Source: Maylandia zebra (taxonomy: Eukaryota > Chordata > Actinopteri > Cichliformes > Cichlidae). Taken from it: a stretch of 64,000 bases of DNA. Of the stretch, positions 1 to 64,000 are shown one piece after another (positions within the stretch are counted from its first letter, which is position 1; every line of letters starts with the position of its first letter). Under the pieces are notes generated by a model, which did no database searches, was not told where the DNA came from, and worked only from the letters and a program-made list of their open reading frames with translations. The position numbers and the translations under genes were made by a program. The stretch is taken from the NCBI RefSeq assembly GCF_041146795.1, contig NC_135185.1, positions 8,768,529 through 8,832,528 on the forward strand, in the 5' to 3' direction.

Positions 1-278
1 TCGTCCTAAATGCACAGGGGGAAAATTAACTTCACCTGTGCTAAACACGCAGATCCACAGACGAGTTTCAGGCTCAAACCCTGACCTGTTAAGACTTTAT
101 TGATACTGATACCATTACTAATAGAAACTCTTACTGATACATCTTGCCAAAACACAGGGGATGACTGAGCAGGTGTGATCCCTGGAAATGTAGGTGGGCC
201 TCAGCTGTAACAGCAGCTGTATTTACACACAAGTCACATGTTCATGAATGTTTGTCAGAACCTTCAGCTTAGACACAC

Positions 279-3200
279 CTCCTCCTCCGGCCCAATCAGA
301 GGGCTAAGAAACTCGTCAGCCTCCACCGGCTGACGATCTGGCAACTCCTCTGCTTCCTCAGTGTTCTGCATGTAGGAGAAGGTGCACTCCAGCAGCAGAT
401 CCACATCAGGTGTTGGGGGTACGACCTCAGCACCAGGGTTCGGGTGGTTCTCCAGGCCTGGGAGGAGCAGGGAGCTGAAACAGGAGGAAGAGAAAATCCG
501 GTCAGCAGGTGGTGCAGATCAGACAGAACAACACCATCTTCAGATATTCACCCAGTCTGGTGGGAAGAAGCCTCCACCTCCTCTTCTTCCTTCATGCCTC
601 TCTCTGAGACTCTCGTCTCCCAGGGGCCCTGATTTGGGTGGTGTTCTGGAGAGTTCTCGTTCTGAAAATCCACTCCAACGAGGGAGGCCCGGTCGCTCAG
701 AGGAGTTCCACTTCCTCCGTCACTGACACTCCCGTCCTGAACTACAAACATGGAGTCTGAACAGCTGCTCTCAGAGAGGCGGGTCGCACCACCGCTGTCT
801 GAGGAGAGAGAGACAGGTCAGAATCACACACTCACCTGTCTGTCTGATCTCCTGTTTAAACTGTTGCTCTGTGTACTCGTCACAGAGTCACATTGGTCAT
901 AAAGTGGTAAAACGCTTTACAGAGTGGGAGGAGTCACACTTGCCTTGTCGTCGCCTCTTTTTCTTCTTCACTCTGATGGGCTTTACCACCAGCTCCTGTT
1001 GCATCTGCTCCTGACCCAGGGGGGTGCTGTAACGTCTGGATGTCAGCTCGCAAGAACCACTCGCTGGAGCGTTTCCATGGAGACTGTCCCATGAAGTGAC
1101 GGAACTGCTGCGGCTTCGAGAGCTACTTGCGAACAAACCGGACAGCTGGCCAAGCTCAGTCACCTGGAATCACAACCAAACACACCTGGTTACCCTAACA
1201 GAAAGGACAGGTATGGTTACTGCAGGCTGTCCCAGGAATCCAGGTAAACCACAGCAGCAGCCATACCCCCAGTTGCTGCTCCTCCTCTGCCTCCTCCACT
1301 TCCTCCACTCCTCCCTCCTCTTCTTCCTCTGCTTTCTCCTGTCCACCCTCCCCTCCTTCGCCATCCTCTCTTCCCCCTCCCTCTGTAATGATGGCCATGG
1401 TTCTGATTGGCTGAGCAATTTCCACTGATCCGACTGATCGGAGGATGGTGGGTGTGGTCAAGGGTGAGGACAGACAGACAGAGAGGTCCAACACTGACAG
1501 ACAGAATGAGGGTATGTGAAAAAGAGAATTGGTGAGATTATACTGGCAATGGGCTTTTATTAGTAGTAGTGGCAGTATTATGCTCCTGTGATATTATACT
1601 GGTAGTGCTGGAGTTGCTCACAGTTGGAGGCAAGACCCTCGGGGCTATTGGACAGGCGGATGATGTCACGATCTCCTTTCAGGACGAAGATCTCGTTGTC
1701 ACAGCAGGAGACAGACACGATGTCTCCGCTGCTCTCCAAAGCTCCAATGATCACCTTAAGAACACAGATCAGTTAGAAATTTAAACAACATTCACAGAAC
1801 GCTCAGAAGATTCAGATTTATGCAAAATTAATCCAAAACACAAAGCAGTTCAGAAATATGGGAAATGTTAAGGAGCTTGCAAAGAAAAGCGTCTGGACTT
1901 CTTTAAGTTGCTTGAAGGCATTTCACCTCTCATCTGAGAAGCTTCTTCTAGAATCAAATGGTGGAGAGTCCCAGATTTAAACCTAGTGGGAGTTTCCCCC
2001 CACAGAGGGACAAAAGGACCCCCTGATGATCCTCTACCTCTGTTCAAAGATGGTCGCTCACAGTGGACATAGATGGCTTCTTTCACTCCTCTTTCAAACC
2101 ATCTGTCCTCTCTGTCCAAAATGTGAACATTGGCATCCTCGAAAGAGTGACCTTTGACCTTTAGATGCAGATGGACTGCTGAGTCTTGTCCTGTGGAGGT
2201 GGCTCTTCTATGTTGTGCCATGCGCTTGTGAAGTGGCTGTTTGGTCTCTCCAATGTAGAGGTCTGAGCATTCCTCGCTGCACTGTACAGCATACACCACA
2301 TTGTTAAGTTTGTGTTTTAGCGTTTTGTCTTCGTGATGAACCAGTTTGTCTCCGAGTGTGTTGCTGGGAAGATGCTCCTGAGTTTTCCCGATACACCGGC
2401 TGCAATATTTTTATGTTTGTCTTTCTTATCCTCCCTCGCTGGTGTCTGGTCTTCTTTTCTGTGCCTCTTTGCTGACTTTAAGAACGCCCATTTAGGATAG
2501 CCGCACGTTTTGAGTGCTTCTTTTACATGTGTGTGTTCCTTCTTTTTAACATGTTCTGCCCGGTGGTGTAGGGTCCTGATTACTCCAAGTTTGTGTTCCA
2601 GAGGGTGATGGGAGTCAAAGAGGAGGTACTGGTCCGTGTGTGTGGGCTTCCGGTAAACTTCGATGTTGAGTTTGCCGTTCTCTTCAATGTGCACAGCGCA
2701 GTCCAGGAAAGGCAAACAGTTGTCCTTTGTGTCTTCCCTGGTGAACTTGATGTTTTTATCCACAGCGTTAATGTGCGCAGTGAAGGATTCCACTTCTTGT
2801 GTCTTGATTTTGACCCAGGTGTCGTCCACATATCTGTACCAGTGGCTGGGTACTCTTCCTTTGAAAGAGCCAAGAGCCTTTCTTTCCACTTCCTCCATGT
2901 AAAGGTTGGCTACAATAGGTGACACGGGGGAGCCCATGGCACAGCCATGTTTTTGTCTGTAGAAGCCTTCGTTGTACTTGAAATATGTAGTGGTGAGGCA
3001 GAGGTCTAACAGTGTGCAGATCTGATCGGGTGTGAAGTTGGTCCTGTCCTCCAAGGAGCTGTCTTCTTGTAGTTGTTTTCTGACAGTCTCCACAGCCTCC
3101 GTGGTGGGTATGCAAGTGAAGAGAGAGACTACATCAAAGGACACCATGGTTTCATCTGGATCCAGGGTAAGTTTCTGGACCTTGTCGGTGAAGTCGGTGG

Positions 3201-4900
3201 AGTTCTTGATGTGGTGTGGGGTGTTCCCCACGAGAGGAGCAAGGATGGTAGCAAGGTGTTTAGCAATGTTGTAAGTGGCTGAGTTTATGCTGCTCATGGG
3301 TCTGAGTGGGACAGCTTCCTTGTGGATTTTAGGAAGTCCATAGATGCAGGGTATGGCATCCCCTGGGTAAAGGCGGTGATATGTAAGGCGGTCAGTGATT
3401 TTGTCCTTTTCAAAGTCCTGAAGGCAAGCTATAACTTTCTTTTTGTAGCTGCTTGTGGGGTCTCGCTTTAAGGCTTCGTAGGTGTTGTTGTCACTGAGGA
3501 GAGTAGTGATCTTTGTGTGGTAATCCGTAGGGTTTAGGACCACGGTGCACCTTCCCTTATCAGCTGGTAATATAGTGATGTTGTGGTCTTTGCTCAGGGA
3601 ACTGACGGCCTTCTTTTCTTGTATTGTGAGGTTGTATTGTTGGACGGAGGGACTTTGACACTGGACTTTCATCCTGATTTGCTCTGCTTCTGTCTGTGAT
3701 AATTTGTTAATCCGTATGGCAGTTTCTGTGGCTGTGATGAGGTCCACTATGGGCAGCTGTTGTGGAGAAATGGCAAAATTGAGTCCTTTGGCTAATACTT
3801 TCTTTTCAGGTTCAGTGAGATTACAGTCTGAAAAGTTCTTCACCCATTTTTCCTGACTGTCCTCAGGTGTGTGTTCTTCTCTGTGTTGTGTAGGTTCTGA
3901 CTGAGGAGTGTATGTTTTAGAAAGCAAGGTGTGGAATTTCCTGCGTTGTCTCTCTTTTCTTTTAGAGAGTTGGGCCTGCTGAGCCTTGTCCACAAACTTG
4001 TAAACCTTTTCTAAAATACGAGAGGGTTTTCAGTTCCTGCAGAGTCTGGCTGATCTTGTTCTGGAGGTCATCTATAGTGAAATGGACCTGTCTTATCCTT
4101 TCACTTAGAAGTTGATTTTATTCTCCCCCTAAAAATCAACTATGTCCCCTGACCATGGATCCAAGGCGTAAACCCTTAGGAACAACTTTGTCTGCATCTT
4201 AGGTTGAAACGGAGATGGTTCCTATAATCCGCTAGTTTCCATGATTCCTTTTCATACTGCCGCACCAGTTGAAGGGTGTTCCTCACAAAATGTACGGCAA
4301 TATGTGTTTGAAGGTTCTCAGTCATCCAGGTCATCGCAGTCTAAGCAGCTTGGAAAGAAAAGCGTCTGGACTCCTTTAAGTGGCTTGAAGACTTTTCACC
4401 TCTCATCCGAGAAGCTTCTTCAGTTACGTCACAGAGTATGGAGAGAGTTTACGAAAGAGAAGCAAATAAGAGTCGTCAGGTGCTCAAAATAAACCTTAGA
4501 CTCAAACGTTAGAACAGGCTTTTCCCTGCAGCACGCCATGTAACAAATACTTACAAAGGAAATGGCGGCTGTTGTTAGGTTTTGTATTGTTGATTGTCAT
4601 TTATGCTTAGAAATATTTACCCACATATGCTTAGAAGTGTATAATCATTTGTAGATTGAAAGAATGTCTCATCCTAGGAGGTCTGTAACGGCTCTGAGTA
4701 GCATGACGGGGGAGTGCGTTCACTCCCTCTACAGAGTGTTCTGGCATAGATCACACACCTCCTAGGAGAGGTCGTATCTTCTCTTGCTGATATATGGCAT
4801 AGCAAACACACGTATATCTGTTTAAGTATAAGAGCCTTTTGTTCAGATGGACCCGCTCCTGGCACCAGCGTTTGGGGAGTCTTCACAGGGTCACACCTTG

Positions 4901-4985
<85 letters not shown>

Positions 4986-7900
4986 CTTTGTTCACATGTA
5001 TACCTATGTAAGATGTCATATGTTAATGACCCTATGCATATTCATGTAACCACAATAAAAGGAGTGCTATGGGGAGCCTGGCTGAGAGTCTGACGGAGGT
5101 GGTGGAACAACACTCGGCTCCAGGCAGGACTCCCTCATGCATGAGTAACATGAAGAACTTTGCCTACTCGTGTCTTGCTTCGCTGTGTAATTATATTGTC
5201 CTCAACGTTCCAGCGGATAGGTTCAAGCTACAAACCTATCAGCTGTTACAACTTATATCTAAAAATATATCGTTTCATGCCGAAATTCACTGAATTTACA
5301 GAAAGTGCACCACTTTGCGATATATGTCTCATATGGGGATATGAGATTTGGTCATATCGCACAGCCCCAGTGCTGCATATGGTCATTACATCTTATCTCT
5401 GTCACTTTCCAGTGCAGTCAAAGCCTTTGCAATTTCAACAGTGATATTGATATTATTGAACTTTGTTCTAAAGTTTGACTGCACAGTGCCTTTGTTTGTG
5501 CTAGCCATGTTAGTATTTGGGCTACTTTGTGGACAAGTAAAACTTTGGCTCTGTGTTAGTGCCGAAGGTGTTGACATACCAGTATTGTGTCCTTATTAAG
5601 AGATGGAGCTGCTTTGAAAAAAGAAGCACGCGGTTTTCAGAACTTGTCTGTTAAGCTGCTATATTGGTCATGTGACGCCCACAATTCCAGAGTACACATT
5701 TGACGTGAAGTAAAAGAAGACTGTTTGTAAACCGTGTGGAGCAACCGTCGCCGGTAAAAACACAACACACTTTTACATTTTATATTTTGGTCAGATTACT
5801 TAACCTCCAGTCTACGATAACCTTATGATATTTAGTCAGCTGAAAACAGACTAAAACGAAAAAAATGTAGATGCCTAAATTAAGACTGAAACTAAGTCCA
5901 AATTTATTGTGAAAATTAACACTGCCTCAAAAACCCTATCCCCCATATTTTTTCCCATACTGGCTTCTCTTTTACTTGCTCCCTGTTTGGTCCAAAATTT
6001 AATTTAAAAGCCTTAATGTCATGAATAATCATACCCCACATTATCCTAAAGATCACATCATTCAATCAGAAGTACCTGGTTCAGACAGTCCAGGACATAG
6101 ATGCTGTACTCATTCCAACTGAGGATCCAGCCCTCTTTCAGGAAACAACTAAGCAGCCCGAGCTGGCGGTCTGCTGGACGGTACCCTCCGATCGGGTCAG
6201 GACGAGGAAACAACTCAAACTGAGGTATCTGAGTCAGGCAGGTGTACAGAAAACAGGTCTGTTACTAACACAGGTGTATCAATTTCAGTGTATATGTATA
6301 GGTATGTGTTGGTGTTCCCAGTGTACCTGTGAGTTAAAGAGGGGCTTGAGCAGCCGGGTGTCCTCCACCTGTCCTCTGATGTCAGACCTCCACAGTCTGA
6401 GTCCAGGTCGAGCAGCAAACACCTGAAGGTCACTCTGTTTACAGAGAGCAGGTAGGAAACAGGCTCCGAACCGTCCACTGCTGTAACAGCACACAAATTC
6501 CACAGTATCAGTACAGGTACAAGTGATGCTTCTGTGTACGAGTATCACCAGTGAGCACAGGTATAGATAATATAGACGAGTACCACTAAATCAGTAACCG
6601 GTAAAATTTTAGGGTCTTTACCTTACAACAGCGGTCCCCAAACTTTTTTGGGCCACAGACCGGTTTAATGTCAGACAATATTTTCACGGACCGGCCTTTA
6701 AGGTGTGGCAGACAAATATAAGAAAATAAAAGGACACGACCAAGACAAAAACTGTGGCATTTTGTAAATATAATAATAAACGCAAATTCACTGTGTAATT
6801 GTGTAATTTTATTAGCAGCATCCTCCTGAAATGCGGCAACAACACTGACACCCTCCTCTCTGCCACTTAATGCTCTCTGGTCGCTATGGCAACGGGTAAA
6901 AATTTATTTCAAAATACGACACACATCTGCAACAGGAGGTGAGATGAGGATGGGGTAAGGGGATGGGGATAGGTGGGGTCTGGGGTTACCTCTTGCGGGG
7001 CTTGGTGCCCAGCTGTAGCACTTCCTGTTTCTGTGTGCAGTATAGCAGGGATCTCTGCTGCGTTGATACCAGCAGCACCTGGTGACTATACTCCATCTGA
7101 ACCACACCTGAGGACTCCTCCAGCAGCAACACAGGCTTACACACCCCCTGCACGGACGCACACACACGGCGTAAGGGCGGGTGTGTTACAATGGAAAGGA
7201 CGGAGGCAGTGTGGGTATTTACCTGGTCCAGGTCCAGAGAGGTGAACACAACTCGTCCTTTATCGTCACCGGAGAAAAGCTTCATCCCGTTTGTGCTCCA
7301 CGCCAACGCTGTGACAGTGCCTTTATGGAGGCCGACAACATCGAAACGCCGCAGCTGCACAGAGACAGACAGCTGTGTGTGTGTGTGTGACACGGGTGCA
7401 CAGAGGCAGAGGGGGTAACAACAGCGTTCATTGTCAATCAATCTTCTTACCTGTTTGTTGCGACCAGGAAGCGGAGATACCAGCTGAAAGACTGCAACCC
7501 GTCCTGAAGAGGTTCCTACAGCAACCAGGTCATCAAAGCAGCTGAGCAGCTTCACAGCTGTGATTGCATCATACTTCCCCTGTTACACACACACACACAG
7601 GTCAAAAGCAGTCACCTGTCTCTCGGTCTTCCAGGTGTGAACTTGTTACCTGTCCTGTCTGTGGTGAACAAACATCTCACCATGCACTGCAACATGTTTT
7701 TATCATGTGATCTGTCTCGGTGCGTCTCACTCCTGTTCAAACCTTTTCAAGCTCTCACAGGTGGCTCCAGGAGAGTCTGAGGTTGAACCAAATGTAACCT
7801 GTAACACCTGAACCTGAATGCATCACTGGTCACATGACTGCAGGATATGATTGTCACCTGTCTGAGCACACCTGCATCAGTGTAAACGAGTTAATGAAAG

Positions 7901-8377
7901 TCTGAGCGCATCATGCAGATGCAAAAGTACCCGTTTAAAGAATCCAAATATAATTTCTGTCTTTATTTAACCTGCCAGCTATCTGACATCACCTGTGTGC
8001 CATTGCCTGTCTGACAGAAGTCCACATAAACCTCCCCAACACTTAGTATCTAAGTATTGTAGGAAAAGACCTCTCACCTCTAAGCTGTATTTGTTCAGGT
8101 GTGTGAGCCGGCGGCAGTACAGGTAGAGCATACCAATGCTGCTGCCCACAGCCAGGAAGTCACTGCTACTGTCCAAAGCTGTCAGGTAAACCAGGACTGA
8201 CCTGAAGCCCCGCTGCACCTGCAGGGAAACAGGGGACCCCTCAGCTTCATCTCTGACACCATCATCATCATCATCCACACCTCGACAGGTACATACCTTG
8301 GCTGGGATGGCATTCAGCAGGTAGTAGAGTGGGCAGAACTCCCTCAGGACAGACTGCGGGGCCAGCTGAGCAGCCAT
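279..8377 (-). CDS. tecpr2: TECPR2, tectonin beta-propeller repeat protein 2 (5' half, 12 coding exons)
   Basis: Exons by descending coordinate: 8377-8297, 8218-8078, 7579-7451, 7354-7223, 7147-6990, 6480-6327, 6228-6076, 1754-1622, 1433-1267, 1163-944, 798-552, 474-279. The phases chain without a stop for 637 codons, and the gene continues past the left edge; human TECPR2 is about 1,400 residues. The start MAAQLAPQ runs into REFCPLYYLLNAIPAK, which matches the vertebrate N-terminus. Exons 2-8 encode the WD40-like propeller (for example GSSIGMLYLYC, FSGDDKGRVVF). Exons 9-12 encode a low-complexity linker: an acidic Glu run, a Ser/Arg patch and the basic VVKPIRVKKKKRRR. The C-terminal tectonin repeats lie outside the window. 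The family acts in autophagy and ER exit, and binds Atg8 proteins. Intron 7 (6075-1755) is swollen by a Penelope-like element. Intron 10 has a GC donor supported by phase. Exon 9 could also start at 1424 in the same frame. Confidence 0.93.
1868..2299 (-). pseudogene. Penelope-like GIY-YIG endonuclease domain (frameshifted from RT)
   Basis: A 143-residue frame containing VVYAVQCSEECSDLYIGE, the GIY-YIG core with its characteristic Tyr and YIG. Next come the Arg-bearing KRMAQHRR helix and the conserved Glu in KEAIYVHCERPSLN. In intact elements this domain follows the reverse transcriptase in one frame. Here it is offset, and the in-frame sequence extends upstream of the first Met (LVHHEDKTLKHKLNN). 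It nicks target DNA in the family; in this copy it is separated from its RT. Confidence 0.85.
1871..4437 (-). mobile_element. Penelope-like retroelement with pseudo-LTR direct repeats
   Basis: This element lies antisense to the window strand inside tecpr2 intron 7. It encodes a reverse transcriptase followed by a GIY-YIG endonuclease, the combination that defines Penelope-like elements. A sequence of about 75 bases near 1880-1955 (around the GAAAAGCGTCTGGACT motif) recurs in the same orientation at about 4350-4425, as expected for the partial direct repeats flanking such elements. Outer limits are approximate. The long reading frame is broken once between the two domains, so this copy is probably inactive but not very old. 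Confidence 0.85.
2317..3993 (-). pseudogene. Penelope-like reverse transcriptase frame
   Basis: A 558-residue open frame. The N-terminal region is rich in Lys/Arg/Gln. Reverse transcriptase blocks follow: a palm segment with VSFDVVSLFTCIP, the GCAMGSPVSPIVANLYMEE region, and the catalytic YVDD box in HWYRYVDDTWVK. The frame ends in a short missense tail. The neighbouring frame restores sensible sequence immediately downstream and leads into the GIY-YIG domain at 1868-2299, so one frameshift near 2370-2400 split what is normally a single polyprotein. Confidence 0.85.
4905..4981. repeat. (CA)n microsatellite
   Basis: About 38 uninterrupted CA dinucleotides in tecpr2 intron 7. Any long Cys/Val open frame across it is an artefact of the repeat. 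Confidence 0.97.
5230..5372. mobile_element. fragment of a small hAT-like repeat
   Basis: AT-rich sequence with ATATATCG and ATATCGCACAGCCCC motifs, resembling the ends of non-autonomous fish hAT repeats such as the copy at 16605-17631. No matching second end or target duplication was found. The remaining intron 7 sequence (5373-6075) shows no recognisable gene; 5820-5930 has a weak ACTAAAAC-type resemblance to the element at 22280. Confidence 0.4.
6625..6915. mobile_element. truncated hAT-like repeat in tecpr2 intron 5
   Basis: Starts with AGCGGTCCCCAAACTTTTTT and continues through CACGGACCGGCCTTTAAGG, a terminal sequence I recognise from dispersed hAT-type repeats of vertebrates. Only one convincing end is present, so the copy is truncated. 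It lies between coding exons 6 and 5 of tecpr2 and touches neither splice site. Confidence 0.55.
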
Positions 8378-10300
8378 GTTACTACCGAGGTGAACTCAGC
8401 TGATCCTAGCAAAAAACAACAACACAGAAATACACCTGAGGACAGGTGAAAAACCTGCTCATCACCTGCAGGAGCCTGGACCAAAGAGTTCAGTGAATAT
8501 CTGTTTAGAACCTTCTGGCTGTTCTGGGAACGCCACTACCGTCAGGGTTTTAATCTTTAACCCTTCACCAGTCTGCGAGGGCGGCGCCCTGAAGCACCGA
8601 TAGTACGGCAGCTCAGTGGATCAAACAGACACCGAATTAAAAAAAAAAACGCTAGCCAAGCTCAAACGGTGCTGCTGAACACTGATCTAATTTTCGCTGA
8701 GGCGGATTCACAGTAAAATCTCCGTTTGTTAAGTGGAGTTCGGCGTGGACGCCATGAAAGTCCCTATTCCCGATCAATTATCAATGAGCCTTTACGCCAA
8801 AAACATATTTGCGGTTCGACATCTGGCAGCTACACGCCGCGCAGACGCAATATAAAGGAGCCAGCGACGTCATTCTACTCTTCATTAAAATAACAATAAA
8901 GGTGAATCTGCAGTTTGAAAGCGACCAGCCTGAACAAACGTTGAAATTTAACCGGATTTAAAGCCTGTTCGGTGGAGCAGACTTGTGCCAAATAAAGCAG
9001 AACCGTTTGCTGGATGTTATGGAAAGTCTTGGTTTCCCTTAAGCTTCTGTTCTTGTGTTCCAAACTCAGCGGATCTTAAAAATGGCCGTTTACTGAACGG
9101 AGTTTGGTTTGACGCTGCAAAAGGCTGATGTTAGCTCGGTAAGCTTCTGTGGAAGGTGACAACTGAGAATAAATATCCCCAAAACGAAGTGAACAAACAA
9201 AGAAATAATTAAATAAACAAACAGTCACCGCGTTGTTTACACATAAGTGTCCGGGCTAGCATCAGTGTCGAACGCTGTTAGCACGCTGGCTAACACCGGC
9301 GCGTGAAGGAGATCGTGACATCTCACCGAAAGCTGCCCGCGAACGAGGCCGCGCAGATGTTGATCCAGGTGTTTTTGGTGCAGCTGGATGTTGGGGATCG
9401 GACAGGTGACATCGCCCTGCGTGACTGCTTCCACCGAGGCCATCCGCAAACTGCGCCACCTGCTGGTCACAAGCATCAAGAAGCTGCGGCTCCCCTCAGC
9501 TTCCGGTTTTTATTTTTATTTTAGGTGTTTGTTTATTCTGGGTAAAACTAAAACTTCACCGATAAAACTCCATCTCCCGCCTTATAATTAATAAATAAAC
9601 ATAAACATTCAGAATTTAATGACCGGAAACGGAAACTCGACGACAGCTGACTGGAAAACAAGGAAACTGGATCAGATTAACAAATATTTTTAACTGGAAC
9701 AGACGAGTAAAACTGGTGAAAAATGAATGACTGGATTAATTTAACTTGATTTTGTGTATGTGTTTTCTGGAGATACATTTATAAAAGTAAATCAATATAA
9801 AGATGAAATTAGTGAAATATCCGGTATACAAAACTCTCTAATCAATCATAATGTGCTGTTTGCTCACAAACAGCTTTTCGTCAAAATGTCTTTATTTTAA
9901 AACGCTTACGGTATCTTTAATGTAAATGCGATTTTATTTTCTATTAATCTTCAGTGAACTAAACTCGGCTGTGATTTTACACACTTTTAAAGTGATTTTA
10001 AACTTTTTTAAAGATGACCCACGCCGGATCTTTTCACGGTGAAACACTGGATCCGCTCCGGGAAATGCGCGCTCCCGCTCCTGCTCGGGCTAAGCTAGGC
10101 TAGTTCAAATCTCCCCCCGCTAACCGTCAGCGCTCCCGGTATCACTGCTCCCGTTAATGTCGTCCTTCATCCCCGCGGAGCGTTTCTGCTTCGTGCACAC
10201 ACAACGTCCATAAATCAGTATTTATTCGGTGTAATCGATCGATCGATCCGGTTGGTTTCATCCCCCGAGTGTCTGCACTGACGCCAACCTCACAGCCAAA
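8378..10300. promoter_or_regulatory. divergent tecpr2/znf839 intergenic region
   Basis: The start codons of two divergent genes are 1.9 kb apart. A strong splice acceptor for tecpr2 (reverse strand, CTAG at about 8407) lies just upstream of its ATG, so at least one untranslated exon must lie further right. The 150 bases before the znf839 ATG, and 10020-10130, are rich in CpG and GC, as expected of a housekeeping promoter. A TATAAAGG sequence occurs at 8851. The stretch 9530-10010 is AT-rich with nothing recognisable. Confidence 0.5.
9327..9443 (-). other. candidate upstream exon of tecpr2 with a 39-codon open frame
   Basis: The reverse strand has an ATG in good context (GCGGATGGCC) at 9443, then 39 open codons beginning MASVEAVTQGDVTC, then a consensus donor TCG|GTGAGA at 9327. 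Spliced to the acceptor near 8407, the frame would stop after a few codons, before the tecpr2 ATG, making this an upstream open reading frame in a 5' untranslated exon. It could instead be the first coding exon of something else. I do not recognise the peptide. Confidence 0.35.
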
Positions 10301-20089
<9,789 letters not shown>

Positions 20090-20764
20090 ACACCTGGACC
20101 GGAACCAGCACCTGGTCTGTACCACGCTGACTTGTAAGGTGGAGTGAGGCAGTGCTGCAGACAGACGTACCTGACACGATCCTGCACCTTCGGCGCCCCC
20201 CTCAGGTTTCTGCTGGACTTTACAGCTGTAGTAAACACTGCCACCTGCAGGGGGCGCCTGCTCTGACTCCCCCCTGCTGAGGACAACTCCGTTAACCTGA
20301 CCCCAGACCGTACCTGGAAACTTAGGTCCGGTCATTTCTGGTTCAGACTGAAGCTCCTGTTGATGATGTTCGCCATGACTTCAGAAACCAGAGGGATGGC
20401 GTCATGGCGACAGGTGGTTTCACCTTCATCCAGGTGCAGTAGCGTGTTCTGCAGACTCCGGGCTCTGTACAGTGCATCTGATTGGCTCGTTTAGTGCCAC
20501 CTGTGATGATGTCATCAGCAGCCTCCCTGGTTTCCTGGACTCCTGATTGGCTGTGAATGTGTAAACTTTGTGTCTGGACTCGTTGACCGTGAAGTGATCC
20601 GTTGGATGTTCATATGTAGATAAAGTTTAAAAAGTTGCACTATTTTATTACTTTTTATAAAATTCACACAACACGTTCTCCAAACGGGATGAGAACATTC
20701 GGAGAACCGACACGAGAACAGAGGGAAAAAACGTTGTCCTGTTCGAGTGTTTCCTGTTCCTCCC

Positions 20765-20770
20765 AATAAA
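20765..20770 (+). other. probable znf839 polyadenylation signal
   Basis: AATAAA, 676 bases after the znf839 stop codon, the first canonical signal on this strand in the convergent gap to cinp. The gap 20090-21438 otherwise holds only untranslated sequence. Confidence 0.6.
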
Positions 20771-21264
20771 CTAAGCTGAACTCCACCCACCTCAAAGCGT
20801 CTGTGTTCTCACGCACACACCTGTCAACCCTCTAACCAGGGATGTCCACCTTGTGCTTCCACTGAAAATTTAAAACACACACAGCAGATTTGAAACAACT
20901 TTATTGTACACTTTTCATGTGTACAAAGACCTCCGTCTTTATTTCAGGCACATAAACACATCACATCCATAAAGGGCGGGCTGTGGGCTTCAGCACCCAG
21001 ACGCCATCGCTATAGGTGGCTCATGCAGAGTCTGACCAGGTGTGTCGCTTCCGGTTTGAACAAACTTGCCATCAATCCGTGATGTAACAAGAAAAAACAA
21101 AAACGCTTCAAACATAACATCGCCACGGCAACCAAACCCTTGAGCGGGTAAGTTCTTTGTGGAGATGTTTAATATTAATGATGTCATCAGAATTAAGCCA
21201 CACAAGTACAGGTGAGGCGACAGGTGAGCTCCGCTGTGCTGATGACAGGTCACGTGTTGATCAG

Positions 21265-21270
21265 TTTATT
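21265..21270 (-). other. possible cinp polyadenylation signal
   Basis: TTTATT on the plus strand reads AATAAA on the cinp strand, 170 bases beyond the cinp stop. A second AATAAA on the same strand lies near 20898-20903 and could serve a longer transcript overlapping little or none of znf839. Confidence 0.45.
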
Positions 21271-21438
21271 GCCTGTGATCTCAAACAAAAAAGGGGCTGA
21301 GTGAGTCTCCTTCATCGAGGTGGAGCCAGGGTCACACCTGCATCAGGTTTAATGGATGATCAATAGAGCCACTCATCAGTCTGGCGTTCCTCTGTTGCGA
21401 CTCTTTCATGTGCTTCATCTCCAACAGGGCTGATGGTC

Positions 21439-24400
21439 TCACAGTGGGCGGTGCCCAGTCTCCAGCAGCAACGCCTCCAGCCTGAGTCTGCTCTGCGTGG
21501 GAATGAACGGCTGATGGAGCCAGCAGGACAGAAAGACCATGCAGAGGTCAGAGGTCACCGTGTGAGCCACTTCCTGTAGGATTGTCTGCTTTAAGAGGAG
21601 CTCCTGACGGAACGAGTCGAGCAGCACCTGAGAGATTTCACCTGAAACACAAATTAAACAATCACCCAAAGGGATCACAGCATGCAGCTCCACGACAGGA
21701 CAGGTAGTGTGCTGCCTCACTCAGGGGCACGTTACAGGAAGCAGGTTCAGTTACAACTGAGTCTTTTAACCTCGAGATGAGGGAGAAAGAGAGTTAACGT
21801 CGACTATGAGACAGTAACCATGGTAACACTGAACCTAACTGTATGCTGGCAGGTATTTTTTGCCTGACTCCTCCCCTCCTGCTGCACCTGAATCAGCTGA
21901 CTGACCTCAGATTCATGAAGTTGGAGCTCGGGGGAGACAGTCTGCAGAAGTCTTTACAAACGCTGAAGTCTCACATTTATGTTAGTTTGTTATTTTTGTG
22001 TTTAGCACGAAGCTCTGACAGTCAATCAGTAATCAATGTATCAGGACAGAGACAGTGATGACATCACAGATCTATCATCTCCGTGACTCTGTGGACAGTG
22101 ACGCTGTCAGTTTCCTACATTGCAAACGTTTACTGTGTTACACTCTAATCACCGATCGATCATTTATCATAGTCACCGCTGGAGAATATCTGAGTGAAGA
22201 TGAGCTCAGATGACTTTTAGACTCTTAAACTGAGACCGTGACGTTTCAAGGCTGCCGCAGACAGTCTGATTGTAATCGGCAAAGTTATTATCGTTAACGA
22301 AAACTAACGAAATAACGAAAACTAGAAGTGAAAAAACATTTTTGTTAACGGAAATAATCTTAGTTAGTTTTCCTTTTTTTGTTTTTAACTGAATTTATAG
22401 CAAAAATGTGTTTAGTTTTCATTGATGTGTGCGTGTCATACAATAGTCAAGGGTGAAAATGAAGTTTAGTTTCCAGGTTTTTTTTCTTGCCGTGTCTCAT
22501 TATGCCAGCAGGTGGCAGTACGTTAGTCGAGTCGTCTGTGCTGCTCCGTCCACGCGCAGAATCATGTCAGGAAAAGTCGGGAGAAAGCGCCAGAGTCCAA
22601 TTTGGGATTACTTTGAGTATGACTGTGTTTTGGATAAAGCAAGTGTCTTGTAGTGGAAAGAGACAAATTATGAGGGACATTTCTAAAGGGAAAAAATCCC
22701 ACAAACCTTAAAGTGCACTTGAAAAGCTCACACAAGAAGACTAACCTAGCTTACCTTGAGAAGGTAAGGGAGCACACTCAACCCTCATCCCCAGAAAACA
22801 GAAGCTAACCCCAGGCAAGGCAGCGTGATGCATCCCGAGACAACAGGACGGGGATATCTACATAACTATGTGAGTCAATTGCCTTCAAAAAGTTTATCAA
22901 TTCACTTGAACCAAAATTACGAACACCCGGTGCTGCAAGAGTTAATAGTCTCATTGGGGCCAAGATATACATTTTATAGTTGCCTGGTATCAATGGTTGT
23001 TCATCTGCCTTTATTTATTTATTTATTTATTTAAAGAACCCATAGGTGGGAATGTGAGTTGTCTGTCTCTGCGTGTTAGCCCTGCGACAGACAGGCGACC
23101 TGTGCAGGGTGCAGGGTATGGTAGCTGGAATAGCAACATACCCAAGGATAAGCAGAAGAGAATGACTGATATGATGAAACTGGGATTTTGTTACACTTAA
23201 TTATTGCAAACACAACTAAAACTATAACTGAAACTAATCAAAACTAAACTGAAACTAAGGATTTTCAAAAAAATAAAAACTAAACTAAACTAGCAAACAA
23301 TTGGTAAAAACTAAAACTGATATAAAATTGAAAATCTGAAGTCAAAACTAAATCAAAATAAAAACTAATGAAAATTGCAAAACTATTAAAGCCCTGGTAA
23401 TCGGATTACATTTCAGTCCCTGAATGTCATCTAACCACATTTTAAAGGTTCCGAGTCTGAGCCTCGACATGTTTGGATCTGCTTCAAGGAATCACAGGCT
23501 CCGGAACAGATCCAAAATGGATTCGGATCACAGATTCAGACCGAATCCGGTTCCAGCTCATCCCGCGTGGCTCTATTTGGATCGTTTACAGCTTCTGCAT
23601 CTCTGACTTCAACCTTCTCTGCTCAGCGTGCGGGCAGCTGAGTGAAAGCTGAGCCACATTTGTCTTTTATCGTTGGAAACTTTGGTGTTTTACTCAATGA
23701 CTGTCAGACAGCCATCGTTGATCATGAAGTTGATATGAGATCAGATTATAATTGTTGACACAATTTAAGCATTTTTATCCTATAATGGCAGAATTAATGG
23801 AATTTGTTAGTGTTAGCAGAAACCGCAGCAGAAACAATTGAATAAAATCTGAGTAGAGGGCGGATCTGGCTGGAGGCTGTTGCTATGGGCAACTAATCTC
23901 ACAGCTCCATCAGTAAACTGTGGCTGAATCATCGGATTTAAAGTGAAACGTAAAATTAAGATTAAGCTTCATCTGACCAGTCCTAGCTGCTACACGGTTT
24001 CCATCAGCCACGCTGCTCACCAAACTCGCTGGTGCTCCAGCTGTGAAACAGAGGAGTTTTTCTTCCTTCGGCTCCAAACTGAAACGCCTCCAGATCCTCT
24101 ACTCCACGCTGTGATGTCATCAGACGAGCCATCTTCGTCACCACAGCAGCCTGACAGGAAACAAGAAATGATGTCACACAGTGTTAGAGGTCTTGACGCA
24201 TGCTCGATGAGCCAGGTAAGCGAATCCCAAAAAGTTGATTCTGTCACTTGGAAGAGTGACGAAATGTTTCTCCCACTGAAAACGCCGCGTCCTCATGAAC
24301 AGAATCAAACCTGATCAGCCTATCAGAGCAGAGCTCCTTCATCGGTCACATGATACGTGTAAAATGCTTGTCATATGAGCATGCTCAGAGGCTCCAGCAG

Positions 24401-24752
24401 AACACTGATAGCCTCCTTCCTGATTCCTGTTATTGATTATTATCTTGCTTGATTAGCTCTATCTGGGAGTTCAGGTTTAACTGATCCAGCTCACTCAGAG
24501 AAAGATGGGAAAAGGTGAACCTGATGATGGCATCACTTTAAATCAACAAACTGAGATTCAGTTTAACTTCGTAAAGCAGTTGTGCGCATCAGCCCAAGGA
24601 GGAGGAGCCTTAATCTGTGTCACATGCTCAGTCAAGATCAATACTGATCAGCTTTTGTTCAGTGGTCAATAAAAGCTGTTCTCACTTTCTTTTGAAAGGT
24701 CTGTGTGAGCTTTTACTCTCCGCACTCAGATTGTTGATCACTGATGGAGCTG

Positions 24753-24823
<71 letters not shown>

Positions 24824-26124
24824 TGAGAGATTATTGATTGGATTCTGAACCAGTGTTTTGTTTTTGTCTCTGAAACTAAGTGTAAATAAAGTTTTTTGAA
24901 GCTTCACCATTTTGTCAACGATTTCCTGCAGTTTGAGACATTTGTCCTGCAGCTCGGAGGCTCCGCCCACGTGCTGTGATGAGGAAGAGGGTGGAGGCGA
25001 TGAAGAGTTGTTGAGCAGCAGCTGATCGCTCTGAGCACTGAAAACAGATTTCAGATCGATCAATCACATGATCGATCAACACCTGGCATTCCTGAAATCA
25101 TCAGTAAACTGACCGCCTCATGTTGATGATGCTCTCCACCGCCATGAAGCCATCCTCATTCAACCTGTCCCACCGCAGCATCATGTTGTGCCAGTCGGCA
25201 GCGTTGTCTTTGATCTTTCTCGCACTTCCTGTGATCGCAGCAGACTTCCTGTTTGCTGACGTCACTGAGATGTCACCTGAAAACAGAGTCACGTGATTTT
25301 GTTGTTGATGGTTTTAGTGACAGAGCGTGCAGGCGACACAAGACAATCCATAAAACCTGCGTAAACCTCGGTTCTCAACGTGCAGCTCGCCGCCTCACAG
25401 CGGCCTCTGTCACTTCCTGTGATCTCACAGCTCAGAAAGTGACAACATTTCTAAACTTTTTGTAAAAAAAAAAAGTCATTTAAAAAAAAAAAACAAAAAA
25501 AAAAACATACAAATGTCAAAAATTTTAATAAAATGAAGTAAAGCAAATTAAAAACAAACAAATATGAGCGGCTCCTCGTCACTGACCAATCAAAGACATG
25601 ATGCTACTTTAACATGTGCAGCCTTCAGGAAGTCACCTCATTGCATCATTCAGCTGTCAAAGGTCAACCGTAACTAACCCTAACCCACCATGAAGCCAGT
25701 CCAACATATCCAGGATTTCTTGCCTTGTCTGGCTTCACTGACCTCATCCACTGCAGCCAGAGGTCACTTCATCCAGCTAACTCAGGGTTTACCTGACTTT
25801 AGCTGGGTCAGGGGGTATTTCACCATGGTAACGCTGCCGGTCTGAAGCGATAATGATTCCTGCTGGTCAATAATCGATATCAAGCTGCCCACCTTTATGG
25901 TCCACGTGACTCCAGGCAAAGGTGAAATCCTACAGGGACCTCAGGTGTATACATATGACGTCACTCTTTGTTGTCGTTTTGGTCTCTAAGCTCTGACCCT
26001 GAGCGCGTGATCGCTGATTAATAACGGAAAGGCTTCCGCCAGTCAGCTGATACCTTTTGCTGCGCGTGCCATCGATCAGCTGGTTAGTCACGTGTGGATC
26101 GATTATCAATCACCCACCTTCCAT
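21439..26124 (-). CDS. cinp: CINP, CDK2-interacting protein (complete, 5 exons)
   Basis: Exons: 26124-26118 (7 coding bases), 25276-25114, 25037-24908, 24150-24021, 21641-21439. The spliced product is 210 residues; human CINP is 212. The motif ARKIKDNAADWHNMMLRW near the N-terminus, the coiled-coil-like EL..KCLKLQEIVDKM segment, RKTPLFHSWSTSEFGEIS, and the C-terminal block (FRQELLLKQTILQEVAHT, SCWLHQPFIP, LLLETGHRPL) follow the vertebrate family from end to end. CINP binds CDK2 and CDC7 at replication origins, links to ATR-ATRIP checkpoint signalling, and has also been tied to ribosome maturation. The start codon is deduced from phase: ATGGAAG joins GTGACATC to give MEGDIS. A longer Met-initiated frame across the exon 2 acceptor is intronic. 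Intron 4 carries a hAT element. Confidence 0.93.
22280..23396 (+). mobile_element. hAT transposon remnant with BED-finger fragment
   Basis: A perfect 8-base target duplication GTAATCGG (22272-22279 and 23397-23404) brackets ends CAAAGTTATTATCG and its partner TAAAGCCCTG. Both sub-terminal regions are rich in AACTAAAAC-type repeats. Inside, 22565-22790 reads as a broken BED zinc finger (SPIWDYFEYD, then YLEKVREHTQPSSPENR in other frames). A SINE-like segment (23040-23160) and a (TTTA)n run sit within it. It lies in cinp intron 4. Confidence 0.9.
24755..24821. repeat. (TG)n microsatellite
   Basis: About 33 TG dinucleotides in cinp intron 3. It is about 90 bases from the exon 3 donor but does not overlap coding sequence. 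Confidence 0.97.
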
Positions 26125-26638
26125 CTGATCGATCAGCTCCGACCAGCTCCACCCGCTCAGCTTCTTCTTCGGCGGTTTTTCTTCCAGTCGTCTTCTTTGA
26201 CCGCGGGTGTCTGGTTTCCGGTCTCGGCACTCCTCAGGTAAACTCACCTGTGCGCGAGAAGCAATGTTCTGACTTTAAACTGATTTTCTGCTCTTACACG
26301 TGACTGACGATGCAGCCTTTTCAATACTCTGACATGCGCAATAACGTCTGAAACTTACTGGCCGTGACGTCAGCACTGGGACCGGATGTTGTAAGTAAGT
26401 GTCACTGCGCCTGCGCTAACACTGGGACTGCCGTACTTTTACTGACTCTCTTTTTCTGTGGAGATCTTTTAAAATCTGGCGATAATCAATAATATCACGC
26501 AGGCGCAGGCAGAGTAAGAAGAACTGTTGGAGCTGACCATAGACACGATCTCAGCTAATCAAAAAGGCGGTGTTGCGGCTGTGATGACGTTAGGGCCGCT
26601 GCTCAGGTAGCTCCGTGATCGATTATCGGAGGTGAGAG
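26125..26638. promoter_or_regulatory. short divergent promoter, cinp / F-box gene
   Basis: Only 514 bases separate two divergent start codons. It must contain both 5' untranslated regions and any shared promoter. ATG context is good on both sides (GAGATGGCG on the plus strand). No TATA box was found. GCGCAGGCGC-like palindromic motifs recur at about 26408 and 26502, resembling NRF1-type sites common in bidirectional promoters. Confidence 0.45.
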
Positions 26639-28249
26639 ATGGCGCTGCAGCTTCCGGCCGAGTTGTGGCTGAAGGTGTTCAGCTTTCTGTCCTGGAGGGA
26701 CAAACTGAGCATGCGCTGCACCTGCTCATACTTCAGACACCTGCTGGATAAGTCCCGCCCCTTGTGGAGGGGCTTCAGCGTGGTGCTGCAGAACCTCTCG
26801 CGCTATAACCGCTCGTTCTGGCGTAGCCTGGCTCAGAGGCACGTGGGCAACGTGCTGCTGCGCTCAGGTAAGAGGAAGCACCTGAAGCAGCTGCACGCCT
26901 GGCTACCGTCGCTCTGCGGCCTGCGACTGGACGACTGGAGAGAAGGGGGCGTGGATGATCTCAGACTGTTCCGCCAGCTTCAGCGACTGTCCGTCACTTC
27001 CTGTTCCATTCCGCTGAGGAACCTGGACTTCCTGTTTCCTCTGAGTCAGCAGCTGACGCAGCTCAGCCTCTGTAACGTGCAGCTCACCTGTTCTGCCTCT
27101 CACCTGTTGGCCACCGTTGGTCAGTTGACGTGTCTGACCTCGCTACTGCTGCACCACGACGGCAGCCTAAGGGTCCCGTCCCTCAGCGGTGTCCTCGCTC
27201 ACCTGAGCGAGCTCACACACCTGTCCTGGACCATGATCACCTACAGGACACTTCCACACGACTTCTTCAGCCCCGCCCACCACACAGGTTGGCACACCTG
27301 GATCAGTCGCTCGCTGAGATATGTAATAGTTAGATTATTGATCTTGATGGTTAGGCACTGGTGTGTTCTGCCTTCCTGCTGACCTGCCTCACCTCTGAGA
27401 TGGAACAGAGACAGGCGAGATCAGACGTCACATGGCTCAGGTGTGTTTTATCGTCCTGCAGGTGACGCCGCATTGCAGCTGCTGGACTTGCAGCTGCTGA
27501 ATTATGACGCCGTGGTGACACAGGAAACGCTGCAGCCTTTGTCCCGCCTCCGTAGCCTGTCAGTGTTCCACCTGTACTCCGTACCTGGACCCACCTGTCA
27601 CCTGCAGACGTGGCTGACGTCACTGCCACACCTAACCAACCTCAGCATCCACGGTGAGTGTCTGTTTCCCCCCTTCGTATTTGTCTATCTGAGCATCTCT
27701 CTTATGTCTGCATATTCAATAGGAGGCCACCCCCTGGCATCGTACGCTGACTTCCTGCCCACCTCGCTGCTCAGCCTGACGCTGTGTGTGGACCTGCAGC
27801 CCAACGACCTGCGGGTGGTCTCCGCCCGGGCACCGCAGCTTGAGCATCTTCACCTGGAGCCCTGGAGCTCGTCGTCCGACCTCATCAGACTCCTCCCACA
27901 GCTGTTCCCTCATCTGAAAACGCTGCGGATAAGGTGAGCCCGACACGTCACACGCAGTGTCTCTGTTGTAAGTGTCATGATGATTTCCATGGTAACCTGC
28001 CGTCGCTGTTTCAGGCACCAGCACGTGTCTGACGATGACTTCCTGCAGCTGCAGCGACTGCGGCGCCTAGACACTCTGGAGGTTCTGGACTCGTACTACA
28101 GACCTGACCCGAGCGACCCAAGCCGGGTCATCTTTGAGCCGAGTCCTCGTTTGCTGCGGCTGACCTCTGACCTGCAGAGACTGACCAATCACAGAGTCAG
28201 AGTCATCACCAGCTCACATGGAGACCTGCTCAGCTGCCACTGTGTCTGA
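26639..28249 (+). CDS. F-box and leucine-rich-repeat protein, unnamed (complete, 4 exons)
   Basis: Exons: 26639-27287, 27462-27653, 27723-27933, 28015-28249; 428 residues. The N-terminus is a clear F-box (residues about 3-45: LPAELWLKVFSFLSWRDKLS, then CSYFRHLLDKSRPLW). The rest is a series of irregular leucine-rich repeats (LCGLRLDDW, LQRLSVTSCSIPLRNLDFL, LTQLSLCNVQL, LPHLTNLSIHG, LSLTLCVDLQPNDL, LEHLHLEPW). F-box proteins bind SKP1 and act as substrate receptors of SCF ubiquitin ligases, with the repeats contacting substrate; this role is inferred here. I cannot match it to a named human gene. The nearest thing is a divergent FBXL- or FBXO-type protein. A transposon begins 9 bases after the stop codon. 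Confidence 0.88.
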
Positions 28250-28257
28250 CCAGTCCA

Positions 28258-28706
28258 TGGCTGTGTCCCAATTCAGGGTCTGCACGCTTGAAGTACGCAC
28301 ACTACGCGTACTACGTACGGTGCGTACTATAAGTACGAGAAGTGCGGAAGTGAGAGGCTTGTGAAATGGGATGGTCTAGCCTTCGTCGCGCTGTTCAGGT
28401 TGCCTAGCAACCATGAAACTAACCGTGAGAAACGGTACATACAGCTTTGTGTGACAGAAATGAAGGAGAAAAAATGTTTTGTTGGTCATTCATTTTTGTC
28501 ATGACATCACTTTGATTAGTTGAGTATCTGAGGCTGAGACCACGGGACTGTAAAACATGATTGTTGGGCTTCATTTCTGTGCTGAACAGTCATTTAAGAT
28601 TAGTTAGTAAATAACAATTAGTTAATGTTGTTCATGAGACTAAAGTCAACTCACTGTGGTAATGTAAATATAATATGGCCAATATTATAGTATTGTCAGA
28701 TTATTA

Positions 28707-28743
<37 letters not shown>

Positions 28744-29144
28744 TTTACAACCAAGTTAACGCTGAAAGTACAGACATCACTAATGTCACTTTGCCGACAT
28801 GTGGCCAACAGCAATGTTTTAATGTTCTTCATTATTAAACATTCGCACATAAATTCTTGATATCATATTCAGTACTTACTTTTGACAGTTCACTCTTCGG
28901 CCGCTCCCTTCTGCCATATTTCGCGGCAAAATTATCCACACCCACCGCCGCACTATGAATTGTGGGATATATGGGACCACGAAGCATGCACCGGGCCACG
29001 CTTGATATTTGGGGAAATCGACGGCGCATTTGGAGTATGCATTTGAAGTACACTTCCAATTGGGACAGCCGTCGCGTGGCGGTGACGTAATCACACTTAA
29101 AATGCGTACTTCAAGCGTGCAGACCCTGAATTGGGACACAGCCA
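28258..29144. mobile_element. non-autonomous DNA transposon with long terminal inverted repeats
   Basis: Ends TGGCTGTGTCCCAATTCAGG and complement match for about 42 bases, extending through GTCTGCACGCTTGAAGTACGCA. The interior has an (AT)n run at 28709-28740 and no transposase frame. I could not find a convincing target duplication, so the superfamily is uncertain (hAT or PIF-like). It is inserted immediately after the F-box gene stop codon, so it provides or displaces that gene's 3' untranslated region. Confidence 0.85.
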
Positions 29145-29847
29145 GTGAGAGTCTGCCCACCGCGATCAAGATGTAAAACAAAAGGTGGGCCATCGCATCA
29201 CCTTCAGCTTACTATCCAATTGGCTTTCAGGATCAGCCACCTGGGCCCAACAGAACCATTCATTTATTCTTTCACAGATACGATACGAAAGAAAGGACGA
29301 GATCATCGACATCATCATCACAGGGGGAGGGGACACGGCCGGTTCAAAGCTTCTGTGTAGTCATGGTTACACTCAATGATATGGTGAGGGTCCGGCCGCA
29401 GCTGCCGTTATCACTGCTGCATTCTGGGTAACGCTTTGGTAATCAATCACTTTATTGAACCTTTGATTTCAGACACTGAATGTGTTTCGGGACTTTGAAT
29501 CGGTTGATAAATAAAAAGTTGTTTGTTTGTTTTTTATTTGATTTATTGCAGGGTTTGAACTTTAACCTTTTTCTGAGGTCACATGTCATATTTGAATCTT
29601 TTGAATAATGACACGCGTTTTCTTCAAATGTCAAAATAAAACTTCTTCCTGTTTTGATTTATTTTGTCTGGATTTTTTTTTCTGCTTCAAAATCCAAACA
29701 AATATTTGAAACAAAAAAAACAAAACAAGACTGAAAAACATTAAAAACCAATAATTAACTACTTACAGATTTACTAATCAGACTTATTGATCTTCTGTCT
29801 ATTAACCTAACCGGAGAGTTAGGGTCGATTCTTTGTTCAACTGGCTT
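29145..29847. other. intergenic stretch with no recognised gene
   Basis: Contains a short plus-strand open frame (29185-29379) of no known similarity, and an AATAAA near 29634 that could end the F-box transcript. The rest is AT-rich and featureless by eye. Confidence 0.4.
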
Positions 29848-30150
29848 GGCTGTAGCTCAGGTGGCAGAGCAGGTCAGCCACTAATCAGAAGGTTGGTGGT
29901 TCGATCCCAGGCTGCCTCCTCGCTGCATGCCAAATATCCTTGGGCAAGATACTAACCCCATGTTTGCCTACTGGTGGTGGTCAGAGGGCCCGGTGGCGCC
30001 AGTGTCCGGCAGCCTTGCCTCTGTCAGTGCGCCCCAGGGTGCCTGTGGCTACAACCATCACCAGTGTGTGAATAACTGAATGTAGTGTAAAGTGCTTTGG
30101 GGTCCTTAGAGACTTGAGTAAAGCTATACAAATGCAGGCCATTTACCATT
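29848..30150 (+). mobile_element. tRNA-derived SINE
   Basis: The head GGCTGTAGCTCAGGTGGCAG resembles a tRNA A box and GGTTCGATCC a B box, spaced as in a tRNA promoter. The body (CTACTGGTGGTGGTCAGAGG, GTGTCCGGCAGCC) and tail (AAAGTGCTTTGGGGTCC, CTATACAAATGCAGGCC) are shared with two further copies at 53594-54208. It is not a functional tRNA gene because no acceptor stem closes around the head. Confidence 0.88.
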
Positions 30151-30314
30151 CAACTACAAGCAAGCAATTTATTTATATAGCACTTTCAGATCAGCCCCAA
30201 GCTGAACACAAAGTGCTGTACACTTGACATCCCAGAAATGATACATTAAACATGTTAAAAAATAAGAAATAACAAAATAAGCTAATTATTAAAATGATAT
30301 TTAAAATAATAAAA

Positions 30315-31310
30315 TTAGCACAAATAGCAAAAACAATAATAAAATAGTATAAAAATGATGATGAGAATTACATTTAAAACAATAAAATCAGGGTCAGACT
30401 GTGTCATGAGCCAAAGAGTAAAAATGGGTTTTAAGACGTGTTGTAAAAGTGGACAGTGAAGGGGCCTCTCTAATGTGCTGGGGCAGAGAAGGCCCCGCCC
30501 CCTCTGAGCTTCCTCTTGGACCTGGGTACCTCCAGGAGCAGACCTGGGGGGTGGGTAAGGACAAAGAAGCTCAGAGAGGTAAGTTGGGGCAAGACCATTT
30601 AAACATTTAAAAACAAACATGAGAATTTTAAAATGAACTCTAAGATATACAGGCAGCCAATGGAGTGAAGCCAAAACAGGAGAAATCTGCTCTCTCTTTC
30701 TAGTCCCTGTCAGGACTCTTGCTGCAGCATTTTGGATTAACTGAAGGCTTTTCAGGGAGTTTTTAGGACCTGATAATAATGAATTACAGTAGTCCAGCCT
30801 GGAAATAATAAATGCATGAACTAGTTTTTCAGCGTCACTCTGAGACAGGATATTTCTAACTTTAGAGATGTTGCGCAAATGGAAGAAAGCAGTCTTACAT
30901 ATTTGTTTAATATGTGCATTGAAGGACATGTCCTGGTCAAAAATGACTCCAAGGTTCCTCACAGCATTACTGGAGGCCAAGGTAATGCCATCCAGAGTAA
31001 GAATCTGCTTAGATACTATATTTCTAAGATTTTCAGGGCCGAGTACAATAACCTCAGTTTGATCTGAATTAAGAAGCAGAAAGTTAGCGGCCATCCAGGT
31101 CTTTATGTCTTTAAGACATTCCTGCAGTTTAACTAATTGGTGTGTGTTATCTGGCTTCATGGACAGATAGAGCTGGGTGTCATCAGCATAGCAGTGTAAA
31201 TGTATGCTATGTCTTCTAATGATGCTGCCTAAGGGAAGCATGTATAATGTAAACAGAATTGGTCCTAGCACTGAACCCTGTGGAACTCCATAATTAACTT
31301 TAGTGTGCAT
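30315..31310 (-). pseudogene. LINE reverse transcriptase, C-terminal part
   Basis: 331 open residues beginning just before [20 protein letters not shown]. The catalytic box is [12 protein letters not shown], then [33 protein letters not shown] and [20 protein letters not shown]. The frame is lost near the C-terminus, where the normal ending is replaced by missense sequence. The N-terminal part of the domain is displaced beyond the nested insertion, so no intact protein can be made. Confidence 0.9.
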
Positions 31311-32749
31311 TTACATGAACAAATTGGAGTCTATTAGATAGATATGATTCAAACCACTGCAGTGCAGTACCTGAGCACCCACAGCGTGCTCTAATAGGAT
31401 ATTATGGGCGACAGTAGGGCCGGGTATCGTCAGTGATTTCTAGAATCGATTCAATCCACAATTCGATTCGGGGAAATTTTGCCTCAGACAGAAATATTAC
31501 AATTCAGCTCATGCATCAGTACATTTCCATATTTTTATATCTATAAAAAGAACGCTGACAATTGTGAGACTTTATCACAGAAAAACATCTAGGTGATTTT
31601 CCTGGCCTGGGATTTTATAAAAATATTCTGCAGTAGATCAAAAACAAAAGAAAACCATGAATCAGCATCTGAACCAAGGGCATAGATTTGGCATGGACGG
31701 AAGGGACGTGTCCCCACCAGCGATCCAGCGATTACTGAATTGTCCCCACCAATAATTTTATCTCTTCGAGTAAAGAAAAACAACCCGATAGAAAGAAAAA
31801 ACGATCTGTCAGCGTCTCATTCACCCAGCGGTGCAGAAAGAGTTAAATTACTTCTCTACTGGAGTCCTACGTCATGTGACAAATATGGCCAATGTGATTG
31901 GCTGAGCCTTTCAGGGAGCTCTGTTTAGTTTTAGCAGCGGCAAACCTGCGCTGCGAGGAGGACGGCGGCAAAAAGGAAGAATCTGGATATAAGAAAGTGT
32001 TTTTCAAAGAAACCTGTAAGTCACTTAAAGCAAAGCTCACTCATAAAATGTGTCCGTCATAATAACGTTACAGGCTATGCTAGGTTTTGGCGCACATCAG
32101 TCTAAAATTGTATGTAACCATGAATAACGTGTTTTATAAACTAACTGCACAACATGCAGCACTATTAGTTCTCTCAGTCTCAGAGCAGCATTTCTAATTT
32201 TGATTGAAACTGTCAGAAAACAGCAGCCTCGAGCAGCCAGGATATAAGTTTACAGAGGCTGTTAAATAATTTCATCCTAATGGCACTGACATATTCATAG
32301 GAATAGTCACGATTTTGCAAATATTCCACCTTGTAGTGCAGTTTGCACAAATTGTTGTAAAAACGCACTCACCCTACAAACATTACTGATGAGTCAAGAT
32401 CTGCACAAAGTGACAGAAACACTGAAGCAGCTTCACATTTTATTCTTATTGTCATGTATGTCCTATTTGTCAGGTGACAGAAGAACCAACACAAAGCTCA
32501 GAGAGTAATGGTGACACAAGATCACAGGTGAAATTGGATGATGACTTGTTGGTTCATGACTGTATTTGAAGCACATGTCTGACTGCATGTATGTGGAGTG
32601 TCTCACTGTTGTTTATCAGGTGACAGAGGCAGCTCTGCCATGTTGTAGCTCAGAGGTGAAGAGGCGAGGTCACAGGTGACTGGCTGATGATTTGGTGCTA
32701 TAGATTAACTAGTATTTATTATCATGACAATTGTCAGGCTGCTTTTAGT

Positions 32750-32965
32750 CATCCCAGTATCCTCAGTTGAGGCTGAAAGAAGCTTCAGTGCTCTCAGAAA
32801 ACATGGCTAAAGTCAACAATGACTCAAATGAGATTAAACAATGCTGCTGTATGTCCACCAGGAGAGACTGGACAGTATAGATGTAAAACCAATATGCCAG
32901 CAATTTATCTCTGTTAACGAGAGGAGAAGGCATATGTTTGGCTGCTTCACATAGTGGACATTGAG
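32750..32965 (+). pseudogene. hAT transposase C-terminal dimerisation domain, relic
   Basis: Reads VSSVEAERSFSALRKHG and then a stop. Shifted frames continue with MRLNNAAVC and CQQFISVNERRRHMFGCF. SVEAERSFS is the hallmark of the hAT dimerisation domain. Upstream transposase sequence is not recognisable. It sits between the left end of element A and element B. Confidence 0.8.
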
Positions 32966-33252
32966 TTGTTGTGTGGGACACCAGTAGCATTAATGTCTGT
33001 TGCTGTAACAGTAGCTCATGCTTAGAATAGAAAATCCCAGCTCACTGATCTGATCGGGGCAATAATGTGGCTAAAATGTTGCATAATGTTGCTGAGAGAT
33101 CTTTTACTTTGTGGCAATCTTAGATGGACATAAACCACCAGGTCATTCAGTGTTCCCTTAGTGCTAATGTATCAGAGATGTTGGTGTAATGTAACTGAAG
33201 TAATGTTGTTAAGTCCTTGAACTCATATTCGTTTATTGTCATGACTGTATTT

Positions 33253-35540
33253 CAGGGCTGGACTGGCCATCGGGCATACCGGGCATTTGCCCGGTGGGCC
33301 GCTAGTGATTTTTCGTTTTTATGGGCCAATGGGGTTTTCTTCCTTTTCTTTTTTTTTTTAACGGTATAAATGAACAGTGGTGGATTGGCCAGTTGGTCAT
33401 GATCAACTCTGGGCTGGACCAATTACAGCCGAGGAGGTCAAACTTTAAAGTCAATGTGAAAAGGAACGCGATTTGTCCCATACTACTTCAGCTAGAAAGT
33501 TGCTAATTCAATCATGAAACTGATCAATGATCAGCTGATCGGCTTTTTTCTCTGCATCAGAAAGAGGAAACCAGTGGAGGTCGCATTAAACAATAGCAGC
33601 ACGTTTAAGCTTGATCAGCTGTTGTTAGCATTTATTTAATATTAATTTCTAGTATCAGCTGATGTTTGCTGGAGCCACAGCTGTAAACCTGCTGGTCATG
33701 ATGTTGGTTTGGATATGTGGTGAGAGGGAAACATGAAGATGAAACCAGGAGATGTCCTTACTGGATCATCAGAGCTGAACAGGTGATGGAGAAACAGGTT
33801 TACCTTTTAGGTGACATGAATGAGTTGAAGTTATGAGCTGTTTCTGAGAGACAAATAACACCAGGATCCTTTTTTATGTAGCTGACAGCTGGTAACTGTG
33901 TAGGGGCGGGTCTAGCAAAGTGTTGCCAGGGGGCTGCCACAAATGATTATTTTGGTAGTCGACTAGTCACCGATTATTTTTGCAATTAGTTGACTAATAA
34001 GATCATCATCCGTTGAACGTAAAACGTACAGCTTATTGCACCAGCAGCATCTGCTCTTATATAGCTATCATTAGCTTACAGCTTTAAGTGTTTAAGGTCT
34101 GTGCTAACTAAAAATAAAGACAAGATGATAGTTTATTAAATTTTAATGAAATTTGCAGATTGTTTCGATGGAGTTTAATAAACTCAGCCGTCTGCTCCTT
34201 GGTATCTAAAATATAACAGGACACCGGAGTAAACTCTCGACCGTCTCACACTTCTGATAATCAGTTGTCCGCTTGACATTTATTCAGCTGTGTAAAAACT
34301 ATAACTTTAATCTCAGCCAAACCGATTTACTCAGGAACAAATAAAACAGTGAAAAAAGCCAAACAATAACATTTTTAAGTTATCTAAGTGACTTATATAT
34401 CATGTTTAACCTGAGTAGCGAAAGACAGCGGTGGGTTTGAAGCCGGGAGTCCGGTGTTCTCACGGCTCTAGTGAGCCTTGCCCCCGGCTCGCTATCGAGC
34501 TAGTGGGTAACAGACGTCTCCGAAAACGTCGGAGCGCTTTTGAAAATATGTGGTGTCCTGATAAACTGAGCAGATATTTGAGGTTTACACATTTTCCCTG
34601 AAAATATGTTAAACGTTTATTTTGTGACCCAGAAAGAATAATAAGAGTAATATTAAAACCAACTAGCTGCCGCCATTGTTGGAAACTGAGCAGGGCCGCG
34701 CTATGAATTCTGGGACACAGCCTTCTTCTTCGGGGTTTAATGGCAGCTGGCATCCTTGTACATGCAGTGCTGCCATCTTCTGTTTCAGTCCGTTATTACA
34801 CTCTTAAATCCTGCTACTTATTCCTGCGTCTTTTGGGATCTTACAAAGCTTCAAACGACGCGTCGACTATTAAATTAGTCGTCGACGATTTTGATAGTCG
34901 ACGTAATCGTGACTAGTCGACTAATCGTGGCAGCCCTAGTTGCCAGGGGGGCAGGTAAGGCATTAACAGGGAGAGGAGGGGGGCACAAAGAAATACTTTT
35001 CTTTCTTGTTCTCATTTAAAATGTCTCACTTTTAACAAATAATTATCTGAATCTTTCAACCAACGTTTTCATCTGATGTCAAATGTATAGAAATCCATTA
35101 TTGTATTCAGTAAATATCAAGTCTAGTTAGTATATACCCTAGTAGGTTATAGTTTTCTTTACTTTGTTAAGGTACCATCTGTGCAGTCTGCAATTCTGTT
35201 GAAGAAAGATGTTGAATCTATTTAATTACTGGAGAAAAATAATAGATTTATGTGCATTTGTTGTATACGTGCATTAAATTTAAATCGGTTTTGTTAGTTA
35301 AGCATCTTGAGGCAGAGGGTGGTTCCCTACTTTTTTTCTTTGCTGGGAGTTGGCAACCCTTTTAGTTATAGGTATATGCAATTATAAATTAGGTGTTACT
35401 GTTCAGAATACCAGAATAGGGAAGGTGGTGTAGGTTTAAGCTTATTATAAAGGCTTTAAAGGATTTAGGACTTTTCCTATAATACCATGGTGGGCCGGTC
35501 ACTAGTCAAAATGCCGATATTTTGTCCCAGTCCAGCCCTG
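33253..35540. mobile_element. hAT-type element B, nested in A
   Basis: Inverted ends CAGGGCTGGACTGG at 33253 and CCAGTCCAGCCCTG at 35540 are perfect complements. Sub-terminal GCCCGGTGGGCCG (left) and GGTGGGCCGG (right) also occur. No clean target duplication is visible, and no transposase frame survives. Element C is inserted within it. Confidence 0.82.
33930..34938. mobile_element. hAT-type element C, innermost
   Basis: A perfect 8-base duplication GTTGCCAG (33922-33929 and 34939-34946). The ends are GGGCTGCCAC and GTGGCAGCCC, followed inward by TAGTCGACTAGTC on both sides. About 1.0 kb, non-coding. Being innermost with an intact duplication, it is the youngest layer of this nest. Confidence 0.93.
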
Positions 35541-36429
35541 TTATTTTCCCCTGTTATATTCCAGCGCCAAAACATCAGAATCAGCGAGCTGTCAGCTTTC
35601 AGCCCCAACCGTGTCGTCGGTGAGAAAGACTACATCTCACCGATTCTGATCCGTCGGCGCTTTGTGTTTACGTCTCTGTGCAGAAGCGTGTTACTGCTCT
35701 CATTTACTGTTTTAAATGTTTGGTGGTTGTTGAAATTCTGTGAGATTTAACCTGAGATTCTGGCGTTTCAGGAAAAATAAATGTAAAAATCGATTCAGGA
35801 TTTTAATGAATCGATATCACATTATCCAAGCTAGAATAGATTTTAATCGATAAACAAAACCCACTGCTAGTCAACAGTATCGAATGCTGCACTAAGGTCT
35901 AGCAGGACAAGCACAGAGATGAGTCCACTGTCAGAGGCCATAAGAAGATCATTTGTAACCTTCACTAAAGCTGTTTCTGTGCTGTGATGAGCTCTGAAAC
36001 CTGACTGAAACTCTTCAAATATTTTTTTTTCTAAGGGTAAAAATTTTACTTTTGAAGAAAGTCATTATTAATTAAAGGACTGCTCAGCTTAACGGAGCAC
36101 TGACCGTCAGGCACTGTAATTATTTATTTGGGACTAACACTAAATCAGATTAAAAAGGTCTGAGGAATTAAACTCTGACTAAGGGCCAGTTGGATGATAA
36201 CAGGACTGGTTTCTGAGCTCAGGTGGAAAAAGCTCAGTCAGGCTTTCAAATGAATCTAAACATGTCTTGATTAATAAGCTAAAGTGGAAAGTTGCTGCCA
36301 CACCCCCTCCTCTACCATAGTTGTTGCATTTCAGGAGGAAATGTAATGAGATTACAACCAGACCAGCTACAATTTTCTCAACTGTGTCCTGAAGTCACAT
36401 AATGACATATACAAGTATATGATAAAGCT

Positions 36430-36435
36430 TTTATT
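36430..36435 (-). other. probable dkc1 polyadenylation signal
   Basis: TTTATT on the plus strand reads AATAAA on the dkc1 strand, about 230 bases after the dkc1 stop at 36663. Confidence 0.6.
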
Positions 36436-36662
36436 TCTGGTCCGAGGTCAAATTTTCAAAAAACAAACCAAACAAACAAAAAGCTCAAGCTCAGTTTCAG
36501 AACAAAAAACATTTAATCTTAAAAGTACAAACAGGTATTTACAGTTTAAAAAAATATTTTTACAAAATAACGTTATGTTCTGCTTGCATGCAGAACTCCC
36601 ACAACCATCTGCACTCAGGGTTGACGTGGGCCGGGTCTCGCCACCCGTTCACCTGAGACTCC

Positions 36663-41206
<4,544 letters not shown>

Positions 41207-41487
41207 CTTCCGTCGACTGAGCGCGCACCGCGACCCCTTCCTCCTCTTCTCCCCCTGCTCCTCCTTCTTCTTTGGTGTTGGCAGAAGCGGAGGGGTTTAC
41301 CGCCACCTCGTGGTGTGGAGATCACCAAACGTGTCTTTCATTCCTCGCTTCTTCCAGATTTCAGAAACAGGAGCGACCTGAAGGTCAAAGTTCAGACTGA
41401 GTGACTCCCACTGTGACTCCTCCTCAGTGTTACTACATGTCCTGATGGGAAAGTGGACATGTGAGTGAGGCTCCTCCTGTGTGACCA

Positions 41488-41830
41488 AACTAGGGGTGGG
41501 TTTAAAAAATCGATTTCCCGATTCAAATTGAATTTAGTTTGAATAACGCAATACCGATTCATTAAATCCTGAATCAACTTTTTAAAATATAAATGTACAG
41601 AGCGTGGATCGTTCACCCGACGACACGAACACGCTGTCGGTGCACTGCATCACTTCAGCAGCATCAGGTAATGTTCATATGTGGATCAGAGTTTTCTTCC
41701 GTTTTTGATCTACTTTTTATTAAGTTTTTCCTTTTTCTACATATAAACAAAAGGAGAAGAGAAGGATTACATTTGTTCTTCCTGACCTTTGGTGTCCAGG
41801 TGACTTCATCTGTGTTTAGGGCCAAAAAGA
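41488..41830. mobile_element. truncated hAT-like end
   Basis: CTAGGGGTGGGTTTAAAAAA followed by ATCGATT and AACGATTC-type repeats matches the right end of element A in reverse (CAGTGGGTTTTG... ATCGATT). Only one end was found. It starts about 280 bases upstream of the dkc1 ATG, so the dkc1 promoter is confined to 41207-41487. Confidence 0.5.
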
Positions 41831-41852
41831 AGAGCAGAGGAAGAAGAGCAGG

Positions 41853-41925
<73 letters not shown>
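41853..41925. repeat. (ATCA)n microsatellite forming the LINE 3' tail
   Basis: About 18 copies of the tetranucleotide directly abut the 3' end of the antisense LINE starting at 41926. CR1/L2-type LINEs typically end in short tandem repeats rather than poly(A). Confidence 0.95.
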
Positions 41926-41939
<14 letters not shown>

Positions 41940-44900
41940 ACTTTTCATACAGCAATGTAGCACAAAATGAATTACATGGTTAAAAGCAGCCCACCCTACC
42001 GTGCCCTCCAACTCACTCCCCACACTCTCATTAACATAAACGATCATGGATACATACCCCCCCACCCCCACCCCACGCACACACACACACGCACACTTAA
42101 AGAGTAAACTTGGGCTGGGCACACATGAGCCAGGTGAGGAAACAGTATCACAGGGAGCCATCTGCACCGGGAGCCGGTCACAGACCGCAGCCTCCAGGCC
42201 GGGCACACAGCAGGAGGGAGACAAAGAAGCCCCCCCAGCCAGGCTGAGAGGACCCCCAGAGCCCCAGCAGCCACGGTCGATCACAGCCCCGGTGCAGAGA
42301 GCGCCCTCCGAGGAAACACTGGAGCTATGACCCAATATGAGTATATACAGAATAAAAAGATAAAATAAATAAGAATGGGGTTCAATATAAATATAAATAG
42401 AGTAAGAAGATAAAAAATGAATAAGAATAAAATCAATAAATATTAGGTAAAGCCTAAATTAATAAATAGAATAACAGGATAGAATAAATAAGCATAAAAT
42501 AAATAAACGTTAGGTGAAAGCTAAATTAAAAAGGTGGTTTTGAGCCTGTTCTTAAAAACATGTACGTTCTCTGCGGCCCTGAGCTCCTCCGGCAGGCTGT
42601 TCCACAGACGAGGACCATACCACTGAAAAGCTGCCTCTCCGTGAGTATGTGTCCTGACTTTGGGAACAATCAAAAGGCCAGTACCAGAGGACCTCAGGGT
42701 CCGCGAGGGTTCGTATGGTAAAAGCAGATCTGAGAGATAAGAAGGCCCAAGACCATTAAGACATTTAAAAACCAATAAAAGAACTTTAAAATCGATCCTG
42801 AAACACACGGGGAGCCAGTGCAGCGATTCTAAAACCGGTGTAATGTGGGCCCGCCCTCTGATCTTCGTCAGCACACGAGCTGCAGAGTTTTGTAAAAGTT
42901 GTAAAGGTGAAATATTATTTTTGGGGAGACCAGAGAGCAGGGCAGTAATCAATGCGACTGGTAATAAAAGCATGCATCAGCATCTCCGTGTTGGCCCGAG
43001 AGAGAATAGGGCGGACTCTGGCTATATTTTTAAAATGAAAAAATCCAATTTTGGTTACATGCTTAATATGTGGGATAAAACCAAGCTCAGAGTCAAAAAT
43101 AACACCCAGGTTTTTCACTTGTAGCGAAGGACATAGTGAAAATGCCTGTAATTTAGACAAGAGTTTCTCTCTCTGAGCCTCAGGACCGACAATTAAAACT
43201 TCAGTTTTGTCCTGGTTAAGCTGTAAAACGTTTTCTGCCATCCAAGATCTTATATCTAGAATACAGTTAAAAAGAGCATCCATTGGTCTGGTGTCATCAG
43301 GAGACACGGAGATGTACAGCTGCGTGTCATCAGCGTAACTGTGGAAGTTCACTCCATGCCTCCTGATGACACTGCCGAGAGGGAGCATATACAAATTAAA
43401 AAGTACAGGGCCTAGAACCGACCCTTGAGGCACACCACATGTCATTCTATGGATCTTAGAGGAGCATGTATCCATACTCACTATAAAAGTTCTGTCTGAG
43501 AGACAGGAAGTGAACCAGTTGTGTACAGCACCAGAGAGGCCCACCATGTGTTTCAGTCTGTTTAAAAGAATAGCGTGGTCTACTGTATCAAAGGCTGCGC
43601 TTAGATCCAGTAGCACCAGGACTGAGAGCTTTTGGGAGTCCCAGTTACATCTAAGATCATTTAGAACCTTTAGGAGAGCCGTCTCTGTGCTGTGGTTCAC
43701 CCTAAATCCAGACTGGAATATCTCCAGGATCTGTCTATCATTGAGAAAATCAGTAATCTGAGTAAAAACACGTTATTCTAAGATTTTACTTAAAAATGGT
43801 AAGTTGGATACAGGTCTGTATTAAAATCATTACAATCCAAATTGCTCTTCTTCAGAAGGGGCCTCACCACTGCCGTTTTAAAGGCAGCAGGGAAGACACC
43901 CAACTGAAGAGAGCAATTCATCATGTATAAAAGCTCAACCTCAAAAAATATAGTTTTTTAAAAAAAGTAAAGTGTTTTAAAGAGTGAAGAAGGGATTGGA
44001 TCTAAAAGACATGTGGTGGGTCTCACTGTGGAGAAAACTTTCTGAAGGTTCTCAGCATTAACCAGGACAAAGCTGTCCAGTGTCTCCTCAGGTACAATCG
44101 AGCCCTCAGATGTGTTTACAATCATATCGTGAGAAGATAAAATATCAGATCTGATGGTGCTGACTTTTCCCCTGAAGTGGTCTGCAAACTGCTCACAGAG
44201 CGAGTCTGTGGGGGTTCTTTGGGAGCTGTTAAAATCAGGGTTAAATAATTGATCTATGGTGGAAAAGAGGACCTTGGGATTATTTTTGTTATCACTGATT
44301 ATTTTGGTGAAGTATGAATTTCTTGAAACTTAAACTTGCAGCCACTTCAGAGGTTAGATAGCGCCTCCTCACAGTTCGCACTGAGGTCTTCCGCTGAATA
44401 AAACCGGTGATGTTAAAAAACACACAGTAGTGGTCAGAGACAGCCAAGTCAACAACAGAGGACACCCTGGTGGACAGCCCATGGGTGATGACCAGGTCCA
44501 GAGTGTGTTGCTGCATGACGTGTTGCTCCTCTGTTGTTGCTGCGTGACGTGCTGGGTAAAATCCAAACAGTGAAGAATGTTTTAGAATTCTTTTGATGCA
44601 GGGTCAGAAGGATTATCTATGTGCAGGTTAAAATCACCGGTTAGAATTATCATGTTATATTTTGAGTGTATGTTTGTTAAAAATTCAGAGAATTCCTTGA
44701 TAAAAGCAGCGCTGTCTTTAGGTGGTCTGTAAACTGTGACAGATAAAACTGGAGGGCTGCTAAAAACAATAGCATGAAATTCAAAAGTGGTAAAATGATC
44801 AAATAAAATGTGTTTGGAGGTGAGTGTGTTGTTGGCTAAAGATGCAGTCCCACCACCTCTCTCACCACTTCTAATAGAAAAAGAGAAATTAAAATTTGGT

Positions 44901-45720
44901 GGGGAGGCCTCAGTGAGAACAACTAGTGCATCCGAGCCCAGCCGTTTCAGTTAAAAATAAACAATCAAGTTTATTATCTAAACTTAAATCATTAATAATA
45001 AAAGACTTGTTCAACAGAGAGCGGACATTTAAAAGTGCCATACTGACTGAGACTGGTGGATTTTTGACAGTAGAGTTCAATGGATGTTGACATCTTTGAA
45101 GAGGCCGGAGGTTATTAATGTTTTTGGAGTTACTGGATTTATGATAATTCTGTTGCTCTCTGTTTGTGATTATGACGGGTATTGTGTTGACTGTGGGAGA
45201 GAGAGGTCCGAGTCCAGAGTTTTGTGTATTACTGTTAAAAGTGGAACAAATATAGGAGCTGGGACCAGAGGGACATCAGTCAGTGGCGGACAGATCAGCA
45301 GGTAATGTCGGTTTGGGGTAATGACAGGGCCGTGTGCGGGAGTGCTGTACGCCAAATGCCAAATTGGCGGACAGCAAACGGCGTCCCCAGGTGTTGAGGT
45401 GGAGCCCGTCTGCCCCCAAAAGCTGCCTCCTCTCCCAGGAACTCGTCTCAGAGCCTGTTACCTGGAGCTCTGATAGTGAGCCGTTTACCTCTGACATGCT
45501 GAAAACACACGTGCCGTAATGTGTGTGTGATGCACAGTGTTGGGTGTAAGATCAGATATTCCCATTTTTACAGCTGAGCTGCTGCAGTTTAACATCATTG
45601 CTAAGTTCATAGCCAAGTTAATGGTACTGCCTTTATGGAAGAGAGTCCTTGACTGTGTAAATCTGGAGTTTGGGCCCATTGCCATGTTATATGTATTATA
45701 AAAGTAATTCATATGTGGAT
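41926..45720 (-). mobile_element. near full-length L2/CR1-type LINE
   Basis: In antisense order: a possible ORF1 segment with GADGLHLNTWGRRLLSANL (45276-45497), resembling the esterase-like ORF1 of CR1/L2 elements; endonuclease sequence with LVITHGL...VDLAVSDHYCVFF (44292-44516); RT (42521-43700); and the (ATCA)n tail. About 3.8 kb with several frameshifts. The left part has long non-coding 3' sequence (41926-42500). Confidence 0.85.
42521..43700 (-). pseudogene. LINE reverse transcriptase, one frameshift
   Basis: Two overlapping frames. 42915-43700 has [50 protein letters not shown], the catalytic [12 protein letters not shown] and LGVIFDSELGFIPHIK. 42521-42973 has the C-terminal SLHWLPVCFRIDFKVLLLVF and LWNSLPEELR. 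A shift near 42915-42973 separates them. Otherwise the protein is well preserved. Confidence 0.88.
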
Positions 45721-47836
45721 AGGATCCGATTGGCTGTATGTGTCAGTGCGGTGTTCCCAGGCCAGCTGAGAGATTTCATCTCTCTAGCATATCCTGGATC
45801 TGCCCTGGGGCCTCATTTCGAAACACCTCCCAGGAGGCACCCAGGTGCAACCAACCTTCTCAACTGGCCACTTTCGATCCAGAGGAATAGCGGCCCAACC
45901 TATCTCCACAGAAGAGGCCAGCCACCCTTCAGAGAAAGCTGATTTCTGCTGCTTGTATCCGTAAACTCATTCTTTTGGGCACTACCTAGACCAGGGGTCG
46001 GCGAGCCGCATGCGGCTCTTTAGTCTTTATTTTGCAGCTCCGGGTGGTTTGGGAAAATAAATTAGAAGTATTTTGCTGAAGTGTATTTTATTTGTGTTTA
46101 GTTCTTTTTTTAACTTGTAGTTCTAAATTGGAAGATTATTGTTATATTGAAATATAAAAATAAAATTATATCTTTATTTTTTCATTGCTCAAAATAAGCG
46201 TCACACTCGTGGAAGCCGGTGTACCCGCCGAAACGCCGTGCATTTATCGAGACTTTCAACCCCAGGTAGGCCAGTTATGGATCTTCGGATCCACATTATG
46301 TCGGCAGCTGTTCTCCACCGTGAACTATGTTAAAAACAAACACCACTTACGCCTCACACGACAGTCCTACGTAAAGATGAAAGCCCCGATCTGCAGACGC
46401 TGTGCGCAGAGGTTCAGGGGCAGAAGTCCCATTGTAAACATACGACGGCAGACCCGACGATGTTTGCATGAACACATTTTTCAGCATCTCTTTATTGACC
46501 ACTTTTCACACGCGGTTGCTGTACGCATACAGCCGGCTGTAGCTCTTCAACAGCAGAGAGAGCACAGACTTTAAGGCGGCGAGGCGTGATTGCGGGTGCC
46601 GCTCAGGTGCGTCCGCTTCCCATGCAGCGGCACTGCAGACCACGCCCCGCCACACACATTAACCAGGTAATATACATATTTAGGCAGAATTTTGTAAATA
46701 TCTATTTTTCATTTTTAGCAGCATAGTGCTTTTTTCCAATTACTTTTTAAAAGTCAGGTCAAGGCTCCAAAAGCCCAAAGGCGATACAAGGGTGGAGGCT
46801 CACAACAGTTTTTGTTTGCTGGATCATTTTAGTTCAGCGTCTTTCCTTTTGTTATATTTCTTTAAGAGTTCAAAATGTGTTAATTACATAAATGTACTTT
46901 TCTCTGTAGCACTTCATGGAGTTCATAAACAACACACCTTAGTTGCTCTGTGGATTCTTTTAAAAAGCACACTGTTAGACATTTTATTGTATTTTTACAG
47001 TAACTTACTGGCAACACTATTGCCAGTAAGTTACTGTAATTACTGATCTACAGTATCTTTACTGTTGTGATGTTTTACAGTTCAACCACTTTACTGTAAA
47101 CATATATTACAGTATAACAGCTTTACTGTAAACGTGGTTTACAGTTAGAAAGACTTACCGTGATTAAGTTTTATAGTATCACTGTACTGCAAATGTGGTT
47201 TATGGTATAACACTGTAATTGTGTACAGTATAATTTGTTTAGACTGTAATTGTGTTTTACAGCATATAAAATAATATTAACATTCATATTCAATATAAGA
47301 ACATTTACAAAAAACAATATAATTCAATAAAGTAGTCTCAGAATAGTGAATTAAACCAACATTTATTGTTGATATTTTTTTTAACAAGAAAAACATTTTT
47401 CAACTGAATAAAAACAATGCCAATAACCAAAATAAATAGAAGCGTACATGAAAACTACACAGTCCTTCACCTTTCTGTCTGATTTTTTTAAGGAAAACAG
47501 TTTTTCATTCCACTAAAAACAGGACAAACCCACCAGCATGAACATTAAATAAACTATTACAATTGTAAAACAAAACTCATTTACAAAATGTAATAATTAT
47601 CAGTGGGTCCCAGGAAATAGAATGTGACATGGGATTTAGATTTCCGTTACCAGGATGGTTGGGTTCAGCGTAGTCTACATCACCACCTGTCAAAGACACA
47701 TAATCAATATTCATGTTTGCTCAGGTTATTCACTTGTTCACATCTGTCTGAGATCATTCATACTGTTGTATGGATGTGTGTACAGTATGTATATAATTAT
47801 CAGCTATGTAAAAGATATTATCATCTCTGTTCTTAC

Positions 47837-49489
47837 CTAGTTGGAAGTCCTCCATTCAAACTCAGAGAGCCGCTGGAGGAAGGTGGTGATCCGAGGGCTG
47901 ATGCTTGTAACTTTCCTCTTTACGACACGACCTGTCTTGCGGCTTGTACCAAGTTTTGCAGGGCATTTTGTTCCCATGTCTGGATTGATCCTCACAAAGA
48001 ACCTTTTAACAGAAAAAAGGCTGCTTTAATTTCAAAATTAAAACATACGTTACAGCAATCACCTATATGTTTCTGCAACTGTAGTCAAGCTATCACATAT
48101 ATTTCATTCTTAAATGGTGTAAAGTATTTACCTCTGTATCATCTCCAGTGTGATGGACGCTGACTCCTGATACTCAAGGTTGAAAACGTAGTATGACGCA
48201 AAGAAGACAGCAAGGGTGCTGGCAAAGTCATGCATCTGCTCAGGCTCATAAAATACCTTGCCCTCCAAACTGATCATCCAGCGGCTTGCAGACATGAAAT
48301 TATTCCCTAAAAACAGACAAGAGTCCAATAAGACAATGTGCTCACCCTTACAAATAAGGTTTCCACAAGAATGCTGGATAGCAGGCCTCACACTGTACAA
48401 AAATAGAATGCACACGGTTTGCTGCTATTTCTCTTATTATTTATTATCTAATGAAAATTATGATCAATTACAGGAAAAAACTGCCTTATGTCTTTGCATT
48501 TTGGCCTGTGCTGAAGTGTTAGGCTGTTTTTTCCTGTTGGTCATTGTGTATAATAAATAATAAGAGAAACAGCAGCAAACTGTGTGTATTCTATTTTTAT
48601 ACAATATAAAACAGACAAACCCCTGTTAAGTAAGTTGTTGTGGGTACAAATACCACAATAATTACATAGATTTTTTACAAAAATATTACAACAGGATTGA
48701 AACTATTTACTTACCAAGCGCTATTACCCTTGGTGTGATGGGTAAGGTCATCTCTCTCTCAACAGACATCTTGGTGGAAAAAGCCTTTAAAACACAAAAT
48801 GAACTGATTTGAATGATGATACCCAAAATCATTGAAATATTTTCCTTTGTTTATGTTGACAGTATTGAGAGTGCATGTGTAAAATTTTAAATATAATTAC
48901 GTCAGCCAAGATGAAGATTGAGTCCTCTTTTTCTTGGAAGTACTTCATCAGAAGGAGGATGGCTGCTGTGGCGATCTGGTTGTGGTTCAGCTTTGCACTG
49001 TCGCACTCACGTAGCAGATGTTCAATCTCCTTGTTCCACTGAAGTCTCTGGCTTTGAAAGAAGTTCAAAATTCTCCTTCCTTTCGTAAGAAGGGCTTCAC
49101 TGAGACGTGTCTCTACCTCAATATCTGTGAGTGTGTGGAAGTGAGTGCAGAGGCCTCTTTTAGTAAAAAGAAATGGCCAATGCTCTTGAACCTCACATAA
49201 GGTGGGGGCAGGCCAAGAATTAAGCATGTGCCTCTGGTAAATATAAGTCAAAGACATATAAGTATTTACATCTGTTGTTTCAATTGCTTGAGGACCTGCT
49301 GATCTGAAGACAGTTGACACAGTCTGTCTTTTTGTCTCCAAAGTTTCACTTGTTTCTCCTTCTGGTAGGGTTGTGGGTTGCCAGTTGATGCAACCATAGC
49401 TATCAAGTTCAGATCTCCCCCTTTTGATGGCAACATCACCCTCATTGTTTTCCCTGGTAGACCTTTTCCTTGGCTGCCGGATTCTGCTG
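47837..49489 (-). CDS. second CACTA-encoded protein, SAMD3-like C-terminal region (4 exons, 5' incomplete)
   Basis: Exons 49489-48901, 48784-48715, 48306-48132 and 48002-47837 have GT-AG borders and compatible phases, giving about 333 residues to a stop. Motifs: ENNEGDVAIKRGRSELDSYG, WPFLFTKRGLCTHFHTLT, LNHNQIATAAILLLMKYF, EREMTLPITPRVIALG, NNFMSASRWMISLEGKVFYE, FASYYVFNLEYQESASITLE, RVVKRKVTSISPRITTFLQR. The central part resembles fish proteins usually labelled SAM domain-containing protein 3-like, though no SAM domain is visible here. The start is missing: the first exon follows a splice acceptor at the presumed deletion point. Function unknown; it may help transposition or be a captured host sequence. 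Confidence 0.65.
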
Positions 49490-51118
49490 CTGTACAGTAC
49501 AGACATGAAAATATTTCAGAGAATTGAAAGGTGAGTCAAACTTTACCCCCTGTACCATGTCTTGGTCAGTGGTGGATAGCTGTTGTACACTCTCCTTGTG
49601 ACCAGTGATGGTTCTTTTTGGACCAAGCTTTAGTGGTGTCTTTTCAAAGTCTGTCCTTTCAATCAAGCAGTATCTACAAAAATGCGTACTACAACTGAAG
49701 TTTTCAGTGAAACCACCTAAGCAGTGTGAACCAAGATTATCTCCACAAATGGAAATCAAGGCCGCTTTGAGGGTATTTCCATCATCTGTCTCAATCCCTG
49801 TATCTTCTAGATCTTTAAGGTCTGTGATAATACTTGAGAAAACTTTCTCCTGACCAAATGTCTTGAAGTCCCTTTCTCTGCACAGCATCACCAACTGCAT
49901 GGGATCAACTGAAGAGCGATTGTGTGGCTGGACCTCACCAAGACTCATGTAAACCCCCAAAACTTTATGTTTTTTCTTCCCTGACCCAAGAGGATTCACA
50001 ACCTCAAATCCATCCTGGTAAAGGATGATGGACAATGAAGAAGGATTGTCTTTTAACAGAGCATTTTCTTTCACATTTCTTCCATCTGCCACATCCTCTA
50101 CAACCATGTTGGAAGAGGTATGATTTTTGGATTGGTGATATTGCTCTTTAACACTTGACTGTCTAAGGAGTGATTTTAATGTCTCTTTGATGGAAATGTA
50201 CTGGCAAAAGCATTCCTTTCCAGCAGCATCACTTCCCAGATAAATCTGGGTGGGTTCAACATAGTCAAAATACTGCTTGTAAAATGTTCTCCTTGTTTTG
50301 TCAGATCTGAGTATTCCTTTGTTGTATATTGTGAAGACATCCTCTTTAGAGAGATTTTGAATAATCATTTCTATCTCAGTTTGTGGTATGTCTAGCTCAG
50401 AAAGCTTGCCCTTCAACTTGTCAAAAACATCTGCCATAGAAGTGCTATGGACATGCAGAAATCCATCAAGAATACATTGTATTGTGCTCGCTGGCAACAG
50501 CATCTTGGCTTGCATTTTCAGGTAGAAAAGAGCCAAATTATGTAAAAATGTCTCTTGTTGATTATCACACTCCTCTAGATGATCACATGGAGTTGGAGTC
50601 AGAGTCTCCTCAGAAGGCTGAGTACAGTCTATATTTTCGGGGAGAGTTGACACCTGAGTTGTTATCACCGGCTTATGTTTCCTGGATAAATGTGTGGCAA
50701 AAGATGAGCGCACTCTGAAATGTTTGTGGCAGTCATCATAAGGACAGACAACTTTCTTGCCATCTTTAATATGAAATCTCAAATGAGTGCATAATGCTGA
50801 AAAATTCTCTGCCACATAGAAACATGCCTCAACTCCACAAGCAAGATTTCCTTTAAAATGGGTGTGTTTAGTCTGAGCCCTGCGATAGCGGTGGTTCCTG
50901 TGCATATGGGATCTGAATGCAGAAAATGTTCGATAGGAAGAAGGACATTGCTCTATTCCACATGTGAATCGATAATTAGCTGTGTGCTGATGTTTCTTCG
51001 TATGATAACAAAATTGTCTTAATTCTGAACAAAAAACACCACAAAATTTACACCTGTACATGGCTGCATGTGTCTGAATTTGAATTTCCAAAAAAATGTT
51101 GTCTACCTTTATTCTCAC
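49442..51118 (-). pseudogene. CACTA-type transposase with N-terminal C2H2 fingers, truncated
   Basis: 558 open residues. The first 150 contain about four C2H2-like fingers: CKFCGVFCSELRQFCYHTKKH, CGIEQCPSSYRTFSAFRSHMH, CGVEACFYVAENF..H and CPYDDCHKHFRVRSSFATH. From about residue 285 there is a transposase-like region: QIYLGSDAAGKECFCQY, IILYQDGFEVVNPLGSGKKK, HKVLGVYMSLGEV, LISICGDNLGSHCLGGF and a Cys/His cluster FCRYCLIERTDFE. This resembles the Tnp2-like group found in many fish and invertebrate genes. The conserved continuation after GVKFDSPFNSLKYFHVC is missing; the frame instead runs out-of-frame into the next gene and stops, so a deletion near 49500 removed the C-terminal catalytic part. 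Confidence 0.75.
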
Positions 51119-53593
51119 TAAATATGTCTTTTTACCTGCTGTTTTGTCTTGTCTGTCAAAGAACTGAGGCTACATCACACTGTCAGCGCGGCCAGCAAGG
51201 GCAGGAGGACAGCAATGCACCACACTGGGCGGGAAAAGACAGAGAGACAACTGTTAATTTAATGTTGCATTTATTTAACCCTTGAAAAATATATTTACAT
51301 AAGTAAAAAAAAGAAAAAAAACACACAACCCATCTTTTCCAGAATAATTCAACTAATTCCCTTTTGACCAACCTAACACAGACGTTACATGGTTTTCATA
51401 TGAAAAAGACCCTGGAAGACGTTGTATTAAAGGAAAAAAAACATGCTCCCCTTCCCACTTAAAAAAATAATAAATATTAAACTTAGGTTGGAGTTCCTCG
51501 CGCCACCAACCTAACGTTATATTAACTTTTTAATGTTGTGCACTGCAGCTCACACAAAATTAAATAAAGCAGGCTAACCTACATGAGCAAGCTCAAAACT
51601 GGATAAGATTGTTTTAGCAGTCTCTAAATTTCCAAAAAAAAAAAGTTGTCTTACATTATTCTCATTAAATGTGTATTTTTACCTGCTGCTTTAGCTGAAG
51701 CTAAATGTCCCACTGTTAGCATGGCCAGCTTCTCAAAAGTCATAGAACAGAAGCGCAGGAGGACAATGCACCACACTCGGCGGGAAAAAGACAAAGACTG
51801 TCGTTGCGCCTGTGTTCTTCGCCCCTCCCCGTGGAAAATATATATCTAAATATTTATTTGAATAAGAAAAGAAAAAAACACACACAACCTATTTTTTCCA
51901 GAATAATTCAGCTAATGTGCTATTTCGACCAAGCTAACACCGAATTTAAGCCCCCCCTCCCCCCCCCACACACAAAAAATATATATGCTCTTAAAAATTA
52001 ATAAACGAGTATGTTAGGTAGGAGAGTCCTTTGCATTACCTTATGACGTCCCGTTTGCAGTTTCCACACAGAGGTCCAACAATAACGAGGTGCAAAATCT
52101 TTTGTCCTCTCGAGCATATCGTAACGAAGAGTTAGCAAAGTTGGCCTGTCTTTCCTCTCCTGTCAATCACTGGATCACAGGTCATGTCAGTCAGGATATG
52201 GAGTGGTGGTTGGTAGAGATAGGTTGGTGGGCGGGGCCAGCATGCATTCAGTGTGTGTTTCACTAAGTTGGGTTGACTAGTTCCCAGAAGAGTTCTGTAC
52301 ATGTTGCACGTTCAGTAAATGAGCAATTCAGTTACTGCTCGACTGAGAAGCCTCCACCAAATTATTACAATATTCTCCACTGACTGAAGTTCGCCTTTGG
52401 CAACGCAGTGGCAAGCACACATTTGAAGCAGCTGTGCATGTGCATACAACTGCATGCAGCAGATTAGATGATCAGAATTCTTGAACCTTACACACAGGCA
52501 AGTCCCCTAAAAAGTCAAAACCATAATACTTTCACTGGTATCATACTGACAAATGGCATAGGTTGGAGGAAAATCTGGAAATGGTTGGCAGTGAAAGAGT
52601 TAAAATGTAATGCACTATTGCAACCAACCACTGAAAGAGTAAAAATACACAAACAGTATGATGAACCATTCAAATCACATAATACAGTAGCACTACTGCT
52701 AATGTGTTAACGGTAGGTATAACTACTACCGCAATTTTAAAAAATACAGTAAGTAAATGTAAAAAACCTTAATATACCCATAATGCAAAGCAAATTACAG
52801 TAATTAACTGTAGAAATGTTTTCAGGTAAGTTACTGGGCATTTTGTGGTATTTTACTGTGAAAAATACAGCAAAGGTTAACAGTGCAGTTCAAAACTTTT
52901 CTGTTCAAACAAGCCTTTTGTTGATCTACGCATTTTATAATCTTTACATTATTTACATTTGATCTTTTACATTGTGTATAATGTCTATTGTTTATTTTAA
53001 TATTTGTGTACAGCGCTCTGTGACTGCCTGTCTGTGAAAAGCGCTTAATAAATAAACTTTACTTACTTTAGTTGTTCAGACAAAGCATAAAGGTAAAAAA
53101 AACAACGTATACAGTGTTATCTTCATTTTAGATTTAAAAAAGTATTTGCGGCTCCCAGTGTTTTCTTTTGCGTGGAAACCGGGTCCAAATGGCTCTTTGG
53201 GTGTTAAAGGTTGCAGACCCCTGACCTAGACTATAGGTGAGGGTAGGGACGTAGAATGACAGGTAAATCAAGAGTCACTCTTTATCTCTTGCTCTTCCTT
53301 CCCCTCACTCGTGAACAAGACCCTGAGGTACTTAAACTCCTCCACTTTAGGCAGCAACTTGTCCATGACCTGGACTGAGTGCTCCACCCTTTTCCAATGG
53401 AGGATGAAGTCCTCGGATTTGAGGGAGCAGCTCCTACTCAGTACTCAGTTTTTATGACTGTCACGATTTACAAAGGCAGATCATGTGGAGATGAAAATGA
53501 AGACCCAAATGCAGACACCTTTATTATGGTGGAACTGAAGAATAAACAAAAGCAAAGAGCGACTACACAGAGCTAACAAACCCTAAACTGGGA

Positions 53594-53878
53594 ATGGTAA
53601 ACTGTAAATGGCCTGTATTTGTATAGCGCTTTACTAGTCCCTAAGGACCCCAAAGCACTTTACATATCCAGTCATCCACCCATTCACACACACATTCACA
53701 CACTGGTGATGGCAGTCACTACAGCCACCCTGGGGCGCACTGACAGAGCCGAGGCTGCCGGACACTGGCGCCGCCGGGCCCTCTGACCACCACCAGTAGG
53801 CAACGGGTGAAGTGTCTTGCCCAAGGACACAACGACCAAGACTGTCCAAGCCGGGGCTCGAACCGGCAACCTTCCGGG
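53594..53878 (-). mobile_element. tRNA-derived SINE, inverted copy
   Basis: Antisense copy of the SINE family at 29848, with its tail at 53594 and its head (reverse-strand GGTTCGAGCCCCGGCTTGG) at 53860-53878. It abuts the next SINE head to head. Confidence 0.85.
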
Positions 53879-53880
53879 GT

Positions 53881-54208
53881 GGCTGTAGCTCAGGTGGCAG
53901 GGCAGGTCAGCCACTAATCAGAAGATCGGTGGTTCGATCCCAGGCTGCCTCCTGGATGCCAAATATCCTTGGGCAAGATACTAACCCCATGTTTGCCTAC
54001 TGGTGGTGGTCAGAGGGCCCGGTGGCGCCAGTGTCCGGCAGCCTCGCCTCTGTCAGTGCGCCCCAGGGCAGCTGTGGCTACAATGTAGCTTGCTATCACC
54101 AGTGTGTGAATGTGTGTGTGAATGGGTGAATGACTGAATGTAGTGTAAAGCGCTTTGGGGTCCTTAGGGACTAGAAAAGCGCTATACAAATGCAGGCCAT
54201 TTACCATT
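53881..54208 (+). mobile_element. tRNA-derived SINE, direct copy
   Basis: Starts GGCTGTAGCTCAGGTGGCAG with B box GGTTCGATCC and ends GCAGGCCATTTACCATT. Very similar to the copy at 29848-30150, with a few short insertions and deletions. Confidence 0.9.
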
Positions 54209-54594
54209 ACAGGACAAACTCCCAACTTTTGAGCCACGATCGCCCGGGAAGACTAAACACTACATGAAACTCGAAAACTTGGAACAAGTGGCATTGACGT
54301 TCTGTGTGTTTCTGTTTCTTCCGGTTTGCGTTCACACACAAGGAGCAGATCTTTTTGTGGACAACGTAGGTTTTTTTAAATAGTTCTTGTGCTTGGAGAC
54401 TGTGAGCAGCCACGCTCCTGTTACTTACACCAGGGATGTGCCGTTCGGTCTCCGTAGCTCTGTGGTGCTGCATGTCAGTGAGTGGTCTGATGTTCCCTGT
54501 GAGCTGAGGAGGAAGAGTCGCAGATCCTGCGTCAGCAAACCGAAGGAGAAGGGACAGACCCGTCACTGAGCTGCTAGCTGTTAGAGTGAGGCCG

Positions 54595-55440
54595 TATTAA
54601 AAATTCAAATTCAAATTTTATTTGTCACGTACACAGTCATACACAGTACGATATGTAGTGAAATGCTTGGACAACTGCTCGTGACCTAAAGAAAACAAAA
54701 AAGGAAAAGGCTATGAATAAGATAGGAAATAAATATGAAAAATTAAAAAGGGTAAATTTAACTAGGAAGGAATAAAATATAAATTAAGGTTAAAAATGAA
54801 ATAACTGTACAACACAAATTAGAATGAAGGGTAAATTTAACTGGGAAGAATAAGATAAAGATAAATATATAAATTAAAGTTGAAAATAAAATAACTGTAC
54901 AACAAAATACACAATACACAATATAGAACTATATAAGAATCTATGAAGAAATCTAAATATAAATAAATATATACACAATAACAGCAGCTGTACAAGTATT
55001 AACCGGAAATGAAGAATATAGTGACCAGTGTTGTGCAAAACCAAAGTCCAGAAAGTCCAGTGTGTGTGTAAGAACTGTATGTGTGAGTCAGTACTGTGTG
55101 GTGGTGTGATTGAGAGACCGTATCGCCTGCGGGAAGAAGCTCCTCCTCAGTCTCTCTGTGTTGGTCTTCAGGGAGCGGAATCGCTTTCCTGACCTCAGCA
55201 GAGAGAACAGTCTGTTGTTGGGATGGCTGAGGTCCTTCACGATCTTCCTGGCCTTGGTCCAGCACCGCCTGCTGTAGATTGAGTGCAGGTCAGGGAGCTC
55301 GGAGCGGATGGTGCGCTCAGCTGACCGCACAACCCTCTGTAGAGCTCGTCTGTCCTGCATGGTGCTGTTCCCGAACCAGGTTAAGATGTTTCCCGCCAGG
55401 ATGCTCTCTATGGTGCACGAGTAAAAGTTCCTGAGCACCT
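54595..55440 (-). mobile_element. LINE 3' end with RT C-terminal segment
   Basis: The reverse-strand frame 55088-55561 includes FYSCTIESILAGNILTWFGN, RALQRVVRSAERTIRSELPD and RRSFFPQAIRSLN, a LINE RT C-terminus. The 3' tail ends in AAATTTGAATTTGAATT-like repeats at 54600. Bases 54640-55000 are A-rich 3' untranslated sequence. Clade not assigned. Confidence 0.75.
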
Positions 55441-55659
55441 TGGAGGTGCTCAGGAACCACGTGCTACCACGTGCTACCACGTGCTGTTTGTATGTCCGAC
55501 CCTCTGCTAAATGCAGCAACAGCTGCGATGTTATGTTACCAGCAGACTCCAAACACAGCATCCCCAGGCCTTTTCCAATCTGCCGATTTGAATTATATCT
55601 CTTAGTCCTGTACTCTGCTCACCTTCACCCAACACATTACCTACCACACCAGAGACTTT

Positions 55660-56150
55660 GGGGGGCTCAGATCACAGCCTGGTTCATCTCGAGCCTGTGG
55701 GTAAACCAGAGATGGTCTGAGGGACTGCTTCAGCTCCACTGTCTGGGGAGATCTCTGTGCTCGTCATGGGAGGACACTGACAGCATCACAAACAACATTA
55801 AGTTCTGTGTGGACAACACTGCGCCCTCTTGAAGGTATGGTGTTTCTCCAATAACAATCCCCGAATCAACCCTAAAATAAAGGAGAAGAAAGAACCATTA
55901 CATCAAATAAGGTAGGAGCCGAGAGCTGAAGAAGGAAGATCAGGGATGGAGAAAACATCTGCAGGAAGAAGCGTGGCATCAGCTCCAGGCTCCTAAGGTG
56001 GTTGTGTTGTGTGGCATCATGGGATACATGTCTGGGGAAGGTGGGGAAAGTACCACGGTGCATCTACGGTGCACATAGTCGCAGGTTCTTCCTCCCAGCA
56101 GCTGTTTTAACCATGAACTTTGTCAATGAGGGACAATAAAGGATATTTAT
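55660..56150 (+). mobile_element. LINE fragment, opposite orientation
   Basis: The plus strand reads EDTDSITNNIKFCVDN, then a degenerate basic linker (AAATAAAGGAGAAGAAAGA region), and ends with GGACAATAAAGGATATTTAT. It is a rearranged piece of a LINE related to fish elements with an endonuclease-RT linker of this type. A three-fold ACCACGTGCT repeat sits at its left boundary (55457-55485). Confidence 0.5.
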
Positions 56151-56557
56151 AGTCTATTCTATTCAGTACTTCTCCACTGTGTGAGGCACAGCGACAGATC
56201 AGAGTATTCATATCATTTCCTTAAACGTCCTTCATATATTCCATTGATGTTAGTGCTGTGAAGAATCTCCTGCATGTTTCTGTTAGTTTGTGCATCAGCG
56301 AAACAATGCAAACTATTATCACTGAATCATTAAAAAAATAATTAAAAAGAATTTTGTAAAAAACATAAACCTCATTAATTCATGTTTATTCACAACAGAA
56401 CATAATATCGAGCGTTGTTCCGTTCTGTCCGAGGGATGATTCTAGCTGCTCTTTGGTGCAGTTCAGTTGGCGATGTTCTGGCTTTGTAGAGGTCTTTCTT
56501 ATAAAGCAACAAACTATTTCTCCAGGCTAAATGATGATCCTCTAAATTTGTGACACG

Positions 56558-56773
56558 TCATTTCCTCTCCAGCTTACGAGTCATCTGCTTTAGGCTACGT
56601 GTTTGAGAATTATACCACGGAGTCAGGTACTTCTGATTAGAGACCTTAGTTTTCACAGGAGCTACAGTATCCAGAGTCGTACGTAGTGAGGAGGTAAAAT
56701 TATTAACAAGATGATCGACCTCTGTTGGAGTAGTGTTCAGATAGCTGTTCTGCTCTGTGTTGGTACATGGCAT
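56558..56773 (-). mobile_element. small LINE fragment
   Basis: The reverse-strand frame has NSYLNTTPTEVDHLVNNFTS and LDTVAPVKTK...PWYNSQTRSLKQ, the endonuclease-RT linker of L2-type LINEs. No other part is present. Bases 56160-56557 and 56774-57020 show nothing identifiable. Confidence 0.65.
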
Positions 56774-57021
56774 TGAAGATAACAGTGGGTGGATTATATT
56801 CTTAAACTTCTCAATTGCCCCTCGGGGATAAATAAAGTCTTCGAATCTAAATTAGTTACAGCACTTTCAGAAAGACATCTACTGTGATGAAGTCTACTCC
56901 CCACTGCTGGGTAAATTATTGTAAATGTAAATTATCAGGAAATAATCACCTGTCCCATACAACACACTCTGATCTGGGCAACTAAGGGAACCAAACTGGA
57001 AAAATAAAGAACGGGAAGTTG

Positions 57022-57366
57022 GAAGCAGCACGGTGGCACGGTGGTTAGCACTGTTGCCGCACAGCAAGAAGGTCCTGAGTTCAATTCCACCATCAGGCCG
57101 GGGTCTTTCTGTGTGGAGTTTGCATGTTCTCCCCGTGTTTGCGTGGGTTCCCTCCGGGTACTCCGGCTTCCTCCCACCGTCCAAAGACATGCAGCTTGTG
57201 GGGATAGGTTGATTGGATAATCCAAATTGTCACTAGGTGTGAATGTGAGTGTGAATGGTTGTCTGTCCCTGTGTGTTGGCCCTGCGACAGACTGGCGACC
57301 TGTCCAGGGTGTACCCTGCCTCTCGCCCTATGACAGCTGGGATGGGCTCCAGCGCCCCCCGCGACT
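57022..57366 (+). mobile_element. DANA/V-SINE-like tRNA-derived SINE
   Basis: Reads GCACGGTGGCACGGTGGTTA, AAGAAGGTCCTGAGTTCAAT, GTGTGGAGTTTGCATGTTCT, CCAAAGACATGCAG and GCGACAGACTGGCGACCTGT, the dispersed fish SINE core with a tRNA-like head. The last bases (CAGCGCCCCCCGCGACTGAC) run straight into the LINE that follows. A degenerate piece of the same type lies at 23040-23160. Confidence 0.8.
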
Positions 57367-59745
57367 GACTATAAGAGAACAGCACCACCAAGGCTGGAGA
57401 CGGAGCAATACTGGAAGAGCATATGGGAGAAGGATGCAACCCATAACGGCAATGCTCAGTGGCTAGTGGATCTGAGGGCAGACCACAGCGACCTCCCTGA
57501 ACAGGGTCCAGTAACCATCACAGTGGCAGATATCCAAGAAAGGGTCTCCAGTATGAAGAGTTGGACAGCACCAGGGCCCGACATGGTTCACGCCTACTGG
57601 CTGAAGAAGCTGACTGCACTCCACGAGCGTCTGGCAGCACAAATGAACCAGCTGCTAGTTAACGAGAGACACCCGGAATGGCTAACTGAAGGCCGGACGG
57701 TCCTGATCCCCAAGGACCCCAAGAAGGGACCGGTCCCCTCCAACTACCGACCAATAACCTGCCTCAGTACTACATGGAAGCTCCTGTCAGGCATCATATC
57801 GGCTAAGATGAACAGGCACATGGGTCAATACATGAGCGGGACACAGAAAGGAATTGGCAAGAATACCAGAGGTGCAAAACACCAGCTACTGGTAGACAGA
57901 ACAATCAGCCGAGACTGCAAGACCAGACTGACCAACCTGTGCACTGCCTGGATTGATTACAAGAAGGCCTATGACTCAATGCCCCACAGCTGGATACTGG
58001 AATGCCTAGAATTGTACAAGATCAATGGGACCCTAAGAGCCTTCATCAGGAACTCAATGGGGATGTGGCGTACAACACTAGAGGCCAACTCCAAGCCCAT
58101 AGCACAAGTTACCATCAAGTGCGGGATCTACCAAGGAGATGCTCTGTCCCCACTGCTGTTCTGCATAGGCCTGAACCCCCTCAGTGAGATCATTAACAAG
58201 ACTGGCTACGGATACCGACTACGGAACGGAGCAGTTGTCAGCCACCTCCTGTACATGGATGACATCAAGATGTATGCCAAGAGTGAACGAGACATCGATT
58301 CACTGATCCACACTACCAGGCTATACAGCAATGACATTGGAATGTCGTTTGGACTGGAGAAGTGTAGTCGGATGGTAACAAAGAGAGGGAAGGTAGTCAG
58401 AACTGAGGGGATTGAACTACCAGAAGGCAACATTGCAGACATAGAGGACAGTTACAAGTACTTGGGGATCCCGCAGGCAAATGGGAACCATGAAGAGGCC
58501 GCTAGAAAGGCTGCAACCACCAAGTACCTGCAGAGGGTCAGGCAAGTCCTGAGGAGTCAGCTGAATGGTAAGAACAAGATCCGGGCCATCAACACATACG
58601 CCCTGCCCGTGATCAGGTACCCTGCTGGGGTAATAAGCTGGCCAAAGGAGGAGATAGAAGCCACTGACATAAAGACAAGAAAGCTCCTTACCATGCATGG
58701 AGGGTTTCACCCCAAGTCCAGCACCCTGAGGCTGTACGCTAAGCGGAAGGAAGGGGGCCGGGGACTGGTGAGTGTCAGCACCACAGTCCAGGATGAGACA
58801 AGGAACATCCAAGAATACATTGGGAAGATGGCCCCAACTGACCGAGTGCTCAGTGAATACCTCAGGCAGCAGAAACCCAAGAAAGAGGATGGAGACGAGG
58901 AACCATCATGGAAGGACAGGCCCCTGCACGGTATGTACCACCGGCAGATAGAGGAGGTGGCTGATATCCAGAAATCCTACCAGTGGCTGGACAAAGCTGG
59001 ACTGAAAGACAGCACAGAGGCACTAATCATGGCAGCACAAGAACAAGCTCTGAGCACAAGATCCATAGAGGCTGGGGTCTATCACACCAGGCAAGACCCC
59101 AGGTGCAGGCTGTGTAAAGATGCCCCAGAGACAATCCAGCACATAACAGCAGGGTGCAAGATGCTAGCAGGCAAGGCATACATGGAACGCCATAACCAAG
59201 TGGCCGGCATAGTGTACAGGAACATCTGTGCTGAGTACAACCTGGAAGTCCCGAGGTCAAAATGGGAGATGCCCCCAAGGGTGGTGGAGAATGACCGAGC
59301 TAAGATCCTGTGGGACTTCCAGATACAGACGGACAAAATGGTGGTGGCTAACAAACCGGACATAGTGGTGGTAGACAAACAGAAGAAGACTGCCGTAGTG
59401 ATCGATGTAGCGGTTCCGAATGACAGCAATATCAGGAAGAAGGAACACGAGAAGCTGGAGAAATACCAAGGGCTCAGAGAAGAGCTCGAGAGGATGTGGA
59501 GGGTGAAGGTAACGGTGGTCCCCGTGGTAATCGGAGCACTAGGTGCGGTGACTCCCAAGCTAGGCGAGTGGCTCCAGCAGATCCCGGGAATAACATCGGA
59601 GATCTCTGTCCAGAAGAGCGCAGTCCTGGGAACAGCTAAGATACTGCGCAGGACCCTCAAGCTCCCAGGCCTCTGGTAGAGGACCCGAGCTTGAAGGATA
59701 AACCGCCCGCAGGGGCGTGCTGGGTGTGTTATATATATATATCTC
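57367..59745 (+). mobile_element. R4/Dong-clade LINE, 5' truncated
   Basis: Contains one long frame with RT followed by a C-terminal restriction-like endonuclease, the arrangement of the R2/R4 group (fish Rex6/Dong). The 3' untranslated region is only about 65 bases and ends in a short (TA)n run at 59731-59742, matching the preference of Dong elements for TA-rich sites. The left boundary with the SINE is abrupt. Confidence 0.88.
57466..59679 (+). CDS. R4/Dong reverse transcriptase-endonuclease, 737+ residues open
   Basis: The frame is open from about 57370, upstream of the GTG at 57466 (reading WKSIWEKDATHNGNAQWLV), so the true N-terminus is lost. RT motifs: MKSWTAPGPDMVHAYWLKKL, LIPKDPKKGPVPSNYRPITC, IDYKKAYDSMPHSWI, CGIYQGDALSPLLFCIGLNP, and the catalytic box LLYMDDIKMYAKS, all intact. 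A CCHC knuckle follows (CRLCKDAPETIQHITAGCKM). The endonuclease has the PD-(D/E)xK pattern KPDIVVVDKQKKTAVVIDVA with a downstream KKEHEKLEKY. The domain is complete to LKLPGLW and has no internal stop, which suggests a recent insertion. Missing are the N-terminal DNA-binding residues. Confidence 0.92.
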   Translation: MDLRADHSDLPEQGPVTITVADIQERVSSMKSWTAPGPDMVHAYWLKKLTALHERLAAQMNQLLVNERHPEWLTEGRTVLIPKDPKKGPVPSNYRPITCLSTTWKLLSGIISAKMNRHMGQYMSGTQKGIGKNTRGAKHQLLVDRTISRDCKTRLTNLCTAWIDYKKAYDSMPHSWILECLELYKINGTLRAFIRNSMGMWRTTLEANSKPIAQVTIKCGIYQGDALSPLLFCIGLNPLSEIINKTGYGYRLRNGAVVSHLLYMDDIKMYAKSERDIDSLIHTTRLYSNDIGMSFGLEKCSRMVTKRGKVVRTEGIELPEGNIADIEDSYKYLGIPQANGNHEEAARKAATTKYLQRVRQVLRSQLNGKNKIRAINTYALPVIRYPAGVISWPKEEIEATDIKTRKLLTMHGGFHPKSSTLRLYAKRKEGGRGLVSVSTTVQDETRNIQEYIGKMAPTDRVLSEYLRQQKPKKEDGDEEPSWKDRPLHGMYHRQIEEVADIQKSYQWLDKAGLKDSTEALIMAAQEQALSTRSIEAGVYHTRQDPRCRLCKDAPETIQHITAGCKMLAGKAYMERHNQVAGIVYRNICAEYNLEVPRSKWEMPPRVVENDRAKILWDFQIQTDKMVVANKPDIVVVDKQKKTAVVIDVAVPNDSNIRKKEHEKLEKYQGLREELERMWRVKVTVVPVVIGALGAVTPKLGEWLQQIPGITSEISVQKSAVLGTAKILRRTLKLPGLW

Positions 59746-59751
59746 AATAGG

Positions 59752-59870
59752 AAACCCATCAGGGCCTGGAGCCTCATGACTTTGCATGGATTTAATTCAA
59801 AGGAAAATGTGCTCTAGACTGAGAGGTGCATCAAGCCTATGAAGGAATATGAAGATTTTGAAGGAAAGTC
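59752..59870 (-). mobile_element. L1-type LINE relic
   Basis: The reverse strand reads MQSHEAPGPDGFPIE, the conserved RT block 1 region of L1-type elements, and then ends at the R4 insertion. Very short. Confidence 0.5.
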
Positions 59871-60996
59871 ATTCTGACAATGATTTAGACTGATAAAGAG
59901 AAGAGTAAACATTTCTACAAATATTTTAATAGCTACTGGTTTAAAAACGAGATTGCCAGAGGAATCAATACTTTGAAGGTTTCAGTTGGTGTGCTAAAAG
60001 CCTGCTTGGTTTCTCACCATAATCACAATAATAAACAGCACAGGAAGGCAATATCAGACCATCGAGCAGCTCTGACTGAAGGTTTTATCGTTGTTTCATT
60101 GACCTCTCTGATGGCTTTTTGACATTTCTTGAATCAACATCGTGAATTTGAGTTTAAAATTAACTGAGTTTGTTTTTGTGTCACGATGAACCGAGAAAGA
60201 AAGGATTCCCACCTAGATAAACTTTGACAGATTCCCGTGATACTGAATAAGATACTGAACTGTTACGGATTAAAAAAAATCAATTGGATTAAAGCAGTGA
60301 AGGGATTAAATTGACGATCCGAAAGATCAAGTGGATTGAATCTCCGTGGTAACGAGTTTAATTATCCCACGGGATATTATTGATCAATCTGTGATTTGCT
60401 GTGAATGTTTAATTTAAACATCTGACTGATTGCAGGGTGCTTGCGGAAATCGACCGCGATCATTAAAAACTGATCAATACTGCCCAGAGTACTGCTCGGT
60501 GATCTTTCGGTTATGGGTCAGCTGTGCAGAATATTGATCAGTGATCAGGGCTGTTCCGGATGTCCTGTGATGGCAGCTCTCTCTCTCTCTCTTTCTCTCA
60601 CACACACACACACACACACACCGAGCCGCCTGCACGCGCCTCTCTGATCGCTCTCGTTGGTTTGTATCAGCTGATCGGAGCGGGTTCGGCTCTGGGTCCG
60701 GCTCCGGGTCGGGATCCCTGTACGGTTCCGATCTGATCCGGCTTCGTCTAGTTTGGGCTCTTTGTTCCGGAACTTTTCGGACTCTTCGGTGAGCTGTTAG
60801 CCGTTAGCCTCTCCTAGCTGCAGCGGATCGATTCTTTCCTCGGAACCTTCCACAGCACAGTTCCTGTTTCAACCCGAACCGTTCCCCGGCTGCCCGGCCC
60901 GGACTCTCGCTCTGCTCCGGGCCGACAGGCGGCTCGGTTCGGTTAGTGGAGCGGCTGAGCTAACAAGCTAACAGTTAGCCTGAGCTAGCTGCTAGT
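59871..60996. promoter_or_regulatory. rcor1 upstream region and 5' untranslated sequence
   Basis: 59871-60560 is AT-rich with no recognised gene. 60580-60621 is a (CT)n-(CA)n microsatellite. From 60630 to the ATG the sequence becomes GC- and CpG-rich (GGTTCGGCTCTGGGTCCGG, GGCTGCCCGGCCCGGAC), consistent with a CpG-island promoter for rcor1. No TATA box was found. Confidence 0.55.
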
Positions 60997-61216
60997 ATGC
61001 CCGCGATGCTGGAGAGGAACCCAGAGGCTTCGGGCAAGAGGAGAGGCCGAGCCCCGGGAGGAGGGCCCGTCGGCGGAAAGAGTCTGTCCGGTAATGGACC
61101 CAGTACCAACAGCTGCTGGGAAGAAGGAAGTTCAGGCTCGAGCAGCGACGACGAGCATGGTGGGTAGCCTCGATCATCGCCGCCGCTGCTGAGACTAATC
61201 TGAGTACTGTACTGAG

Positions 61217-61255
<39 letters not shown>

Positions 61256-63837
61256 GGTGGAGGAGGGATGCGGGTCGGACCGCAGTACCAGGCCGTGGTT
61301 CCCGACTTTGACCCGGGTAAGATTGCGGCTGGCTCGGGAGCCTCGCAGCGGAGTAGTAGCCTCGAACAATACCAGCTGTAAAGTTCGCGGCGCTGGTTCC
61401 GGTCCCCGCGTGCCGGTTCCACCTCCACATGTGTGTCCGGCTCTGGTTCTGGGTTCGTTTGTGTTTCAGGAGCTTTTGTTTCCTTAGCAGAAGCAGCTCG
61501 ATGCTCCTCCTCACAGTCAGAACATTCAACTTTAGTCACAAACTTCACACACCGACAATATTCAATAATCAGATAACAGTCATCAATAATCGCTGCAGAA
61601 TCTGACCAGATTCCTGAAAACTGGTCACAGCAACAGCTCTGAGTTAAACTTCATGTTGATCCTCACAGTGATGCTGAGTCTGAACCCTTCTTCACACAAC
61701 CACCTGAAAAGTCGTACAGGTGAGCAGCTCTGCCTGCACAGGTGTGGCTGGTGGCTCTGAAGGAGCTGCTCCATTTTCAAAGTTAGTTTATTGATAAACT
61801 TCTGATCAGCTCCAGCGTTCTACCAGCACCGTTACAGCATGAATCCCTCATCGAGTTATTGAATGTGATGTGAGAACCATTCTAATTAATTAATAATCTC
61901 ATTAACGTGTGTGTGTGATTCCAGATGTAGCCCGGGCGGCTCATCTCCGGGAGAACCTGGGGATGTTGGTTTGGATCCCCAACAGCTGCCTGAATCAAAC
62001 ACAGTGTAAGAAATGGCTCATTGACCTGAGAACATGGTGCACTGATGAGAGTCTGATGGCGTTTTGTGGGTGTTTTTTTTTTTTGTTTTTTTTTCTCTGT
62101 TGCAGTGGACGAGTACATCGCCATCGCCAAAGAGAAGCATGGCTACAACATGGAGCAGGTAATTGTTCACAACTTGGTCACTTTTTTTATTTTAATTCCT
62201 CTTGTGCCGCCATATTTAGACGTTGGTTCACGCTGCCATCCTCAGTCAGTAACAGGTGTACTTATGAACACAGTGTTATTTTGGAGGTTCAGTCGCTGCT
62301 AATCATGTGGTGCTGCCCCTTTCTCTCTCCTCTTTGGCTTCCTGCTCCTTCTCCACGTTGGACTGCAGTTGGTGAGGGGCTTGGAGAAAAAAACGTATAA
62401 ATTACATCTTTAACAGGGCGCCTGCTTTAGCAGCGAACATGTGACTATCTGAGCATGTGCACAAACCGATGTCACACTCAGTGACCCGAGTGTCGGATCT
62501 GCTTTTCTTTGTTAATTCAAAGTGCTCTGCAGAACTTTGCTTCACTTTCAGGATGGTAAAATAAAGTTCAAGTTCTCTCAGGAATATCAGACAGGTGGAC
62601 CTGAAGTTCCTGTGTTTTTAAACTCACTGCCTTCACGCCACTATCACATGTTCAGCTGTTAGAGGGCCCGAACACACAGGAAGTGCTCAGCGTTTGCAGG
62701 GACCGTATAGATCATCACACCAAATGTCCTTCAGTATTTACAATGTCCACATTTTACCTGTCTCACCTGTCACAGGCGCTGGGCATGCTCTTCTGGCACA
62801 AACACAACATCGAGAAGTCTCTAGCCGACCTGCCAAACTTCACTCCGTTCCCCGATGAGTGGACGGTGGAGGACCGCGTGTTGTTCGAGCAGGCCTTCAG
62901 CTTCCACGGGAAGAGCTTCCACCGCATTCAGCAGATGGTACCAGTGCTCCCAGTCCTAGTCTCTCTCTGTGACCAGTGCTCCCAGTCATTTTCCCCCCTT
63001 TGACCAGTGCTCTCAGTCGTAGTCTCCCTCTGTGAGCAGTGCTCTCAGTCGTAGTCTCCCTCTGTGACCAGTGCTCGCAGTCGTAGTCTCCCTCTGTGAC
63101 CAGTGCTCGCAGTCCTAGTCTCCCTCTGTGACCAGTGCTCCCAGTTTGACCAGTAGCTCCTTGTTGTGTCTGTCTGTAGTTACCTGATAAGTCGATGCCC
63201 AGCCTGGTTCGGTTTTATTACTCTTGGAAGAAGAGTCGCAGTAAAACCAGCCTGATGGACCGCCAGACTCGGAAACACAAACGAGAGCGAGACGACAGGT
63301 GAGCAGATACCTGCGCAGGTGTGGGTGCTACCCGATTGGCCGATGAGTGTAAATATAAATGTCTGTTTCAGTGACGATGAAGTCGAGGACGGTAATGGAA
63401 ATCCTCCGAGTGACTCTGAGTTGGACGTAAATAAAGAAGACAAGAAGGAGGTACAAAGTTCAGTGTTTACTTGTTTGTTTGTTTGTTTGCTTGTTTGTTT
63501 ACCTGTTTGTTGCTGTTGTTTACCCGTGTGACTCTTTTCAGGTGAGCTCAGGTTCAGAGAGGTCAGAGGTGAAACCAGTTTCTGGTCTGAAGGTAAGAAC
63601 ACCTTAGCAACCCTCAGACCGTAGCCTGTATGTTCGTACCTGTCTGTTAGATGGGTGACGGCGGCTGCCTCTCTCTCTGTTCACCTGCAGACAGGTGGGA
63701 AGGCGTCCCAGCGGATGAAGAAGCGCCCCCCCAGAGGGATGTTTCTGAACCATCAGGACGTTGTTTCTCTGTCGTCCTCAACGCCTCAGGGACTCATCAG
63801 ACAGCTCGACTCGCAGCTCGTCTCCATCAAGAGACAG
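60997..63837 (+). CDS. rcor1: RCOR1, REST corepressor 1 / CoREST (first 9 exons)
   Basis: Exons: 60997-61159, 61257-61316, 61925-62005, 62106-62158, 62776-62937, 63180-63298, 63372-63450, 63542-63592, 63691-63837; 305 codons in frame to the last donor, continuing off the right edge. The N-terminus [18 protein letters not shown] and [20 protein letters not shown] match vertebrate RCOR1; the Ala-rich stretch of mammals is shorter here. The ELM2 domain spans exons 2-5 ([14 protein letters not shown] to [14 protein letters not shown]). The first SANT domain spans exons 5-6 ([34 protein letters not shown]). The basic [20 protein letters not shown] and the start of the LSD1-binding linker ([14 protein letters not shown]) are in exon 9. 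The second SANT domain is outside. CoREST bridges LSD1 and HDAC1/2 to REST. Exon 3 is the most divergent part compared with mammals. Confidence 0.95.
61220..61250. repeat. (TG)n microsatellite in rcor1 intron 1
   Basis: A 15-unit TG run ends 6 bases before the exon 2 acceptor AG, so it replaces much of the usual pyrimidine tract. Confidence 0.95.
62938..63151. repeat. 32-base minisatellite in rcor1 intron 5
   Basis: Seven copies of a unit starting CCAGTGCTCCCAGTC and ending TCCCTCTGTGA begin at 62941, 62973, 63004, 63036, 63068, 63100 and 63132. Spacing is 32 bases except one 31-base step. The array starts at the donor of exon 5 and fills most of the intron. Confidence 0.93.
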
Positions 63838-64000
63838 GTGAGTCCATGGTCACAGAAACGCTAGAACGGGGAGGTGCAACCATCGCCAGAAATCTACAGA
63901 GGGACTGAAAATAGTCAGAGGGCTGGTCAGGTAATGGCGTTTATCGCCAATACAAACAAACCTAACCTAAACAAAAGGTCACCTGTACGAGCTGCAACAG

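Follow-up and report, generated by a model that had tools for sequence, protein, structure and literature searches.

The window analyzed here, a stretch of 64,000 nucleotides from Maylandia zebra (contig NC_135185.1, positions 8,768,529 to 8,832,528, forward strand), contains at positions 46970-52885 a transposable element with a CACTG 5′ terminus, a CAGTG 3′ terminus and a CA dinucleotide on either flank. Inside it lie the incomplete remains of two genes on the same strand, one coding for a zinc-finger transposase and the other composed of several exons. Its features, in window coordinates, are the following.

46968..46969, no strand: left copy of the 2-bp target duplication (CA); same size in 9 of the 11 further two-ended copies
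46970..47270, no strand: left end, CACTGTTAGACA..., with subterminal repeats ACTGTAA/TTACAGT, 9 copies within the first 300 bp
47837..48002, minus strand: second gene, exon D, with the stop codon
48132..48306, minus strand: second gene, exon C
48715..48784, minus strand: second gene, exon B
48901..49489, minus strand: second gene, exon A, the 3′ part of the core exon; the same exon extends further upstream in copy L009
49490..49503, minus strand: deletion joint (approximate), transposase residue ~521 (L029 numbering) fused to the second-gene core exon, with an estimated ~2 kb missing by comparison with L009, L025 and L029
49503..51061, minus strand: N-terminal part of the transposase, with C2H2 fingers, YQD and GDN (the first two catalytic aspartates) and CRYC
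51062..51943, minus strand: part of the 5′ leader, an internal tandem repeat whose two diverged units each contain a GCAG/GTAAAA donor-like site
52846..52885, no strand: right end, an imperfect inverted repeat of the left end, terminal AACAGTG
52886..52887, no strand: right copy of the 2-bp target duplication (CA)

Termini and copies of the element

The family of this element exhibits hallmarks of the CMC group, namely CACT(A/G) inverted termini, a short target duplication and clustered subterminal repeats. In the CMCT clade the target duplication measures 2-5 bp, according to the accessible text of PMC12730594, and comparison of the flanking letters of the window element reveals no 3-bp repeat. 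The nine occurrences of ACTGTAA/TTACAGT in the left 300 bp compare with a mean of 0.48 in shuffled sequence (maximum 3 in 500 shuffles), and the single exact copy in the right 200 bp with a shuffle mean of 0.17.

A search of the same genome (962 Mb, 63 contigs) with the left end as query returned 33 matches, which represent 18 separate copies including that of the window; the 17 others were fetched. Both ends could be placed in 11 of these, and no end pair was found in the other six. The CACTG...CAGTG termini recur in 9 of the 11 two-ended copies, and a 2-bp duplication is likewise present in 9 of the 11, which argues against chance, while none has a duplication of 3 bp. The two copies devoid of a duplication (L018 and L024) have altered ends. 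The CACTG ends and 2-base duplication named in a preliminary description of this DNA are thus borne out. The readable empty site that it also reported consists of two legible flanks with CA, but of nothing beyond them.

A common internal deletion, with its joint at window positions 48798 / 51163, is shared by nine of the 17 fetched copies (L010, L011, L012, L014, L015, L017, L019, L020 and L024). This set retains exons B-D together with the leader and has the character of an amplified non-autonomous subfamily, seven of its nine members measuring 3.5-3.8 kb between ends.

The transposase and the second gene in the window

The transposase-like open reading frame (51169-49442, minus strand, 575 codons) codes for C2H2 fingers and for the beginning of a DDE domain. 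Of the catalytic set it keeps D, D and C(2)C only, and is devoid of H(3)H and of the catalytic E. Placed on the 880-residue transposase of L029, it covers residues 1-521, in agreement with the earlier observation of a zinc-finger frame that is missing its C-terminal half. The donor-like sites of the leader fall at ~51136/51135 and ~51683/51682 (counted by hand) and may serve as splice donors. The tandem duplication of the leader pairs window positions 51083-51382 with 51595-51943 at ~65-70% identity, with one donor-like site per copy.

The four exons of the second gene have GT-AG borders and join into a single minus-strand frame of 333 codons that ends with TAG. To this extent the multi-exon gene proposed in the preliminary description can still be spliced on paper, but its start and its SAM-like exon are gone. 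Exon A has no acceptor of its own and begins at the deletion joint. The 333 codons are no more than the 3′ portion of the gene. L009 additionally has an ATG-bearing SAM-like exon and ~165 codons of the exon that follows it, all of which the window copy has lost.

Among 46 matches to exon C, 15 lie downstream of a core exon (9 of these 15 in diverged relatives), no other order occurs, and for 31 no core was found. Nineteen relatives of exon C, for none of which a core exon was found, are ~50% identical and are mostly frames of 107 codons. Relatives without a core include C5:674111, C8:75587, C10:139638, C14:110778, C16:241365 and C21:264604, and 7 of the 19 lie within 300 kb of the first base of a contig, perhaps as a subtelomeric repeat derived from the second gene.

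Longer copies and the internal deletion

A longer copy is L009 (C20:1248000-1256600), an element of 7171 bp with both ends and the duplication, which holds parts of both genes and is identical to the window at 99.7% over the left ~2.5 kb and at 99.0% over the right ~3 kb. Its additional 1.6 kb contains the transposase C-terminus with the stop codon TAA and, after 12 nt, the ATG of the SAM-like exon, which an intron separates from the 5′ part of the core exon. L009 itself is without the middle of the transposase, some of which is retained in L025, where other parts are lost. On the L029 transposase, L025 covers residues 179-368 and 373-597, and the C-terminal piece of L009 covers residues 655-877. 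Among the matches listed in the transposase and second-gene searches of the same genome, no copy of the window family has both genes whole.

From this comparison, one deletion of ~2 kb appears to have taken the 3′ half of the transposase together with the 5′ part of the second gene in the window copy. Since both genes were cut together, the second gene of the window is a start-less fragment and not a preserved gene, and the earlier impression that it is better preserved than the transposase does not hold.

Transposase families and their junction with the second gene

The transposase search of the same genome listed 80 matches, many of which have open frames of ~880-1000 codons and an identity of 28-41%. 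Thirty loci were fetched, of which L028 and L037 are one element and L026 is that of the window. The start of a second gene lies inside the fetched stretch at 14 of the 30 (L027, L029, L031, L032, L033, L034, L035, L039, L040, L042, L049, L052, L054 and L055); at the remaining 16 the stretch is too short, the copy is truncated, or no second-gene start was seen. The first exon is of the SAM-like type in families closer to the window and of a type that we take, from its sequence pattern, to be PB1-like in L054 and L055. One copy of L029, on C2, combines an open transposase frame with open second-gene exons.

The distance from the transposase stop to the second ATG is 12 nt in L009, 145 in L029, 62 in L042, 139 in L052, 71 in L054 and 204 in L055, and it is negative in L031 (-13) and L035 (-10), where the second gene starts inside the transposase frame but in a different phase. 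An acceptor-like site is found 2-41 nt upstream of the second ATG in all eight families read, where the remaining ATGs in these loci would predict 2.6, under a rule (at least 8 pyrimidines of 12) that was fixed after the sites had been seen; at 9 of 12, seven of the eight families retain a site, against 1.35 expected. A donor-like site, GCACG/GTAAGT, lies upstream of the L029 transposase.

Family boundaries were set at the 5′ end by comparing copies with one another. Identity begins at, or 1-2 bases before, CACTGTAAAAAA in L029/L033/L034 and in L047/L048, CACTGTTAAAAA in L031/L032 and CACTCTAAAAAA in L050/L051. Four further families thereby exhibit CACTG or CACTC 5′ ends, a statement that covers 5′ ends only; the comparison of L035 with L041 revealed no CACTG or CACTC 5′ end.

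Genome-wide linkage of the two genes

Merging of matches across the same genome yielded 188 transposase loci and 156 second-gene loci. Of the latter, 103 lie within 6 kb downstream of a transposase locus on the same strand, none lies upstream or on the opposite strand, and for 53 no transposase was detected in this range; random placing, with the size of some contigs assumed, predicts 0.12 downstream. A count that left out one of the three transposase searches showed the same pattern. By type, the linked fraction is 21/24 for SAM-like, 21/41 for core and 79/110 for PB1-like matches. Seen from the transposase, a second gene was found at 103 of 188 loci and none at 85, a proportion that is a lower bound because the second genes of L031, L032 and L035, visible by eye, escaped the searches. 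These are counts of loci and not of events, since many of the 103 are near-identical copies, and the linked families reach down to ~30% transposase identity.

The pair of transposase and second gene is kept across many diverged families of the same genome, and the window copy is an ordinary product of internal deletion from a conserved animal CACTA architecture with two genes. The occurrence of both frames within one element, which the preliminary description had left to be checked, is seen in L009, where parts of both lie between two ends, and in the linkage of 103 of the 156 loci. Its suggestion that the second gene encodes a partner protein of the transposon family gains support from the fixed order and strand in many diverged families, along with the CACTG/CACTC 5′ ends of four of them.

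Core exons ~50% identical to that of the window, with frames open for 334-344 codons and no transposase detected within 6 kb, occur at C7:10104550, C10:5770662 and C14:25575019; they are either deletion derivatives or host genes.

Protein domains, transposase tree and selection

The transposases of L029, L031, L035 and L052 contain YQD or FQD, GDN, CRYC, HHxxxH and RFExKH, the full D, D, C(2)C, H(3)H, E set that characterizes CMC transposases, and those of L050, L053 and L055 have ADN and CRFC in place of GDN and CRYC. Pfam Transposase_21 matched one of three full transposases, at an E-value of 0.034, below the cut-off. In a tree of the transposases (11 rows), a single branch with a support of 100/100 separates the SAM-like from the PB1-like families, the labels of L047, L050 and L053 being taken from second-gene matches just beyond the fetched stretch.

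For the first domain of the second protein, SAM_TNK was recovered from Pfam below threshold in four of five family exons (best E 6.8e-4), with unrelated entries such as HTH_51 and Sigma70_r1_1 at similar E-values, and the second-gene protein of the window family itself gave no SAM match in the Pfam search. The PB1-like exon matched nothing in Pfam or PDB, and a PDB search with the SAM-like alignment gave no meaningful match. A sole, weak tie between the two versions is found at C20:10081718, where a PB1-like start is joined to a core related to that of the window (E 6e-4). The name SAMD3-like, applied to the second protein in the preliminary description, is a tentative one; a Pfam search of the second-gene core gave no match, and no DNA-binding domain was recognized in the domain searches of the protein. 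A single-sequence fold of the core exon had a mean pLDDT of 43.6 and was discarded.

The second gene evolves as a protein-coding gene, its protein being conserved relative to nucleotide change. Between L009 and L046 the core (157 codons) has a pS of 0.742 and a pN of 0.282, and for the SAM-like exon omega is 0.18 (F5/F6), 0.18 (F2/F5) and 0.29 (F3/F4), with the other computable pairs at 0.25-0.6, several of them at 0.4-0.6, and the rest saturated; in all these figures dS is near saturation. The dN/dS comparison among copies suggested earlier covers parts of the genes: the L009/L046 core speaks for constraint, but the window and L009 differ too little for such an estimate, with one synonymous and one non-synonymous change in exon A, a single difference in exon D, and two and two in the transposase. 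Transposase dN/dS for L029 against L034, L040 and L049 was set aside because the frames are shifted in those copies.

A probable two-gene animal CACTA transposon

The window element probably derives, by internal deletion, from an animal CACTA (EnSpm/CMC) transposon that carries two genes, and is itself non-autonomous. In this transposon the transposase frame would sit in intron 1 of the gene for a putatively oligomerizing partner. Families with an open transposase frame run, on one strand, from a leader through a single-frame C2H2/DDE transposase of ~880-930 residues to a second gene predicted to be spliced, which starts with a SAM-like or PB1-like first domain and continues with the core exon and, in the family of the window, three further exons. 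The single 5′ leader may be alternatively spliced, joining either the transposase or the acceptor that immediately precedes the second ATG. The transposase would lie within intron 1 of the second gene because the leader, on the latter route, would splice past it. SAM and PB1 domains self-associate, and the SAM-like and PB1-like readings of the first domain are the reason for regarding the second protein as an oligomerizing partner, which may bring together ends with ACTGTAA subterminal repeats for excision. The two-gene animal CACTA element is best read as ancient. It is conceivable, as a decidedly tentative extension, that the protein is a vertebrate equivalent of TnpA that joins the ends through a self-polymerizing N-terminal domain (a SAM domain or, in the other clade, a PB1-like one), that a single swap of this domain took place close to the root of the transposase tree, and that host genes of the SAMD3 type descend from it.

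Other accounts of the pair differ in how the second gene came to its position and in how it is expressed. Plant CACTA elements capture genes, and the preliminary description had allowed for a host gene fragment carried by the transposon. Such cargo, a SAMD3-like fragment taken up by one family and having no role, would fit the second-gene loci at which no transposase was detected, some of them with open frames. The recurrence of the two genes in fixed order and strand in families that share only ~30-50% transposase identity, and the agreement of second-gene type with the transposase tree (one change, support 100/100, 11 rows), nevertheless render capture highly improbable. An element-borne second gene could instead be a regulator or anti-silencing factor outside the transposition complex, driven by its own promoter in the 3′ region of the transposase. 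TnpA of En/Spm also regulates its own element, according to the accessible text of PMC2613891, but in the eight families measured the second ATG is found close to the transposase stop, at distances of -13 to 204 nt, and each is preceded by an acceptor-like site, so that an independent promoter is rather unlikely.

The short distance between the genes bears also on whether the second-gene exons are spliced onto the transposase as a C-terminal extension, giving one fusion protein. Both genes occupy one strand with little room for a promoter, and inspection of L009 by eye shows a CAG/GT donor-like site, close to where the transposase ends, that would be in frame with the acceptor upstream of the SAM-like ATG if the two were spliced together. 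Yet the transposase stop precedes the acceptor in L009, L029, L042, L052, L054 and L055, and the ATG of the second gene falls within the end of the transposase, in another frame, in L031 and L035. The case that the preliminary description had set against its own proposal, in which both frames are exons of one transposase gene, does not apply in its simple form, as the second gene has a separate ATG, located beyond the transposase stop or, in another frame, within the transposase end; a spliced fusion is a quite improbable rival. The reading as a transposase with a separately translated partner is thus preferred. If it is correct, the animal branch of CACTA elements gains a conserved second protein. 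The need for two proteins in an animal CACTA element could then be tested directly, because in some families of the genome both the transposase frame and the second-gene exons are open. Fish annotations presumably hold many gene models named SAMD3-like, many of which may then be transposon genes.

Relation to known systems

The closest parallel is maize En/Spm, with its TnpD transposase and DNA-binding partner TnpA. The parts of PMC2613891 that are accessible describe CACT-type ends, subterminal repeats, deletion derivatives and two element-encoded proteins, with a transposase frame upstream of a multi-exon second gene, all as in the fish element. Within the maize tnpA transcription unit, the transposase frame occupies the region of intron 1; splicing yields two mRNAs, and both proteins are required (PMC2613891). 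The systems differ in that the fish transposase has C2H2 fingers and the first domain of the fish second protein looks SAM-like or PB1-like; moreover, alternative splicing in the fish element is predicted from donor-like and acceptor-like signals. The target duplication is 2 bp in the fish element, yet 3 bp in the soybean CACTA element of PMC2613891, as far as its accessible text goes. A plan shared with maize although the second proteins appear unrelated would point either to convergence or to great age.

Among animals, SmTRC1 of Schistosoma mansoni and related TRC elements share a CACTA-type transposase and 2-bp duplications (7 of 14 SmTRC1 copies), and SmTRC1 yields several spliced products, one clone having a second frame after the transposase (PMC1636069, accessible text). 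Its ends differ in having a CCC core. The other SmTRC1 proteins are reported, in the same portion of PMC1636069, as not detectably conserved, whereas different families in a single fish genome share a conserved second gene. The zebrafish EnSpm elements of Repbase (EnSpm-N1_DR, EnSpm-N6_DR and others) likewise represent the EnSpm superfamily in fish and include short non-autonomous members; the descriptions accessible in PMC3485254, through which they were compared, concern non-autonomous members only, in contrast to the fish families with open transposases. The literature search, which lay outside Repbase and most subscription journals, found no description of CACTA elements whose second gene carries a SAM or PB1 domain.

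Other features of the window

Several further features lie outside the element. A SNORD83 match at 37793-37869 (minus strand) scores above the Rfam gathering threshold. A 570-codon open reading frame with an overlapping second frame occupies 1868-4029 (minus strand) and is taken to be a Penelope-like reverse transcriptase, the overlapping frame being presumably GIY-YIG-like. An open frame of 357 codons at 12458-13531 (minus strand) is assumed to be Tc1/mariner-like, and another of 781 codons at 57334-59679 (plus strand) is presumably a LINE-like reverse transcriptase.
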